Shown in pieces: positions 1-64,000 of a stretch of DNA of 64,000 bases. Location: positions 620,001 through 684,000 of the forward strand of contig JAOZHT010000001.1 of assembly GCA_026014735.1 (NCBI GenBank), written 5' to 3'. A program made the translations under genes and the position numbers. The stretch's first letter is position 1; every line of letters starts with the position of its first letter. The notes beneath the pieces are model-generated. The model did not search any database. It worked only from the letters and a program-made list of their open reading frames with translations, and was not told the DNA's origin. The DNA comes from Candidatus Bathyarchaeota archaeon (GTDB lineage: Archaea; Thermoproteota; Bathyarchaeia; Bathyarchaeales; Bathycorpusculaceae).

Positions 1-1450
1 TACTTCCCTCTTTGGTTAAGATTCCAAATTCCACTTCTTCGGGTACACGTTCACCAAGCCAGCTTTTCCTAATTATTTCCTGAAACCGCATCTTGCTATC
101 GTCGTCTAGCAGGTCAAATGGGTTCATGGATAGAAATTCTTCTTTAGAGTAACCAGAGGCTTTACACATGAAATCATTGACACTTAGAAAATGCATTGTT
201 TTGCAATCTATTTCAAAGAAGCCTATCGGCGATTGCGTGGTGAGGTACTCATATTTTCCTTGTGTTTCCTTTAGGGCTTTTTGCGCCGTTTTTAGCTCCG
301 TTACATCCTCCAGAATAATTGCAAAATGCCCATGTTCTAGGCTGTAAACAAGTATAGATACAGTTCGACCGGTTGCTAGAAAAAATTGTTCAGCTTTGAA
401 GGGCTTTCCTGAAAAGACGGCTTCACCGGTTTTTTTTATTATTTCAGGCAGAAATTTCTGGACGGACGCTGGAAGACTCTTAGTGGCTTTTTTACCCATA
501 ATGGTTTGGGATAGCCCTGTAATTTTTAGGAAGGCAAGGTTCGCGTCAAGGATTATGAAATCTTCAGGTTGGCCATCTTCTCCGAATACCAATCGGTTAT
601 ATGAGAATCCGACGGTTGTATTTGGAAGAAGACCTTCGATTTGGCGGCTGCTTTGAGGGGGCTGATTTTGTGTGTCGACTGTAGTTAACCATTTTGAATT
701 GAAATAGTTTTGCCCTAGCTCTGTTACGCTGGGGTTGCTGGAGAGGACCGCGAAGGGATTAGTCATACGGTAAATTTCAGGGTTAGTTATCACTATTTCT
801 TTTCCATCGTATATTCTAAGCCAAACGTTGGGGGCATCGTCGATGTGTCGGATGTCAAAGTTTGGGTGGTTTTTGATGGCGGTATACTGTTTGGTTGCAT
901 TTTGATTGTTAGGGTGATTGGTTATTATTCTGATGTGGACGCCTCTGTTTAGGGCTTCTGAAATATCCGAATAAGCAGTTATCCACTGTTGCAGCCTATG
1001 CCAAGAAACCACTATGAATGCGCTGTCTTGGGTATTCTCAAGTAAGCCCCGAATTTTGTTATTGATGGCTTCTTTTCCTCTGATCACAATAAACTGTCCG
1101 GGTCCACCATTTTCATTTGTGACCTTTTTATCGAACAATTTTACAAGCTCAACTGACCGCTCTGACAAGTTAAGTTCTTGTTTTCTGCGGCGGGTTTGCA
1201 GGGTTTCTATGGCGTTTGTTATGTGTACGGGGCGGTATTTCGTTGGGGTGGTTATTATTTTTTCTGCCAGTCCAATTTCGAGTAGTGCCGCTATTGCGCG
1301 GTAGGTGTCTGGGCGCGCTACCTCTGAGGCGCCTGAGATTTCTTTAATGGAGCCGGTGCCTAGGTGTAGGAGGGCAAGGTAGATTTTTGCCTGTGCGTTA
1401 CTTAATCCGTAGTCTATGAGTGTTTGGATGTTTCTTTCTTCGCCGTACAT
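1..1450 (-). CDS. TrmB-type HTH regulator with PAS domains (partial)
   Basis: The reading frame opens at an ATG at 1450 and runs off the window's left edge, so about 483 residues are visible and the C-terminus is missing. Residues 1-100 are a TrmB-like winged helix (starts MYGEERNIQTLIDYGLS, with GSIKEISGASEVARPDTYRAI as the recognition region). Residues about 100-240 look like the phospholipase-D-like effector domain common in archaeal TrmB proteins. Two PAS-like domains follow, the second containing SPIGFFEID and SGYSKEEFLSMNPFDLL. No kinase domain is visible, though one could lie beyond the edge. A TATA-like CTTATC near 1478-1484 on the minus strand would give a short leader. It is divergent from the Lrp-like gene at 1610. 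Role inferred: a sensor-regulator in which ligand or redox sensing is coupled to DNA binding. Confidence 0.75.
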   Translation of the reverse strand, partial: MYGEERNIQTLIDYGLSNAQAKIYLALLHLGTGSIKEISGASEVARPDTYRAIAALLEIGLAEKIITTPTKYRPVHITNAIETLQTRRRKQELNLSERSVELVKLFDKKVTNENGGPGQFIVIRGKEAINNKIRGLLENTQDSAFIVVSWHRLQQWITAYSDISEALNRGVHIRIITNHPNNQNATKQYTAIKNHPNFDIRHIDDAPNVWLRIYDGKEIVITNPEIYRMTNPFAVLSSNPSVTELGQNYFNSKWLTTVDTQNQPPQSSRQIEGLLPNTTVGFSYNRLVFGEDGQPEDFIILDANLAFLKITGLSQTIMGKKATKSLPASVQKFLPEIIKKTGEAVFSGKPFKAEQFFLATGRTVSILVYSLEHGHFAIILEDVTELKTAQKALKETQGKYEYLTTQSPIGFFEIDCKTMHFLSVNDFMCKASGYSKEEFLSMNPFDLLDDDSKMRFQEIIRKSWLGERVPEEVEFGILTKEGS

Positions 1451-1568
1451 TGCTGATTAACCCTGTTTTTTTGCTGATAAGCCTTTAGGTGGGGTTAGAA
1501 AAATTTTGTAGGTTGTGCAAAGTTATCATCCATTATTTAACTGCTGGTAGAACCGCTACCACCAAAAT

Positions 1569-1576
1569 CTTATAAG
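1569..1576 (+). promoter_or_regulatory. TATA box for the Lrp-like gene
   Basis: CTTATAAG lies about 37 bases before the ATG at 1610. The predicted transcript would start near 1598 and carry a very short leader with a weak GAGG. Confidence 0.5.
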
Positions 1577-1609
1577 CAATGCAGATCATATTCTGATTCT
1601 GAGGCAGCA

Positions 1610-2125
1610 ATGTTTCTCGATGATTTAGATAAACAAATTATCCAACATTTAAGCATCGGAACAAGCTCCTACGAAGAACTAGCACGCCAATGCAACGTTA
1701 CACGAAACACCATCTACAGAAGAATAGCTGCCCTTGAAAAAAACGGCATAATAAAAAACATCCTTCGCTGCACAGTTGACCTATCAAAAATCAACCTAAC
1801 CGCTATAATGATTGGAATCACAATTCCCCAATTCAACCTTGAGCAAGCCAAAAACCGCCTAGCAGCAAACAGAAACGTAAAGTGGCTATGGAAAACCTAC
1901 GGCACCCACAACTTGACGCTTGTGGCTTTCTGTGATAAAGGCAACGAAGGCGAAACCATCCAAAACATCAAAGGAACCCTGGAGGAACTGAATGCTGAAC
2001 AAGTTTGCATATCTGTCGGATTTGCTTGGGAAAAAATGAGTTATTCCCCCTTCCCAGAGCAGATGGAGATGGAAACGGGTCTGGCGCAGATGCTTCGGCC
2101 CCAGCAGGAACTGAAGGATGTTTAG
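1610..2125 (+). CDS. Lrp/AsnC-like transcriptional regulator
   Basis: This 171-residue protein has an N-terminal helix-turn-helix (residues about 5-55, with SYEELARQCNVTRNTIYRRIA as the core) typical of Lrp/AsnC proteins. The C-terminal half (KINLTAIMIGITIPQF onward) resembles the RAM-type ligand-binding fold but is divergent. The length fits the family (about 150-170). It is a cytoplasmic DNA-binding protein and the effector is unknown. Its 3' end overlaps the convergent TFB-like gene by four bases. The start ATG is supported by the TATA box about 37 bases upstream. Confidence 0.8.
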   Translation: MFLDDLDKQIIQHLSIGTSSYEELARQCNVTRNTIYRRIAALEKNGIIKNILRCTVDLSKINLTAIMIGITIPQFNLEQAKNRLAANRNVKWLWKTYGTHNLTLVAFCDKGNEGETIQNIKGTLEELNAEQVCISVGFAWEKMSYSPFPEQMEMETGLAQMLRPQQELKDV

Positions 2126-2556
2126 TGCTTAGCGTTTGAGTGCTGCAGGGTGGCTTTGAGGTCTATGAGGACATAGTACTTGAGGTCCTTGTCCGCTGCC
2201 ATTTTTCCGATGACATCCACAAATAAGTCCGGAAACGTCTCCAGCCACGCCCTATAGGACTTTCGTATGGTAACATCGGAGGTGCCTAAAAGGTCCGCGA
2301 GCTCTATCTGCCGCTTAACCACGTCATAGCGGAAGCTGAGCAGGTAGAATAAGCCGCCGACGACATGTCGCGAGCTTTTTCCGTTGTAGAATGCAAACCG
2401 GCGCTTGTAGGTTTGGTTTATAAGTTGGATAGCTTGTTCTGCAATTTGGTCTGCAAGGGCAGTTTGGGGCCATATGGCGTGGGCAGCAGCGAAAACCTCG
2501 CTGGCGGGTATGCGATTTAATACACTCATGTTAAGCCAACAATCAAGTAAGCCCAT
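2122..2556 (-). CDS. TFB-like protein with a single cyclin box
   Basis: The protein has 144 residues, or 135 if translation begins at the internal ATG at 2529 (MSVLNRIP). Residues about 60-125 resemble the second cyclin repeat of archaeal TFB/TFIIB: a helix with VVGGLFYLLSFRY, then RQIELADLLGTSDVTIRKSY, matching the TFB pattern 'RTQ.E.A...GVTEVTIRNRY'. The N-terminal zinc ribbon, B-reader and first cyclin repeat of a full TFB (about 300 residues) are absent. It may be a truncated factor or an adapter that binds TBP-DNA or another cyclin-box partner. Function is inferred from fold similarity only. Confidence 0.6.
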   Translation of the reverse strand: MGLLDCWLNMSVLNRIPASEVFAAAHAIWPQTALADQIAEQAIQLINQTYKRRFAFYNGKSSRHVVGGLFYLLSFRYDVVKRQIELADLLGTSDVTIRKSYRAWLETFPDLFVDVIGKMAADKDLKYYVLIDLKATLQHSNAKH

Positions 2557-2885
2557 TTTCTCGGGTTATCATTACTGTCTGATGCAGGCAAACATCATCT
2601 TCTATGCGAATTTGCACTGTTGTATCAGATTAGGGCTAAAAACTGGGGATTCTTACTTTTGGATGGTGATCTATGTGCAGTTCCCAGAAACATGGGCTAC
2701 AACCTCAAAGCGCCCAATGTTCACTTAGACGTGTTTAGAATGATAAAACCCCTATTCGTCGGCGAGATCAGCGGCAATTTTGAGTCCAATCGCCAAAAGC
2801 CGGTTGCCTATTCATGTGTAGCCAAAGCGTCGCACACATCGTTATTACATCTCGCAGGGAACTAAAAGTCAGCACGGTGGCCTAG
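2557..2885. other. Gap without a convincing gene
   Basis: An open frame at 2620-2865 (+) starts with TTG, lacks a Shine-Dalgarno sequence and matches no family I recognise. An overlapping frame at 2474-2728 is no better. The stretch may hold the minus-strand promoter of the TFB-like gene or decayed coding sequence. I see no repeat or RNA structure. Confidence 0.4.
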
Positions 2886-3164
2886 ATGAGCGCTCAAAAC
2901 CTATCCCGTCTGGAAATCTGCATAGAAATCCTCAAATCACTAGAGGAACTTGGCTCCTCTGACCTGCGCTGCATCCAAAACAAAACAGGCATAGACCCAG
3001 CCACCCTGGCAGCAGCAGTCTACTTCTTAGAGAAACAGGGCCTAATCAAAAAAGACTACATCCAAGACACCGCTGTCTATTGCACCACAGTACGCGGCGA
3101 ACGGGTAACAAGATACTTCTCAGAAGCCACCCCTCAAATCCAACCAGAAGAACTCACATATTAG
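2886..3164 (+). CDS. Small winged-helix transcriptional regulator
   Basis: This 92-residue protein is almost entirely one winged-helix domain. Helices cover residues 8-60 (LEICIEILKSLEELGSSDL, then NKTGIDPATLAAAVYFLEKQGLI), and a beta wing ends in VYCTTVRGERVTRYF. The architecture matches the small archaeal wHTH proteins that often act as local repressors. It is the fourth putative regulator within 3.2 kb, but it is separated from the others by a gap and is probably its own transcript. Confidence 0.7.
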   Translation: MSAQNLSRLEICIEILKSLEELGSSDLRCIQNKTGIDPATLAAAVYFLEKQGLIKKDYIQDTAVYCTTVRGERVTRYFSEATPQIQPEELTY

Positions 3165-3440
3165 TTACCCCAAACTCTGCAAACAACTTTATTATAGTTG
3201 TTGTTGTGGCAGACCCCCCTTTATTCAACAACAACCAGCGGCTTATGCAGACGACTGCTTTTTGCCTTCAGAAGATTTAGGCAACTGCAGATTGGTTGTG
3301 GCGATTTCCACAAGCTCCGGCAACGGAAACCAACCGCTTGGTAAAGAAATGTGCTTGCTGTGGCTGTGAAATAGCGGATAGATACGAGCTTGTCGGAATT
3401 AGTGCAAGGCTGAACTGCTGGACATTCAGCGGAGAAATGA
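3165..3440. other. Intergenic gap next to the repeat
   Basis: No gene is convincing here. Short frames at 3277-3468 (-) and 3296-3586 (+) lack ribosome-binding sites and recognisable domains, and the latter runs into a tRNA-derived repeat. Confidence 0.4.
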
Positions 3441-3535
3441 GGTCGCTGGTTTGTAGTTTATCTTTCATGATTTCTGCGTCATTTCAAAATGAGAGCGAAT
3501 GGGGCTATTGGTGGACCGAGCGGGGTCTGAACCCG
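3441..3535 (-). repeat. Decayed duplicate of the tRNA-Ala 3' end and its flank
   Basis: This segment aligns at a constant offset of about 2153 bases with 5594-5690. It includes a T-arm and 3' acceptor strand (3512-3535, minus strand, ending in CTCGGTCCA) that closely match tRNA-Ala, followed by about 70 bases of similar flank. No 5' half of a tRNA is present. It has the form of an attachment-site copy left by integration at a tRNA gene, or of a tandem duplication. Together with 5594-5690 it flanks the OLD nuclease gene. Confidence 0.65.
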
Positions 3536-3727
3536 CCTCAAATAGCCTATCTAATTTTTCAGAGGTTGGTTGTTTATTCATTTTAATCCCTATATTCGTA
3601 TTGCACGTATCTAATAATAAGCTTTAAATCAAGGGGCTGTTGGCGCCTTTCAGTCTCAATGCTTCAGTAATTTGTTCCCTTCTCGTTTCAATTTATCCTA
3701 TTCAACTGTTTTCTGTTAGAGACTTCA

Positions 3728-5380
3728 TCAAAGCTGAGAGGCTGATTTTGCTAGTTTTTTATGTAGTTCAGGAACCAGTATTCGAAGAATTTCACAATAG
3801 ATCGAAATAAATTCTTCAGGGATTTCATTCATTTTCTTAGCGATAGCTGGACCTTGAATTTTCTTATCTTTGGGGGGCACTGGATTCAAGTATTGCTCAA
3901 TATTATCCTTAGAAAGTGCGTAGACAGGTATAACCTCCCCATGTGTTTCAGGTGAAAGCTCCATCTTATTTATAACTTTAAAAACAGGGAGGTTTCCAAG
4001 CCTATTTTGGTTATACGTTTCAATCGCCTTTTGAATTTTGGTCTTTTTATCTCCATCAAAAATCAACACTGAATTATAGGGCGTTTGTGGTATTGTGTGT
4101 AAAAGGTGTTCCCAAAAATCGCCACCTAGATGATAAATTTCTACTCTATTCAACACTTGAGAAAGAGTTTGTTCAACATATCCTTGTTGCTTTGTCAATT
4201 TATCTGAAATTTCATCAATAAATTTATTGAAAAATACTTGATGTATATACACGTCATATGTGCCTTCAACGTAGATATGATAATCTTTTATGCAAGTAGT
4301 ATGGGGCAAATAACCGCCAAATGTATTAGGGTCTTGGGAATTTTGATCTAAACTAACTTTGACGAATTCTTGTGCTATAATTGAGTAAATAAATATGCTA
4401 AGTTTCTCGCGACCCCATAATTTTGGATTCACAAAAGTGGGGTCATGGGTCGATATGAAAAATTGTTTATCCTGCGTATTTTCCAGCAAAAAACTAATGA
4501 ATTTTCTTTTCGCCGCTTGATTTAGTCCTAACTCGGGTTCGTCTATAAGAATTATCTGTTCCTTTGCTGAAACGATATCACAAATGAGGCAAATTAATGA
4601 TCTAACACCAGAACCTTGGTCTTTAATGGGCGTTGAGAACCTACGTGGTCCTCGTAAGTAGTTTAATGATGTGGAAGTATAAGTTTTGAGTTCTGAATCA
4701 ATTATATCTCGCATATAGTCCTGAACTTGTTTTAACTGGTCTGCATCCATATCCTTCTGCTTAATGTAATCTGAAATTGCCTTTTGCTTGTAATTTTGAA
4801 GTCTTTCCTCAGGGCACAGAAGTAGACGGCTACGCAAGAATTGGATAAGTTCCGGTTGTATAACCGTTCCATGTTCTAATTGATTTCCTTCTGCATTTAA
4901 GTAGAGTTTGTTTACACAATTCTCCTTTATGTGCTCCTTATAGAATTCAAACCTATCTTCTGGGCTTGACAGTTGACCTGAAGCGCGTAACCTTTCAATG
5001 TATGGATTTAAAATTGAAAAAAGGTTAATGATCGTATCGTTGAATTCTTTATTCTGCCTCAGATATTCTTCATTAAACTCAAACATAAGCCGAGGCTTCC
5101 CATTGTTTTCGTAGAAATCTTCTTTCGCTGTTGTCCATTGATACTGATTCAGTTTGGGCGGCTGCCCTAGCTGATAGCTTATAATTTCCCTACAAGTCTT
5201 ACATTTCAGGGATTGATGGTTCCTTACATCGATGTTTACTAGTTTATCAATTGCTTGTAAGACATTTGATTTTCCGCTATTATTTGGTCCAATAATTACA
5301 TTAACATGATTTAGGTCTCTAAAGGTTGAGTGGCTGATATTCCTGAAGTCACTAATTTCCAGCCTTTCGATTATTTTCAT
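3728..5380 (-). CDS. OLD-family AAA ATPase with TOPRIM-like domain
   Basis: This 550-residue protein begins as an SMC/RecF-type ATPase: MKIIERLEISDFRN, then a Walker A motif GPNNSGKS near residues 31-38. The Walker B motif (IILIDEPELGLNQ) lies near residue 278, followed by an H-loop (FISTHDPTF). The C-terminal third has TOPRIM-like acidic motifs: YVEGTYDV near residue 370 and LIFDGDKK near residue 440. This order is that of OLD-family nucleases, which act in phage defence or DNA repair. No UvrD-like partner (as in class 2 Gabija systems) follows, so it would be a stand-alone class 1-type enzyme. The gene is visibly richer in A+T than its neighbours and lies between tRNA-derived repeats, suggesting acquisition by transfer. 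A TATA-like TTATATTG lies about 40 bases upstream of the ATG. Confidence 0.8.
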   Translation of the reverse strand: MKIIERLEISDFRNISHSTFRDLNHVNVIIGPNNSGKSNVLQAIDKLVNIDVRNHQSLKCKTCREIISYQLGQPPKLNQYQWTTAKEDFYENNGKPRLMFEFNEEYLRQNKEFNDTIINLFSILNPYIERLRASGQLSSPEDRFEFYKEHIKENCVNKLYLNAEGNQLEHGTVIQPELIQFLRSRLLLCPEERLQNYKQKAISDYIKQKDMDADQLKQVQDYMRDIIDSELKTYTSTSLNYLRGPRRFSTPIKDQGSGVRSLICLICDIVSAKEQIILIDEPELGLNQAAKRKFISFLLENTQDKQFFISTHDPTFVNPKLWGREKLSIFIYSIIAQEFVKVSLDQNSQDPNTFGGYLPHTTCIKDYHIYVEGTYDVYIHQVFFNKFIDEISDKLTKQQGYVEQTLSQVLNRVEIYHLGGDFWEHLLHTIPQTPYNSVLIFDGDKKTKIQKAIETYNQNRLGNLPVFKVINKMELSPETHGEVIPVYALSKDNIEQYLNPVPPKDKKIQGPAIAKKMNEIPEEFISIYCEILRILVPELHKKLAKSASQL

Positions 5381-5593
5381 AATAGTTTGTTAGCCTTAAC
5401 TCAATATAACTTTTATTATTTTTCTCATTTTAGTTCTTTGAATATTTAATCTTAAAAAGTCCCCTTTTTCCCTACGAATGCGGGGAAGGGGATTTAGGGG
5501 TGAAGAGGGGGAACTCGTCACTATCTGCATCTTTTCCTTAGAGACGGTGGGGGGTGCCCAAAGGCTGAAACTTTAGGGGGGAGTCGGAGGTTT

Positions 5594-5690
5594 GGCTCTT
5601 GGTTTGTGAGGTACTCTTGTACGATTTTGGCGCCATTACAAAATTGGGCGAATGGAGACAAGAGTGGACCGAGCGGGATTTGAACCCGCG
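5594..5690 (-). repeat. Partner copy of the tRNA-derived direct repeat
   Basis: This copy includes the true 3' end of tRNA-Ala (5665-5690) and about 70 bases downstream of it. It matches 3441-3535 imperfectly but in register. Similarity fades left of 5594. Confidence 0.6.
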
Positions 5691-5739
5691 GCTTCCGCGT
5701 TGCGAACGCGGCGATCATACCAGACTGATCTACCGGCCC
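5665..5739 (-). tRNA. tRNA-Ala (anticodon CGC)
   Basis: The minus strand folds into a full cloverleaf. The acceptor stem starts GGGCCGG and pairs with TCGGTCC, the D stem is GATC/GATC, the anticodon stem CCGCG/CGCGG encloses loop TTCGCAA (anticodon CGC), and the T arm is GCGGG-TTCAAAT-CCCGC. The G3:U70 wobble pair, the alanine identity element, is present. The discriminator is A, and no CCA is encoded, so the 3' end must be made by the CCA-adding enzyme encoded at 29213-30631. No intron is seen. Confidence 0.95.
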
Positions 5740-5856
5740 GTGCTGCACACATACGGCGGCGTGGGCATTTAGAGCTTTCGGTGGCTCCGGCGCCCGTTTT
5801 TGCCTCTTAGGCTGCCTGCATGTTCTGTTTTGGAATGAATTGAAAGTTCATAAATT

Positions 5857-5865
5857 CTTTATAAC
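5857..5865 (+). promoter_or_regulatory. TATA box of the MCP gene
   Basis: CTTTATAAC sits about 45 bases upstream of the ATG at 5906. The leader would carry GAGGT (5894-5898), seven bases before the ATG. Confidence 0.5.
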
Positions 5866-5905
5866 AAAAAACACATCAAAGTAATCAATTTAGAGGTTGA
5901 ATCAT

Positions 5906-7414
5906 ATGAGCGCTAACGAAACCTTACAAAAACAGCTAGATGAAGCATTAAACCAAAACCTTGAATTGGAGAAAGAAAACAAGAAACTCCGCGAAATGAA
6001 CGATGGGCTTGTTAAAACGCAGCTGAAAATCCTGCAGAACGCCATCCGCGGCGACCAGGAAACAGTCAAGAGCAACGAGGAAACCATCAGCAACGGCAAA
6101 AAAATGTCTGAGCTGAGCTCCACGATGGAAAAGTATGCCCAAGAAGTAGTCAAGCTTGCCATGGAAGCAACCGATGCAATCGATAAGGTTAGCCAGAGCG
6201 CAAGGGCCGTCGAGCAGGTGGCAGGCATGGTTTTTGAGCAAGCCGACAACGCCACAAAGGGCACAGCTGAGGTCTTTGAGATGGGAAAACAAGCTGCAAG
6301 CGTCTCCAACCAGATGGCGCTGGGGATGCAGCAGGTCAGCACCGCCTCCCAGCAGGTCTCCATCGGAGCCCAGAAGCTGGCGAATTTGTCCCAGAATGCT
6401 GCGAGGAGCACCGAGGCCCTCAAGAAAGTCATGGATGAAGCAGGGATAATCGCCAGGGATACCTCTAACGTAACAGTGGAAGCCCTCAAGAAGTCCAAGG
6501 AAGCTAACGAGAAGAGTCAGCGGGGTCTGTTGGCTATCGAGAATATTAAGGCTGATATCACCCGGGTTTCCGACGCCGTCACTTCCATGGTTAACTCTGT
6601 GGATCAGGTTGGACTGATGACGAATTCGGTCTCCGACATCGCAAGCCAAACTAACATGCTTGCACTCAACGCAGCCATCGAGGCGGCTCGCGCAGGCGAA
6701 GCAGGACGCGGATTCGCAGTCGTTGCCGACGCAGTTAAGGGCTTAGCGGGCCAATCTAAAGAAGCCGCCGGCTCAGCCATAAAGCTGGTTAAAACCATCA
6801 AAGAAGCAGGCAACCAAACCAGCAGCATTTCCAAACAATCTCAAACCGGCGCTGCGGAAGGCGCCAAGGTGGTTTTAGGAGCCATCCAAGAATCCGAGGG
6901 CATAGCAAGCATTATGGAGAGCATGACGGGTAAAGTAGGTACGCTTGCAAGCGGTGTGGAGAAGGGCCTTTTGGAGGTTATTTCTGTGACTAAAGTCATC
7001 GATGAAGTCGCCAGCATCGCCGAGGAAAGCAGCTCAGCAACGGAGGAATCATCATCTGCCGTGGAGGAGCAAACCGCGGCTGCCCAGCAGATGGCAAGCA
7101 TCGCAAAAGAGGTCTCGGCTGTTGCTGAAAGAGTCACTGAAGCCACAAAACAAGTCGTTGAAAGCGCGGGGGAAGTCACTAACTTGGCAATTAGCGTAGG
7201 CAACGATGCGGCAATCGTGGAGAAGTCCACCCGAGACATCGCCTCTCATGCGGAAAACGTTTTGGGGGCGACGCGGACAGTGGGTGAAAGCGCGCAGGCA
7301 GTGGTTATGGCGGCGGAGAAAACCAACGATCAAGTGCTAAAACTCATACAGTCAAGAACCAATATCATCGGCGCAATCAGCAAAAAATACAACATAAACC
7401 TGGAGCAAACATAA
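5906..7414 (+). CDS. Soluble methyl-accepting chemotaxis-like protein
   Basis: This protein of about 502 residues is mostly alpha-helical coiled coil. The conserved MCP hairpin tip is clear at residues about 240-285 ([20 protein letters not shown], then [18 protein letters not shown]), with long flanking helices and a C-terminal [20 protein letters not shown] stretch that contains likely methylation-type sites. There is no transmembrane segment and no recognisable sensor domain, so it would be cytoplasmic. No cheA, cheW, cheB or cheR gene lies in the window, so its signalling partner is not visible. The ATG at 5906 is preferred over TTG 5897 because GAGGT lies seven bases before it. Confidence 0.85.
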
Positions 7415-7453
7415 GCAACATATCCCAGCTTATGGGCAGCGAAGATTAAGCGC

Positions 7454-7852
7454 TTAACTGCCTATTACAAAACCCGCCAGTAAAATGTGCCCTTCATACT
7501 CCATGGGCAAAATCACCAACGTTGACTCCACTTTCTTTTCATCTTTTCTTCTCCAAGTAACCTGCACCGTTGAGGCACTCATGTTATTTATGGCTCCCCA
7601 GTAACCAGACATGAAGGCGTTTCTGCTGGCTTCGTCATCGACGAATTCCTCCAGAAAACCCGGATTACCCGACCAATCCTGTGGGGTCTTGTAGCCTAAA
7701 AGCTCCGCGAATCGCTGGTTACAGACTTTATGGTCGTCGTTGAGGTAGATGAAAACTGGCTGGGTGGAGGAATCTATGATTCGCCTCATCCGACTATATA
7801 ATCCGCTGATAAGCAGTTGCTCCGAATCGATATGATGGGTTTCTTCAACCAT
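7454..7852 (-). CDS. Single PAS-domain protein
   Basis: This protein of about 132 residues contains one PAS fold (RRIIDSSTQPVFIYL, CNQRFAELLGYKTPQDW, ending TLVILPMEYEGHILLAGF). No output domain is attached. The start ATG at 7852 is chosen because GTGAGG lies directly before it; a TTG at 7873 would add seven residues. It is convergent with the soluble MCP gene, ending 39 bases beyond it, so a shared sensing pathway is possible but only inferred. Confidence 0.7.
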   Translation of the reverse strand: MVEETHHIDSEQLLISGLYSRMRRIIDSSTQPVFIYLNDDHKVCNQRFAELLGYKTPQDWSGNPGFLEEFVDDEASRNAFMSGYWGAINNMSASTVQVTWRRKDEKKVESTLVILPMEYEGHILLAGFVIGS

Positions 7853-8023
7853 TTTCCTCACTGCCAACTTCAAAGTTCAAGCAGCTGTGTGGCACTGTTA
7901 GATGCTAACATAAAAGTCCTCTACGCCACTGTTTAGCTTTTTGTGGTTGCCTACGCACTACTGCAAAACCAAAAAGGCTTCAGCCCAAAATTCATCGGGC
8001 GTACGTGTATACGGCAGGTTCTC

Positions 8024-8986
8024 TTATGCAACCGAGGAAGCCCGGTCAACAAGCGCATTAACGGCGTTTACCAGCGCCCTGCATGCCTGCTGCCTGCTCT
8101 CCATGGAAGTATCGGCTTCTATGCTTGATAGCTCCTTGCGTAAACTGTCCACCTGCAAGGTTAACTCCTGTTTTTTAGCATCCACTTCTACCTGCAGCTT
8201 ATCTCGCTCAGAGGCATAATTTTGCTTAACCGTTTCCAGGCTGTTTCTTGCATCTTTAAGGTCCTGTTTGGCCTGAGGAAGCTTATCGTCGGTCCTCTTT
8301 TTAAGAAGCTTCCGTTTGCCGTTGGTGTCTTCGAGCTTCTCAACTTCACCCTCTAATTCATGGATAATCATCACCAGCTTTAGCGTCTCTGCATCGCGTT
8401 TGGCGGCTAACTCTTTTTCTTTTTCTACATATAACGCTTCGGCGTCTGCTAGAAGACGGCTGTTTTCAGCTAAGGCCGCGTTGAGGTCGCCTGCGTTTGC
8501 CTGCTCAGCTTTCTTCTTAGTTAAGGCACCTTCAACTTCAACAACGACGCGTGAGCAGTCACCGCGGAATTCTTCATCAACCATGCCTGCGCAGTTCTCC
8601 TCAAAGCTGGAAACCAGATGCCGAACCTCAGCGAGCCAGCCGTCATAGTTTTGGCTGAATGGGGCGTCGCTGAATATCTGGCTGCCCATCCGTTCGGAGT
8701 CGCCTACGAATTTATCCACGAATCCCTTCAGGCCTAAAAGGTTAGCTTCTTTAGAGTAGGGGCGCGAGGGGTTTTTTGGTGTTCCGACCAACGATTGAAG
8801 TGAAGATAACTCTTTTCTTAACGCTGCAATTTCATCCTCAAGTGTATCGGCTTTAGCATCAATAACCCGTTTGAGGTCCTCGACCTGCGATAAAAGGTTA
8901 ATTTTTTCAGCTTCCAGCCCCTTCAACCTATCCACTGTATTCTTTAAACCACTCAACCCTCTCTTCCTCCTGATATCATACTTCAT
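8024..8986 (-). CDS. Coiled-coil protein of unknown function
   Basis: The frame encodes 320 residues, rich in Lys, Glu, Ala and Leu with heptad character at residues about 12-70 and 165-300. A less charged central segment (residues about 85-150) may be globular. No signal peptide, membrane segment or enzyme motif is seen. A TATA-like sequence near 9005-9012 predicts transcription from about 8982. This would favour the TTG at 8956, which has a GGAGG nine bases upstream, over the ATG at 8986. I do not recognise a family. It may be a structural or scaffold protein. Confidence 0.65.
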   Translation of the reverse strand: MKYDIRRKRGLSGLKNTVDRLKGLEAEKINLLSQVEDLKRVIDAKADTLEDEIAALRKELSSLQSLVGTPKNPSRPYSKEANLLGLKGFVDKFVGDSERMGSQIFSDAPFSQNYDGWLAEVRHLVSSFEENCAGMVDEEFRGDCSRVVVEVEGALTKKKAEQANAGDLNAALAENSRLLADAEALYVEKEKELAAKRDAETLKLVMIIHELEGEVEKLEDTNGKRKLLKKRTDDKLPQAKQDLKDARNSLETVKQNYASERDKLQVEVDAKKQELTLQVDSLRKELSSIEADTSMESRQQACRALVNAVNALVDRASSVA

Positions 8987-9222
8987 AACTGTCTTAGCAC
9001 TTAAGATTTATGCAAAAAAAGCCTAAATTGCACTAAAAAACCACGCAAGCGGGAGGCGCCCGGTTAGGCGGGGAAGCATTTATGGCTTGATTGCCGCTGC
9101 TGCTACACGGCTAAGCCTAAAAAATCCGTCGACGTGGCCACTGCAGAATTGCCTTTCAGGTTCAGGTCGGTGGAGATAAATAGTTGAAGTGCAATCTCAC
9201 TACCACAACGGAGAAATAAAAG
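8987..9222. promoter_or_regulatory. Divergent promoter region of the coiled-coil and Lsm genes
   Basis: The minus-strand TATA-like box is at 9005-9012. A plus-strand AGATAAATA at 9174-9182 lies about 45 bases before the Lsm TTG. A further TATA-like CATTTATG near 9079 has no gene directly downstream. Confidence 0.35.
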
Positions 9223-9645
9223 TTGTCTGTAGCGCAAAGAAAATACTTCACTGAAGTGGCAGCGTTGGCAGATAAAGTCGTCGCTGTCGTCACCACTAAC
9301 GGAAAAACCTTCAACGGCACCCTCGTCGGCATCAACCCCGATAACCTCAGCTTATCCTTAGCAGACGTTAAAGATGAATCTGGCAAACTCCTCAACCGAC
9401 TTATCCTCAACGGCTCCAGTGTCGTCCAAATATCCAGCGCCGAAAAACCCTTTGACCTCAAAGCCCTCGCGGGACGCCTAGAGAAGGTTTTCCCCACGAT
9501 GGTTAAACTCTATGAGGATAAGGGCTTCATCTGGGTTATGGATAAAGTGAAATTAACCGAGAAAGGCATCGCGGAGGGTTCCGGGCCAGCCGCTGATCGT
9601 GTACAGAAAGTCTACGATCAATTCATGAGCGAAGTCAAAGCCTAA
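9223..9645 (+). CDS. Sm-like (Lsm/SmAP) RNA-binding protein with C-terminal domain
   Basis: This 140-residue protein opens with an Sm fold (residues about 8-72): Sm1 around KVVAVVTTNGKTFNGTLVGINPDNLSLSLADV, with the Sm2 element LNRLILNGSSVVQIS. A second domain of about 65 residues follows (PFDLKALAGRLEKVFPTMV onward), the arrangement described for archaeal SmAP3 proteins rather than the short SmAP1/2. Such proteins assemble into RNA-binding rings. The TTG start has a GGAG nine bases upstream. The stop overlaps the convergent PAC2 gene by four bases. Confidence 0.8.
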   Translation: MSVAQRKYFTEVAALADKVVAVVTTNGKTFNGTLVGINPDNLSLSLADVKDESGKLLNRLILNGSSVVQISSAEKPFDLKALAGRLEKVFPTMVKLYEDKGFIWVMDKVKLTEKGIAEGSGPAADRVQKVYDQFMSEVKA

Positions 9646-10394
9646 ATAAACCAGCGAAGCTGCTGCTCCTCTTTCTTCTTTTCTTCTGTTATACTTCGAA
9701 TAATCCCAAAGGACTCAAGCATCTTTTTGATTTCTTCGCCGCTTGCCTCAAGCCCCGACAAATCCACTTCTAAGCTTAGATATTTGCCCAGCGTCATTAA
9801 TGCGTAGCGTGCAGCGTTGACGTCGGGGTTCATACCGGGGGTATCCACCAGAAGCGAGAAACCCTTAAAGTCCCTGATACGCGCCAGACCAACCGATAAA
9901 CCCGCGATCCCAAAGACATGTCCCACCATGACTTTGGTGCCTAAATCCAGCGCAGCCTGCATCGTCTCGGGGTCAGTGGCGGTGCTGTAGATTCCGGGTG
10001 CACCCTGCACCTCGTCTTTCTTAAAGCCGCCGATGGAAATTACGAAGCGGCAGCCCAAGTCAGCGGTTATGTCTAGGATTTTGCCGACGAGTTCATATTG
10101 CCCCACGGTGGTGAGGGCCTGGGTGTTGCCATACCAGATGATGAGGTCGCGTCCGCTGCCTGAGCATTTGGCGTAGTAGAGTTCGTTTATCGGGGAACGT
10201 GTTGCGCCGTCCTCGGTTGTTATGGCGAAGTCCTGGAAGCTGCTGGAGAAGATTTGAGCGAACTTTTTGGCTTTGAGTTCTTTGATGAGGTGGAGCGCTG
10301 CGATGTTGGCGACAAAGCCTATGCCGGGTAAGCCTTCGATGAGGATGGGGTCGTTAAGTTGGGGCTTTTCGAGTATGTGGACTGCGCAAACCAT
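9642..10394 (-). CDS. PAC2-family protein (proteasome-assembly chaperone-like)
   Basis: This 250-residue protein matches the archaeal PAC2 family throughout, including the opening PILIEGLPGIGFVANIAALHLI and the central FVISIGGFKKDEVQGAPGIY. Family members such as PbaA/PbaB bind or help assemble the 20S proteasome. A charged linker (EEKKKEEQQ) leads to a C-terminal LRWFI, a hydrophobic-aromatic-X ending reminiscent of the HbYX tails that dock into the proteasome alpha ring. The tail interpretation is inference. No proteasome subunit gene is in the window. Confidence 0.8.
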   Translation of the reverse strand: MVCAVHILEKPQLNDPILIEGLPGIGFVANIAALHLIKELKAKKFAQIFSSSFQDFAITTEDGATRSPINELYYAKCSGSGRDLIIWYGNTQALTTVGQYELVGKILDITADLGCRFVISIGGFKKDEVQGAPGIYSTATDPETMQAALDLGTKVMVGHVFGIAGLSVGLARIRDFKGFSLLVDTPGMNPDVNAARYALMTLGKYLSLEVDLSGLEASGEEIKKMLESFGIIRSITEEKKKEEQQLRWFI

Positions 10395-10431
10395 GACGTG
10401 TGACCTTCGTGCTGGATAGTAGACGGCATGC

Positions 10432-10440
10432 TGATATAAA
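10432..10440 (+). promoter_or_regulatory. TATA box of the beta-helix surface protein
   Basis: GATATAAAG precedes the gene by about 100 bases. The predicted start near 10462 rules out the far upstream start codon at 10400. Confidence 0.4.
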
Positions 10441-10555
10441 GAGATGCCTCATATGCCAAACCGTTGCCGAAGAGCATTCTCAGCAGCGCGGTGGTTCCCC
10501 TAATTTTGGAATAACCTTAAATCCAGATAGGTCTCCCTGTATGCTGGTGTTAACC

Positions 10556-11980
10556 ATGCGCAAGCAAGCCTGCATCGTTCTACTGCTCACATTGGCGGTA
10601 ACCGGATTGTTTGTCTTCCCAAACATCGGCTCCGCATACACGATAAGCGGCCACATCCAAGCCAACACAACCTGGACTGCAGCCAACAGCCCCTACAACC
10701 TCAACAACAACGTTTTCGTCGACTCCGGCGTAACCTTAACCATCGAGCCCGGCGTAACCGTCAATTTAGGGCCCTACATGCTGCAGGTCAACGGCGCCTT
10801 AACCGCGCGGGGCACAAGCAGTAACAGAATCTACTTCACGGGGTCAGGAGCTGATTCAAAAATCGAGTTCACCCAAGCCAGCACCCCCTGGAGTGACTCC
10901 TCAAGTACAGGATGCATAATCGATTATGCCCTCATATCCTCGGTGTCTGCGGTTGTCACTTTTTCTTCGCCTAAAATAAGCAACAGCTACTTCGTCGCAA
11001 GCACAGTTCTGCCCATAGCCGTGAATGGCGGCAACCCCCGGATCGTGGGTAACGTCATAAACTTCGGCACCAACACCAACGGCATCCACATCTTCAACGG
11101 TAACCCCCGCATCTCCGACAACTACATCAAAGGCCAAAACGCCAACTATGGTATATTCATAGAGGGAACCTCCACCTCCACCATAAACAACAATGACATA
11201 ACAAACTGCTACACGGGCATATATGCCGTGGGAGCCGCAACTATAACTAACAACCGCATCCAAAACAACCTTGGCGACGGCATCCGAAACGAGAACCCGA
11301 CATCAACAATCCAATTCAACGCCTTGGTCTTTAACCTCTGCGGCCTAAGCGTGTCGGGCAACATCCAACATAACACAATCACAAATAACATCGTTGGCGT
11401 CTGGGGCCCCCATGCAGATGCCACCATCACCAACAACAACATCTACGGCAACTACAATGCCTCGGCGGGCGCAATCCAAAACGTCCACTTAACCGAAACC
11501 GACAACCTATCCCTCATAAACAACTGGTGGGGAACCACCGATGTAGACGCCATCAACCAGACGATTCTGGACCGCAAAGCAGACCCCGTCAATCTTGGCG
11601 TCGCCAATTTTGTGCCCTTCTTAACTTCAAAGGACGTGTCTGCGCCGGATGCTCCTGCCTCGATTCCGGTGCCCACGCAGCCGCCTACCCCTGCCCCCTA
11701 CACTTCAGCGGCTCCCTCCGCGACGCCCACGGTTCAGCCCACGGCGCTGCCCTACCACACTGAGCAGCCAACCCCGACCACTACGCCCAGAATCATCCAG
11801 CCCAGCAGCATCCCAGTGAACCCCCTCTTGGGCGGCGACGACCTCGGAGACATAGCTAACGTAGTGGTGATTGTCCTTGCTACCCTAACTACGGTGCTTA
11901 TCATCGTGGTGATTAACCGCAGATTCCACCGCAAACCCACGGCGCCTCCCCAGACAGATGGCTCCCCGGTCTCTGTTTAA
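10556..11980 (+). CDS. Membrane-anchored parallel beta-helix surface protein
   Basis: Starting at ATG 10556 (ATG 10541 is also possible), about 474 residues are encoded. A signal peptide (MRKQACIVLLLTLAVTG to FPNIGSA) is followed by a right-handed beta-helix of NosD/pectate-lyase type with many short N-rich turns (GNPRIVGNVINFGTN, NPRISDNYIKG, ATITNNNIYGNY). A Pro/Thr-rich linker of about 60 residues leads to a single C-terminal transmembrane helix (VVVIVLATLTTVLIIVV) and a basic tail. The protein would be displayed outside the cell on a flexible stalk. The ligand is unknown; similar folds bind or cleave polysaccharides. Longer starts upstream would precede the promoter and give no signal peptide at the N-terminus. 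Confidence 0.75.
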   Translation: MRKQACIVLLLTLAVTGLFVFPNIGSAYTISGHIQANTTWTAANSPYNLNNNVFVDSGVTLTIEPGVTVNLGPYMLQVNGALTARGTSSNRIYFTGSGADSKIEFTQASTPWSDSSSTGCIIDYALISSVSAVVTFSSPKISNSYFVASTVLPIAVNGGNPRIVGNVINFGTNTNGIHIFNGNPRISDNYIKGQNANYGIFIEGTSTSTINNNDITNCYTGIYAVGAATITNNRIQNNLGDGIRNENPTSTIQFNALVFNLCGLSVSGNIQHNTITNNIVGVWGPHADATITNNNIYGNYNASAGAIQNVHLTETDNLSLINNWWGTTDVDAINQTILDRKADPVNLGVANFVPFLTSKDVSAPDAPASIPVPTQPPTPAPYTSAAPSATPTVQPTALPYHTEQPTPTTTPRIIQPSSIPVNPLLGGDDLGDIANVVVIVLATLTTVLIIVVINRRFHRKPTAPPQTDGSPVSV

Positions 11981-11989
11981 ACCAACCTT

Positions 11990-11998
11990 TTTTATAAG
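11990..11998 (+). promoter_or_regulatory. TATA box of tgtA
   Basis: TTTTATAAG lies about 37 bases before the TTG at 12031 and predicts a leader of only about ten bases. Confidence 0.5.
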
Positions 11999-12030
11999 CG
12001 AGATACGCTTCAATTGTAGGTTTCACCATC

Positions 12031-13656
12031 TTGAGCTTTGAAATCAAAGAAAAAGATTTGCTGGGCAGAATCGGCAAACTCAAAACCAAAACCGCCACAG
12101 TGGAGACTCCGCTGCTTTTCCCAGTCATCAACCCAGTTAGCCAACCCATACCCTGCCGGCGGCTCAAGGAAACCTTCGGGGTCCAAGCCCTCATCACCAA
12201 CAGCTACATCAACAAGAAACGCTTCGGCGAAAAAATAGTTGAAATGGGCGGGCTCCACAAGTTTCTCGACTACGACGGCGCAGTTATGACGGACAGCGGC
12301 GCCTACCAGATTCTTGTCTACGGCGAAGTCGAGGTTTCTCAGAAAGAAATCGTCGCTTACCAGGAAGCCATCGGAAGCGACATCGCCACCATCCTTGACA
12401 TCCCCACCGGCTGGAAAGTCACCAAGGAGCAGGCGCAGGTCACGGTGGCTGAGACGCTGCGTCGAGCCAAAGCTTTCTTCCAAGAGAAAACCCGCGACGA
12501 CATCCTCTGGGTGGGTCCAGTACAGGGCGGGAGGCATCTGGATTTGGTGGCGCAATCCGCGGTTGAGATGGGTAAACTCGACTTTCCCATCCATGCCCTG
12601 GGCAGCCCCACCGAAGTCATGGAGAACTACCGCTACGACGTCTTAGCTGATATGATAATTACCTGCCGAAAAGGCATCCCCATAGAGCGTCCCCTGCACC
12701 TCTTCGGCGCCGGCCACCCCAGCATGTTCGCGCTCGCAGTATCCTTAGGATGCGACCTCTTCGACAGCGCCGCCTACGCGCTTTATGCCCGTGAGGGACG
12801 CTACATGACTGAAAACGGCACTTGGCGCATCGATGAACTAGATTATTTCCCCTGCAGCTGCCCCAAATGCGCCTCTGAAACCCCCGAGGCACTAAGGCGC
12901 AAACCCGCCAAGGAACGCGAAGTCTTCCTGGCAGAGCACAACCTCCACGTCTGCTTATCTGAGCTCCGCCGCATTAAGCAGGCTATCCGCGACGGAAGAC
13001 TCTGGGAACACACCGAAATGAGGCTACACGCCCACCCCGCCTTGCTCTCGGCGCTCAAACACATAAAAAGCCACAGTGACTTCATAGAAAAGTACAGTCC
13101 CTCCGTTAAAAGCAGCGGCTTTTTCTACTTTGACTCCGTGGGGCTGACGCGTCCCGAAATCACCCATTACCGCAACAGACTAACCGAACGCTACACTCCC
13201 CCCGCCCCGGCGAAGGTGCTTTTTTTGGTTCCTCAGACCCGCAGCAAACCCTTCCACAAGGCGCCGGAATTCAAAAAAATCCGCCATCTCCTCAGAAAAA
13301 TAGGCCCCGACGCGGTGCGAGTGCACCTCTGCGTTTTCTGCGCGCCATTTGGCGTGGTTCCACTTGACCTCGACGAGGTTTATCCGCTCAGCCAGCATGA
13401 AACCGCCCTGCCGCTTGACGCTGAAACCATAGATTATGTTGCGTCGCAAGTCGCCGCCTATATCCAGCAAAACCGCTACCGCGGCGTTGTATTGCTTAAC
13501 GATAGGAAACTTTGGGGCGGCACTGTTGCGGCTGCAAGCAAGGGTGCCTGTGAGGCTAAGGGGCTGCCGTTTGGTCTGGTTGAGGCGAACGTGACTGGGA
13601 CAAAAGAGATGCTGCTGAGCCTAGAAGAGCTTTTGCGTAGGCAGCTTGGCCTGTAG
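12031..13656 (+). CDS. tgtA: Archaeosine tRNA-guanine transglycosylase
   Basis: The enzyme swaps guanine-15 of archaeal tRNAs for preQ0, the first step of archaeosine formation. The 541 residues contain the catalytic TIM barrel (residues 1-360): MTDSGAYQ with the conserved Asp, WVGPVQGG, HALGSP and GHPSMFALAV, then a zinc site in YFPCSCPKCAS. After the barrel comes the C1/C2-type region (about 365-541), which ends at VEANVTGTKEMLLSLEELLRRQLGL with no PUA domain. Typical archaeal enzymes carry PUA as a final module of about 75 residues. The TTG start follows a TATA box with a very short leader. Confidence 0.9.
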   Translation: MSFEIKEKDLLGRIGKLKTKTATVETPLLFPVINPVSQPIPCRRLKETFGVQALITNSYINKKRFGEKIVEMGGLHKFLDYDGAVMTDSGAYQILVYGEVEVSQKEIVAYQEAIGSDIATILDIPTGWKVTKEQAQVTVAETLRRAKAFFQEKTRDDILWVGPVQGGRHLDLVAQSAVEMGKLDFPIHALGSPTEVMENYRYDVLADMIITCRKGIPIERPLHLFGAGHPSMFALAVSLGCDLFDSAAYALYAREGRYMTENGTWRIDELDYFPCSCPKCASETPEALRRKPAKEREVFLAEHNLHVCLSELRRIKQAIRDGRLWEHTEMRLHAHPALLSALKHIKSHSDFIEKYSPSVKSSGFFYFDSVGLTRPEITHYRNRLTERYTPPAPAKVLFLVPQTRSKPFHKAPEFKKIRHLLRKIGPDAVRVHLCVFCAPFGVVPLDLDEVYPLSQHETALPLDAETIDYVASQVAAYIQQNRYRGVVLLNDRKLWGGTVAAASKGACEAKGLPFGLVEANVTGTKEMLLSLEELLRRQLGL

Positions 13657-13689
13657 AGGCAAGGGCGAAATTGAAAAGGAAAAGAAGGT

Positions 13690-13959
13690 TTATTCGGGTA
13701 GGTTAAAGCCCAGGTTTTTCTCAACTACTTTGACTTGTTCGCTTTGAGCGAATTCTTTGAGCACAGTTACCGCTGCCATTAGGGGGCATTCTTTGCAGTG
13801 GTCGCCTAGCTTTTTTTGGCTGCATAGGCGGATGTAGAGGTTTTCGATGTGCTCCATGGCCATTGCATATTCCTTGAGGTCTATTTTTACGGGCTGGAAG
13901 TTGTTTTCAATTTCTTGTTGCAAAATATCCTTTCGCCTCTCTTCTGAAGTATGAGTCAA
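13690..13959 (-). CDS. Small cysteine-containing protein under a palindromic operator
   Basis: This 89-residue soluble protein is predicted to be mostly helical, with a Cys-x8-Cys-x2-Cys motif (residues about 46-59) that could bind metal or an iron-sulfur cluster. I recognise no family. The TTG start is the first possible initiation codon: an in-frame TGA lies nine bases upstream. A strong TATA box (13980-13990) puts the transcript start almost exactly on this TTG, so the mRNA may be leaderless. A palindrome overlaps the start region. It is convergent with tgtA. Confidence 0.6.
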   Translation of the reverse strand: MTHTSEERRKDILQQEIENNFQPVKIDLKEYAMAMEHIENLYIRLCSQKKLGDHCKECPLMAAVTVLKEFAQSEQVKVVEKNLGFNLPE

Positions 13960-13976
13960 TACTCATTTCTCATACT
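13948..13976. promoter_or_regulatory. Palindromic operator between TATA box and start codon
   Basis: A perfect 8-base inverted repeat, AGTATGAG and CTCATACT, has a 13-base spacer that contains part of a second small inverted repeat (TGAGT-CAAT-ACTCA). The site covers the predicted transcription start, a typical place for a repressor. Confidence 0.6.
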
Positions 13977-13979
13977 TTG

Positions 13980-13990
13980 CTATATATAAG
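13980..13990 (-). promoter_or_regulatory. Strong TATA box
   Basis: CTTATATATAG on the minus strand lies about 26 bases from the TTG at 13959. Confidence 0.6.
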
Positions 13991-14292
13991 CTTTGAGACT
14001 CAGCTCCTGAATAACCAAACGCAAGAATTAGCGAGAAATGTAGATTTGTACAACGCAATCTCAAAAAAACCCCGAAAAAATTCTCAATCGATGCAACCCC
14101 AATAACAGCCACAAAAAGCCATCCGACCCCGTTTTTGCCTCGCCTAAACCTATGGAAAGCAAATAAAAACAGCAATGAAACACAAAAAAAGCATCTGCCC
14201 AACGCTAAACAACCACGCCAAAAACCAAAAATCGCCCGCAATTCACTGCATGTTAAGAAGCTTTTTTACTTCCAACCACCATAAGCCAACAC
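13991..14292. other. Intergenic gap, A-rich
   Basis: Apart from the promoter of the small protein on its left, I see no gene, hairpin or repeat. A frame on the minus strand lacks a ribosome-binding site and has the skewed composition of non-coding DNA. Confidence 0.4.
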
Positions 14293-14898
14293 ATGACCCC
14301 GCTCTACGCTGATCTTCACATCCACACAGTCTACTCAGCCGACTCCCTCATCCAGCCAAAAACATTGGTGGATATGCTGGCGCGGCACAGCTACATCAAA
14401 GCCGCCGCAGTCACAGACCACGACAGCGTCCGAGGCTGCAAAGCAACCGTCGAACTCGCCCGCGCCTACCCCGACATCCTAATTATCCCCGGATGCGAAA
14501 TCAGCACACCACAGGGAGACATGCTTGTTTTAGGCACCTACGAGTTGCCGCCAAAGCCCTGGTCACCGCAAAACGTGGCGGACTTTGCAAAATCCATCGG
14601 AGGCGTCTCCATCGTGGCGCATCCCTTCCGCACCTACGGCATGGGTGAAGGCGCACGCAACCTCAAAGTAGATGCCATCGAGGTGCTTAACGGCGGCAGC
14701 AGCAAACAAGCCAACGAGCAAGCCAAAGAACTCGCACGGGAACTGGGGTTGCCTGGAACAGCGGGCAGCGATGCACATGCGGTTTCGGAGCTTTTTGCCT
14801 TCTGCAACAGGATTGAGGCGGATTTAGATGTTGACTCGGTTTTGGCGGCGATAAAGAAGGGTGCAGTGAGGGCGCAGCTGCCGATGACTCCCAAATAG
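14293..14898 (+). CDS. PHP-domain metal-dependent phosphoesterase
   Basis: The 201-residue protein has the ordered PHP motifs: DLHIHTVYSADS (motif I), TDHDSVRGC (II), PGCEIST (III-like, metal-binding Glu), SIVAHPFRTYG and GSDAHAVSELFAF near the C-terminus. These residues bind the two or three metal ions. Small stand-alone archaeal PHP proteins are phosphoesterases of the YciV/TrpH group, acting on small phosphate substrates or short nucleotides. The exact substrate cannot be read from sequence. Confidence 0.85.
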   Translation: MTPLYADLHIHTVYSADSLIQPKTLVDMLARHSYIKAAAVTDHDSVRGCKATVELARAYPDILIIPGCEISTPQGDMLVLGTYELPPKPWSPQNVADFAKSIGGVSIVAHPFRTYGMGEGARNLKVDAIEVLNGGSSKQANEQAKELARELGLPGTAGSDAHAVSELFAFCNRIEADLDVDSVLAAIKKGAVRAQLPMTPK

Positions 14899-15021
14899 CC
14901 TCAGGCAACGATGGGGCAGTTGCCTAGAAAAACAGCTGGGCACACGGCATATGCTGCGGGTGGACCTTGAATTCTCAATGGACGCATAAAATCCCCACTG
15001 GGAAGCTAACATTTGCCTTAG

Positions 15022-15038
15022 TATAAATAGAGGGGGGA
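15022..15038 (+). promoter_or_regulatory. TATA/G-tract element, copy A
   Basis: TATAAATAGAGGGGGGA is identical over 17 bases to copy B (18336-18352, minus strand). It lies 145 bases before the RNase gene, which suggests a separate short transcript or a long leader. A 6-base stem (ACAGCT/AGCTGT, about 15132-15156) follows downstream. Confidence 0.5.
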
Positions 15039-15182
15039 GGTAGAGAAAGCACGCCTAACTATTCAACCCAGCAAGCCTAGCCAGTATGCGCTTAAATGAA
15101 AGCTCAAATCCATTTCCCATACATTTTTAAAACAGCTCAGGCTCCTTTTTAGCTGTAAACATAGACGTTAGGACTGGTTTGT

Positions 15183-16439
15183 TTGCAGGTTGGGTTTTTA
15201 GGCGGCGCAAGGGAAGTTGGCAGAATCGGAATCACGGTTAAGTCAGCGAAGACTCAGGTAGTGCTTGACTATGGCGTGATGCTTGACAACGAACCGGGAT
15301 TCCCCATGCATGTCCCCCCAAAAGACGTCGACGCCCTCATCCTTACGCACAGCCACCTCGACCACAGCGGTGCACTGCCGATTTTCTACATAAACGACCA
15401 AATCCCCCTCATCACAAACAAACTCAACCTCGAACTCAGCCAACTGCTAATCCAGGACTTCATCCACCTCTCCAGCTACTACCTGCCCTTCGAGTACCTG
15501 GAACTTAAAACCATGATGCGCAACAACCACCACCTCGAATTCGGAGAGTCAACAAATGTGGGTGACATGAAAATCACTCTCCTCAACGCAGGCCACACGC
15601 CTGGCAGCGCATCGGTGCTTATCGAGGCAGAAGGGAAACGGTTCCTCTATACAGGCGACTTCAACACTGAGGAAAGCAAGCTTTTAGCAGGCGCATCTAT
15701 GGATTACGGTGACCTCGACGCAGTTGTCATCGAAAGCACCTACGCCGACAGCGACCACACCGAACGCAAAGAACTCGAGCGGCAATTCGTGGATGCCTGT
15801 AACGCAGTTGTGGAAGTCGGCGGAACCGTGCTTGTGCCCAGCTTCGGCGTAGGAAGATCACAGGAGATGGCATGCATCTTAGCCGCCAACCACTTCGAGT
15901 ACCCCATCATCCTCGATGGTATGGCGCGGGAAGCCAGCCGAGTAATCATGAACTACAAGGAGTTCCTCAAGGACCCCCGACTTTTCATGAACGCCATGCA
16001 TTCGGTGGAGTGGGTGGAAGGCTGGCGAGACCGCCGCAAAGCCATCAAAACCCCCTGCGTCATCATCAGCACCGCAGGCATGCTTAAAGGTGGACCAGCA
16101 GCATTCTACCTGTCTAAGCTGGCTAAAAAAGCCATAAACGCCGTGTATCTTGTCAGCTACCAAATCCCCGGCACACCTGGACGCGAACTCATGGAAAAAG
16201 GCGTCTGCACCATCGATGGACAAGTCCGAAAAATCAAAGCTGCCTACCGCCACTTTGACTTTTCAAGCCACTGCGGCGCAAGCCAACTTAAAGGAGCCCT
16301 AACTAAACTCGGCGGCAAACCCAAAGTTTTCGTGGTGCATGGCGCAGAGGGCAACTGTGAACTCTTTGCGAATTGGGCGCATACGGAGTTGGGGTTGGAT
16401 GCGGTGGCTCCACGGACTGGTGACCGATTCGAGATTTAA
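15183..16439 (+). CDS. Beta-CASP metallo-beta-lactamase ribonuclease (aCPSF2-like)
   Basis: The 418 residues form a metallo-beta-lactamase plus beta-CASP enzyme. The zinc motif THSHLDHSGALP, a following NAGHTPGSAS, YTGDFNTEES and ESTYAD are all present, then the beta-CASP part with VPSFGVGRSQE, STAGMLKGGPA, HFDFSSHC and VVHGAEG. No N-terminal KH domains are present, which matches the shorter archaeal aCPSF2/RNase J-type proteins rather than aCPSF1. Predicted role: endo- or exonuclease in RNA maturation or decay. The start is TTG at 15183. Confidence 0.85.
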   Translation: MQVGFLGGAREVGRIGITVKSAKTQVVLDYGVMLDNEPGFPMHVPPKDVDALILTHSHLDHSGALPIFYINDQIPLITNKLNLELSQLLIQDFIHLSSYYLPFEYLELKTMMRNNHHLEFGESTNVGDMKITLLNAGHTPGSASVLIEAEGKRFLYTGDFNTEESKLLAGASMDYGDLDAVVIESTYADSDHTERKELERQFVDACNAVVEVGGTVLVPSFGVGRSQEMACILAANHFEYPIILDGMAREASRVIMNYKEFLKDPRLFMNAMHSVEWVEGWRDRRKAIKTPCVIISTAGMLKGGPAAFYLSKLAKKAINAVYLVSYQIPGTPGRELMEKGVCTIDGQVRKIKAAYRHFDFSSHCGASQLKGALTKLGGKPKVFVVHGAEGNCELFANWAHTELGLDAVAPRTGDRFEI

Positions 16440-16538
16440 TGCTCCTAAACGGGTCAGCTGGGTTTACCTGGGATTCTGGCAAACCTTATTCTGTAAGTGT
16501 GTTATCTAAAAAGGCAAACGTGCAAAGGAAACTTTGAA

Positions 16539-17417
16539 ATGACAGAGCAGACTCAACCGACAAATAATACAAGCGAGCAGGACAAGTTCAAATTTCAACT
16601 TGTCTATTTGCTGCCGATACTGGCAAGTATGCTCTTTGGATTAGCCTGCGCTGCCGTATTGCTGCCCAAATCGGTTCCCATTACGCCAGTCACACCTATC
16701 TCACCAGACACGCCTGGCGCCGATTGGGGCAACGCAGTTTACTTTCTGGTGCTTATCGCCGCCAGCGCCACCGTCTTCTATATCCTGCTTAAACGGAAAA
16801 GCAAACGCATCATCAAAGGCTTAATTATACTTGCGTTAACTACCGCGGCAATGCTGTTATCCATCGTTTATCTAATCGCGTTATCAGAGTATGTGCCCCT
16901 CATAGCTGACTGGCTAATTATTATCCCGCTTGCCTTGGTTTTCACGGCGCTTTTTGATTTAGCCATATTCCGCTTCGGATACATACCACGCAACGTCGCA
17001 GTAGTCATAATGGGTGGTGCGTTGGGCATGTTTTTTGGCTACAACATCGCCAGCATATCGCTTTGGAGCGCCGTGCTAATTTTGGTATTCTTAGCCATCT
17101 ATGACATATTTGCGGTGTATAAGGGTCCAGTTGGCAAGATTGCGCAGTCAGGGCTTGATCAACTGCAGGGACTAAGCTTCTCGTTTAAGGATATCCAGAT
17201 GGGCTTAGGCGACTTGGTGTTTTACTCTATGCTTACAGGCGCCATGATTTTCGGTTTCCCCTCATCATTATATCCGGCATTAGCGTCGCTTGTCGGCATC
17301 ATGGCGGGTTCAGCAATAACCCTCTACATGCTGGAAAAGAAAGGGCTCTTCCCCGGTTTGCCGTTTCCGATAATGCTGGGCTTAGCGTTTGGGTTAACTG
17401 TGGGTTTTCTGGTTTAA
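16539..17417 (+). CDS. Presenilin/signal-peptide-peptidase-like intramembrane protease
   Basis: Starting at ATG 16539 (AAAGGA upstream), about 292 residues are encoded with eight or nine transmembrane helices. The two catalytic aspartates of GxGD proteases are visible: IYDIFAVYKGP near residue 189 and MGLGDLVFYSML near residue 225. The third signature, PAL, is replaced by PFP in GLPFPIMLGL. Such enzymes cleave membrane-embedded peptides, for example leftover signal peptides. The substrate is unknown; nearby pilin precursors are handled by a different peptidase. Confidence 0.85.
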   Translation: MTEQTQPTNNTSEQDKFKFQLVYLLPILASMLFGLACAAVLLPKSVPITPVTPISPDTPGADWGNAVYFLVLIAASATVFYILLKRKSKRIIKGLIILALTTAAMLLSIVYLIALSEYVPLIADWLIIIPLALVFTALFDLAIFRFGYIPRNVAVVIMGGALGMFFGYNIASISLWSAVLILVFLAIYDIFAVYKGPVGKIAQSGLDQLQGLSFSFKDIQMGLGDLVFYSMLTGAMIFGFPSSLYPALASLVGIMAGSAITLYMLEKKGLFPGLPFPIMLGLAFGLTVGFLV

Positions 17418-17468
17418 GCCTCTTAAAAATTTAAGAGGCACCTAACCACTCTATAGAAAGGTGACTTT

Positions 17469-18299
17469 ATGGTGCAATCCAAAGTAGCAATCGTCCATGG
17501 CGAACGCGGCCACCAACCGGTTTTTGACGCACTGGACCTAATCGACTACAAATCCGCGCTTGCAGGCTACAGCCGTGTACTCATAAAAGTCAACTTCATA
17601 ACCACAATGACCTGGGACAGCGGCGCCACAACCGACCCCATGGTGGTGGAAGCCCTTATCCTGCGCTTAAAGCAGCTGCCCGTGGAGGTTGCAGTCGTGG
17701 AATCCGACGCCAGCATGACCAGCGCCGACAAAGCCTTCCAAGCCACAGGCATGGCGGACCTCTGCAGCCGCCACAACGTGCCCTACCTTAACCTGCGTTA
17801 TCAAAAAGACAAAGTTAAACTCGCCATTCCCCAAGGCGACGCCCTCAAAGACATAACTGTGCCCCGCATAGTCACCGAATCCGCCATCATAAGCGCCGCC
17901 AAAATGAAAACCCACATGGCCACCAAGGTTACGCTTGGAATGAAGAACATGTTTGGGATGCTTCCTGACAAACTCAAATTCAAGTATCACGCTAAGGGCA
18001 TAAGCAAAGTCGTCGTGGACATAAACACAGTGCTTAAGCCGCATCTAACAGTTATCGATGGCTTCGTCGCGATGGAGGGTAAGGGACCCAGCAACGGCAC
18101 TCCCCTTAGGATGGATTTGATTTTGGCGGGCAAAGACCCCGTTGCCACAGACGCCACCGGCGCCAGAGTCATGGGCATCGACCCGCACCAAATCAGCCAC
18201 ATACGAGGCGCCAGCCAGAAGGGCATAGGCGAAATCGACGACATAGAGGTTGTGGGCTGCAGCATAGATGAGGTTAAGCGGGAATTCAAACAAAAATAG
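17469..18299 (+). CDS. DUF362 domain protein
   Basis: The 276-residue protein matches the DUF362 family along its length: VLIKVNFITTMTWDSGATTDPMVVEA, an acidic VVESD, AAKMKTHMATKVTLGMKNMFG and VIDGFVAMEGKGPSNGTP. Family members occur with iron-sulfur proteins, but no ferredoxin motif is present here. The biochemical role of the family is unsettled. AAAGGTG lies seven bases before the ATG. It is followed by the TATA/G-tract element B on the opposite strand. Confidence 0.8.
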   Translation: MVQSKVAIVHGERGHQPVFDALDLIDYKSALAGYSRVLIKVNFITTMTWDSGATTDPMVVEALILRLKQLPVEVAVVESDASMTSADKAFQATGMADLCSRHNVPYLNLRYQKDKVKLAIPQGDALKDITVPRIVTESAIISAAKMKTHMATKVTLGMKNMFGMLPDKLKFKYHAKGISKVVVDINTVLKPHLTVIDGFVAMEGKGPSNGTPLRMDLILAGKDPVATDATGARVMGIDPHQISHIRGASQKGIGEIDDIEVVGCSIDEVKREFKQK

Positions 18300-18313
18300 C
18301 TCATGGGTGACCT

Positions 18314-18352
18314 CGCTGTTGCTCCCACAGGTCTATCCCCCCTCTATTTATA
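18314..18352 (-). promoter_or_regulatory. TATA/G-tract element, copy B
   Basis: Read on the minus strand, TATAAATAG, a run of six G, then TAGA and GGAGCAACAG beginning at base 28. Copy C has the same parts at the same spacing. The element points toward the 3' end of the DUF362 gene, so it could drive an antisense or 3'-end RNA. Confidence 0.5.
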
Positions 18353-18635
18353 GCAAATTAAACTCTTCTATGTTCTGCTTGTGGCAGCTTCCACAATCAG
18401 CCTGCAATGCGCCTCAGCGCCTGACGCCAAAATGCTTTTTGTTGCACAGTCCGCTGGTTGTTGTCAAGTAAAGAGGTGTCCCCACAGCAACAACTATAGA
18501 TTTGTTGATTTAGACTGGAAAATCCTGAGGGTTTTGGGTTACAAGCTCACGCAGGGCAGACAAGTATCCTCCTGTTTGTCGTGTTTTTGCCTTGCAAGTT
18601 GCGTTGTTTTCTTTTGAGGGTGCAACGGTGGTTAC
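18353..18635. other. Gap before the first pilus operon
   Basis: No gene seen. Several short TTGTTG/CAACAAC words occur (around 18441-18510) but form no clear hairpin. The pilus promoter element starts at 18636. Confidence 0.35.
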
Positions 18636-18668
18636 CAATATTGATTATGGATTCATAACAGTTAAGTT
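18636..18668 (+). promoter_or_regulatory. Pilus promoter element, copy 1
   Basis: CAATATTG, then ten bases, then CATAACAGTTAAG. The two boxes start 18 bases apart, exactly as in the elements upstream of the genes at 40265 and 42532. The second box is probably the TATA element. The ATG at 18713 follows with AAGGAAATG as the ribosome-binding region. Confidence 0.5.
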
Positions 18669-18712
18669 CGGTTTCTGACTATTCAAGCCCAAGATATAAC
18701 GAAGGAAATGAA

Positions 18713-19150
18713 ATGAGACACATGAAACTATTCCGTAACAAGACAGCATTCTCAGCAGTCATAGCCGCATTAATCCTCATGCTCCTAGCAGTTGCAGCCG
18801 GCGCAGTCGTATACGCATACGTAATGGGCTGGATCGGAAACACACAACAAAGCTCAACAAACACAGGCATGCTTCAAGTTGATTCAGTCACTGCAAGCGT
18901 CACTGGCTCGAAAATACAACTTTACGTCCGGAACACAGGCGGTTCAGACCTTGTTCTCGATAAGTTCTATCTGGATGGAACAGCGGTAACTAACGCCACA
19001 GCCTTAACAGACACATCAAAAGCATTGGCAGTGCAAGGCACAGCATACCTCCAATTCAATTCGGTAACGCTATCGTCAAGTCACTTCTACGAAATCAAAG
19101 TTGTCTGTCTTGATGGAACAATAGTCAGTACTTCAGTAGAGGCAAAGTAA
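18713..19150 (+). CDS. Type IV pilin-like protein
   Basis: The 145-residue precursor has a short basic leader (MRHMKLFRNKTA) and a hydrophobic helix FSAVIAALILMLLAVAAGAVVYAYV, the class III signal peptide pattern cut by prepilin peptidase. The mature part is beta-rich with Thr/Ser (SVTASVTGSKIQLYVRNTGGSDLVLDKFYLDG), like archaellins and archaeal adhesion pilins. Being the first, well expressed-looking gene of the operon with a good ribosome-binding site, it may be the main subunit. A T-rich stretch (19164-19178) follows the stop and may attenuate downstream expression. Confidence 0.8.
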   Translation: MRHMKLFRNKTAFSAVIAALILMLLAVAAGAVVYAYVMGWIGNTQQSSTNTGMLQVDSVTASVTGSKIQLYVRNTGGSDLVLDKFYLDGTAVTNATALTDTSKALAVQGTAYLQFNSVTLSSSHFYEIKVVCLDGTIVSTSVEAK

Positions 19151-19193
19151 GCCTAAGCTGACCTTTCCTTTTTTTGTTAACGGAGGGCAAACA

Positions 19194-19643
19194 GTGTTAA
19201 GCAGGTTCATACGGTGCAAAAGAGCAGTTGCAGAGGTCGTAGGTAGCCTAATCATTATTCTAATCGTAACTATCGCCGGTGTTGGAGTATACGCTTACAG
19301 CGTAAACGCGATCTCCCAATCCAGCGATAATTTTAACCAAAAAACAACTTATTATGCTGAACAAGCCCAAGAAAGATTTGAGATTCTACGAACCTGGTCA
19401 GGAAACCAAATTGTCAACATCACAGTATACAATTTCGGCCAGACTGATCTCAGCATACAATCAGTTTACCTTAACGGAACCGCTGTCCAGAACTACATAA
19501 GCGGTAGAGCTCAAACAATCGGAACAGGACAAATAATAAATGTGAAGTTCACTTCACCGATTAATCTCCAAGATGCTTCCTGTATAGAAATCCTTGCAGT
19601 TTCAGAAAGGGGAGGAAAAAACTCTGTTCTTTACGAGACTTAG
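19194..19643 (+). CDS. Minor pilin-like protein
   Basis: A GTG start lies seven bases after GGAGG. The 149 residues begin MLSRFIRCKRAVAEVVGSL and continue into a hydrophobic helix (IIILIVTIAGVGVYAYS) with the class III signal peptide pattern and a Glu at about position 5 of the mature helix. The exposed part resembles that of the preceding gene (VNITVYNFGQTDLSIQSVYLNGTAV). The last 20 bases overlap the probable start of the next gene, pointing to translational coupling. Probably a minor subunit or tip/base component. Confidence 0.75.
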   Translation: MLSRFIRCKRAVAEVVGSLIIILIVTIAGVGVYAYSVNAISQSSDNFNQKTTYYAEQAQERFEILRTWSGNQIVNITVYNFGQTDLSIQSVYLNGTAVQNYISGRAQTIGTGQIINVKFTSPINLQDASCIEILAVSERGGKNSVLYET

Positions 19644-22167
19644 GCGCAGTAAAAGGGGCGCTGGCTCAGTAATTGGAGCAGTATTTGTTGTCCTGATAAT
19701 TCTATCTGGTTTCACCTTCTATGAAGTGTCTTTGCTAAGTATGAACAAGTACACTTCCGCCACAGCATCCATGGATGAAGCAGACAGGGATCGAAGCAGC
19801 GAAAACCTCTCTATTTCCTCGGTTCAAATTACAGGCGACAGCAAGCTAAACATTACAGTAAGAAACCTGGGCAGTGTCCAGTCTAGAGTACTCTGGATAG
19901 GACTGTTCAATCAATCCACTACACCTGAAGAACAAGGTTTCTTCAGCGTGAGCGAATCCATCTCGGTTGGGGAAACCCAATGTTTTCTTTCTCCCTTCTA
20001 TGTTACCTCTGACCAGAAATACGCTGTGCAGCTTGTAACCGAAAACGGAAACGTCTTTGATTATTACCTCTCCTCAGGTAACAAAGTTAAACTTGACTTA
20101 TCACTAATAGCGGCTCCTCCCACCGTTTATCAAGGGAACAATATTACCCTGCTCCTAACAGTTACAAATAACAGCACAGAGGGGCAAGCGGCTGAAAACA
20201 TAACTGTGAGCCTCTCAGCCATCCCAGGCACCCTTACATCGTCTCTTACAAGTCCTGCTTCACTCTACATCGGCTCATTAGCACCCGGCTCCAGCACATT
20301 CTTCACCTGGACCTTTGGAGCCCAAGCAACAGGAACAGTGGTCTTTGAAGCAACCTATAACCAAGCGCCGGCGGGGGCTTTTGCAACCGCAAGCGTTTCC
20401 ATCTTATCAGCGCCGTCGGAAAGCCAAGGGGGAGGGCAAGGGCAAGTGCTCATAACCGGCGCCGCCAGCGGGTATGCAATCTACAATCCAAGTCAATGGA
20501 GCACACTTTCCGGAACAAGTTACGTCAGCGGAACAATCCCCAACGTAGCGTCAAACGATGGAAATTCAGCGGTTTTCAGGTCCTATTACTCCGGTAACTT
20601 TGCCAGCTACAACTATTTTGTGAATACGGCAGCGGCTGGAACCGGTACACACAGCAACTTTAACGCAATGAAAAATGGACCCGACAGCACCTATGATACA
20701 TTAACGGAAGCAGACATCGGAGGCGGATTCGCAAACACTACATTGCTGGAGGATGGTTTTGAAGATGGAAACTATGATAACTGGAACGGTAATGGTGTGA
20801 CTACCTGGTCAGACGGCTTTGGAGTGCCAGCAACGAACTCAACTTATGGCAGCCCATGGTTAACGCATAATGGTATGTATATGGCTGACGCCGATTCAAG
20901 CGACGACGGATATTTAACTTCAGATAACCTCGACACGTCCTCGGCAACCGCGATTTACATTAGCTTCTGGTTTATGGAAGACGATGTTGATAGCGACGAT
21001 AGCTTTGCACTTCAATACTTCAATGGTTTCTCCTACATAACCATTCAGAATCTTAACAACCTCTCGCCAGTAGAGGACATATGGTACCAATACACGGCTA
21101 AAATAACCGATAGTCAATACTTAAAGAATAATTTTCGAATCCGGTTTTACTCTGGAACGCTTGATACCGGTGAAGCATGTTTCATCGATGATGTTGAAGT
21201 TAACCGGGAAGTAGCGGTTCCATCAGATTATCAACTTAACCTTGAAGTCCAATGGTCAAATGTGGATTACACGCAGTCAAATCAGGTTCTGGCGATTTAC
21301 CTTGGTAGCTCAACGGGGTCTGATACACTTGCCGTAGATATCTGGGTTGGCGGATGGCATAATGTGTTTTCCAGTTTATCCGCAGGCTGGAACAATGCTT
21401 CAGTTTCATCATACTTATCTTCTTCAAGCTTCACCGTCAGGTTCAGAGATTCCCAAACAAATAACCTAGTTCGGAGCACCTGGAACATCGATGTTGCACT
21501 CCTGCATTCCTGGAGCGGCTCTGACCAATACACAGCACAAGTAGAGTTCAGCGGATCCTCCACTGCAAACAGCTGGTTAACGTTCGCAGGCAACATCAAG
21601 AGCTATCTGGATGTTGGCTCTGCCTCAGTGACGATTCAATTCTTCAACTATACAAGCGGCGCCTACATGACAAGCGGAGTCGGCTATGTAACGTATACCT
21701 CCAGCGCAGCACCCAGCACCAGCCAACTTCAAACACTATCTGTTGCCTCTGATGTCGAAGACTACGTCGATGGTTCGGGACACTGGAAAGTCAAGGTTAC
21801 AGCAACCAAGGACACTGCAACACAGTTCAACGTTTACTTTGACTGGATACAAATCGACCTCTCTTACCAAGCAAGTGCCGGCAGCATCCCATATGGCGGG
21901 GTGCAAACCTACACGATACGGTCTCAATCCGCCAACGGAGAACCCACTCCCTACAGCTATGTTTCAATCTACATCAACGGAACAAACATAGCATTATTCG
22001 ATGTTAGCGATTCACCCCTAGCTAACCCTGCTTGGGTTCGCCTAGACGCCAATGGAGCCATCCAGATAAAGCTTCAATCAACAAATAGTACAGGCCAAAC
22101 AATCGGTATCTTCGCATCCGTAGGAACAACACTTGGAGAAAAGACCATAACCCAGGAGGCGCCGTAA
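19624..22167 (+). CDS. Large pilin-like exoprotein
   Basis: About 847 residues from a probable CTG start at 19624, which has GGAGG eight bases before it; the in-frame TTG at 19594 has no ribosome-binding site. The N-terminus (leader FFTRLRRSKRGAG, then SVIGAVFVVLIILSGFTFYEV) is a class III signal peptide. Outside the membrane come a CARDB-like beta module (residues about 145-260), a segment with HSNF..., PDSTYDTLTE, a jelly-roll-like region (about 380-520) and a second beta module ending IQIDLSY. Parts recur in the 1097-residue protein at 49976. It would be a pilin-anchored surface adhesin or a large minor pilin. Confidence 0.7.
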   Translation: MFFTRLRRSKRGAGSVIGAVFVVLIILSGFTFYEVSLLSMNKYTSATASMDEADRDRSSENLSISSVQITGDSKLNITVRNLGSVQSRVLWIGLFNQSTTPEEQGFFSVSESISVGETQCFLSPFYVTSDQKYAVQLVTENGNVFDYYLSSGNKVKLDLSLIAAPPTVYQGNNITLLLTVTNNSTEGQAAENITVSLSAIPGTLTSSLTSPASLYIGSLAPGSSTFFTWTFGAQATGTVVFEATYNQAPAGAFATASVSILSAPSESQGGGQGQVLITGAASGYAIYNPSQWSTLSGTSYVSGTIPNVASNDGNSAVFRSYYSGNFASYNYFVNTAAAGTGTHSNFNAMKNGPDSTYDTLTEADIGGGFANTTLLEDGFEDGNYDNWNGNGVTTWSDGFGVPATNSTYGSPWLTHNGMYMADADSSDDGYLTSDNLDTSSATAIYISFWFMEDDVDSDDSFALQYFNGFSYITIQNLNNLSPVEDIWYQYTAKITDSQYLKNNFRIRFYSGTLDTGEACFIDDVEVNREVAVPSDYQLNLEVQWSNVDYTQSNQVLAIYLGSSTGSDTLAVDIWVGGWHNVFSSLSAGWNNASVSSYLSSSSFTVRFRDSQTNNLVRSTWNIDVALLHSWSGSDQYTAQVEFSGSSTANSWLTFAGNIKSYLDVGSASVTIQFFNYTSGAYMTSGVGYVTYTSSAAPSTSQLQTLSVASDVEDYVDGSGHWKVKVTATKDTATQFNVYFDWIQIDLSYQASAGSIPYGGVQTYTIRSQSANGEPTPYSYVSIYINGTNIALFDVSDSPLANPAWVRLDANGAIQIKLQSTNSTGQTIGIFASVGTTLGEKTITQEAP

Positions 22168-23766
22168 GTGGGGCTGAAAAAACAGAAAAATGCAGCCGAG
22201 CAGGAATCAAGGCCAATGTTTTCTCTTGAGCTCTTCAAGAGACCAAAAAAGCAATGTGCCCCCCAATCCAACAGCAAGTCAAGCAGCTCTACCTTAAAAG
22301 AGACATATGATTCCCAGTTTAGAGACTTCTATACAGTTACACCGCCTTTTGGCAACGTCGGCATCCAATCGGATAAAACCTCAGGTAGGTTGCTGTATCG
22401 CGTTATTGAGCCAGCGATGACAACATGCGAACAAGATACATTGGCAAAACTAAAGAAGATGCTTCGGGAAGAAACCAACATTTCTCTCTCTGAGCTAAAG
22501 GATGAAACCAGGCTTGACGCGCATTTAATGGCTGAAGCAAAAAAAATCATTAAGCGATTTAAACTCGACGTAACCAGCAAATCCCTGGATAAATTCGATT
22601 ACTTCATCAAGAGGGATTTTCTCGGTTATGGCCCAATTGATGTTTTAATCAGAGACCCAAACATCGAGGATATAAGCTGTAACGGCACAGGCATCCCCGT
22701 GTATGTCTGGCATCGACTCTACGAATCCTTGCCCTCCAACGTCCAGTTTGATACACGCGCAGAACTCGATGCCTTCATAACCCGGCTTGCTTACCGTTCA
22801 GGCCACCAGATTTCGATTTCTAACCCTATACTCGAAGGCGCGCTCCCCGAGGGCTTCCGAATCCACGTCACCCTAGAAGAAGTGTCAAAGAGAGGCGGCA
22901 CCTTCACGATCCGTAAAGTACGCGCCAACCCCTTCAACATCATCGACCTCATCAACCTCGGAACGATGCCCACACTTATCGGCGCCTACTTCTGGATATT
23001 AGTAGAAAACAAACGGTCCATAATCGCTTCGGGCGCAACGGCATCTGGGAAAACGGCGCTTCTGAATTCAATCTGCACCTTTATTCCCCCCGAAATGAAG
23101 GTTGTCACAATAGAGGAAGTTCGGGAACTGCGTTTGCACGAAAACTGGATTCCCATGGTAACTCGCCCCTCTGTTCAATCGGGCATCAAGGAGGTTACGC
23201 TCTTTGATTTGCTAAAGTCCTCTCTTAGGCAAAGACCCGACTACATCATCGTCGGCGAAATAAGAGGCGAAGAAGCCTTTACGCTTTTCCAAAGCATCTC
23301 GGTTGGACACGGCGGCATGTGCACGATTCACGCGGAGGATGTGCCGGCTGTTAAGAAGCGTCTTTTAACTAAGCCCATGGATATTCCGCCGATGCTTATT
23401 CCAATGATGAACGTGGTTGCTCAGTTAAACAGAACTAAGTTCCATGACAAAATCGTCAGGAGAATCACTGAGGTATCTGAAATCGACGAGAATGGAGAAT
23501 TCAAGAAGCTTTTCGAATGGGACCCTCGAGATGACACAATAAACCTGGCGGTTTCCAACATCAAAGAAAGCCTAGTTCTTGACAGAATCGCAAATGCCAA
23601 GCATATATCAATCGAGCAGGTAGTGGAGGACCTCAAAAAGCGGGATTTAATTTTAAAATGGATGGTTCAAAACCAGATTAGCTCCTACGAGGAAGTAGCC
23701 AGCCTCATCAGAAAATACTACGTGACCCCCAAAGACATCTTCAACCAAGTGAGGTTTGGGGCTTAA
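22168..23766 (+). CDS. Type IV pilus/Tad-type secretion ATPase (locus 1)
   Basis: The 532-residue cytoplasmic ATPase has a variable N-terminal region (1-120), then the N2 domain (DFLGYGPIDVLIRDPNIEDISCNG) and the RecA-like core. Walker A ATASGKTALLN lies near residue 290, the Glu-rich box TIEEVRELRL follows, Walker B YIIVGEIRGEE is near 360 and the His box GHGGMCTIHAED near 385. This is the VirB11/CpaF/ArlI family that powers pilus or archaellum assembly. The GTG start directly follows the previous stop, with AGGAGG eight bases upstream. The ATPase at 42532 is a paralog. Confidence 0.92.
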   Translation: MGLKKQKNAAEQESRPMFSLELFKRPKKQCAPQSNSKSSSSTLKETYDSQFRDFYTVTPPFGNVGIQSDKTSGRLLYRVIEPAMTTCEQDTLAKLKKMLREETNISLSELKDETRLDAHLMAEAKKIIKRFKLDVTSKSLDKFDYFIKRDFLGYGPIDVLIRDPNIEDISCNGTGIPVYVWHRLYESLPSNVQFDTRAELDAFITRLAYRSGHQISISNPILEGALPEGFRIHVTLEEVSKRGGTFTIRKVRANPFNIIDLINLGTMPTLIGAYFWILVENKRSIIASGATASGKTALLNSICTFIPPEMKVVTIEEVRELRLHENWIPMVTRPSVQSGIKEVTLFDLLKSSLRQRPDYIIVGEIRGEEAFTLFQSISVGHGGMCTIHAEDVPAVKKRLLTKPMDIPPMLIPMMNVVAQLNRTKFHDKIVRRITEVSEIDENGEFKKLFEWDPRDDTINLAVSNIKESLVLDRIANAKHISIEQVVEDLKKRDLILKWMVQNQISSYEEVASLIRKYYVTPKDIFNQVRFGA

Positions 23767-24647
23767 TGTTTAACCAACGATTTTCAGGATTAATATTGAA
23801 TGCAAGCTATCGGCTATTTGGCGGTTTTGTCCCTGAACTGCCAAAAATAAAGCGAGATTTTGATAAAAGCGGCATGAAGATCGCCTTTGAATCCTATGTT
23901 GCATTAACAATCTTTGTTGGTGTCGCCGTATTTGCCGTCTCCGCACCGGTGTCGTTATCGCTTCAGCTTCTCTTCAGCGTTCCACTATCTAAGGGCCTGA
24001 TAGGCGCCGTAGTTTTGGCTTTCATCGCCTGCATGGTAGCCTTGATGGTTCTGGTTGCTTATCCACTAACACGCATCAACAAGAACAAAAACGAGATCGA
24101 GTCCAATCTTATTTACACCGTGGGCTACATGAGTGTTCTCTCAGCCGGCGGAGTAGCGATCGAGCGAATATTTGAGCGCGTAGTCGAGGTTGAACCCCAC
24201 CGCGCAATCAAAGAGTTGGCGCTAAGATTTACAGTCAACATAAAACTCTTCGGCGCCGACATAGGCGCTTCACTTAAAGATATTCAAGGGCGAAGTGCCT
24301 CAGATACCTTCTCGAACCTTCTACTTAGCGTCTATAATACCTCTAAAACCAGCGGTGACCTGAAAGGTCTCTTGGCATTCGAAACTAACAATCTTTTGGC
24401 CTTGAAGCGTGAGCAGCTAAAGAAAAGACTGGCAAGTATGGTGGCACTCGCGGAACTCTACATCACCGCGATGGTTATGGCTCCGGTGACTTTCATCATA
24501 ATGATTACTCTCCTCTCGGTTCTAGGTGGGGCCTCGATGAGTTTATCCCCCGTTAGCCAACTTAACCTGATTGTGTTCTTCGGTATACCCGTCATTTGTG
24601 TAGTGTTCATTTTGATCTTAGACAGCACTCTGCCAAGGGAGGACTAA
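23766..24647 (+). CDS. T2SF-domain pilus assembly membrane protein, first half type
   Basis: The 293-residue protein carries a basic amphipathic N-terminus (NASYRLFGGFVPELPKIK), about four to five transmembrane helices and a cytoplasmic T2SF (TadC/ArlJ-like) four-helix segment (residues about 105-215, with SAGGVAIERIFERVVEVEP). It anchors the ATPase and forms the platform for subunit extrusion. Its ATG overlaps the ATPase stop. It corresponds to the N-terminal half of the 577-residue fusion at 44360. Confidence 0.85.
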   Translation: MFNQRFSGLILNASYRLFGGFVPELPKIKRDFDKSGMKIAFESYVALTIFVGVAVFAVSAPVSLSLQLLFSVPLSKGLIGAVVLAFIACMVALMVLVAYPLTRINKNKNEIESNLIYTVGYMSVLSAGGVAIERIFERVVEVEPHRAIKELALRFTVNIKLFGADIGASLKDIQGRSASDTFSNLLLSVYNTSKTSGDLKGLLAFETNNLLALKREQLKKRLASMVALAELYITAMVMAPVTFIIMITLLSVLGGASMSLSPVSQLNLIVFFGIPVICVVFILILDSTLPRED

Positions 24648-24648
24648 A

Positions 24649-25518
24649 ATGTTCTTTAACAAGCGCTTACGAACCGCAGTTTGGGTGACCTCCATAATCG
24701 TCGGCATCCTAGTTATCCTTTCTCCAATCATAGCGGGTTCATACGTGCCCACGCAGCCCTATCTAATTCCCCTCAGCCAACAAACAAACAACATCATCAC
24801 CTTCGGTTTACTGATTGCCATATTGTTCCCTGCAGTCGTTGAATACATCAACCATCGCTGGGTCAGCCAGATTGAGCGGTCTATTCCCCGTTTGCTGCGC
24901 GATATTGCTGAGGCAGTAAATTCGGGGGTAACCCTGCCTAAAGCAGTCGAGGAAGCCACCGACAAAGGCTATGGGCCTCTATCAAAGGAGCTTACCCGGG
25001 TTATGGCTTCTTTTGCGTTAGGTAACAGCTGGGAAGACTCAGTTATGTCCTTAACTAAACGCGTCAGCAGCCCCTCGCTTGCACGGTTCGCCACGATACT
25101 TGTCGAGGCTAATCAGTCAGGCGGAAAAATAAGTGAGGTGCTCGACATGAGTGTGGGGCTCTTCTCAAACATCGAGCAGTACAAGCAGGAACAGCGCAAC
25201 AACATGAAGCCTTACCTCTACACCGTATATGCGGCGATAGCTATCTTCTTGGTAATTGCAGTAATCGTGCTAAACCAATTTCTGATTCCTCTTGCAGCCT
25301 CATCTAAAACATCCGGGGGCCTAGGCAGCACCGTGAACGTCTTAGACACCAACTATTACGCCTCAATACTGTTTTGGGCATCGAATGTAGAGGCCCTGTT
25401 TGCCGGTTTAATCGCAGGTAAAATCGGAGACAACTGCTACCCCGCAGGGTTACGGCATTCAGTTGTTCTGTTAATCTTATCTCTGGTTTTCTTTAACATT
25501 GTAGGAGGATTAACTTGA
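24649..25518 (+). CDS. T2SF-domain pilus assembly membrane protein, second half type
   Basis: The 289 residues begin with a basic MFFNKRLRTA and two transmembrane helices, then a T2SF domain (IPRLLRDIAEAVNSGVTLPKAVEE, later ILVEANQSGGKISEVLDM) and C-terminal membrane helices. It follows the first T2SF gene by one base and overlaps the next gene by four. It matches the C-terminal half of the fused protein at 44360. The two separate proteins probably form a heteromeric inner-membrane platform. Confidence 0.85.
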   Translation: MFFNKRLRTAVWVTSIIVGILVILSPIIAGSYVPTQPYLIPLSQQTNNIITFGLLIAILFPAVVEYINHRWVSQIERSIPRLLRDIAEAVNSGVTLPKAVEEATDKGYGPLSKELTRVMASFALGNSWEDSVMSLTKRVSSPSLARFATILVEANQSGGKISEVLDMSVGLFSNIEQYKQEQRNNMKPYLYTVYAAIAIFLVIAVIVLNQFLIPLAASSKTSGGLGSTVNVLDTNYYASILFWASNVEALFAGLIAGKIGDNCYPAGLRHSVVLLILSLVFFNIVGGLT

Positions 25519-26525
25519 AAGAATTAACCGCGAAAATACAGCCAATAATCACTGACTCAACCTCATCTGAAGATAAATCGACACGTGCCTTCGTAAGAAA
25601 CCTAATTCGAAAAGGGGTCGTGGAAATCAGCCCCTATCTAGACAAGGCAGGAATACGTTACCCCGATGCAGAAGACTACTTTAAAGACCTAAACTATTCA
25701 GCGCTATCTTCAATTTTTGAATCGCTGGGCAAGCAGGGTGTGCTTAAAGAGTCAGCGTCTATACGCGTCTTGACCTGTCCCCACTGCAATAGCCCCGAGG
25801 TCCACTCAAAATTTGCGTGCCCCCGATGCGGCTCAGAAGATGTTTGGTTAACCCAGCTTATAGAGCACGGGGAATGCGGTTATATTGGTGCTCGCAAAGA
25901 CTTCCTAAAGGACGAGGCCATGGTTTGTCCCCGCTGCGGAACCCGCCTCGCCAAGGACGGCGTGGATTATCGGCAGATTGGCAACTTTTATGAATGCGAG
26001 AAATGCTCTAACCGCTTCGATCGACCCGACGTTATTCATCAGTGCTTAAACTGCGGCAAGGTGTCAACATATGAGGACGCGAAATACATCAAGGTTTTAG
26101 CGTATAAAGTTAACAATGCCATCTTAAGTGAACTTACAAGCGAGTTTCCAATTCTTGAACGCTTGAATGAGTTTCTTGAGGAAAAAGGCTTCCGCGTTAG
26201 GTTACATGATATGGTGTCGGGGGTTTCTGGAACTAAGTCGCATTTTGATTTGATTGCTAACAAAGACGACCGCCTAATTGTTATAGATGTGTCGATAGAG
26301 GGAAAGAAGAGCGATATGGTTGCGTTCTTAGCCAAAAAAATCGATGTTAACCCAACTAAAGCGTTGCTTTTAGATCTATCAGGCGGTAACGAGTTGACAG
26401 TGCTGGGTAAAATCTACGGAATCGATGTTTTAGGCGCCAAAGTTGATCAGGATATTCCGGATGACTTCAAAGTTCTGGTTGATGCCTTGCTTGGCGATTT
26501 AAAAGTTAAGGGTCTGGAAAAGTGA
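25515..26525 (+). CDS. Zinc-ribbon TackOD1-like protein with a nuclease-like C-terminus
   Basis: The 336 residues start with a helical region (1-80), followed by three zinc-ribbon-like Cys clusters at about 89-180: CPHC-x10-CPRCGS, VCPRCGTRL, and YECEKC-x13-CLNCGK. This matches the TackOD1 output domain described from TACK archaea. The last 130 residues (FRVRLHDMVSG, HFDLIANKDDRLIVIDVSIEG, KALLLDLSGG) resemble a restriction-endonuclease-like fold with a D...(D/E)xS core rather than the usual ExK. It is the last gene of the pilus operon, coupled to the T2SF gene by a 4-base overlap. Role is unknown; a regulator or signalling output for pilus assembly is inferred. Confidence 0.65.
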   Translation: MKELTAKIQPIITDSTSSEDKSTRAFVRNLIRKGVVEISPYLDKAGIRYPDAEDYFKDLNYSALSSIFESLGKQGVLKESASIRVLTCPHCNSPEVHSKFACPRCGSEDVWLTQLIEHGECGYIGARKDFLKDEAMVCPRCGTRLAKDGVDYRQIGNFYECEKCSNRFDRPDVIHQCLNCGKVSTYEDAKYIKVLAYKVNNAILSELTSEFPILERLNEFLEEKGFRVRLHDMVSGVSGTKSHFDLIANKDDRLIVIDVSIEGKKSDMVAFLAKKIDVNPTKALLLDLSGGNELTVLGKIYGIDVLGAKVDQDIPDDFKVLVDALLGDLKVKGLEK

Positions 26526-26591
26526 TGTCTTGATGTCTGCTGATTTGGTTGGTGTTCATCTTTACGTTGAAAGGATTGAATGTTTATTACG

Positions 26592-26600
26592 AAATATATA
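26592..26600 (+). promoter_or_regulatory. TATA box
   Basis: AATATATAG lies about 42 bases before the ATG at 26638, so this gene has its own promoter apart from the pilus operon. Confidence 0.5.
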
Positions 26601-26637
26601 GGAGAATGCTTAATAATCTGAAATAAGGCTACACCAT

Positions 26638-26961
26638 ATGGGGACAGGTAATAATCTGCGTAACTTCGACGAAGTGCTGACCCAGGCGATAGATCAAGCG
26701 CTACTAGCCATAGGTGAACCCGTTAAAGAAATCATATGTTACCATATCCAGACCAAGTATTCTCTAAAGCCAGACGATATTTCAAAGCAACCTGACCTAT
26801 TTGTTTGTGCTATGAGGAATCTCCTAGGCGCAGGCTCCACCTACATTGAGGAATTGATTTTGAAGAAGGTATGTGAAAGCTACGGGCTTGATTGCTGTTT
26901 CACCGTTGGCGAAAAGTTTGAGGATTCAATAAAGTTAATCCAGCAAAAAATCAGCAAATGA
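26638..26961 (+). CDS. NitrOD5-like small output-domain protein
   Basis: This 107-residue protein resembles the NitrOD5 domain family of thaumarchaea and relatives: an amphipathic helix (EVLTQAIDQALLAIGEPVKEIICYHIQTKYSL), then the pattern 'IxxxPxxFxxAxxxLxGxGxxxIExLIxKxxxxxxGL', seen here as SKQPDLFVCAMRNLLGAGSTYIEELILKKV. Such domains occur as outputs of two-component or cyclic-nucleotide pathways. Here it stands alone. The match is by eye and moderate. Confidence 0.55.
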   Translation: MGTGNNLRNFDEVLTQAIDQALLAIGEPVKEIICYHIQTKYSLKPDDISKQPDLFVCAMRNLLGAGSTYIEELILKKVCESYGLDCCFTVGEKFEDSIKLIQQKISK

Positions 26962-27235
26962 TCGGTGGCCAAAAGTCTCCTAAATTGACTGAGTGAACCC
27001 TGACATGTTTTTTATGATTAGGAATCGCGTTTGAATCAGACTCGATTGGGGTAAGTGCCTTGCTTATTTGCTCGATTATTTTTATGTGCCTTGTGTGCCT
27101 AGCGGCTGGTCTCTGCTTGGAATCTAAGCCTGATTGCCGCCGAGGCATTGGTGGTTGATTTAATAGCCAGTATGCAAGCACAAGGATAATATAGATAGAC
27201 TTCAACACTGTTTGAACGGGACAGTGGCGCACCAG
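26962..27235. other. Gap with promoter of the SIS gene
   Basis: No gene seen. TAATATAG near 27187-27194 is the likely TATA box for the SIS protein. Confidence 0.35.
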
Positions 27236-28390
27236 ATGAAAAGCAGAATCAGCAGCATCGGATACGTAAATCGCATCCAAGAAAACATACTCTCCATAAA
27301 AAAGAAAGAACTTGCTCCTCTCTACGAGGAACTTAAAGCCGCAGACTGCGTGATTTGCGGGGGCTCCGGCCGCTCGCTTTACTCGCTTAACGCCGCCATG
27401 AGTCAAATAGCTCTTGCCCAAGCAGGCTGGCGCAACAAAGTTGTGCTTACACCTGATGACCCCGGCTTTCCAGGCAAAAGTATGTTTGATGCTGCGCCTG
27501 ATTTGGAGAGGCGCTACAAGAAGACTTTGCTTTTGATGAATTCAGGCAGCGGCTATAGCGATGACCCACTGGTTATGGCACAGGACCTTGCCAAGTACAT
27601 TGAAGAAACAAAAAGTACCCACTTCTCTATGGGGCTGCTGACTTCGGCTGCGGAGTCGCCGCTGGCAGAAATCAGCGGACGATACGGCAACGTAGTTTTG
27701 CTTAAAGGCCGAGGCAAACTGAAACCCAGCTTCGAATATGCCGAGACCGGAATGATGGGCGACATCTTTGAACTTGGCACCCTTGAACTTCTCAACAGCA
27801 TGATTGAAGCCATCTACCGCAACCTAGAAGTCGACGAGGTTTTCCGGCTCTGCGTCGACGAATTCGAACGCATCGGCGACATGATTGACTGCAACGTTAA
27901 CTCCGACACCTACACTCAGCTTGTGGATCTGCTTGAGAAGCGCACGAACCTGTTTTTGGGCGGACGCGGCACAGCCAACGAAATCGCCAAGATGACGGGA
28001 GTGCGGCTTTTCCACATCAAAAGCTTTCTAGGCGACAACGTTTACATCACTCGAGGCGTCAACACTCCGCATCCACGTGCAGGCGACCTTGAAATTCTGC
28101 TCTCCTGCTCCGGTGAGACCCGCCCCGTGATTTTGTGGGCGGATGTGCTTAAGAAATTCGCCGGCACAGTCTTCGCAATCACAAGCGATGCAGATTCCAC
28201 ATTGGCAAAGAAAGCTGATCTAAAAATAATCCTCCCTGAAGAGGCCAAACCCACTTTCCCACGGCGCTTCTACACTCGGGCTGCTTATGTGCTGAGTCCG
28301 TTGCCTGTAAAGCTGGCGGAGAGGCTGGGTGAGAGGGGCCTAAATCTGCCTGAATACATCATCAGCTGGTACCACAGCGTCACCCAGTAG
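27236..28390 (+). CDS. Double SIS-domain protein
   Basis: From ATG 27236 (TTG 27212 and GTG 27224 are alternatives) about 384 residues are encoded. The N-terminal half has a SIS fold with CVICGGSGRSLYSLNAAMSQIALAQ and LLMNSGSGYSDDP; the C-terminal half has a second, with LFLGGRGTANEIAKMTG and LLSCSGETRPVILWADVL. SIS domains bind phosphosugars, and double-SIS proteins include isomerases and aminotransferase domains. No glutaminase domain is present, so it is not a full GlmS. A sugar-phosphate isomerase or a phosphosugar-binding regulator is likely. Confidence 0.7.
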   Translation: MKSRISSIGYVNRIQENILSIKKKELAPLYEELKAADCVICGGSGRSLYSLNAAMSQIALAQAGWRNKVVLTPDDPGFPGKSMFDAAPDLERRYKKTLLLMNSGSGYSDDPLVMAQDLAKYIEETKSTHFSMGLLTSAAESPLAEISGRYGNVVLLKGRGKLKPSFEYAETGMMGDIFELGTLELLNSMIEAIYRNLEVDEVFRLCVDEFERIGDMIDCNVNSDTYTQLVDLLEKRTNLFLGGRGTANEIAKMTGVRLFHIKSFLGDNVYITRGVNTPHPRAGDLEILLSCSGETRPVILWADVLKKFAGTVFAITSDADSTLAKKADLKIILPEEAKPTFPRRFYTRAAYVLSPLPVKLAERLGERGLNLPEYIISWYHSVTQ

Positions 28391-28435
28391 GTTACCTTAA
28401 AAGCCGCCGAATCCATCCAGATACAGCGATACCTC

Positions 28436-29227
28436 ATGAATCTGCTCCAAGCCATAACTTTAGGGTTAATTCAGGGCACTACAGAGTGGCTGCCAATCAG
28501 CAGCACGGGGCACCTTCGAGTCGCCGAGTACTTCTTTGGCTTAAGCGTGCCGTTGCTCTTTGACGTATTGCTGCATGCGGGCACACTGCTGGTTATCCTA
28601 GTTTACTTCCGAGTCGCCATCAAAAACGTGCTCTTGGCGCTTTGGCACCGTGACCTCAGCAGCGGCGACGGCAAACTCATCATCCCCATAATCGTCGGCA
28701 GCATACCTACAGCCGCCATAGCTGTGTTGATTGGCGACTGGATGGATGCATACTTTAGCAGCTTATTGTGGCTAGGCATATGGTTCATCATAAGCGGCTT
28801 GCTGCTGCTTGCCACAAAATTCAGCAAAGAACGCACCGACAAAATCAGTGTACGCGCGGCTTTGCTGGTGGGTGTTATGCAGGGATTAGCCATAATTCCC
28901 AGTGCATCACGCAGCGGCTTCACCATCGCCGCCATGCTACTTTTGGGCATAAAACAGGAGGTTGCATTCAAATTTTCATTTTTGCTCTCCATACCCGCAG
29001 TCATCGGCGCCTTAGGCTTAACCCTCTACCAGCAACACGACTCCCTTACCGGCGCCGGCATCGGAGGCTTGGAGATATTTGCTGCACTTGCCATTACGGT
29101 CGCTATTAGTTTTGCGGCGCTTAAAATCCTGCAGGTGAGTTTAGCTGCCCGAAAGTTCTACCTGTTCTCAATTTACTGCTTTGCAATGGGCGCAATTATG
29201 CTGGCTTTGAGTTCAATGGGCTTTTAG
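28436..29227 (+). CDS. uppP: Undecaprenyl-diphosphatase family protein
   Basis: The 263-residue integral membrane protein carries the UppP/BacA signatures: GLIQGTTEWLPISSTGHL at residues about 11-28 and IPSASRSGFTIAAML near 153-167, within about eight transmembrane helices. In bacteria it hydrolyses undecaprenyl diphosphate. In archaea it would recycle a polyprenyl/dolichyl diphosphate carrier used in N-glycosylation or surface polysaccharide synthesis. Its 3' end overlaps the convergent cca gene by 15 bases. Confidence 0.9.
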   Translation: MNLLQAITLGLIQGTTEWLPISSTGHLRVAEYFFGLSVPLLFDVLLHAGTLLVILVYFRVAIKNVLLALWHRDLSSGDGKLIIPIIVGSIPTAAIAVLIGDWMDAYFSSLLWLGIWFIISGLLLLATKFSKERTDKISVRAALLVGVMQGLAIIPSASRSGFTIAAMLLLGIKQEVAFKFSFLLSIPAVIGALGLTLYQQHDSLTGAGIGGLEIFAALAITVAISFAALKILQVSLAARKFYLFSIYCFAMGAIMLALSSMGF

Positions 29228-30631
29228 CCAAGATGGCTTACCCACCAAAAACTCAGTTAAAAACACGGCGAAGTCCGAGTGCTCAGTATAGAGCTTAAGA
29301 ATTCCCCTATCAACCAAGACATTGCCGCCTTGAGATAGCGCCCCAGTCACCAAATCTGCCACCCCTGCCTCTTTGCCTCCGCCGACAAGTTTCTCCGCTA
29401 AAAGGGCGGCGGCGTCGGTGTATTTCCTTGGAACCTCGACTATCCAGCGTCCGTCTTCCACGTAGGGGCCAGCTATCACCTTTTGGTCGCCGACATATTT
29501 GGAAAGGAATCTGTCGCATTCTGCTACGCGTTCAAGCTGTGGTCCAAGATGCTTTTTTACGTTGGGCAAATGGCTCTGCGCAAGTTCGAAGACGATAATG
29601 CTGAAGGATTTTTCGTTGCTCCATGCCTCACTGCGTAGCACTTGAAAATCGTTGGTTTCTAGCAGCCGTTTCAGCGCGCGTTTGGTGCGGTAAAGTTGCC
29701 CCCAAAGCACGTCTGGAACCGCCTCTAGTTCCCCTATGGCGAGGTAGAGATGGGAGGTGTTTTCGCCTGAGAGGTGGCTTTCAACGATGTTAGGCGCCAG
29801 TGCATGGGTAGGCGGCGGATAGAAGAATTCTATGCTGGGGGCTGATAGGAACGCTCTTGAGGCTGCGATGAATTCGTAGAGTTTTTGGCTTTGCACCGCA
29901 GAGGCAACGTTTCTGCCTGCGTCCACGGGATCCACGATGACGAGGGGTTCGGGGAAAAGCAACTCCAGCTCCCCCGCACGTTGGCTGTAGTGGCCCTCTA
30001 TGTCAACTATAACCCGTCTGCTGTAGTGGGCGAATGCTTCAACGACTCCCCTAAAGGAGCCATACTTCATAACTAAAAGTTCACAGAGGTAACCACTAAA
30101 CCCCCCCACCTTAATCTCTGCGCCATACACGCCTACGCCCTGCATAAAACGCTTAAGCAGTCGAACCTGCCCATGCAGCTCCGGGCTTAGGTGAGTTTGG
30201 ATGTAATTTGTATGGTAGGGGGTTCGGTCCGTTGCGCTCTGCCACTGACCAGGCTTTGCATCATAGCATGGCACAATGTCCACTCGGTAACCATCCTGGA
30301 AGATTTCAAGGTAAGGGTGCTCAGCGAAGCGTTCAAGCTGCTCGGCGTCTTGGGCGGCGGCGCGGGCGATTTTTAAGCCGACTTCACCTAGGTTTTTTCG
30401 GGGGATGCTGGTTGGTAAGCGAAGAAAAATGTCGATGTCAGGGTTCTCGGATAGCCATGTGTCTTTGGCAACTGAGCCTTCCACGCGGACTGTGGCTGTG
30501 ACGCCTTCGGCTTGGGCGGCGGCTTGGATTTGAGCGGTGAGTTTTTTGCTTAAAGCATCAACTTTTCTGTACTCTTCGATTTTAGGTGTGATTCTGTCAA
30601 GAACCTGCTGGGTTAACGCTTCAAGCTCCAT
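29213..30631 (-). CDS. cca: Archaeal CCA tRNA nucleotidyltransferase
   Basis: The 472-residue class I CCA-adding enzyme has the polymerase-beta nucleotidyltransferase core: RVEGSVAKDTWLSENPDIDIFLRLP (residues about 47-71), with the carboxylates DID and a later VDIVPCYD. GGFSGYLCELLVMKYGSF marks the central domain, and the tail domain follows. It adds CCA without a template to immature tRNAs, consistent with tRNA-Ala here lacking CCA. The thpR gene lies immediately upstream on the same strand, so the two may be cotranscribed. Confidence 0.93.
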   Translation of the reverse strand: MELEALTQQVLDRITPKIEEYRKVDALSKKLTAQIQAAAQAEGVTATVRVEGSVAKDTWLSENPDIDIFLRLPTSIPRKNLGEVGLKIARAAAQDAEQLERFAEHPYLEIFQDGYRVDIVPCYDAKPGQWQSATDRTPYHTNYIQTHLSPELHGQVRLLKRFMQGVGVYGAEIKVGGFSGYLCELLVMKYGSFRGVVEAFAHYSRRVIVDIEGHYSQRAGELELLFPEPLVIVDPVDAGRNVASAVQSQKLYEFIAASRAFLSAPSIEFFYPPPTHALAPNIVESHLSGENTSHLYLAIGELEAVPDVLWGQLYRTKRALKRLLETNDFQVLRSEAWSNEKSFSIIVFELAQSHLPNVKKHLGPQLERVAECDRFLSKYVGDQKVIAGPYVEDGRWIVEVPRKYTDAAALLAEKLVGGGKEAGVADLVTGALSQGGNVLVDRGILKLYTEHSDFAVFLTEFLVGKPSWLKAH

Positions 30632-30640
30632 CTTGCTCGC

Positions 30641-31204
30641 CTATGGGCAATACTCTTTAAGGGTCGAGTACGTGGGTCCTCTAGGCGAAAGCTGGCTTTT
30701 CTTAAGACGTAGGCAATCGGCGCGTATGTTACCGAAGTCGTAGTTTTCTTGGCGCTGCACCAAATCCACCAACCGCTGCTTGTTGGCGCCCGATCGGACC
30801 CGTGCGATGGTTAGGTGGGGGCTAAAACCGTTGGGGTCAGGCGCGAATCCGAGGTCATGTATCTGCGGCTCAAGCTGCTCAAAAATACTTTTAAGCTGCC
30901 CTGCGCCGTCGGTGATTCCCGCCCAGACCACTCGTGGGTAATTAACCGTGGGAAAAACGCCTAGACCCGTTAACTGGATGTTGAAGGGAGTGAATTTCAC
31001 GTTTCTCATCGCCTCGTAGACCTTCTCGACCATGTCGGGGTTGATGTCGCCGAGGAATCGGATGGTAACGTGGATGTTTTTGGGCTCGACCAGCTTTAGG
31101 TCGGCGTTGGTTTGGATGAGGGATTTCTGGATTGTGGCAATCCTGTTTAGGATGTTATCGTTGTTTATGTCAAAAGCTACAAAGCTTCTTATCTGTTCGG
31201 ACAT
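30641..31204 (-). CDS. thpR: RNA 2',3'-cyclic phosphodiesterase (2H family)
   Basis: The 187-residue protein shows the two HxT motifs of 2H phosphoesterases: NIHVTIRFLGDI near residue 43 and SPHLTIARVRSG near residue 128. It begins RSFVAFDINND, typical of ThpR/LigT. The enzyme opens 2',3'-cyclic phosphates and can ligate tRNA halves in vitro. It ends nine bases before the cca ATG, and co-transcription of these two genes is a common archaeal arrangement. Confidence 0.92.
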   Translation of the reverse strand: MSEQIRSFVAFDINNDNILNRIATIQKSLIQTNADLKLVEPKNIHVTIRFLGDINPDMVEKVYEAMRNVKFTPFNIQLTGLGVFPTVNYPRVVWAGITDGAGQLKSIFEQLEPQIHDLGFAPDPNGFSPHLTIARVRSGANKQRLVDLVQRQENYDFGNIRADCLRLKKSQLSPRGPTYSTLKEYCP

Positions 31205-31258
31205 ATGCTATCTTCGTATCTTAGAAACAGAAATCTTACATAAACCTTTTACGGTGCC

Positions 31259-31522
31259 TCAAATCCCCTGAGATGGTGCAGGCTGCTCGGTTTTTTCGTG
31301 GATTATGTTGGTTAAGGTTGCTTTTATGCTGCTTAGTTTCCTTATTTGCCAGGTGACTATCCGCTTGAGGTCCTCTGCGTTTTCCGAGGATACCTTCACT
31401 ACAATGTCGTATGCCCCATAGACCGGCGATACTTCTTTGACGCCCTCGATTCTTCTAAGCTCTCTGGCAACATCAAACTCTAAGCCCGTTTCCGTGTTAA
31501 TCAAGATATATGCAGTAGGCAC
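31259..31522 (-). CDS. Stand-alone Lrp/AsnC ligand-binding (RAM) domain protein
   Basis: These 87 residues are a single RAM beta-alpha-beta domain: AYILINTETGLEFDVARELRRIEGVKEVSPVYGAYDIVVKV. No helix-turn-helix is attached. Such stand-alone domains form dimers or decamers that bind amino acids and may modulate full-length Lrp proteins. It lies upstream of thpR-cca on the same strand with a 54-base gap. Confidence 0.85.
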   Translation of the reverse strand: MPTAYILINTETGLEFDVARELRRIEGVKEVSPVYGAYDIVVKVSSENAEDLKRIVTWQIRKLSSIKATLTNIIHEKTEQPAPSQGI

Positions 31523-31736
31523 AGATAACCCTCGGTTAATAATGACATGATGGCTTTAAAAAATTTGGGGCAAAATTCGACACATGTCTAATCCTGAGGC
31601 CGCAGCATGCGGTAATTTGGACAGATGCAAACAATCCACATAGGCTTCTGCTGCCACACCCCAACTCCAAACCTATTTCGGTGCAATGTAAATGCTTTTT
31701 AACAAAGGATGATATACAACCAAAAAAGGGTACGTT

Positions 31737-32306
31737 ATGGTAGACGCTGACAAACTTGTTGTGGGGCTGGGCGGTATGCCGGGCTCAGGCAAATCATTAG
31801 TTGTAGAAACCGCAAAGCAACTTGGCTACGACGTGGTGGCGATGGGTGATGTAGTCCGCGAGCAAACCCGCCTACGCGGCTTAGAACCGACCCCGCAGAA
31901 CGTGGGCAAAGTCATGCTGGAGCTACGCGCTCAGGAAGGTAATTATGTTATCGCCAAAAAGTGCATTCCCAAAATCGAGCAGCAACAAAGCAGCCGCGTC
32001 ATCATCGACGGCTTACGCAGCCTCTTTGAAGCAGACATTTTCCGAGAGCACTTCCCCAGCTTCACCCTCGTCGCCGTCCATGCGCCCCCAGAGGTGCGGT
32101 TTATGCGGCTGCGGCAGCGCGGCAGAAGCGACGATCCGCAAACCTGGGAGGTTTTTCATGAACGGGACATGCGGGAGCTCGGCGTGGGGTTAGGAAACGT
32201 TATAGCGATGGCTGAGAAGATACTTATCAACGATAACAGCGTAGAAGGCTTTAAGGCTCTAGTTAAGGAGAACTTTAACAGGATTGAGCAAGCATGGTTG
32301 AAGTAG
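31737..32306 (+). CDS. UPF0200 family P-loop kinase-like protein
   Basis: The 189-residue protein has a P-loop GLGGMPGSGKS (residues about 10-20), an AMGDVVREQ helix and a lid-like RLRQRGRSDDP region, the layout of dephospho-CoA-kinase/adenylate-kinase-like proteins placed in archaeal UPF0200. Its substrate is not established for the family. It overlaps the following UPF0201 gene by 13 bases; this gene pair is conserved across archaea. Confidence 0.85.
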   Translation: MVDADKLVVGLGGMPGSGKSLVVETAKQLGYDVVAMGDVVREQTRLRGLEPTPQNVGKVMLELRAQEGNYVIAKKCIPKIEQQQSSRVIIDGLRSLFEADIFREHFPSFTLVAVHAPPEVRFMRLRQRGRSDDPQTWEVFHERDMRELGVGLGNVIAMAEKILINDNSVEGFKALVKENFNRIEQAWLK

Positions 32307-32701
32307 AAGTTTTTGCGGAGGCAGAAGTTAACCCCACCGAAGACGAAGCCAAAGTCCGATTGGCAATCAGCAACGTGCTGGGCGGCGCAGAATTCACATC
32401 TAAACCCGCCGCAAGAGGCAGCGTCCTTGTTGCGCATGCAAAAGGACAAGCATCCCTCATCAAGCTCCGTAACCTGATGCGCAGCGACCGCATCCGCGAC
32501 GCCGCAAGAAGAGTGCTCTTCAAATCCATCCGCGGCAACACACTGCTTTTTTTCCTCAACAAGCAAGTTGCCTTTGCCGGGCACGTTTCCTTTTCGGAGG
32601 AAACCGCTGAGTCGCCCCTTGGACCCATAAGGTTCACTGTGGAAACAGATGATGCCCAGCAGCTTGTCGAGTGGCTGGCAGAGAAAACAGAAAAAGCATA
32701 G
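32294..32701 (+). CDS. UPF0201 family protein
   Basis: The 135 residues match archaeal UPF0201: VEVFAEAEVNPTEDEAKVRLAISNVLGG at the N-terminus and LRNLMRSDRIRDAARRVLFKSIRGNTLLFFLNKQVAFAGHV centrally. The fold is related to ribosomal L5-like RNA-binding domains. Function is unproven. Translation is probably coupled to UPF0200 through the overlap. Confidence 0.85.
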   Translation: MVEVEVFAEAEVNPTEDEAKVRLAISNVLGGAEFTSKPAARGSVLVAHAKGQASLIKLRNLMRSDRIRDAARRVLFKSIRGNTLLFFLNKQVAFAGHVSFSEETAESPLGPIRFTVETDDAQQLVEWLAEKTEKA

Positions 32702-32712
32702 TTGAGCGATGA

Positions 32713-33741
32713 GTGTTGGCTGAGCGGGCGATGGTAACCAAGAATGGCGCGATTCTGCTAGGGGACTCTGTTGCCTGCGACGCATTCTGCGCTGAGCGTC
32801 CCCTGCGGGTTGTGACCCATGCCCACGCAGACCACCTCTACGGCATACGCAAAAGCGTAAAGTCCTGCGAGAAGGTCCTGATGACAAAAGCCACCCGGGA
32901 CCTCACCGAAACCCTCAACGACAACCTCAAACTCCAAGACGAAAACGTCAAAATTCTCCAATACGGCAAACCCTTCCGCTACAGGGACGAAAAAATCACG
33001 TTACTCCACGCCGACCACATCTTGGGCGCCTGCCAGGTTCTTGTCGAAGACGCAGGCGGCATCCGCATTGCCTGGTCAGGGGACTTCCGCTTGGAGGGCA
33101 CCGAGGCAGTGGACTGCGATGTGCTGGTGGTGGAAGCCACTTATGGGAGTCCGTCTTGCCGACGCAACTTCGATGTGGATCCGCGGTCGCTGCTGGTGGA
33201 TATGGTGGAGAAGCGGCTGCGGGGCGGGGCGGTCTATGTTTTCGGTTACCACGGCAAGATCCAGGAGGTCATGCAGATTCTTCGTAACGCCGACGTAGCG
33301 GTGCCTTTTGTTATGCCTGAGCGTGTCTATGAGGTCACCCGGGTCTGTGAGCGTCACGGCATGAACTTGGGTTGCATTTCGCTTTCCAGCAGCAGTGAGG
33401 GCCATGAGCTTTTGGATGGTAACTTGCCCTGCGTGGCATTCTATCATATGAATCAGCGTTCGCATGTGGGTCTGCGTAACGCGCGTATCTGCGTGAGCGG
33501 CTGGGAATTCCAGAAGCCCTGCCGGCAAATCGGCGACCGCGAACACCTCATCGCCCTTAGCGACCACAGCGACTTCGACGGCCTCCTCGAGTACGTTAAA
33601 CGCACACGCGCCAAGCAGGTTATCACCGATAACTACCGCAGCAACGGCGACGTCCTCGCTAAAGAAATCCGTCGGCGCCTCGGCATATCCGCGGTGGCAC
33701 AACCTAAGCCCCTCGGAGTACCCACACAGACAACCCTCTAA
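32713..33741 (+). CDS. Metallo-beta-lactamase fold nuclease-like protein
   Basis: This 342-residue protein of the mRNA 3'-processing/Ysh1-like group shows VVTHAHADHLYGI, LLHADHILGACQVLV, IAWSGDFRLEG, VVEATYGSPSC, a short beta-CASP-like part (VYVFGYHGKIQEVMQIL) and the final ALSDHSDFDGLLEYV. The zinc-binding His and Asp residues are intact. Predicted nuclease acting on RNA or DNA. The first start is GTG 32713; TTG 32716 and ATG 32731 are close alternatives. It is probably in the UPF0200/0201 transcript (11-base gap). Confidence 0.8.
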   Translation: MLAERAMVTKNGAILLGDSVACDAFCAERPLRVVTHAHADHLYGIRKSVKSCEKVLMTKATRDLTETLNDNLKLQDENVKILQYGKPFRYRDEKITLLHADHILGACQVLVEDAGGIRIAWSGDFRLEGTEAVDCDVLVVEATYGSPSCRRNFDVDPRSLLVDMVEKRLRGGAVYVFGYHGKIQEVMQILRNADVAVPFVMPERVYEVTRVCERHGMNLGCISLSSSSEGHELLDGNLPCVAFYHMNQRSHVGLRNARICVSGWEFQKPCRQIGDREHLIALSDHSDFDGLLEYVKRTRAKQVITDNYRSNGDVLAKEIRRRLGISAVAQPKPLGVPTQTTL

Positions 33742-33810
33742 GCAAGCTGCCTGCTGCCTGCCATTGCCTGATGCTTCTTTATAATAACGATTATTAGTTG
33801 GAAGCCCGCT

Positions 33811-36579
33811 TTGGTGGTGCAAGAGGAGAGGGCTTGGTTGCCTAGGGTTGTTTTAGTTACTGGCGCCACAGGTTTTATCGGCGGGCAGGTTTCTAGACGC
33901 CTAGCTATGCATGATGATGTACGGTTGGTTCTGCTTGTTCGCTCATCCAGCATAGATGAAGCTGTTCTGCGGGTCAAGCGATCATGGCATGAGCAGCCCA
34001 ATCTGGCACGAGACGTAGGCGGCAAAATCAAAGTAATCAGAGGCGACCTAACCCAGTCCAAACTCGGCCTAGCACCAGAAGACTACCGCTGGCTTACCCT
34101 CCGCCTCACCCACATTATCCACTGCGCAGCCGACACCACACCGAACATGCCCCTCCCCCTGCTTCGTAAAATAAATGTGGAAGGCACCGCCAACGTCATC
34201 GAACTTGCCCGCGCCGTTCACCGTGACCATGGCTTGGAACGGCTGGGTCTGGTTTCAACGGCTTTTGTAGCTGGAAAACGCCGAGGCAGCATAGACGAAG
34301 AGGACCTCACCGACGCCTTTGGCTTCTCAAGCCTCTATGAGCAAACCAAGTATGAAAGCGAGAAGCTAGCCTCCAAAGCCAAAGCAGAGTTGCCGCTAAC
34401 GGTTTTCCGACCCAGCTTAGTGGTGGGCGACTCAGAAACCGGCGAAGTCAAAACCTTCAACACCATTTACTACCTTCTCAGGCTCTACCTGACCGGTCAA
34501 CTGCGCATTGCTCCCGCCTCTGCCAAGATGAAGCTCAATATCGTTCCCATAGACTACGTCGCCGATGCCATCATCAAGTTAACCTTCGACGAGGCAGCGG
34601 CGGGTCTGACGCTGCATTTAACTGCGCCTAACGAAAAATCTCCCTCTGCCGGGGAACTTGTTGAAGCCGTCCGGCTATGGGCTGCCCAAAGCATGGGTTT
34701 GCATCTGCCCAAAACACGATTTGTTTCCCTCTCCACCCGGACGTTGCGGGCTGGGCTTAAACTGCAGCAGGCGCTTGTGCCCTCAAACCGAAACGCCGCC
34801 GCACTTCAGACGCTGGCACCCTATTTTAGCCAAAACCAAACATTCAGCCGCAAAAACACAGACCGCCTCCTGGGCAGCTACAGCCCAGACTGGCAACGAT
34901 ACCTCCCCCGCCTGCTCCAGTACGCGGTCTACTATAGCTTTTTCCATCGCTCCGAACGCACGGTGCATGAGCAGATCCTGTTTCGGCTACAGAACAAATC
35001 CAAGCCAGTGCGCTACCACGAAATCGTCGGCGAGAAGGTGGTGGACTTTAGCACCGAGCAGGTACGGCAGGAGATGCTTAGGACTGCCGCCGCGCTGCGG
35101 GCGTTGGGGGTGGGTCGGGGCGATGTGGTGGCGGTGGTGGGTAACAATTGCCTGCGTTACTTGATGGTGGATGTTGCCGCTGGACTGGTGGGCGCTGTTT
35201 TATGTCCACTCTACGTTACCAGCCCCGTGGCTGACATTAACCGGGTGCTCTTGGAAGCAGAAGCCAGGGTGCTGTTTGTGGGTGCACCTAATCTGCTGGC
35301 TGAAGTCAACGCCATCTCATCTGGCGTTCCCGTCGTCAGCTTCTGCCCCGGTGTCCCCGGAGCCCCGGAGGGGGTTATGTCCTGGGAAACTTTTCTGGCT
35401 AAGGCAGTGCATACCAAGCCTCCTGCTTATTCACCCGTTGACTTTAGCGACGTAGCTACCATACGCCACACCTACGGCTCCACAGGTGAACCCAAGGGCG
35501 CCTGTCTTAGCCATGGCAGCCTACGCTACATCGCCGAAGCCCTTGCCTCCAATTTTCCCTGGAAAACCCGCACCACTCAAGCCTCCTACCTGTCCTTTCT
35601 TCCCCTAAACCACGTTGCCGAAGGCATAACTGCTGCCTACTCGCCCTACTTTTTCCCTGCAACAATGGACATCTACTATCTTGCAGACTACCAAAACCTC
35701 CCCTGTGCCCTCGCATTGGCTAAGCCATCCGTGGTGTTCTCTATCCCTCGTTTCTATGAAAAACTATGGTCCAATGTCGCGGCGTCTAGTTTGGGGCGTC
35801 AGTACCTTGCGGCCGAAGTCGGCATAAAGAAGCGGATGCTGGGGAGAATTCTGCGCTCAGCAGCCCTTAGAAAAGCAGGGTTAAACCATTGTAGCCAATT
35901 CATCGTTGGCGCAGCCTGCTCAAGCGAAGTGCTTTTGCGCAGTTTCCATGAGTTAGGCATCGAAATCTACAATGCCTATGGCTTGTCTGAGGCGCCTCTT
36001 GTAGCTATGAATCCCCTGGGCAAAAACACCTTTGACACCGTCGGTTATCCCCTCAAGCAAACAGAGCTCCGGATCGACGAGGATGGGGAAGTGATGGTTA
36101 AGGGGCCGCAGGTCATGACTGGCTATTTTAACCGTGGCGGCTTGCAGTCTTTCAGAGGCGACTGGTTAGCCACAGGCGACATAGGCGAATTAACAGCGGA
36201 GGGACGGCTGAGGATTTTAGGCAGAAAAAAACATGTCATCGTGACTTCCTATGGCAAGAAGGTTCCTGTCGAGCGGATAGAAGCCTCCTTTAAGGCGCTG
36301 CCCTTTGTCAGGGAATGCCTGGTGGTGGGGGAGAATAAACCGTTCTGCAGCGCGGTGTTTTGGGTGGATGAGCAAAAAGAAGAACATAAAACCGAAATCG
36401 AGGAGGCTCTGGCGAGGATTAACTTGGAACTGGAGGGTCCCGCCCAGATTAAACGCTGCGTTGTGCTTGTAGGGGACATCGAGGCGGCGGGTTCAGCTGA
36501 GGCACTCAAACGCAAGCGCCAAGACCTGCTCAGTGTCGCCGAAGAAGCCACCGCATTCATCTACCAAAAAGCCCAATAG
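33811..36579 (+). CDS. Reductase-adenylation fusion (thioester reductase-like plus AMP-binding)
   Basis: The 922-residue protein joins two enzymes. Residues about 10-385 are an extended SDR of the thioester-reductase/fatty acyl-CoA reductase type: VLVTGATGFIGGQV binds NADPH and YEQTKYESEK supplies the catalytic Tyr and Lys. Residues about 390-922 are an acyl-AMP/acyl-CoA synthetase of the long-chain FadD15 type: HTYGSTGEPKGACLSH (near 552), YNAYGLSEAP, and WLATGDIGEL with GRKKHVIVTSYGKKV. No phosphopantetheine carrier domain lies between. Carboxylic acid reductases run A-T-R; this order is R-A. A TATA box (CTTTATAAT, 33777-33785) predicts a nearly leaderless TTG start. Product inferred: aldehyde or alcohol from a long-chain or isoprenoid acid. 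An HMG-CoA reductase gene follows. Confidence 0.8.
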   Translation: MVVQEERAWLPRVVLVTGATGFIGGQVSRRLAMHDDVRLVLLVRSSSIDEAVLRVKRSWHEQPNLARDVGGKIKVIRGDLTQSKLGLAPEDYRWLTLRLTHIIHCAADTTPNMPLPLLRKINVEGTANVIELARAVHRDHGLERLGLVSTAFVAGKRRGSIDEEDLTDAFGFSSLYEQTKYESEKLASKAKAELPLTVFRPSLVVGDSETGEVKTFNTIYYLLRLYLTGQLRIAPASAKMKLNIVPIDYVADAIIKLTFDEAAAGLTLHLTAPNEKSPSAGELVEAVRLWAAQSMGLHLPKTRFVSLSTRTLRAGLKLQQALVPSNRNAAALQTLAPYFSQNQTFSRKNTDRLLGSYSPDWQRYLPRLLQYAVYYSFFHRSERTVHEQILFRLQNKSKPVRYHEIVGEKVVDFSTEQVRQEMLRTAAALRALGVGRGDVVAVVGNNCLRYLMVDVAAGLVGAVLCPLYVTSPVADINRVLLEAEARVLFVGAPNLLAEVNAISSGVPVVSFCPGVPGAPEGVMSWETFLAKAVHTKPPAYSPVDFSDVATIRHTYGSTGEPKGACLSHGSLRYIAEALASNFPWKTRTTQASYLSFLPLNHVAEGITAAYSPYFFPATMDIYYLADYQNLPCALALAKPSVVFSIPRFYEKLWSNVAASSLGRQYLAAEVGIKKRMLGRILRSAALRKAGLNHCSQFIVGAACSSEVLLRSFHELGIEIYNAYGLSEAPLVAMNPLGKNTFDTVGYPLKQTELRIDEDGEVMVKGPQVMTGYFNRGGLQSFRGDWLATGDIGELTAEGRLRILGRKKHVIVTSYGKKVPVERIEASFKALPFVRECLVVGENKPFCSAVFWVDEQKEEHKTEIEEALARINLELEGPAQIKRCVVLVGDIEAAGSAEALKRKRQDLLSVAEEATAFIYQKAQ

Positions 36580-36673
36580 CCCCTGCTCCTGTGGACACAG
36601 TTACCGACGAGTTTGTGGCGGGCTAAGTTAAAGTTTAAAAGCCCATAATCGAACACTTCTGCAAGTGAATAAT

Positions 36674-37942
36674 ATGGCTAAGTCATCGGTTATCTCAGGC
36701 TTCTACAAGCTTACACCCAAACAGCGACTTGACCTCGTCGCGGACTTCGCAGGTTTATCCATGGAGGAAGTGGCGCTTCTCCAGCAGTCCTCATCGTTGC
36801 CTATTGAGGTGGCTGACCACATGGTGGAGAACCTCATCGGCGTCTTCCCTGAACCGATGGGTATCGCAGTGAATTTTCTAATAAACGGCAAAGACTACCT
36901 CGTTCCCATGGCGACCGAGGAGCCTAGCGTAATCGCCGCTGCCAGCTACGCAGCAAAGATGGTGCGGGACGGAGGAGGATTCAAAACGTCTTCGACTTCA
37001 CCGGTGATGATTGGGCAAATCCAAGTTGTCAAACTCGAGGACCCCGAATCTGCGCAGATGAAAATTTTGACTTCGCACTTACAGATTCTCAAGAAAGCTA
37101 ACGAGCAGGACCCGGTGCTTAACTCGTTTGGCGGCGGCGCAAAGGATCTGGGCGCCAAAGTCATTGATACACCAATGGGGCGCATGCTCATTGTCGAGTT
37201 ATACGTTGACTGCCGCGACGCCATGGGCGCCAACGCCGTTAATACCATGTGCGAAGCCGTCGCGCCCCTCATCGAGGAACTCATAGGCGGCCAAGTCATT
37301 TTACGCATAATCTCCAACTTAGCCACACGGCGCCTCGCCAAAGCCACCTGCATTGTGCCCAAGGAAGCCGTGGGGGGAGCAGCAGTCGTGGACGGCATCG
37401 CTTACGCCAGCGCATTCGCGGTCGCTGATCCATACCGGGCCGCAACCCACAACAAAGGAGCCCTCAACGGCATATCAGCGGTGATTTTGGCGACGGGCAA
37501 CGATCACCGTGCCATCGAAGCCGGGGCACACGCATACGCCGCACTTAGGGGACCCTACACCGCTTTTTCTACCTGGACCAAAAATGGCAGCGGCGACTTG
37601 GAAGGCACGATAGAGTTGCCTATGGCTGTGGGGCTTATCGGCGGCGCAGTAAAAACTCATCCTATCGCAAAAATCGCCATGAAAATCCTAAACGTTAAAT
37701 CCGCCAACGAATTCGCTGAGGTGCTTGTCGCAGTGGGTTTAGCACAGAATCTTGCTGCACTCCGCGCGCTCTCCAGCGAGGGTATCCAGCGGGGGCACAT
37801 GTCGCTTCATGCACGCAACATTGCGGTGAATGCAGGCGCAAAGGGCGAGCAGGTTGAGTTGGTTGCGGAGCGGATGGTAAAGGAACGCAAAGTCAGAGTG
37901 GATCGAGCTAAAGAGATACTTGACGAGTTAGCAAAAAAGTAG
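36674..37942 (+). CDS. Hydroxymethylglutaryl-CoA reductase, class II type
   Basis: The 422-residue enzyme (425 with GTG 36665) has the class II layout: an N-terminal SGFYKLTPKQRLDLVADFAGLS, catalytic Glu in VPMATEEPSVIAAASYAAK, AMGANAVNTMCE, LRIISNLATRR, catalytic Lys in ATHNKGALNGI, Asp in ATGNDHRA and a C-terminal GHMSLHARN with the catalytic His. Class II enzymes are known from Pseudomonas and some archaea such as Archaeoglobus. The reaction is HMG-CoA to mevalonate for isoprenoid lipid synthesis. A TATA-like GTTTAAAAG lies about 37 bases upstream, so it has its own promoter. A T-rich terminator follows. Confidence 0.93.
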   Translation: MAKSSVISGFYKLTPKQRLDLVADFAGLSMEEVALLQQSSSLPIEVADHMVENLIGVFPEPMGIAVNFLINGKDYLVPMATEEPSVIAAASYAAKMVRDGGGFKTSSTSPVMIGQIQVVKLEDPESAQMKILTSHLQILKKANEQDPVLNSFGGGAKDLGAKVIDTPMGRMLIVELYVDCRDAMGANAVNTMCEAVAPLIEELIGGQVILRIISNLATRRLAKATCIVPKEAVGGAAVVDGIAYASAFAVADPYRAATHNKGALNGISAVILATGNDHRAIEAGAHAYAALRGPYTAFSTWTKNGSGDLEGTIELPMAVGLIGGAVKTHPIAKIAMKILNVKSANEFAEVLVAVGLAQNLAALRALSSEGIQRGHMSLHARNIAVNAGAKGEQVELVAERMVKERKVRVDRAKEILDELAKK

Positions 37943-37963
37943 TTTTGCACTTTTTCTTTTTGT
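37943..37963 (+). terminator. T-rich archaeal terminator
   Basis: Two T-tracts (TTTTT and TTTTTG) immediately follow the HMG-CoA reductase stop. Confidence 0.5.
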
Positions 37964-38037
37964 AATCCGCGAAAACGCAACAACGAGAGTCAACTCGCAA
38001 GTGCACCCAAATTCTAATTATGCCGCGAAAAGGTTCG

Positions 38038-38892
38038 TCAGTTCCGCCCGAGTTGTTCTTCGCCTAAACCTCTATGGCTTTCCAATATTTGCTTTTGCGC
38101 TGAAATTTCCCGCGTTTTTTTGGCAATTAACATTGCACTGTTTGCTTTCAAAACTATTTTGCGGAGATAACTCAGGGGTGTGTAGACTCTTGAATCATTA
38201 ACGTAGTGTGGTATGATTTGAACCTCAAAACCCTTTTCGTTTAGTAAATGAGTTATCGCAGCCCAATCCAATTTCAAATGGACATCCGCTAATGAGTAAT
38301 CAATCTGGGGCAAGTTGAGCCCATGAAATTTTTTGTAGACCGCGCTTGTCTGTTCATCGGTGAAGTAATACAGGCGCAAAATAAGTTTACCTGCTGCGTT
38401 AAGCGAACTATCAGCGTCGGGTTGTTCATGGTCAAAGTAAAGAATTCCCCCGGGCTTAACTAAGTCTGCAAGTTTTTCGATGGTTTTTAGGTAGTTGGGT
38501 AGGTGATGGATGACGGAGTAGCTTGTTACAAGATCAAAATCGCCTGCTATCTCTGCTTTGTCGATGTTCAAGTTTAATATCTCTAAGCGTTTGGTGTCTA
38601 CCATATGGTGTTCTTTTTTCTTTAGTCTTTCACACATGTCAGGTGAGATATCTATTGCTGTCACTGAATATCCAATATTCAACAGTTTCTGTGTGATGTT
38701 CCCTGTGCCTGCGCCGAAGTCTAACGCCCTGAAATTAGGTTTTTCTATTTGCGAGGTCAAAATCCTCAACAGTTTGTGTAGCCTTTTTTGCTCGCTTCGG
38801 TTCCAAATTTCGTTGTGTATTAAATCATAATATTGGGCTTCTTTCTGATGAACAGCAATATTTCCTTTTATCACTGTTTCATAATCTAACAA
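38038..38892 (-). CDS. Class I SAM-dependent methyltransferase
   Basis: This 284-residue protein has motif I ALDFGAGTGNITQKLL (residues about 50-66), post-I VTAIDISPDMCERL, motif II DLVTSYSVIHHLPN and motif III LVKPGGILYFDHEQPD, the standard order for UbiE/small-molecule methyltransferases. The substrate is unknown. The start is TTG at 38892 with GGAG nine bases upstream and a TATA-like GCATATAAG near 38945-38953. Base composition is more A+T rich than its neighbours, a possible sign of transfer. Confidence 0.8.
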   Translation of the reverse strand: MLDYETVIKGNIAVHQKEAQYYDLIHNEIWNRSEQKRLHKLLRILTSQIEKPNFRALDFGAGTGNITQKLLNIGYSVTAIDISPDMCERLKKKEHHMVDTKRLEILNLNIDKAEIAGDFDLVTSYSVIHHLPNYLKTIEKLADLVKPGGILYFDHEQPDADSSLNAAGKLILRLYYFTDEQTSAVYKKFHGLNLPQIDYSLADVHLKLDWAAITHLLNEKGFEVQIIPHYVNDSRVYTPLSYLRKIVLKANSAMLIAKKTREISAQKQILESHRGLGEEQLGRN

Positions 38893-39225
38893 AAATGCTG
38901 ACTCCTTTTTTCAAATCACTCTGATAGAAGTGAATCTGCATTGCGCTTATATGCCTTTCCCCTCCGAGTGCCCGAGGCTCTTAGAAAGGCAAAGGCCCCG
39001 ATGGAAACGGGGAAACCAAAAAACCGCATTCAGAGAACCCCCAAAAACAAGCCCAACAGTGGCGGCCTCAAAATGAATGCATGAGGGGTTATACTGGAAA
39101 TCGCCTAACCCCCACCCGAATCAAAAGTAAAAAAGCCCCCAGCAACAGTGCCCCTGCCCTATACTATCAGATAAAGAAACGCAATGCAAACCAAAGAAGC
39201 AGCCGTTTCCAGCCGCCGTTTTGCC
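38893..39225. other. Gap with hairpins
   Basis: No gene. GCCTTTC (38953-38959) pairs with GAAAGGC (38984-38990) around an inner CCTC/GAGG, and CCCCG (38996-39000) pairs with CGGGG (39008-39012). The word AGCAACAGTG occurs at 39141-39150 and again in copy C of the TATA/G-tract element. Confidence 0.35.
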
Positions 39226-39264
39226 TATATATAGAGGGGGGGTAGAGCTGGTGGAGCAACAGTG
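39226..39264 (+). promoter_or_regulatory. TATA/G-tract element, copy C
   Basis: TATATATAG, A, seven G, TAGAGCTG, then GGAGCAACAG beginning at base 28. It lies just past the 3' end of the minus-strand acetyl-CoA synthetase gene and points at it, mirroring copy B's position relative to the DUF362 gene. Confidence 0.5.
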
Positions 39265-39337
39265 TCTTAGGCAAGGTCTGGATTTGAGACAAAAGAACCC
39301 CGCCCCTAACGAAAGAAAAGTGGGGTGGATGCTGTGG

Positions 39338-40033
39338 TTACTCGAGGATTATTCGTGCATCGACGGTTTTGGCGCCCTGCGGATAGGCCATGATGGGGTT
39401 GAGGTCAAGTTCCTTGATTTCGGGGTGATCCATGACCAGCCGCGAGGTGTTGCAGAGAATCGCTACGAGCGCCTCTTGGTCTGCGGGGGCTGCGCCGCGG
39501 TAACCATTAAGCAGCGGGTAAGCTTTAAGCTGCGTGATCATTTCGCGGGCGTCCTGATCGGTGAGGGGTGCCACGCGGAAGTTAACGTCTTTTAGCAGCT
39601 CCACAAAGATGCCGCCGAGCCCAAACATGAGGGTCTGGCCAAACTGGGGATCCTTAACTGCCCCCACGATGACCTCTATGCCCTGCGGCGCCATCTCCGC
39701 CACCAAAACCCCCTCGATTCGCGCGTCAGCTTTGTATTTTTTGGCGTTTGCCAGAATTCTGCGGAAGCCCTCCTCCACTTCGGCGGCGGATTTGAGGTTA
39801 ACTAGTACTCCTCCAGCGTCGGATTTGTGGATGATGTCCTGTGAAACAACCTTTAAAACAACGGGGTAACCGAACTTTTCAGCCTGCAAGGACGCTTCCC
39901 GCTCGGTGGTGGCGAGGCTGAACTTGTTAACTGAGATGCCATATTCGGCGCAGATGGTCTTAGCTTCAGTTTCCAAAAGCGCGTGTCTGCCTTCTTTTTT
40001 GGCTTGATTGATGATTTTTACAGTTTGATTCAT
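39338..40033 (-). CDS. Acetyl-CoA synthetase (ADP-forming) beta subunit
   Basis: The 231-residue ATP-grasp protein matches the beta subunit of ADP-forming acyl-CoA synthetases: an N-terminal KTICAEYGISV, YPVVLKVVSQDIIHKSDAGGVLVNL (nucleotide binding), GVLVAEMAPQGIEVIVG, and ELDLNPIMAYPQG at the C-terminus. The complex converts acetyl-CoA or other acyl-CoA plus ADP and phosphate to acid plus ATP in peptide or sugar fermentation. The alpha subunit, with the phosphorylated His, is not in the window. The ATG lies at 40033; transcription is away from the pilus locus. Confidence 0.9.
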   Translation of the reverse strand: MNQTVKIINQAKKEGRHALLETEAKTICAEYGISVNKFSLATTEREASLQAEKFGYPVVLKVVSQDIIHKSDAGGVLVNLKSAAEVEEGFRRILANAKKYKADARIEGVLVAEMAPQGIEVIVGAVKDPQFGQTLMFGLGGIFVELLKDVNFRVAPLTDQDAREMITQLKAYPLLNGYRGAAPADQEALVAILCNTSRLVMDHPEIKELDLNPIMAYPQGAKTVDARIILE

Positions 40034-40137
40034 GGATAGTCTCTGCCTGATTTTCAGTGTAGAGTGTGGTATGTGGGTTTTAAAACGGTTTCGCTGCCAC
40101 AGACAAAAATCGCTGCAAGCTGAGCGTTCTGTCGTTG

Positions 40138-40193
40138 TGTATTTTTGTTGTACACTTGATCAATATGTTGTAGTGAGACATAATACTTAATAG
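40138..40193 (+). promoter_or_regulatory. Pilus promoter element, copy 2
   Basis: A 56-base stretch matching 42463-42518 without gaps at about 49 positions, including TGTATTTTTGTTGTACA and CATAATACTTAATAG. CAATAT starts at 40161 and CATAAT at 40179 (18 bases apart). The TATA-like second box puts the transcript start near 40205, giving a leader of about 60 bases. Confidence 0.65.
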
Positions 40194-40264
40194 GTTTTGC
40201 TTGATGAAATCAATACAGCCTAAATCAACAATCATCCATCATAAAAGGTCCAGGAAAAATAACC

Positions 40265-42439
40265 ATGATAAAAAAAGCCCTAGCGATGACAGCAATACTC
40301 CTCATCGCCATATCAACATTTGTTAGCTTCAACCTAACCACAAACGCATTAACTGCAAACCCCACCACCCTCAAACTCTACGTCAGCCCAACAAGCGTAC
40401 TCGCAGACAACACCACATATACCTGCATATTTGTCCAATTAACCGACCAAAGCGGAAATCCAACCCGAGCCCAACAAGACATCACAATCAGCCTCTCCTC
40501 GAGTGCCCCCGGCATAGGAACAGTAGACCCAACCATAACCATACCCATAAACGCAACCTATGCATCCGCCAATTTCTCCTCCACCTACCTCCCAGGGACC
40601 ACAACAATCACAGCCACAGCGCCTAACTACGCAACCGTAACCTCAACCCTGACCACCATCGGACCCTACCCCTACAAGACAACCGTCTACGGGTTCCCAA
40701 CTGTCCTGCCCGCCGACGAAGGAACATACGCTGCAGTAATGGTTCAGCTGCAGGATTCAAGCGGTTATCCTGCCCGTGCACCAAGCAATGTAACTGTATC
40801 GCTTTTCAGCTCAAACAACGTCACTGGCTCCGTGACTCCAACCATAACAATTCTTCAAGGTCAAACCTTTGCCATCGCAAACTTTACATCTACAAATTCG
40901 GTTGGAGAGACCAATATTACTGCAGTGGGACATGGATATGCTTCTACAAAGCAACTGTTTACGACAAAAGCCCTTGCACCTCCTCAAGCAGCACAGAAGC
41001 TCATGATTTTCAAGGGCCCCTCGCAAGTCCTCGCAGATAATAATGCGTATCCACAGGTCGCCGTCCAAATGCAGGACGATTTAGGAAACCCTGTAGCGCT
41101 GCCTTCAAACACAACGGTGACCATAGCATCAGCTGATAACCTGATAGCCACAATAGACGATGAAATAACGGTACTGGCTGGCTCCTCCTATGCCGTAGCC
41201 ACGCTTAAAACAACCTATAGGGCTGGTGATATTACATTGACTGCGGCAACAAACGGATTAGAAGCCGCTACAGAATATTTGTCTGCAGTCGGCTATACTC
41301 CGTCAAAGCTAGTTGTCTTCTGTGCTCCATCAGGTTTGCCTGCGGATCTCTCTACTTACCCGGTGATTCAGGTTCAACTTCAAGATAACCAAGGCCGACC
41401 CGCCAGAAACCCCGATTCAAACACGACTCTTAAGCTGTTCTCTTCTGATCTAACCGTTGGGGACGTTGATTCATCAATCATGATTCCTTTCGGCCGTACA
41501 CTTGCAAGGGGAAACTTTACTTTCACTAACAGCTCGGGCACCTCAACAATCACTGCTATGGGATCCAACTACTCCACAGGACAAGCCATCATAACAGGCT
41601 ACATAATTGATTTCTTCCCAATGCAGGCAACCCTGACCGTTAACCCAAGTGCCATCAGCGCTGGCGGGCAAGTTGCAGTATCCGCCTATGTATCTGACGG
41701 CGATGAACCGGTAACTGAGGTCGAGGTGACCTTCTCATCCAATAACGGCGGAACCTTCACAGCGATACAGCAAGGCGAAGGATACTACAACACAACCTTT
41801 ACGGCTCCAAACCTATCCCAAACAGGTACATGCACTGTAACGGTTGAGGCTTCTAAAATCGGATGGCTCGACAGCGAGGATTCCGCACAAATAACGGTTA
41901 ACCCCATAGCTACTCCTACGCCGACGCCCTCTCCAACAGCGACGCCCTCCTCTACCCCCACGCCAACTCCAACTCCCGCCCTATCAGCAACCTCCTCTAC
42001 CCCTACGCCTACTCCCCAACCATCCGCTGCCCCAACCAGTGACAGCCAGACGACATTGCAGTTATGCATTAAAGATATCGAGGGTAACCCCCTTAGTGGT
42101 GCAAGTGTTTCTTCGATAGCGCAGCCTGAAGGGGCAAAAACTTTGTCCGGTGTAACCAACAAGACCGGCTACGTCAGCTTTAAGGATGCTACCAACGGAT
42201 CGTACACGTTTGAATTGACTAAGGCAGGCTTTGAACAGGCCAACCGAACGATCACTTTCAATGGTCGACTCTTAGCGTATACGCTCTATTTATCAAACGG
42301 TGTGTCCGACTCTAGCGTCACCAACCCTGGCGATAATACTCCGATTTTGGTGGTGGTCGTTGTGTTGGTGGTTGTGGTTGCGGTTGTGGCTGGCGTCCTT
42401 TTGGTGCGGCGACGTTGGGAGATAAAGTTAACTTCTTAG
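40265..42439 (+). CDS. Membrane-anchored surface protein with four Ig-like repeats
   Basis: The 724 residues begin with a signal peptide (MIKKALAMTAILLIAISTFVSF). Four tandem beta-sandwich repeats of about 105 residues follow (about 34-455), each with a '(S/G)xxLPADxxTYxxVxVQLQDxxGxPA' core, like invasin/Big-type domains. Next come another Ig-like domain (about 455-550), a Pro/Thr/Ser stalk (about 550-595), a carboxypeptidase-regulatory-like fold (TLQLCIKDIEGNPLSGA) and a C-terminal transmembrane helix ILVVVVVLVVVVAVVAGVLL with a basic tail. It is likely an adhesin or cell-wall stalk. It shares its promoter element with the adjacent pilus operon and has AGGTCCAGG as a ribosome-binding region. 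Confidence 0.8.
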   Translation: MIKKALAMTAILLIAISTFVSFNLTTNALTANPTTLKLYVSPTSVLADNTTYTCIFVQLTDQSGNPTRAQQDITISLSSSAPGIGTVDPTITIPINATYASANFSSTYLPGTTTITATAPNYATVTSTLTTIGPYPYKTTVYGFPTVLPADEGTYAAVMVQLQDSSGYPARAPSNVTVSLFSSNNVTGSVTPTITILQGQTFAIANFTSTNSVGETNITAVGHGYASTKQLFTTKALAPPQAAQKLMIFKGPSQVLADNNAYPQVAVQMQDDLGNPVALPSNTTVTIASADNLIATIDDEITVLAGSSYAVATLKTTYRAGDITLTAATNGLEAATEYLSAVGYTPSKLVVFCAPSGLPADLSTYPVIQVQLQDNQGRPARNPDSNTTLKLFSSDLTVGDVDSSIMIPFGRTLARGNFTFTNSSGTSTITAMGSNYSTGQAIITGYIIDFFPMQATLTVNPSAISAGGQVAVSAYVSDGDEPVTEVEVTFSSNNGGTFTAIQQGEGYYNTTFTAPNLSQTGTCTVTVEASKIGWLDSEDSAQITVNPIATPTPTPSPTATPSSTPTPTPTPALSATSSTPTPTPQPSAAPTSDSQTTLQLCIKDIEGNPLSGASVSSIAQPEGAKTLSGVTNKTGYVSFKDATNGSYTFELTKAGFEQANRTITFNGRLLAYTLYLSNGVSDSSVTNPGDNTPILVVVVVLVVVVAVVAGVLLVRRRWEIKLTS

Positions 42440-42471
42440 TTTCTTTTTTTGTTTTTTCTTTTTGTATTTTT
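42440..42471 (+). terminator. T-rich terminator merging into the next promoter
   Basis: Runs of seven, six, five and five T follow the surface-protein stop; the last run is also the left end of promoter copy 3. Confidence 0.55.
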
Positions 42472-42518
42472 GTTGTACATATTAACAATATTGTGTAGTG
42501 TGACATAATACTTAATAG
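42463..42518 (+). promoter_or_regulatory. Pilus promoter element, copy 3
   Basis: CAATATTG at 42486 and CATAATACTTAATAG at 42504 (18 bases apart) repeat the arrangement of copies 1 and 2. The TATA-like box lies about 28 bases before the GTG at 42532, so the mRNA is probably leaderless. Confidence 0.65.
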
Positions 42519-42531
42519 TATTATTCCGTGA

Positions 42532-44376
42532 GTGAATACTGCGGGTCAAAAGATGCAAAAAAAACCAGCGAAAAAGTCCTTCAAAGAACCAATCAACAAA
42601 GCAATAGCCAAAATAGAACAAACACGCAACTCCCTAAACAAGAGACTAAAAATAAAAAGACCCAAAATCAAAACTTCAAACCCTATTAAAAAAATCAAAC
42701 TTCCAAAAATCTCACTTCCAAAACTTGTCGTGACCCCCAAACAAAAAACGGAAACCGACAAGCCATCCAAATCAAAGTTTCCGAAAATTGGCTTCAGAAA
42801 GAAAACAAAAGAGCAGCAAACCACCATCCAACCTGTTCCACTTCTCCCCAAGAACGTAAAAATCGTCGATAAATATCCCCTTAACGAACCTTTCTCTCAG
42901 GTCGTCATCGTGCAGGACCCCAAAACGGGCGAGCACAAATACATCCTCGATGAACTCCAGTTGGACCCAATGGAACGAGGCATATACAACCGTATCCTCG
43001 AGATATTGTTGGCTGAAATCCAGTCTCCTAAGGAAGAAATCATGGATCCTCGAAAGTTCTTCGCTGAAGAAGCCAAAAAAATCGTGGATCAATACCGCAT
43101 CAGCTTAGGTTGGCTGCCCGACGTTTCATGGTATAAGATTCTTTATCATGCAGAGCGGGATCTGGTCGGCTTTGGCAAGATCGATTCGTTGATGCGTGAT
43201 CCTAACATAGAAGACATTAGCTGTGACGGTGTTAATAAGCCCGTTTACATCTGGCACCGCACGTTTGAAAGTATAGAAACAAACCTGCAGTTCGAAAGTG
43301 ATGAGGACCTCGATAACCTAGTCGTAAAACTCGTCCACATGGCGGGCAAGCACGTTAGCAGCGCCTTCCCGATTGTGGATGCCTCTCTACCCGGCAAACA
43401 CCGCCTCGCCATCGCCTACCGACGAGAAATCACCCCGTTCGGCACTGCCTTTACCATACGCAAATTCCGTGATGACCCCTACTCGATAATCGACCTCATC
43501 AACATCGGAACCTTCACCGAAGAAATGGCTGCTTACCTTTGGATTTGCCTCGAAAACCGCGCTTCCGTGATGGTTTTAGGTGGCACAGCTGCAGGAAAAA
43601 CCACGGCGCTAAACGCCCTAGGATGCCTCATCAAGCCAGGCAGCAAAATCATGACTATCGAGGAAACTGCTGAACTCAACCTTTCCCATGAGAACTGGGT
43701 GTCGCTGATTGCGCGGCAGAGTTACGGTTTAGGCGGCAGTACGGTGGGTGAAGTGGCGCTTTTCGATTTGGTTAAAACTTGTATGCGGCATCGCCCCGAC
43801 CTGATGATTGTGGGCGAGGTGCGTGGTCAGGAGGCTTATGTGCTGTTTCAGGCTTTGGCCACTGGTCACGGCGGCATGTGCACGATGCACGCTGAGAACG
43901 TGGAGTCAGCTGTGAAGCGTCTCACTCAGAAACCGATGGATATTTCACCTGCATATATTCCGCTGATGAACATAGTCATGTCGGTTCAGCGTGTACATCT
44001 CATTAAAAACGGCGAGAAACGTGCTTTCCGACGTGTCCTCGCAGTTAACGAGATCGTTGACTTCGAGAATTACGTCAACCCCTTCAAGTGGGACCCTATT
44101 AAAGATAAGCAAATTATCGATTTGGACTCGAGCTTTTTGTTTACAAGCATCTCTGAGCGGCTGGGTCTTAGCCGCGAACGGCTCTTAGAGGAGATGAAGC
44201 GTCGTAGTGATGTCTTGCGGTGGATGCGAGAGAAGAACATTCGCAGCTACAAGGAAGTTGCCACGATAATTGCTGAGTACTATGCGAGACCAGATGAGAT
44301 ACTCGCGAAGATAGCGCCTCCGGAAATGAACGTGGCTGTGGGATTGGAGGTTGAAACCATTGACGTTTCTAAGTAA
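42532..44376 (+). CDS. Type IV pilus/Tad-type secretion ATPase (locus 2)
   Basis: The 614-residue ATPase has a very basic, probably disordered N-terminal 100 residues (many Lys/Pro, e.g. IKTSNPIKKIKLPKISLPK), then the N2 domain (DLVGFGKIDSLMRDPNIEDISCDG) and the RecA core: Walker A GGTAAGKTTALN near 349, TIEETAELNL, Walker B LMIVGEVRGQE near 423, His box TGHGGMCTMHAEN. The core closely matches the ATPase at 22168. The GTG at 42532 is favoured by the promoter position; ATG 42553 is an alternative. Confidence 0.92.
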   Translation: MNTAGQKMQKKPAKKSFKEPINKAIAKIEQTRNSLNKRLKIKRPKIKTSNPIKKIKLPKISLPKLVVTPKQKTETDKPSKSKFPKIGFRKKTKEQQTTIQPVPLLPKNVKIVDKYPLNEPFSQVVIVQDPKTGEHKYILDELQLDPMERGIYNRILEILLAEIQSPKEEIMDPRKFFAEEAKKIVDQYRISLGWLPDVSWYKILYHAERDLVGFGKIDSLMRDPNIEDISCDGVNKPVYIWHRTFESIETNLQFESDEDLDNLVVKLVHMAGKHVSSAFPIVDASLPGKHRLAIAYRREITPFGTAFTIRKFRDDPYSIIDLINIGTFTEEMAAYLWICLENRASVMVLGGTAAGKTTALNALGCLIKPGSKIMTIEETAELNLSHENWVSLIARQSYGLGGSTVGEVALFDLVKTCMRHRPDLMIVGEVRGQEAYVLFQALATGHGGMCTMHAENVESAVKRLTQKPMDISPAYIPLMNIVMSVQRVHLIKNGEKRAFRRVLAVNEIVDFENYVNPFKWDPIKDKQIIDLDSSFLFTSISERLGLSRERLLEEMKRRSDVLRWMREKNIRSYKEVATIIAEYYARPDEILAKIAPPEMNVAVGLEVETIDVSK

Positions 44377-46090
44377 GTACCAAACGCTGAGTTTCCGTCT
44401 CTTCGGTAGGTTTGCCCCCTATTTGCTTACGAAGGTGTTTTCTTCAACTAAGGGTGCGTTGGAGCGGGGCCGCGTCAGAATATACCCTGAAACCTACATA
44501 TCCATGATGCTCTTTACGGCGCTGCTAAGTGTACCCGTCTCTGTTGCCGCTGCAGCTATTGCCGTTGTGTCTGGTGTGCTGCCCCTGCTTATCCTGACGA
44601 TGCTGCCTCTCTTCGTCGTCGCCGGCTTTATGGTTGTGCCTCTCAACAACGCCAGCGATCGCTCCATCGGGTTGGAACGTGAATTGCCCTTTGCAGCCGC
44701 ATATATCAGCATCATGTCCTCTGGAGGCATTGCACCCTATGACAGCTTCAAACGCCTTACCGAAATTAACCTGATGCCCGCCATGAGCCGTGAAGCCCGC
44801 GATGTGGTTAAAGACGTTGAAATCTTCGGTGTCGACCCTCTCTCTGCGCTGGAGACAGCGGCCAAAAAAACGCCCCTTGACCTTTTCAAGGATTTCTTAG
44901 GCGGCTACGCATCCACAGTCATCATCGGCGGCGACATAGGGCATTTCTTGGAGCGCAAAGCTGAAGATATTTTCAAAGCTCGTGCCCTGCGTGTCAAAGC
45001 TGCAGCTGAGCGGTTAGGCATGCTTCTTGAAACCTTCATCATCGTTGAGGTGATGATGTCTCTTTGCTTCTACATCCTTTTTGCCGTAAACAATCTCCAA
45101 ACGGGCACAACCGCCACCGTAGCTTCCTCCTCCGACCTATCCCAATATTCGGGTATGCTGCTATACACCTTCATCTTCACACCTATGCTTTCAGCCATGT
45201 TCATCTATTTGGCCCATAGTATGCAGACCAAAACACCCCTCACTGATATGCGCCCCTACAAGGTCCTGGCGTTTAGCAGCGTAATCGCCATCTTCACGTT
45301 TGCTCTGTTAACCAACCTATTTGGTGCAGCGCAGCTTCCAGTAATCACTCAGCTGCAAGCCATAGGCATGGATTTGCCTGTTGCCACGGCGGTCTCAATG
45401 TTTATCTGCGCTGCTCCACCAGCCATCGTACATATTAAACTGTCAAAAACCAGATCAAGCATGGAGCAGGGCGTCGCAAGTTTCCTACGCGACCTTACGG
45501 AAGTGCGCAAGACAGGGCTCTCGCCGGAGAAATGCATCGAATCCCTCTCCAGACGCGACTACGGTTCCTTCAGCAAGGAGCTTAGGAAAATCAGCTCTGA
45601 CATTTCATGGGGGGTCCCCATCAAGAAAGTCCTGAATGATTTTCTGCATCGCACCCGAAGCTGGCTGGTTCAAATCGTGATGTTTCTGCTGGTAGAAACC
45701 ATCGATGTGGGCGGCGGCACAATCGCAATGATTGATTCGCTTGCGCGATTCAACAACATGACCCAGGAAGTTGAAAAGGAGAAGAAGATGAGTGTGCGCC
45801 CATACGTTATGATGCCTTATCTGGCTTCGATACTGCTGGTGGCCACCACCGTCATGATGATGGGGCTCACAACAGGCATCTCAGTGCCCGGAGTGGAAGC
45901 AGCTGGACCCGACCCGCTGATGGAAACCATATTCATCACCTCAGTGATTTTCCATAGCTTCCTCATCGGCGTCGTTGCAGGCAAAATCAGCGACGACTCC
46001 GTCGCGTCAGGACTAAAACATGCAGCGATCTTGGTTATCATAGCAGTGGTTGCGGCCAAGCTGATTCCGCAGTTCATACACCTAACGTAG
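44360..46090 (+). CDS. Fused double T2SF pilus platform protein
   Basis: About 577 residues from TTG 44360, which has GGAGG nine bases upstream (TTG 44351 touches the GGAGG and is unlikely). The first half (RLFGRFAPYLL, then SSGGIAPYDSFKRLTEINL) and the second half (ASFLRDLTEVRKTGLSPEKC, then LLVETIDVGGGTIAMIDS) each hold a T2SF domain with flanking membrane helices, about nine or ten in total. The halves correspond to the separate genes at 23766 and 24649. This is the ArlJ/TadBC-like membrane platform partner of the ATPase, whose gene overlaps it by 17 bases. Confidence 0.88.
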   Translation: MTFLSKYQTLSFRLFGRFAPYLLTKVFSSTKGALERGRVRIYPETYISMMLFTALLSVPVSVAAAAIAVVSGVLPLLILTMLPLFVVAGFMVVPLNNASDRSIGLERELPFAAAYISIMSSGGIAPYDSFKRLTEINLMPAMSREARDVVKDVEIFGVDPLSALETAAKKTPLDLFKDFLGGYASTVIIGGDIGHFLERKAEDIFKARALRVKAAAERLGMLLETFIIVEVMMSLCFYILFAVNNLQTGTTATVASSSDLSQYSGMLLYTFIFTPMLSAMFIYLAHSMQTKTPLTDMRPYKVLAFSSVIAIFTFALLTNLFGAAQLPVITQLQAIGMDLPVATAVSMFICAAPPAIVHIKLSKTRSSMEQGVASFLRDLTEVRKTGLSPEKCIESLSRRDYGSFSKELRKISSDISWGVPIKKVLNDFLHRTRSWLVQIVMFLLVETIDVGGGTIAMIDSLARFNNMTQEVEKEKKMSVRPYVMMPYLASILLVATTVMMMGLTTGISVPGVEAAGPDPLMETIFITSVIFHSFLIGVVAGKISDDSVASGLKHAAILVIIAVVAAKLIPQFIHLT

Positions 46091-46101
46091 GGGGATAAAA
46101 A

Positions 46102-46968
46102 ACGAAACTCTTCCATCGTCATGGTATTCGCAGGAACAGTCGTGCAGTCAGCCCCGCCTTCTCCACGATGATCCTAACTGCTGGAGTCATCGTTATGATA
46201 TTGGTGGCTATGAGCTACGCTGGCAACATAATGAATTACAAGCTGGCGCAGAACGAGTTTGGCCAAACCAAACAGTTCATGCAGACTACCGCCCAGCAGC
46301 TAGATGACATCGCTTGGACGATTGGGCGCACCCAAACCGTCACGTACTCCAGCAGATTCGGGGCCCTCCAGTATAAGCCTCAAGTTCTCACCTACACCGT
46401 TAGCGTCCGCTCCAATGGGGTTTGGGATAACCAATCTCTATCCGTACAAAGCGGTATCTTACTCTATAACTTGCCCGTGAGCTCCTACTCCATGGAAGAT
46501 AACTACTTCGAACGAGTTCCCTACACGGCAAGCGGAGCTTTTCTGCTATTCGGATCCTCTATGCCCGTCGCACAGGTTTTCTGCATAGAGAAGCTATCGA
46601 TGAATGATGGCAGTTACCTCAGAGTCGCATTAGTCCCCACTATGAGGGTGCTTTCCGCCACTGGCGCCAACGGACAGAACTACCTTAAATTTTATTTGCC
46701 TAACCTTGCTGAGGCAAGCCGCTCCCACGGCTCCCAAGCCCTAACCTTGACGGGTGATGGCATATCGAAGATGACGCGTAGCGGCGTTGACTGCGTAGTC
46801 TTAACTGTAACTTATCCGCAGGCGGCTTCGCTTGGATTTAACCGCGAATTCTTCAACTTTGATTCTTCCTCAATTATCTTGGATTCATCATCTACACCTG
46901 CAGTTACCTCAAATTCGGTTGTAGAGATCTATGTTGGCAATGTGCAGATGACAATCGGAGCGTCTTGA
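46102..46968 (+). CDS. Pilin-like protein, apparent ACG start
   Basis: The first in-frame ATG is at 46168, but it falls inside a class III signal peptide: RRNSRAVSPAFSTMILTAGVIV. Extending upstream, the frame reaches ACG AAA CTC TTC at 46102, just after an in-frame TAA (46096-46098), with AGGGGGA six bases before the ACG. This resembles the MKLF start of the pilin at 18713, so ACG is the likely start, giving 288 residues; if it is a sequencing error, the codon was ATG. The remainder is beta-rich (YTVSVRSNGVWDNQSLSV). Likely a minor pilin of locus 2. Confidence 0.65.
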   Translation, partial: TKLFHRHGIRRNSRAVSPAFSTMILTAGVIVMILVAMSYAGNIMNYKLAQNEFGQTKQFMQTTAQQLDDIAWTIGRTQTVTYSSRFGALQYKPQVLTYTVSVRSNGVWDNQSLSVQSGILLYNLPVSSYSMEDNYFERVPYTASGAFLLFGSSMPVAQVFCIEKLSMNDGSYLRVALVPTMRVLSATGANGQNYLKFYLPNLAEASRSHGSQALTLTGDGISKMTRSGVDCVVLTVTYPQAASLGFNREFFNFDSSSIILDSSSTPAVTSNSVVEIYVGNVQMTIGAS

Positions 46969-46987
46969 GCATGCGGGAGGCAAAGGC

Positions 46988-47458
46988 TTGGCTCATATAA
47001 CAATCGAGTACATGATTATGGTTCCGCTGCTTATTTTGCAGATTTTCCTCTTCCCCCTAGTCGCAACCGCCGTCATGGACAACTACACAGACTCCCGCCG
47101 CAGTATGCAGCTACAGGAAACCGCCTCGCATCTAGCAAGCACGATTCAACAACTCTACTACACCATCAACCATGCCTCCATGAATGGCTCTTTAACTATC
47201 AACGTTGATTTACCCTACACGATAGAGCAGTACTCCTATGGGGTAACGCTGACTCATTCCGCGGCGTTTAGCGGCGGATATAAGGTTATGAACGTAACGC
47301 TGAGCTTTCATTCAGCTGGCGGCTCAGCTTCCACGCTGGTAACACTAGGAAACAACGTAGACTGGCAGCCCATCGCCTTCAACAGCACCCAAACTAACCT
47401 CTGTTTGACGGCCTCCAAAACCGCGGATAGCATCGAGCTAAGCATCGGAGGCAGCTAG
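46988..47458 (+). CDS. TadE/pilin-like membrane-anchored protein
   Basis: A TTG start follows GGGAGG by seven bases. The 156 residues open MAHITIEYMIMVPLLILQIFLFPLVA, a hydrophobic helix with the Glu typical of TadE-like and archaellin-like precursors (the 'T-x-E-Y' pattern). The exposed part is beta-rich (LTINVDLPYTIEQYSYGVTL). Probably a minor pilin, with translation coupled to its neighbours (gaps of 19 and 1 bases). Confidence 0.7.
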   Translation: MAHITIEYMIMVPLLILQIFLFPLVATAVMDNYTDSRRSMQLQETASHLASTIQQLYYTINHASMNGSLTINVDLPYTIEQYSYGVTLTHSAAFSGGYKVMNVTLSFHSAGGSASTLVTLGNNVDWQPIAFNSTQTNLCLTASKTADSIELSIGGS

Positions 47459-47459
47459 A

Positions 47460-48671
47460 ATGGCAAACGCCACAATGGACCATATGCTTTCTCTGGTCAT
47501 CTTTATAGCGGCTTTGCTTGTGTTCATTGGACTCTTCGGTAACACCATCCAAACCGGCATCGCGTATCAGCAGCACACGGCACTCTCCACCAAAACCAGC
47601 GATCTACTCGACACAATGCTGCTTAACCCCGGCTTACCAGTCACTTGGTCCATGCGTGACGATGCGCCCGTAGGCTTTGGGCTGCAGGACCCCGAATTTA
47701 GCCAGTATAAACTCAGCTCCTACTCTCCTATTCGTCTCGCCAGCAATACGCAGTCGGTGTATTACTCCGCGACCGGCAGCTACTATGGTAATCTTACCGC
47801 TGGTTTCGGCAGCTGCCTCCTTGTTCCCGAAGCCAAGACACTTAGCTACTCTGATGCGTCGAAGCTTTTAGGCATTAATGGCACCTATGGTTTTCAACTT
47901 AAACTCAATCCAACGGTAACGGTCGATATTGAAAAGATCAGTACGGGTTCTCCTCTGCGCTTTGAGGTTAGCGCATCCGGGACCGGGTTTGTGATGGCAC
48001 AAGCCAATATCACCTACAGCCTAATTCTGGTTAATTCCGTGGGCGATTATCCTTCCTACTCAATTATAAGCAACAGCACCCAGGCGGATTCTGCGGGATA
48101 TGCAACCATCTCGTTTAGTGGTGTTAACGGCGAAACCCGCGGCTATGCACTCATAGTCTACAGTTACCTCTATGGACTTAAGGGCATGGGCTACTACGTG
48201 CATACGCCAGCTGGCTCCATCGATTCTGTCGTGCCCCTGGTGGATAGTTTTGTAAACCGCACTATCCGCTTAGCCCACAGCAGTTCAGTAGGTAACATCC
48301 AAAACCCCATCTATCCTCCGCTTCGCTACAACAGCACCTTCGCAATCCTGACTGAAGAATACACGCTGCGCCAAGTTGTCCTAGACCAGCCCAGCGCCAA
48401 AGGAGAACTCGACGCCAGCCACCAATACAGCGCAGTGGCGGTGCCCGACAACGCAGGCATCCTAATCGTAGCCTACAAGGACGCATCTACCGGCGATTGC
48501 GGGGTGGTTTTGGCGCCCTGGGGTCTAGGCGCAATTTCATATCCAGTGACCTTCGGCGGCGACCCCACCGGGCAAACCTGGGTTACAACTGACATACGCC
48601 AAGTCACCATCGGCGGCTTAGCCTATCAGGCGCAGCTGGCGCTGTGGAACCTGCAGGGGGCGGTTGTATGA
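47460..48671 (+). CDS. Pilin-like exoprotein with N-terminal membrane anchor
   Basis: The 403 residues start MANATMDHMLSLVIFIAALLVFIGLFGNTIQ, an N-terminal hydrophobic helix with almost no basic leader, so processing by the prepilin peptidase is uncertain. The exterior is Ser/Thr/Gly/Tyr-rich and beta-predicted with N-glycosylation sequons (NLT, NIT, NST, NRT). No enzyme motif is seen. A GGAGG lies ten bases before the ATG, and the stop overlaps the next start (ATGA). Confidence 0.65.
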   Translation: MANATMDHMLSLVIFIAALLVFIGLFGNTIQTGIAYQQHTALSTKTSDLLDTMLLNPGLPVTWSMRDDAPVGFGLQDPEFSQYKLSSYSPIRLASNTQSVYYSATGSYYGNLTAGFGSCLLVPEAKTLSYSDASKLLGINGTYGFQLKLNPTVTVDIEKISTGSPLRFEVSASGTGFVMAQANITYSLILVNSVGDYPSYSIISNSTQADSAGYATISFSGVNGETRGYALIVYSYLYGLKGMGYYVHTPAGSIDSVVPLVDSFVNRTIRLAHSSSVGNIQNPIYPPLRYNSTFAILTEEYTLRQVVLDQPSAKGELDASHQYSAVAVPDNAGILIVAYKDASTGDCGVVLAPWGLGAISYPVTFGGDPTGQTWVTTDIRQVTIGGLAYQAQLALWNLQGAVV

Positions 48672-49975
48672 TCCGCACCGTCGAGGTCCTTTTTGTCATA
48701 ATTATCCTTTCAGGCGCCTTCATCGCCGCAAGCTACTTCGCTGTTTTGCCTTCCCCCCGGGAGGTCTCTCCCATTAACTTGAGGCGGCTCTCTTTTACTA
48801 CTCTTCAGATGCTTGACACGGACTTTGACCTCAGCCGCGCTACCTTCGAAACCGACGACCCCCAGATTTGGGGACGGTTGCAGGTGGCTTTGGCTGCTTC
48901 GTTGCCGCCCAACATCGTCTATAACCTGACTGTCTACGACATAAACGACCAAGGAGGAGAACTCTACCAGTACGTGGACTCCTTCTCCAACGCCCAAGGC
49001 CTTGCTGCAACAAACGACGTTTCCTCATACACTGTGGCTTCTTCAAACGTGACCTTCAACGTGACACCGCAGAAAATCGGTGAAGGCAGCGGCAGCACCC
49101 TGTATATTCTCAACTGCAGTGACGCCAACGGCTGGTGGATTACTGGCTACACGGCATATACGCTGGCGCAGGACCTGTACGATTTGCTTTCGCCCTACTT
49201 TGTGAACACTGTTATGGTGCAGAGTACAAGCCAGCTTGGTCAACTCTTAAGCGGTTCGGCGCTGGGAAATGAATCCTTGAGGAATGCGGTGATAATTAAC
49301 ACCTTCGGAGAAGCTGTGCCGATACCAACATCCTACTGTGTTGCCCCCTACAGCCAAAACAACTATGCTTACTACAGCTATTATCTGGGGCAGCGGGTTA
49401 ACCAGTACAATTGGACCTGGGCAAGCATAGTAGGATACCCCTTCTACTACGTTAGCAACACGGTGACGTTCGAGAATCAACAGAACGAATGGGGCATATA
49501 TGGTATGAAAAGAACTGAAGGCGTCGGCGTAATAGCGTTTCTAAGAGGCTTAGATAGCCAAACTTACAGTACGACTGGAACAGCTGTTGATAGCACTTCT
49601 AGGCAGGCTGCCCTTTCTCAAACAGCTTTAGATGCCTGCAACTACTATGGGATCTATCCGTCCGCAAGTCAAACGGCCACCCGAACGGTTGTGGCATCTG
49701 TCCTTACAAATTATCATCTTTCATTGGGCATAAACATACTTAACCCGATATCTGCTAGTGGCTCAACCTACTATCCCGGCAGCCTCTATACCCACGGCAC
49801 TGCCACAATCACGGGGTCATTTCTGGCGCTGGGTCTCACCCGAACCCCCGATATCCGCATAACCGCCCTGGGGCTTCTATCCTACTATCATCCCAGAGTC
49901 TACGCCTCTGAATACACCGCAACGGGCACATCACGCATGGTCGTGCTGCAGCTGGGTTTGGCAGGAGGCGCCTAA
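48668..49975 (+). CDS. Membrane-anchored pilus-locus exoprotein
   Basis: From ATG 48668 (overlapping the previous stop; a run of G lies seven bases before), about 435 residues are encoded. They begin MIRTVEVLFVIIILSGAFIAASYFAVLPSP, one N-terminal transmembrane helix. The exterior (SFTTLQMLDTDFDLSR onward) is probably alpha/beta with many Tyr and Asn-x-Thr sites. No known domain is recognised. Its position inside the operon suggests a structural part of the pilus or its base. Confidence 0.65.
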   Translation: MIRTVEVLFVIIILSGAFIAASYFAVLPSPREVSPINLRRLSFTTLQMLDTDFDLSRATFETDDPQIWGRLQVALAASLPPNIVYNLTVYDINDQGGELYQYVDSFSNAQGLAATNDVSSYTVASSNVTFNVTPQKIGEGSGSTLYILNCSDANGWWITGYTAYTLAQDLYDLLSPYFVNTVMVQSTSQLGQLLSGSALGNESLRNAVIINTFGEAVPIPTSYCVAPYSQNNYAYYSYYLGQRVNQYNWTWASIVGYPFYYVSNTVTFENQQNEWGIYGMKRTEGVGVIAFLRGLDSQTYSTTGTAVDSTSRQAALSQTALDACNYYGIYPSASQTATRTVVASVLTNYHLSLGINILNPISASGSTYYPGSLYTHGTATITGSFLALGLTRTPDIRITALGLLSYYHPRVYASEYTATGTSRMVVLQLGLAGGA

Positions 49976-52900
49976 ATGAACCAGAAAGGCCAGTTCTCCG
50001 TTATCGCCGCGCTGCTGGTTGCGGTTGTCCTAGTCGCCGCAGTCGTTACCACCTACTCCGCCATCCGCTACGGAAACTCGCAGGAGCAGCCGCAGATCCT
50101 AAGCGCCATAGACGAAACCAACCTTGGAATTAAAGAAATCCTGGGGTTCACTGTGGGCTATTATGGTTCAGTGCTTAAAGTCACGGGCAACAACACCTAC
50201 GCCAAGCAACTCGCCACCAGTTATCTCAAAAGCGGCTTAGATAACATAGGCGATGTTCGGCCCGAATGGGGCGCCGTCTTCAAATTAACAAACCTAGAGC
50301 TTTCAGCAAGCTGGTTTACTAACAACAGCTACAGCCAAGGCAGCCTAAACGTAAACTACAATCTCACCGGGCTGGGAATTAAAGGGATAAGCTATGCAAC
50401 CTCAACGCGGCTAAATGTGCAGCTCCAGACCTCCTCCAGCACAACCCAAGCCCAACTGATCATTCTCCGAGATGAGGCTGAACCGCTTATTAATCTGGGC
50501 AAATCAAACCTCAAACTCTACAGCTACAACTACCAAACCTCATCTTGGAACCTAACTGCCCCCGCCAGCATAGCCTCCTACGCCAACGGCACCTACGTGC
50601 TGGACTTGCCCTCAGGTGTAGATGGCAGCGGCTATATCCTTCAAGTCGAGGATTCGCGCGGACTTATGGTGGTTGCAGCCTCCTACACAAAATTAACCTC
50701 CACATTAACATGGAACAGTAGCGCCTACCGCCAAGGCGTAGATTACGTTGACGTGGCAAATCAGAATATCGTTGGCTCCCACAGCAACTTTGCGGCGCAG
50801 CAGAGTGGCCCCGACGGCGTTTATGACACTTTAACGGAGCAGGCGTCTGGTATGGCTTCGCTTAACTACTACCCCGTGAGCGTTAATTTGCTGGGGTCAA
50901 CCAAGATCAGCCAGAGTTCAGGCAACATAACTGTCGATACGCAGAGTAACGACGGCAGCTACCTGTATCTTCGCTCGTATCCCTCGGCGTTTTCTTCGCA
51001 AACAAGCACTTTAGGATACACAACAAAAGGGGCTTCTACCCAAAATATTGAGGATACAATAACGGGTTCAATGTTTTCCTCTGATACTGGTGGGCAACTT
51101 CAATCCATCAGTGTTTATCTTTATTCAACCGCTGGGTCTAACCGAAACGCCAAAGTCGCAATTTACTCTGCTTCAGACGATGCTTTAGTTGCAGGCAGCG
51201 GTTCACAAACTGTCTATCCGGGCGACAACGGCTGGGTAACCTTCAGCTTCAGTAACCCAAAACCGGTGCTAACCGCTAACACAAACTATGTTTTGGTAGC
51301 TTGGTCTAGCAGTGGAAGTGGAAGCGTGAACATATATTATAACAGCGGTTCAAGCAATCAGGGATATTCAGATTCAGAAACTTTTGGTACCTGGCCTAAC
51401 CCGGACCCTAACCTTACTCCCTATACATCGAGGCGATACAGCATCTACTGCACCTACACCTTAGCCACTCAGTACACGGTGCAAGCTGAGTTAATGGGCA
51501 ACTCTGATTCCATTAGCTGGCAGCAGCTAACATGGGCGGTAGACAGCGCCGTATCCGCCGGCACCGCAAGCTGCACCCTAAAACTCTACAACAGCGCAAC
51601 AGGAACATATCCCTCAAGCGGCGACGGCTACCTATCTGCCTCACTGGGCACCAGCGATAACCTTCAAACCCAAACCATCACCACCAACCCCACCAACTAC
51701 CGCAACGCAACAACCGGCTGGAAAATACTATTAACCGCCCAGAACACCTCCGCCAGCCCATTTGACCTAAAAATAGACTTGACACGCCTCACCAGCCAGT
51801 TCCCTAACTATGCAGTTAACCTCCAGGAACAGTGGCTTTCGGTGAACGCTTCGATCCTCCGTCAGGCGCTTTGCATAAAAACAGGCAGCCTTGGCTCTGA
51901 GCCGTTGCTTGTGCAGGTTCTGCGTGGCGGCTCCTGGACCACGGTGATGACGCTTGTGCCTAACTACTTCAACAACGTTTCGCTGGCAGGGTACATAGAT
52001 TCCTCGACGTTAACGATTCGTTTTGTAGGCAGCAACGATGCCGCCGATCCAGCGCCGGATAGCTACCAAATTGACTGTGTCTACATAAAGGATGAACCCG
52101 ACATCGCCTATTTCATCCGCAACCAACAATCCAGCTTTACCCTTGAGGTCCTTCAGAATGGTACTATGCGTTGGCTGGGGCAGAACCTGGAGGTAACCAC
52201 CCATACCCTGCCTATGCCGCCTATAGCCGTTAAAACAATACATGTTAACCAAACCATAGGCGGTGTAAGCCGCGAGGTGCCCTTCCAAATCGAGGACTGG
52301 GCATCCAACTACCAGATTCCACTGGGCTTAACCGCCAACACCACCGTGTTTAGCAACCGCCAGATGTTAGTGTTTCAACTGAACAGCTCAATAACTGATT
52401 TCACGATTTGGTGGGGTGGAATCGACGCTTCAAATCAAACAGCTATGGCATACATAAACAGGTACTTCAGCGATACAGACACCACTTTAAACAACAGTAA
52501 TATACGTTTGCAGTTTGGAACCACTGGTTTTGTTTTAACTTCAACTGCTGGAACTGTAACCACCACTTCAACTCTGATGAGGATTAACGGTCAAAGCGAC
52601 ACTACGGATCCAGAATACGCCTACGTGATAACGAATGGTACAGTTAGGGATATTGTTCTTGGAGAAGCAGAATACAGCGGCGGCATCACTAACTGTTCAA
52701 ACACCTACACGAGCATAATTATCACACTGCCTGCGGGGGTCACATACTACACCTACCAAGCCAGGTTGATGTTCCAAGAAACGACTCGTGCAAGAAACAT
52801 CTCAGATTTGTGTCCAGTAAGAGTATCGACCAGTATCAGTTCACCGCAAACTCAAACCGAAAACGGCACACTCGCAGGCTTTCCAATTCTTGATAATTCC

Positions 52901-53269
52901 ACTACAGCCTTCCTAAACTATACAAGCAGCGGGTGGACACCGCATCACTTTAGTCAACTCACAAACGGCGTAAAAGGCACAGGATTAATCTTTACAGACA
53001 CCGCCAATCAGAGACTATACAGTTTTAACGCCTTTAGCGGAAGCACATCTAGGGGCTCGATCAGGACTAGCACCAACTTGATTGAATTGCTACCCGTTAG
53101 TTCGTCGCGTGTTGACTTCAAATATGCTTACGACATTACTTGGGTGGGTGCTGTGGCGACTTTCGATGGTACAACACCAATCTGCAGCCTCTATCAGGAC
53201 ACAACGCCTATGGGGCTCTGGATTTTAGCGGAGTACCCGCCGACGTTAACGGTGACGCCTAGGAGCTAG
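49976..53269 (+). CDS. Giant pilin-like exoprotein
   Basis: The 1097-residue protein begins MNQKGQFSVIAALLVAVVLVAAVVTTYS, a class III signal peptide with the KGQ cleavage pattern. The ectodomain includes HSNF, PDGVYDTLTE (about 265-290), a jelly-roll-like module (about 330-500, with SVYLYSTAGSNRNAKVAIYS), a beta module like that near the C-terminus of the protein at 19624 (QYTVQAELMGNSDSISWQQLTWAV), and a long beta-rich tail ending TLTVTPRS without a C-terminal anchor. It would be held by the N-terminal helix or built into the pilus. Adjacent genes touch or overlap it. Confidence 0.7.
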   Translation: MNQKGQFSVIAALLVAVVLVAAVVTTYSAIRYGNSQEQPQILSAIDETNLGIKEILGFTVGYYGSVLKVTGNNTYAKQLATSYLKSGLDNIGDVRPEWGAVFKLTNLELSASWFTNNSYSQGSLNVNYNLTGLGIKGISYATSTRLNVQLQTSSSTTQAQLIILRDEAEPLINLGKSNLKLYSYNYQTSSWNLTAPASIASYANGTYVLDLPSGVDGSGYILQVEDSRGLMVVAASYTKLTSTLTWNSSAYRQGVDYVDVANQNIVGSHSNFAAQQSGPDGVYDTLTEQASGMASLNYYPVSVNLLGSTKISQSSGNITVDTQSNDGSYLYLRSYPSAFSSQTSTLGYTTKGASTQNIEDTITGSMFSSDTGGQLQSISVYLYSTAGSNRNAKVAIYSASDDALVAGSGSQTVYPGDNGWVTFSFSNPKPVLTANTNYVLVAWSSSGSGSVNIYYNSGSSNQGYSDSETFGTWPNPDPNLTPYTSRRYSIYCTYTLATQYTVQAELMGNSDSISWQQLTWAVDSAVSAGTASCTLKLYNSATGTYPSSGDGYLSASLGTSDNLQTQTITTNPTNYRNATTGWKILLTAQNTSASPFDLKIDLTRLTSQFPNYAVNLQEQWLSVNASILRQALCIKTGSLGSEPLLVQVLRGGSWTTVMTLVPNYFNNVSLAGYIDSSTLTIRFVGSNDAADPAPDSYQIDCVYIKDEPDIAYFIRNQQSSFTLEVLQNGTMRWLGQNLEVTTHTLPMPPIAVKTIHVNQTIGGVSREVPFQIEDWASNYQIPLGLTANTTVFSNRQMLVFQLNSSITDFTIWWGGIDASNQTAMAYINRYFSDTDTTLNNSNIRLQFGTTGFVLTSTAGTVTTTSTLMRINGQSDTTDPEYAYVITNGTVRDIVLGEAEYSGGITNCSNTYTSIIITLPAGVTYYTYQARLMFQETTRARNISDLCPVRVSTSISSPQTQTENGTLAGFPILDNSTTAFLNYTSSGWTPHHFSQLTNGVKGTGLIFTDTANQRLYSFNAFSGSTSRGSIRTSTNLIELLPVSSSRVDFKYAYDITWVGAVATFDGTTPICSLYQDTTPMGLWILAEYPPTLTVTPRS

Positions 53270-53334
53270 CGCTGTTAGGTTTTGAAGTTACCGACAAAAT
53301 CTTATATGAACCAACTCATAAGCTACCTGTAAAA

Positions 53335-53343
53335 GAGGAGGAG
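53335..53343 (+). promoter_or_regulatory. Ribosome-binding site that decides a non-standard start
   Basis: GAGGAGGAG lies six bases before ATA at 53350 and 30 bases before the first ATG (53374). A TATA-like CTTATATG (53301-53308) lies upstream. Confidence 0.5.
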
Positions 53344-53349
53344 CAACGC

Positions 53350-54168
53350 ATAGAAACCCTGCAGGCAGTTCTGATGGCGTCAAGCATCGCTGTTTCCTTA
53401 GCGGTGCTCATTTACGCATCATGGCGGGACTATGTGTGCCGAGAAGTAAGCAACAAGGTCTGGGCAATCTACGCGCCCATAGCATTGGCGTTAACCCTGC
53501 CTGAACTGGTGCTCTTCGACTCCAGCCAACTGCTCCTCTACGGCATATGCTTCGCCGTAACATCCGGCATCGCCCTGCTGCTTTTCTACACCGGCGGATT
53601 CGGTGGCGCAGACTCCAAAGCCTTCATGTGCATCGCTCTTGCCTTGCCGTTTGCGCCAATCGCCCTCTTTACACCCATGATTGCCGACGCCATCTCGCCC
53701 CAGTCAACGGTGATTTTTCCCCTAACCATATTCAGTAACTCAGTGTTGTTTGCTGCTGCAAGCGGCGTGTATATGGTGCTGCGAAACATCATTTGGCACC
53801 GAAAAAACAAAACGACCCTGTTCGCGGGGTCGCTGGCTTCTGAGTCATGGGGCAAAAAAATCCTTATCCTCCTAACGGGATACAAGATGACGGTGGATAG
53901 CCTTAAGGATAAATGGCACATCTTCCCCATGGAAGACATCGATGACCAGGACACAGAAAAAAACCGGCGCTTAGTCGTGGTTCCAAGAGATGAGGGCCGG
54001 GACAAAATCGTGGAGCGACTCTCCGACGCGACAGAAGCGGGCAAAATCGACGGTTATATCTGGGCTACGCCGGGGTTGCCTATGCTGATTTTCGTTACGT
54101 TGGGATTAATTGTGGCGCTGGTTTTCGGCGATGTCGTTTGGCTTTTGGTGCGGCTGCTGATCGGCTGA
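53350..54168 (+). CDS. Archaeal prepilin peptidase (A24 family)
   Basis: The protein has 264 residues from ATG 53374, or 272 from ATA 53350, which has the only good ribosome-binding site and supplies the usual first eight residues before the membrane helix (ETLQAVLMASSIAVSLAVLIYASWRD). The catalytic Asp pair is visible: YASWRDYVCREVSN and the GxGD-like GGFGGADSKAF. About six or seven membrane helices flank a cytoplasmic insert (about 150-240). The enzyme cuts class III signal peptides of pilins and archaellins (PibD/FlaK-like) and so would process the pilin-like proteins of both loci. Confidence 0.85.
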   Translation: METLQAVLMASSIAVSLAVLIYASWRDYVCREVSNKVWAIYAPIALALTLPELVLFDSSQLLLYGICFAVTSGIALLLFYTGGFGGADSKAFMCIALALPFAPIALFTPMIADAISPQSTVIFPLTIFSNSVLFAAASGVYMVLRNIIWHRKNKTTLFAGSLASESWGKKILILLTGYKMTVDSLKDKWHIFPMEDIDDQDTEKNRRLVVVPRDEGRDKIVERLSDATEAGKIDGYIWATPGLPMLIFVTLGLIVALVFGDVVWLLVRLLIG

Positions 54169-54170
54169 GC

Positions 54171-54398
54171 TTACTGCAACATGTGTTTGGTTTTTTTCTG
54201 GTAGGAAACCGAGGCGGTAACCATTGAGACTGAGCCGACCCCAACGAAGGCAAGTGCGAGTCCCCTGTATGGGGAAGCCGCTGTTAAGCTTAATGCGGCG
54301 TCGGCGGGTTGGTAAGTATAGAAGAACATCGCTGCAGCAAACAATGCGATGGATAAAGCCAGTAGGCAAACTTCAACTTTAAACTTCAATTGCCACAT
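54171..54398 (-). CDS. Small two-helix membrane protein
   Basis: These 75 residues have two hydrophobic helices (VCLLALSIALFAAAMFFY and LALAFVGVGSVSMVTASV) and a basic C-terminus. GGAGGAGG abuts the ATG at 54398, and a TTG nine bases later (54389) has better spacing. Family not recognised. It is convergent with the prepilin peptidase. Confidence 0.6.
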   Translation of the reverse strand: MWQLKFKVEVCLLALSIALFAAAMFFYTYQPADAALSLTAASPYRGLALAFVGVGSVSMVTASVSYQKKTKHMLQ

Positions 54399-54475
54399 CC
54401 TCCTCCTCTACGAGCTAACATTCATCAACAAAAGCTTATTTTAGCTTTTTGGAAGATACATCTAGGAGCCTCGGT

Positions 54476-55555
54476 ATGTCTACAGCGTGCAAACATGAAC
54501 TTGAAAATTTCCTATCTCAGTCCACGCAGAAAGAATGCGCCGTAGTGGTTGCGCCGGATTTTTTTCTCGACCGCCTCATTAACCTGCCTTGGACTGCATC
54601 GGAGTTCTCCGGTTTAGTGGCGAAGGTTACTCTGCGCAAGGGCGGCAGCTTAGACGGGATACCCCAAAGCGACCTTAAGGGCGGAAACGCCATAAACGTG
54701 GCTTCGGCGCTTGCCCGCTTAGGTGTCTCCGTGACGCCGATTGTATGCACCAGCCACCATGGGCTAGAGAGAATCAGATACTACTTCAAGCATAACCCAA
54801 TCAACCTCGACCACATCAAAATCCGCGAGAAAGCCTCCATAACTACTGCGCTGGAGTTCAATGAGCAAGAAGGAAAAACAAACGTTATGCTCCGAGAGTT
54901 AGGCAGCTTAGCGGATTTCGGGCCTATTGACCTCGAAGAATCTGACTATGAGCTTTTGGAGACGGCGGATTATGTGTGTCTCTTTAATTGGGCGGGTACG
55001 CTTAGGCATGGCACGGAGCTTGCGGAATCCGTTTTTGGGCGTGCTAAGCGGGGCAGAGCCAAGACGTTCTGCGACACCGCCGACCCCACCCCCAACAGGC
55101 ACGGTATAGCTGACTTGATAGCAAATGTGCTTAAAACCTCCAAAATCGACATTCTGAGCCTAAACGAGAACGAAGCAGTCACCTACGCAAGCTTTCTTGA
55201 TTCCGAATTCGCTTCAAAGCGTATGCGGCTGGGCGTTGCGGAGCTGGCAATGGATGCAGCGCGGATTTTAGCCGCTCACTTCTCGGCACGCATCGACCTG
55301 CATACCACAGCCTTCTCTGCCAGCATTAAAGGCGGAAGCGAAGTTGTGGTGCCCACATTTAAAGTTAAAGCGTTGCGTGCAACAGGCGCTGGCGACTCTT
55401 GGTGTGCAGGCAACCTCTTAGGCGACCACAGCAACCTTTCCGATGAATGCCGCCTGATGTTGGCCAACGCGGTTTCCGCCTGCTACCTCTCAGGCGAGGA
55501 CGGCATGCACGCCACCAAAGAAAAGCTGTTGGGCTTCCTAAAGGCACAGGTCTAG
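54476..55555 (+). CDS. PfkB-family carbohydrate kinase
   Basis: The 359-residue protein (ATG 54476, AGGAG eight bases before) has a ribokinase-fold layout: GGNAINVASALARLGV near 72 (substrate-binding Gly-Gly), FCDTADPTP, SLNENEA and the catalytic ATGAGDSWCAGNLLG near 300. It phosphorylates a sugar or nucleoside; the exact substrate is not predictable. It lies upstream of a HAD phosphatase, glmM and glmU-like genes, suggesting a role in sugar-nucleotide supply. Confidence 0.8.
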   Translation: MSTACKHELENFLSQSTQKECAVVVAPDFFLDRLINLPWTASEFSGLVAKVTLRKGGSLDGIPQSDLKGGNAINVASALARLGVSVTPIVCTSHHGLERIRYYFKHNPINLDHIKIREKASITTALEFNEQEGKTNVMLRELGSLADFGPIDLEESDYELLETADYVCLFNWAGTLRHGTELAESVFGRAKRGRAKTFCDTADPTPNRHGIADLIANVLKTSKIDILSLNENEAVTYASFLDSEFASKRMRLGVAELAMDAARILAAHFSARIDLHTTAFSASIKGGSEVVVPTFKVKALRATGAGDSWCAGNLLGDHSNLSDECRLMLANAVSACYLSGEDGMHATKEKLLGFLKAQV

Positions 55556-55601
55556 CGCAGTTATTTAAGCGGTAAATGCTTTTCTATAGTCGTGAGTTAG
55601 C

Positions 55602-56072
55602 TTGCTTGAAATTAGCATCCCTGAATTTGGGCACCTGCAACTTCGATACCTCGTGCTAGATTACAATGGCACCCTTGGGTTCGACGGAAAACTATCCTCT
55701 GAGGTTAAAGAGAAGTTGACGAAGTTGTCTGAGAAACTTAAAATCCACGTTTTAACCGCCGATACCTTCGGTACTGCCCGCTCCGAGCTAACGGATGTGC
55801 CATGCGAAGTGCATGTTATAGTGGACGCAGAGCAGGATGAGCAAAAAGAACTCTACGTTCACGGCCTTGGCGCCATGGAAGTGGTGGCCTATGGGAATGG
55901 GCGAAATGACAGGCGCATGCTCAACGCGGCAGGGCTGGGCATCGCTGTCTTGGGCAGGGAGGGTTGTGCGGTGGATGCGTTGCAGGCGGCGGATGTTTGC
56001 ATATTCGATATTGTGGATGGTTTAGATCTGCTGCTAAATCCCACTAGGCTCAAAGCCACCCTTAAAATCTAA
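55602..56072 (+). CDS. Small HAD-superfamily hydrolase
   Basis: The 156-residue protein has motif I LVLDYNGTLGFDG (residues about 17-29; first Asp is the nucleophile but the second Asp of DxD is Asn), motif II VLTADTFG near 50, and motif IV AYGNGRNDRRMLNAA near 98. It resembles the soluble domain of P-type ATPases and small archaeal phosphatases. The DxN change means the general acid Asp is missing, so the reaction may differ from a normal phosphatase. Confidence 0.75.
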   Translation: MLEISIPEFGHLQLRYLVLDYNGTLGFDGKLSSEVKEKLTKLSEKLKIHVLTADTFGTARSELTDVPCEVHVIVDAEQDEQKELYVHGLGAMEVVAYGNGRNDRRMLNAAGLGIAVLGREGCAVDALQAADVCIFDIVDGLDLLLNPTRLKATLKI

Positions 56073-56131
56073 GTTGCCCAAACCGTTTTAAGGTAACTTG
56101 CCCTTTAACCATGAATTGATAGGTGAATTCA

Positions 56132-57487
56132 GTGGCTAAACTATTCGGCAGTTCAGGAGTACGTGGATTAGCAAACGTTGAATTAACCCCTGCTTTGGCC
56201 TGTAAGGTGGCATCGGCAGTGGCCACCCACGCGAAGGCGAAGCGGGCGGTTGTGGCTAAGGACACACGGGTGTCAGGGGACATGATTGAATCCGCTTTGG
56301 TCGCGGGCTTGGTTAGCTGCGGCGTGGAGGTTTCTCTTTTGGGGATGGTGCCTACGCCCGTCTGCGCATACGCCACTAAAGCGCTGGGCGCCGACGTTGG
56401 CTTCATGATTACTGCCTCTCATAATCCGCCCCAGTACAACGGAATTAAAGTCTTCGATTCCCAAGGGCTCTCCTACGCGGACGCTGATCAAGATGCCGTG
56501 GAAAAAATTGTTGCGGCTGGAAAATACCGTTTGGCGGATTGGCGTCAACTTGGATCTACCCAAGCCGTAGATGCCGTGGATATTTACCTTAAGATGGCGC
56601 AGGAAGCAGTCCAGCTTAAAAAGGCCTGGCGGGTAGTGGTTGACCCCGGATGCGGCGCCGCCTTCGATATTGGGCCCTCTTTACTTGGGGCGCTGGGCTG
56701 CAAAGTAACCGCTCTTAACGCTCAGCCCGACGGGCATTTTCCTGCCCGCAAATCCGAGCCCAACGCAGAAACCCTAAAGGACCTCTCATCCACAGTAAAG
56801 GCGCTTGGCGCTGACATTGGTATTGCATTCGACGGCGACGCTGACCGCGTGGCTTTTGTAGACGAGCATGGGGTGTTTGTGAATTTTGACCGCTCCCTAG
56901 CTGCTTATGGCGCATACCTTCTGAAGCGCAGGGGCGGGGGAGTAATTGTGACGACGATTGAGGCTTCTATGGCGGTGGAGACGATGGCGCAGAAATACGC
57001 TGGCAAAGTCATGCGGACCAGAGTCGGCGACATCTACGTTTCTGAAGTAATCAACCGCGATGGCGCAGTCTTCGGCGGCGAACCCTGCGGCGCCTGGATA
57101 CAGCCTCAACTCCACCTCTGCCCCGACGGCCCCCTCTCAGCAGCCATGTTCTTGTTGGCGTTGGAGGCTGAGGGCAAAACTGTATCGGAATTCGTCGGAG
57201 AAGTGCCCGAGTACATAACCAAGCGGGTGAATTTCACCGTTAAAAACGACCAGAAGCACCGGTTGATCAATAAGCTGGGCGAGCAGTTAAAAGCGGCTTT
57301 CCCTGCCTACATTGATTTCTCGACGGTGGATGGCGCACGGCTGGCGCTGAAAGAGGGTTGGCTGCTGGTTCGGGCTTCAGGAACCGAGCCGCTTATTCGC
57401 TTAACCGTTGAGGGTGAATCTGCGGCGGCGGCGAAAGATATAACCGCCGAGGCAACAGCACTAATACAGAAGATGATTGAGGCATAA
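56132..57487 (+). CDS. glmM: Phosphoglucosamine/phosphohexose mutase
   Basis: From GTG 56132 (AGGTGA five bases before; GTG 56123 is less likely), 451 residues begin AKLFGSSGVRGLANVELTP. The active serine loop is TASHNPPQYNGIKVF (near 95), the metal loop FDGDADRVAF (near 237), the sugar loop GGEPCGAW and the phosphate loop RASGTEPLIR. This is the alpha-D-phosphohexomutase family. With the GlmU-like gene starting two bases later it probably turns GlcN-6-P into GlcN-1-P. Confidence 0.88.
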   Translation: MAKLFGSSGVRGLANVELTPALACKVASAVATHAKAKRAVVAKDTRVSGDMIESALVAGLVSCGVEVSLLGMVPTPVCAYATKALGADVGFMITASHNPPQYNGIKVFDSQGLSYADADQDAVEKIVAAGKYRLADWRQLGSTQAVDAVDIYLKMAQEAVQLKKAWRVVVDPGCGAAFDIGPSLLGALGCKVTALNAQPDGHFPARKSEPNAETLKDLSSTVKALGADIGIAFDGDADRVAFVDEHGVFVNFDRSLAAYGAYLLKRRGGGVIVTTIEASMAVETMAQKYAGKVMRTRVGDIYVSEVINRDGAVFGGEPCGAWIQPQLHLCPDGPLSAAMFLLALEAEGKTVSEFVGEVPEYITKRVNFTVKNDQKHRLINKLGEQLKAAFPAYIDFSTVDGARLALKEGWLLVRASGTEPLIRLTVEGESAAAAKDITAEATALIQKMIEA

Positions 57488-57489
57488 CC

Positions 57490-58776
57490 ATGAAAGCGGT
57501 ACTTTTAGCGGCGGGTGCAGGCGAGCGGCTCCAGCCCATAACGGCAACTCGTCCAAAACACATAATCAAAGTCGGCGGCAAACCGATTCTGCAGTTCTGT
57601 CTTGAAGCAGTTAAGGCAGCAGGTATAGAGGAAGCCATAATCATCACGCATTACATGGGAGACGTAATCCGAAGCTACTTCGGCGACGGTGAAGCGCTGG
57701 GACTCAAACTCTGCTATGTGGAGCAACCCCAGATTTTGGGCACAGGCAACGCTGCAGCCATCGCTGAGCCCCATCTCGATGGCGACTTTGTGCTGATCTA
57801 CGGTGATTTGCTTTTTGGGCAAACCGCAGTTAAGGAGGTGCTTTCAAAATTCAAGGCGGGCCAGACAGCTGCAGTGATGGCTGTTGTGCCTGTGGAGCAT
57901 CCGGAAAGCTACGGCATAATCGAGCAGACTCCCGATGGACACGTTAAACGTATAGTCGAAAAACCCGCAACTGGAAAAGCGCCCTCAAACCTTGCCAACG
58001 CAGGCATATATGTTTTCAGCAAACAGGTTTTCGACAAAATCAAGCAGACTAAAGCCTCCGTGCGGGGCGAATGGGAACTCACCGACGCCATAACCATGCT
58101 TGCCGAAGAAGGCAAAACCGTGCTGGCGGCACAGCTCCGCAAGGAGGACTGGTTTGATGTGGGCCGACCCTGGGATCTGCTGGATGCTAACGTTTGGGCG
58201 CTTGGCCGCATGAATCACCGCCTCCTAGGGACCGTTGAGCCGGGCGCGCATCTATTCGGGCCCGTGACAGTTGCGCGGACAGCGAGGATACGCAGTGGAG
58301 TCTACATCGAAGGACCAGCCTTCATCGATGAAGAAGCCGATGTTGGACCCAACTGCTATATTCGAAGCGGAACAAGCTTGGGCAAAAAAACACGCGTCGG
58401 AAATGCCTGCGAAATCAAAAACTGCCTCATCATGGACGGCACCCACATTGGGCACCTCAGCTACGTCGGCGACAGCGTTTTAGGCGAAAAATGCAACCTC
58501 GGCGCAGGCACCATAACCGCTAATCTGCGCTTCGATGATGGACAAGTCAAGATGGCGATTAAGGACAAGGTGGTGGATAGTGGGCGGCGCAAACTCGGCA
58601 TGATTTTAGGGGACGGAGTGAAGACGGGTATCAAAGCTTCCTTTATGCCTGGAGTCAAGGTTGGCGCTGGCACCTGGGTGGGAGCGAACGTGATGGTGGA
58701 ACGCGATTTGCCTGCTGGACAGGTGGTTCTGTTAAAGCAGTCCACTGAGGTGAAGCCTCGCATTCGGGCAAAATAA
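57490..58776 (+). CDS. GlmU-like sugar-1-phosphate nucleotidylyltransferase/acetyltransferase
   Basis: The 428 residues combine an N-terminal nucleotidyltransferase (LLAAGAGERLQPITATRPKH, ILGTGNAA, YGDLLFG) with a left-handed beta-helix (about 255-410; GPTFIDEE-like hexapeptides, NLGAGTITANLRFD and FMPGVKVGAGTWVG). This is the archaeal bifunctional type that makes UDP-GlcNAc from GlcN-1-P. It is coupled with glmM. The product would feed surface glycosylation through a polyprenyl carrier. Confidence 0.88.
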   Translation: MKAVLLAAGAGERLQPITATRPKHIIKVGGKPILQFCLEAVKAAGIEEAIIITHYMGDVIRSYFGDGEALGLKLCYVEQPQILGTGNAAAIAEPHLDGDFVLIYGDLLFGQTAVKEVLSKFKAGQTAAVMAVVPVEHPESYGIIEQTPDGHVKRIVEKPATGKAPSNLANAGIYVFSKQVFDKIKQTKASVRGEWELTDAITMLAEEGKTVLAAQLRKEDWFDVGRPWDLLDANVWALGRMNHRLLGTVEPGAHLFGPVTVARTARIRSGVYIEGPAFIDEEADVGPNCYIRSGTSLGKKTRVGNACEIKNCLIMDGTHIGHLSYVGDSVLGEKCNLGAGTITANLRFDDGQVKMAIKDKVVDSGRRKLGMILGDGVKTGIKASFMPGVKVGAGTWVGANVMVERDLPAGQVVLLKQSTEVKPRIRAK

Positions 58777-58883
58777 TTATATGATTTTCTTTCTTTCATG
58801 CGAAGCAAATATCGTTGGTTTTTTGGAATTACCGCTTTTTTTCATTAAAAAACATCTTTAACTTGGTTTTTGAGGGAAAAGCC

Positions 58884-58890
58884 TAAATAG
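58884..58890 (+). promoter_or_regulatory. TATA box of the terminal surface protein
   Basis: TAAATAG lies about 37 bases before the GTG at 58924. GAGGG (58913-58917) is six bases before the GTG. Confidence 0.45.
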
Positions 58891-58923
58891 TTACTCATCC
58901 GAGCCACCTATTGAGGGTTTGGA

Positions 58924-61900
58924 GTGCAGTTAGGTAACCGAAAGACTGTAGTTGTAGCTTTGTTGTTTTTACTAATTTCCGTTCAATTTACATCTCTTGT
59001 TAATGCACAAACACAGGATAGTTATGAACCAGACGATAGCTTCACACAATACAGCACCCTTACCCCATCGACATTAATTCAGGAACAAATCCGAAGCATC
59101 ATGCCCGCGGGCGACAATGACTACATCCGCTTTTACGCAACCCCGGGAAACTATACCTTCTACACCAGCGGTTCAACAGACACCTACGGTTACCTCTATG
59201 ATCAAAACCAAACCCAGCTGATAAGCGACGATGACAGCGGCGACGGTGTACAGTTCAAATTCACCTACAACATCACCCTCTCAGGAAACTATTATCTGAG
59301 GGTCAGAGGGTACAGCAATGAGACCATCGGGGACTACGCCCTCAACTACTACTATGAGCTTGGCTCCCTAAGGATCACGCCGAATTCGGGTGCAGGCGGA
59401 GTCTCGGTGGCCTTTACCGGCGAAGGTTTCCCCGCTTCTTCATCGGTAACTATCCAGTACTACGATTCATTTACCGCCTCATGGATGGCCTTCCAAACCG
59501 TGACCGCAAACGGCAGCGGATCCATCGTTTTCAATACCCAGATGCCTGACCTAAGACATGCAATGCCCTCTGGCGATAACTATGAAAACTCCGAAATCAT
59601 ACAGTTCCGAGCTGTAGTAAGCAGTACACCCTACTGCTATGCCGAATACACCCAATATCTACGGGGCATAAAAAGCGTCGGCGACCAAGCAGCATCGGGG
59701 CTATACGGCAACGGCACCGACTTATCCCAATCAGTCACGGTTAAAGCCGGAGAAATAATCACCATCGCCGGCAACTGGTTCCATGCAAACAGCCCCATCT
59801 ACATCCGATGGGACAACACTTCCGTCGTTGGCACCGTAACCAGCGATCAATGGAGCAGCGCAACCGTAATTGGCAACTCAATCGCCAGCGCCTCAGGTTC
59901 ATTTGAAGTCAACGTAACCATTCCATCAGCTGAAGTGGGAAACCACTACATAGCCATCGAGGACTCCCAAGGACGCGTCATCATCACTGTTCTCTATGCC
60001 CTTGGGTCATTGAAGCTTTCCTCCACTTCGGGCCCCGGAGGCGCCATGGTCCAGTTTACCGGTCAAGGGTTCACGCCTTCAACCCCCGTTGCCATATCCT
60101 ATTACGACCCCACTTTGGGTTACTGGAATTTCTTCCAGTATGTTACAGCTGATTCAAACGGAAAAGTTGCCTTCTCAACTGAGATGCCTGACTTAAGACG
60201 CTCACTGACTACAGGTGATAACTATGATTCTTATGATGCGCTCTCTTTCCGTGCCCAAGTTAACAGTGTGACATACTGCTATGCTGAATACGACGAGTAC
60301 ATGAGAGGAATAAAGGTCGTGGACTCCCAGACGGCGTCTGGGCTATTTGGAAACGGCACCAACCTCGCCGAGGTCGTCAGCGTTTTACCCGGTGACAGTG
60401 TTCCTATAATTGGTAAATGGTTCCATGCAGGCAGCCCCATCTACATACGCTGGGACGGAGCCTCCGTGGTGGGCACCGTAACTGGAGCGGAATGGAACAC
60501 TGCAACCATAGTGGGAAACACGATAGCTAGCCCCGAGGGGTCTTTTGAAACCACGATTACTATTCCCTCGGCTGAACCCGGCGAGCACTACGTAGCCATC
60601 GAGGACTCGCAAACCCGAGTTATAATCAAGGTTCTGCTTAATTCACCGGTGGATTGGAGCTACACCTACGGAACAACAGGCAGTGACGTGTTTATGTCAG
60701 GGATAAAAACATCCGACGGCGGATACGCCTTCGTAGGCAGTACGGTAGTGTCGTCTTCAAGTGATGTTTGGCTGGTGAAAACTGACCTCAGCGGAAAAGT
60801 CCAGTGGAATAAAACCTATGGTGGATCGGGAAGCGAATGCGGAAACAGTATCATCCAGCTACCTGACGGTAGCTTCGTTATAGCCGGCTACACATCCTCG
60901 TATAGCGGAACCAATGACATGTATCTGCTCCGCACAAATTCCACGGGTCACCTGCAAAATTTCAATGTCTTCGGGGGCAACGGAACAGACACTGCTAACA
61001 GCGTAATCGTCGATTACGACGGCAACTTCTTGTTAGCCGGCTCCACCACCTCCTATGGAGGCGGCACCAAAGCCTTCCTAGTTAAAACGAATTACACATG
61101 CAGTCCAATTTGGACAAAAACTTATGGCTTTAGCAGCGCAGATATTGCCAACTGTGTTATTCAATCAAATAACGGTTACTATGTCCTTGCAGGGCAAACC
61201 AATAACGGCACATCCAATGACTTTAGCTTGATATTAATAGATTATAACGGTAACATGGTTTATTTCAGAAGTTACGGCAGTCAAAACACCCCCGAAACGG
61301 CCTATAACCTGATTCAGACATCCGACGGCGGCTACTTGCTTTCCGGAACTAGGGGTGTTCTCTTCAACTCTTCAGTTGCCTATATAGTAAGGCTAAATTC
61401 GAATTTCGACACCACTTGGGAAACCACCTATGGCACGCCATATTATGGTATTGGATTTTCAGCGCGTGAAACATCCAGCAACGAATTTGTGGTCGGCGGA
61501 GGCATCGCCGCCCTAGGTCAAAATGCCTCTGATGTTTTGTTGCTGAAGCTTAACTCGAATGGAGCCGTTATTGCCAGCCAATCTTACGGAAGCTCCGGCC
61601 TTGACCTATGTCGTGCTGTCATAAAGAACGCTGATGAAAGTTTCGTTCTGGTAGGTGCCACCAACTCGTATGGCGCAGGCGGTCTTGATGGCTTGGCATT
61701 CAAGGTGTCTGCCCTAAGTGTTCCCCGAGTCCATAACCTCAACTCAGGCATAAGCTATAATTCCATCCAAAAAGCCATTGATTCAAGCAGCACCCACAGC
61801 GGCGACACCATACTGGTTGACAGCGGCTATTTCAGAGAAAACGTGATTATCCATAAACCTGTTCATTTGCAGAGCAACAATGGCTCCGCCATAATTGACA

Positions 61901-64000
61901 ATGGCGGTATAGGCAGCGGAGTATACGTTATGGCTGACAACGTAGAAGTTTCCGGCTTCACCATCCAAGGCACGGGTTGGTACAGCGGCGTTTGCGGCAT
62001 CACTATTGGCGCTGTCAGTGGCGCTAACATCAACTCCAACTACCTCCAGCTTAACGACTACGGAATCAAAGTAATGCACGCACGGAATTGCCAAATCACC
62101 AGCAACCACATTCAAGGTTGCACTGCTTACGGTATCCACCTCGACGGTTCTTCCCAGATTGCGTGTGCCAACAACTACCTGAGCTCCAACCTCAATGGGG
62201 GAGCAGACATGGGGGTATATGATTCCGCAGGCGTAACCATAACTAACCACGCAGCCAAAGATTCTTCACTGTATGTCAACGGCAACTCAACAGTACCCCT
62301 CTCAAATTCAGCGTTTAATTACCTGTCATCTGCTGGCTCTGCGGTGGTAACGATGCAGAATAGCATTTTAACCAACATCCTGACAGCAGGCAACTCAGTT
62401 TTAACGGTGCAGAATAGCCGTGCTAACTGGGTAAGTTGCTATGACGCCGCAGCCGTTAACCTCGTTGCCTCGAACGTATCGAGTATACAGGTAGACGGAA
62501 CTGTTAATCTGCATGTTCAGGACCCAACCGCAGTAATCTCCCAATTATACGCCAATGGCAACTCAACGGTAAATGTCAATAAGGGAACCCTCTACGATCT
62601 AATCGCCTACTGCGATACTAAACTCTCCATAAGTGACGCTTCAGTAAACTGGCTTGAAGCCTACAACTTGAGCAAAACCATTTCTATGTCAAACGTCACG
62701 ATCGGTACCTTTTACTTAGTGAATTCAAACACTTATTTGCTCGGCAACTTTACCGTACTCAGCCAACTCTACCTGGAAAAGAGCACCGTGGTCCGCCCAT
62801 ACATTGTAACCGTTAAAGACCAATCCGGCAGCCCCGTGGCGGGTATAGCATTAACCCTAAACCGGCAAGGCAGCACCTTCTGGAGCGGCACAACCAACGC
62901 TACCGGCTCTTTAGCCTTCAACATTACTTACACCGAGGCTAACTATAACTTGCCTACAACGCTTAAGGCGGGGGGCGGCGACACCTTTGCTTTGCAACAG
63001 TTTTCTTTGGTCACTAACTCTCCAATTCTGCTGACGTTACAGCAGCACACCGCCCAAGTCCACAACTTAAACACAGGCTTAAACTACTATACAATTCAAG
63101 ATGCCTTAGATGCAACTCAAACCCTCAACGGACACGTTATAAAAGCAGATTCAGGCGTCTATTCTGAATGCCCAATCATAAATAAGTCCGTTAAACTGAG
63201 GGGCGCAGGTAACGCTTCAACCATTATTGCAGCAGGCAACTCGGTAAACGTAACTTCAATACGGGCAGATAACGTAGAAGTCAGCGGATTTACCATTCAG
63301 GGCATCGTTGACCCATACGTTGGCTCTTATGGCGGCGCTTACGGAATCGTCGCTGACAGATACAGTGGTGCAAACATAAGCTACAATGTTCTGGTAAACC
63401 TGCAGTATGGTGTAGCAGTCATAAACGCCACGTCTGTTAACATTTCACATAACACCTTTAAAAACAACCAGCTCGGCACCGTTCTATATTACACCAACAA
63501 TAGCCAATTCACCCAAAACGAATTAACCAACAACACCCTCGGCTTTGGTTCAATATACGGCGTCTCCAACACAATCGCAGGCAACAACATACAGGGTAAC
63601 TCTACCTTTTCAGCGGAGGGCTTAGTTGTGTACTTATCCACTAACAACTTAATAACCGCTAACACAGTGACAGGAAACCAAATAGGCATCTACATGTTAT
63701 CAAACCAGAACAGTCAACTAACCTATAACCGAGTGGGCAACAACACTATCGGGCTTGGAATATTAAGCGCATCAACTGACATTGTCCATCATAACTTTTT
63801 CTTAAACAACGAATTACAAGCCATAACTCAATCTGGGGCCCCGGCGGCGGTCTGGGATAACGGATACCCAAGCGGAGGCAACTACTGGAGCGACTATAAC
63901 GGAACCGACAGCAACCACGACGGCATCGGCGACACGGCATACACCATCGACTCAAACAACACCGACCGCTACCCAATAGTTTACTCAACAGCAACCTTCG
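58924..64000 (+). CDS. Very large secreted beta-propeller/beta-helix surface protein (partial)
   Basis: The frame starts at GTG 58924 and stays open to the window's end, more than 1690 residues. A signal peptide (NRKTVVVALLFLLISVQFTS) ends at NAQT. Then come a PPC-like domain (SYEPDDSFTQY... YLRVRG), two copies of a module of about 210 residues (each with GSL, VQFTGEGF, YCYAEY, NGT, WFHA.SPIYIRWD and IAIEDSQ), a beta-propeller of about seven blades (TSDGGYAFVGST, VWLVKTDLSG pattern; 60640-61720), and two NosD-type beta-helices ending in GNYWSDYNGTDSNHDGIGDTAY. No enzyme residues are recognised. Probably a cell-surface adhesin or glycan-binding protein; its anchor lies beyond the window. Confidence 0.75.
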   Translation, partial: MQLGNRKTVVVALLFLLISVQFTSLVNAQTQDSYEPDDSFTQYSTLTPSTLIQEQIRSIMPAGDNDYIRFYATPGNYTFYTSGSTDTYGYLYDQNQTQLISDDDSGDGVQFKFTYNITLSGNYYLRVRGYSNETIGDYALNYYYELGSLRITPNSGAGGVSVAFTGEGFPASSSVTIQYYDSFTASWMAFQTVTANGSGSIVFNTQMPDLRHAMPSGDNYENSEIIQFRAVVSSTPYCYAEYTQYLRGIKSVGDQAASGLYGNGTDLSQSVTVKAGEIITIAGNWFHANSPIYIRWDNTSVVGTVTSDQWSSATVIGNSIASASGSFEVNVTIPSAEVGNHYIAIEDSQGRVIITVLYALGSLKLSSTSGPGGAMVQFTGQGFTPSTPVAISYYDPTLGYWNFFQYVTADSNGKVAFSTEMPDLRRSLTTGDNYDSYDALSFRAQVNSVTYCYAEYDEYMRGIKVVDSQTASGLFGNGTNLAEVVSVLPGDSVPIIGKWFHAGSPIYIRWDGASVVGTVTGAEWNTATIVGNTIASPEGSFETTITIPSAEPGEHYVAIEDSQTRVIIKVLLNSPVDWSYTYGTTGSDVFMSGIKTSDGGYAFVGSTVVSSSSDVWLVKTDLSGKVQWNKTYGGSGSECGNSIIQLPDGSFVIAGYTSSYSGTNDMYLLRTNSTGHLQNFNVFGGNGTDTANSVIVDYDGNFLLAGSTTSYGGGTKAFLVKTNYTCSPIWTKTYGFSSADIANCVIQSNNGYYVLAGQTNNGTSNDFSLILIDYNGNMVYFRSYGSQNTPETAYNLIQTSDGGYLLSGTRGVLFNSSVAYIVRLNSNFDTTWETTYGTPYYGIGFSARETSSNEFVVGGGIAALGQNASDVLLLKLNSNGAVIASQSYGSSGLDLCRAVIKNADESFVLVGATNSYGAGGLDGLAFKVSALSVPRVHNLNSGISYNSIQKAIDSSSTHSGDTILVDSGYFRENVIIHKPVHLQSNNGSAIIDNGGIGSGVYVMADNVEVSGFTIQGTGWYSGVCGITIGAVSGANINSNYLQLNDYGIKVMHARNCQITSNHIQGCTAYGIHLDGSSQIACANNYLSSNLNGGADMGVYDSAGVTITNHAAKDSSLYVNGNSTVPLSNSAFNYLSSAGSAVVTMQNSILTNILTAGNSVLTVQNSRANWVSCYDAAAVNLVASNVSSIQVDGTVNLHVQDPTAVISQLYANGNSTVNVNKGTLYDLIAYCDTKLSISDASVNWLEAYNLSKTISMSNVTIGTFYLVNSNTYLLGNFTVLSQLYLEKSTVVRPYIVTVKDQSGSPVAGIALTLNRQGSTFWSGTTNATGSLAFNITYTEANYNLPTTLKAGGGDTFALQQFSLVTNSPILLTLQQHTAQVHNLNTGLNYYTIQDALDATQTLNGHVIKADSGVYSECPIINKSVKLRGAGNASTIIAAGNSVNVTSIRADNVEVSGFTIQGIVDPYVGSYGGAYGIVADRYSGANISYNVLVNLQYGVAVINATSVNISHNTFKNNQLGTVLYYTNNSQFTQNELTNNTLGFGSIYGVSNTIAGNNIQGNSTFSAEGLVVYLSTNNLITANTVTGNQIGIYMLSNQNSQLTYNRVGNNTIGLGILSASTDIVHHNFFLNNELQAITQSGAPAAVWDNGYPSGGNYWSDYNGTDSNHDGIGDTAYTIDSNNTDRYPIVYSTATF

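Follow-up and report, generated by a model that had tools for sequence, protein, structure and literature searches.

A carrier-free fusion of a thioester-reductase-type domain with an acyl-CoA synthetase, a candidate acid reductase of anaerobic archaea and bacteria

The window analysed here, a stretch of 64,000 nucleotides from the bathyarchaeal genome G000, contains an intact gene whose product carries a reductase of the SDR thioester-reductase type at the N-terminus and an acyl-CoA synthetase of the ANL type at the C-terminus. On balance, this protein is probably a carrier-free acid reductase, in which free CoA would replace the phosphopantetheine arm used by other enzymes of this chemistry. 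The family is patchily distributed and common to anaerobic archaea and bacteria. It is also conceivable, with less confidence, that such an acid reductase, independent of a phosphopantetheinyl transferase (PPTase) and made of a thioester reductase placed ahead of a long-chain CoA ligase, is central to a four-gene lipid pathway of these organisms that is so far undescribed, has spread horizontally and makes a long-chain aldehyde- or alcohol-derived lipid. Descriptions of the architecture, of the gene set or of its setting were not found in the open-licence literature, which is weak evidence of novelty.

Domain architecture, distribution and conserved residues

The frame is open from a TTG codon at 33811 (the GTG codons at 33814 and 33817 are alternative starts), and the strand opposite to it is full of stops. 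Pfam searches assign the N-terminal half to NAD_binding_4 (179 bits) and the C-terminal half to AMP-binding (166 bits) followed by AMP-binding_C_3 (25.6 bits, with a cut-off of 20.8), as summarised in Table 1. No PP-binding domain is matched in the fusion even at E 0.01, in a search in which the adenylation-carrier-reductase (A-carrier-R) protein of the congener G019, used as positive control, was matched. AlphaFold2 models almost all of the chain with confidence (pLDDT 87.6, pTM 0.86). By structure comparison the modelled ligase half resembles ANL acyl-CoA synthetases of the PDB, and a sequence search links the reductase half to the MxaA reductase domain (E 1e-27). A carrier hidden between both halves was also considered and is rejected for lack of a PP-binding match; the model, moreover, shows an ordered linker. 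The sequence-only reading, which proposed a reductase followed by a synthetase in the reverse of the usual order and with no carrier, is in these respects confirmed.

Table 1. Positions of the features described in the text (window positions unless a contig is named).
Feature	Position	Strand	Remarks
Metallo-beta-lactamase-fold gene	32713..33741	+	Left flank of the insertion; adjoins the HMG-CoA reductase gene directly in 12 congeners
TATA-like box TTTATAAT of the fusion gene	33778..33785	+	25 bases upstream of the TTG; consensus-like match only
Reductase-synthetase (R-A) fusion protein	33811..36579	+	922 aa; intact open frame, Pfam, AlphaFold2
SDR thioester-reductase core	33856..34572	+	Residues 16-254; Pfam NAD_binding_4, residues conserved in the family
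AMP-binding (ANL acyl-CoA synthetase) core	35029..36129	+	Residues 407-773; Pfam AMP-binding; altered P-loop HTYGSTGEPKG
AMP-binding C-terminal domain	36232..36474	+	Residues 808-888; Pfam AMP-binding_C_3; A10 lysine K900 after the domain
Conserved promoter-like element GTTAAAGTTTAAAAGC of HMG-CoA reductase	36627..36642	+	Common to congeners without the fusion
Class II-type HMG-CoA reductase (TIGR00532)	36665..37942	+	Right flank; judged unrelated to the fusion
Four-gene cluster, example	L027:9552-15472	+	
Four-gene cluster, example	L044:6676-12465	+	
Fifth gene	L027:15469-15951	+	
Fifth gene	L026:5999-6574	-	
Fifth gene	L029:8368-8829	+	

Full-length homologues with the same domain order (45-48% identity) are present in three of the 31 sampled congeners (G007, G011 and G025), a further one in G402, which represents another genus of the same family, and, from a scan of public prokaryote genomes, 25 members in contigs of several phyla. 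A 26th match (L054), which covers only part of the ligase, was left out of this number, and the copies of L029 and G402, being identical in the tree, represent one record. As the same order recurs in all of these independent sequences, the gene is not an artefact of assembly, the objection that the earlier reading had itself raised. The member contigs are labelled as Bathyarchaeota, Methanobacteriaceae, Methanomassiliicoccales, Thermoplasmata, Chloroflexi/Anaerolineae, Spirochaetes, Prevotella, Bacteroidaceae, Lachnospiraceae and KSB1, among others; labels of bins can err, but many independent bins agree on this spread. The supposed archaeal speciality of the fusion is unsupported, since members also occur under such contig labels as Chloroflexi, Bacteroidota, Lachnospiraceae and Spirochaetes. 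The fusion is present in 6/398 genomes of the phylum of the window and in 6/139 of the Methanobacteriaceae (the family of G423), and there are six full-length matches among 396 genomes of the class of G424 (Anaerolinea).

In the phylogenetic tree the other bathyarchaeal copies form a clade (support 100/100) that excludes the window copy, which lies on a long branch (1.27) of unsettled placement. Vertical descent of this copy together with those of its congeners is consequently unsupported, and it was probably acquired separately from them. GC content and codon use of the gene are ordinary, and a recent foreign composition was not seen. At L053:7995-10924 (+), in a Methanomassiliicoccus bin, the frame is broken into two ORFs, owing to either a sequencing error or a broken gene.

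An alignment of 19 members shows that the reductase residues R44, S149, Y176 and K180 are conserved across the family and the GxxGxxG motif in nearly all members, the window copy having all of these; the ligase residues E727, D790, R805 and K900 are likewise conserved and retained in the window copy. With the catalytic residues of both halves conserved, activation followed by reduction in a single chain, as first proposed, is the best reading of the protein. The ANL fold, the A5, A7 and A8 motifs and K900 are present in the window copy, but the P-loop and the A10 context, canonical in most relatives, are altered in it: TSGTTG is replaced by TYGSTG (S555Y and T557S), unlike in the other 18 aligned members, and LTxNLK by SAEALK. 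Because of the altered ATP loop, the synthetase half of this copy may be changed or weakened. If it were impaired or repurposed, the protein would mainly reduce acyl-CoA (or another thioester) fed by separate ligases, and other AMP-binding ligases are indeed encoded in the genome. We consider this unlikely, even though 14 of the 18 departures of the window copy from near-invariant positions fall in the ligase half: the four ligase residues named above are kept, the 922 codons are open, and comparable drift of the ligase half in other members (16 departures in L041 and 12 in L039) means that the drift is no proof of ligase loss. One half of this particular copy may nevertheless be inactive, the condition under which the earlier reading was to be given up.

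Proposed reaction and relation to known enzymes

In the proposed reaction the C-terminal ANL half would convert a carboxylic acid, probably a long-chain one, with ATP into acyl-AMP and then into acyl-CoA, which the N-terminal SDR half would reduce with NADPH to an aldehyde or an alcohol. This route appears to be the most economical one, given that CoA and carriers share the terminal pantetheine arm; soluble CoA in the role of the covalent arm would make a PPTase unnecessary. Long-chain fatty-acid-CoA ligases (NCBIfam) give the highest scores with the ligase half, which also aligns end to end with standalone ligases of about 600 aa from Anaerolineae (338-367 bits); for the reductase half the highest scores come from thioester reductases and the SDR family PRK07201. 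The NCBIfam cut-offs are not reached by either half for any family (for TIGR01746 the reductase half scores 148 bits, below the curated cut-off of 213.35), so that the transfer of a substrate from these families is weak. The kinship with long-chain fatty-acid-CoA ligases and the Bet3-fold partner described below nonetheless make the substrate lean, presumably, towards a long straight acyl chain.

A route without free CoA, in which acyl-AMP is the direct substrate of the reductase or the acyl group passes via an enzyme residue or a separate carrier, is improbable. The fusion into a single chain suggests channelling and the nearest kin of the reductase half act on carrier-bound chains, but the chain has no carrier domain, the genome has no PPTase to load a separate carrier, and SDR reductases of the thioester-reductase type use thioesters.

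The free-CoA reaction invites comparison with carboxylic acid reductases (CAR), where the order is adenylation, carrier and reductase (PMC7744569). The fusion shares with them the two catalytic domain types and the proposed net conversion of acid, ATP and NADPH to aldehyde, whereas its order is opposite, it lacks a phosphopantetheine-binding domain, its genome lacks a PPTase, and both halves score higher with families other than CAR. By order, carrier and PPTase it does not belong to the CARs, and it would represent a novel form of their chemistry. A permuted CAR finds no support in the profile scores, which place both halves nearer to other families, although such an origin is still conceivable.

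The closest solved relative of the reductase half is the MxaA-type R domain of NRPS/PKS (PDB 4u7w, 170 bits with the family profile), which has the same catalytic residues; the extended-SDR fold with GxxGxxG, Ser/Thr and YxxxK is present in this half. However, the R domains of NRPS/PKS sit at the C-terminus of megasynthases and release carrier-bound chains, in contrast to the N-terminal, carrier-free position in the fusion. Regarding the ligase half, its closest kin by full-length alignment are the long-chain fatty-acid-CoA ligases (PRK06187, FadD11-type, about 600 aa), which stand alone without a reductase; the altered P-loop is a further difference of the window copy. Fatty acyl-CoA reductases (FAR) have the same NAD_binding_4 domain and would act on acyl-CoA, but they have no acyl-CoA synthetase of their own, the FAR structure 7eoz matches less closely (75 bits), and the FAR C-terminal domain is not among the Pfam matches of the fusion.

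Seven congeners (G019, G010, G015, G023, G026, G027 and G031) have instead an open frame of roughly 1070-1120 aa, the reductase region of which was picked up by a search with the fusion as query. The G019 protein (L025:1867-5073, minus strand), the one of these seven A-carrier-R candidates submitted to a full domain scan, shows the classical succession of AMP-binding, PP-binding and NAD_binding_4 (Pfam). A PPTase gene is present in all seven congeners, in six of them no more than about 0.6 kb away from the reductase match, and PPTase (PF01648) was found in none of the five fusion genomes searched (G000 and four others); this contrast gives a Fisher p of 0.0013, uncorrected for relatedness. Four archaeal controls also had no PPTase match, absence being the rule in archaea, most of which lack ACP and its processing enzymes (PMC3533463). 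What matters in this contrast is that a PPTase accompanies the A-carrier-R gene, whereas the fusion needs none. In a genus that otherwise lacks PPTases, the A-carrier-R and PPTase genes have the look of a cassette gained by horizontal transfer.

Insertion of the fusion gene beside HMG-CoA reductase

The gene that follows the fusion encodes HMG-CoA reductase (HMGR), as had been noticed from the sequence, on the same strand and 85 bases away. From this proximity, salvage of isoprenoid or ether-lipid precursors together with HMGR had been suggested, a possibility that now seems very unlikely. HMGR is single-copy in the genome of the window and is present in 35/37 sampled relatives, nearly all of which have no fusion; in 12 congeners it directly adjoins the metallo-beta-lactamase-fold gene with no fusion between them, and fusions elsewhere have other neighbours. 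Moreover, the promoter-like element shared with fusion-free congeners is placed in the window after the stop codon of the fusion and directly upstream of HMGR, so that a separate, conserved, TATA-type promoter of HMGR seems to have been kept. The HMGR partnership is rejected because of this promoter and of the uninterrupted gene pair in the 12 congeners. The simplest reading is that the fusion gene was inserted between the metallo-beta-lactamase-fold gene and the HMGR promoter, which would make HMGR its accidental neighbour.

Some other features of this region may be mentioned. The HMGR annotation is probably nine bases too long, since the congeners start at the in-frame ATG equivalent to 36674 (window 36665-36676). 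Downstream, a methyltransferase gene (window 38038-38892, minus strand) has a GC content of 0.40 and a GC3 of 0.43, far below its neighbours, and is possibly a recent acquisition. Read by eye, window 40265-42439 encodes a repeat protein of 724 aa that has a stretch rich in proline and threonine and, at its C-terminus, a hydrophobic segment; it is followed (window 42532-44376) by a 614-aa secretion-type ATPase-like protein.

The conserved four-gene cluster and its implications

At 20 of the 25 public loci the fusion is accompanied by at least one of three partner genes, which code for a CsaB-like protein of the polysaccharide-pyruvyl-transferase family, a protein of about 200 aa with a weak ATC_hydrolase match, and a GMC oxidoreductase in which a CxxCGxCxxGC motif, with its four cysteines, is invariant. 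The usual order is CsaB-like gene, fusion, 200-aa protein and GMC oxidoreductase, often with overlapping gene ends. All three partners are absent at L037, L039, L043 and L050, where the flanks are ample, as well as in the window and in G011; the contig L036 is too short to judge. A gene like the GMC oxidoreductase is found nowhere in the genomes of L036, L037, L039, L043, L050, G000 and G011, and G000 contains only a distant relative (25%) of the CsaB-like gene. The window copy is thus solitary. In three bathyarchaeal loci only, the cluster is followed by a fifth gene (about 160 aa, cysteine-containing, membrane-like) with no Pfam match.

The model of the 200-aa protein (pLDDT 87.6) matches the ligand-binding folds of TRAPPC3/Bet3, H-NOX and PoxR/MopR type, the top structural match being TRAPPC3 with covalently bound palmitate, which suggests that this putative lipid-binding protein of Bet3 fold handles a long acyl chain. 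In most relatives the fusion would work inside a mobile four-gene cluster, together with the CsaB-like transferase, the Bet3-fold protein and the GMC flavoenzyme. The least probable reading is a fusion like OleD-OleC of the long-chain olefin pathway (2-alkyl-3-ketoacid reductase and beta-lactone synthetase), a pair that is also SDR plus ANL without carrier and that would agree with a weak 3Beta_HSD match in the SDR half (31 bits), but the NAD_binding_4/thioester-reductase match is far stronger (179 bits) and neither an OleA thiolase nor an OleB hydrolase was recognised among the conserved neighbours.

The cluster, of which the open-licence literature yielded no description, is the more interesting lead. 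Both solutions, A-carrier-R next to a PPTase and the carrier-free fusion, occur within one genus, which offers a clean natural comparison. If the proposed activity is true, the fusion would be a one-chain acid-to-aldehyde enzyme that works without phosphopantetheinylation, it would show how archaea without PPTase carry out carboxylic-acid-reductase chemistry, and it would be of potential use in biocatalysis. Since most copies lie in the conserved cluster, Bathyarchaeota, methanogens, Anaerolineae and Bacteroidales may be expected to have a product in common, probably a lipid-like one, which can be directly searched for.
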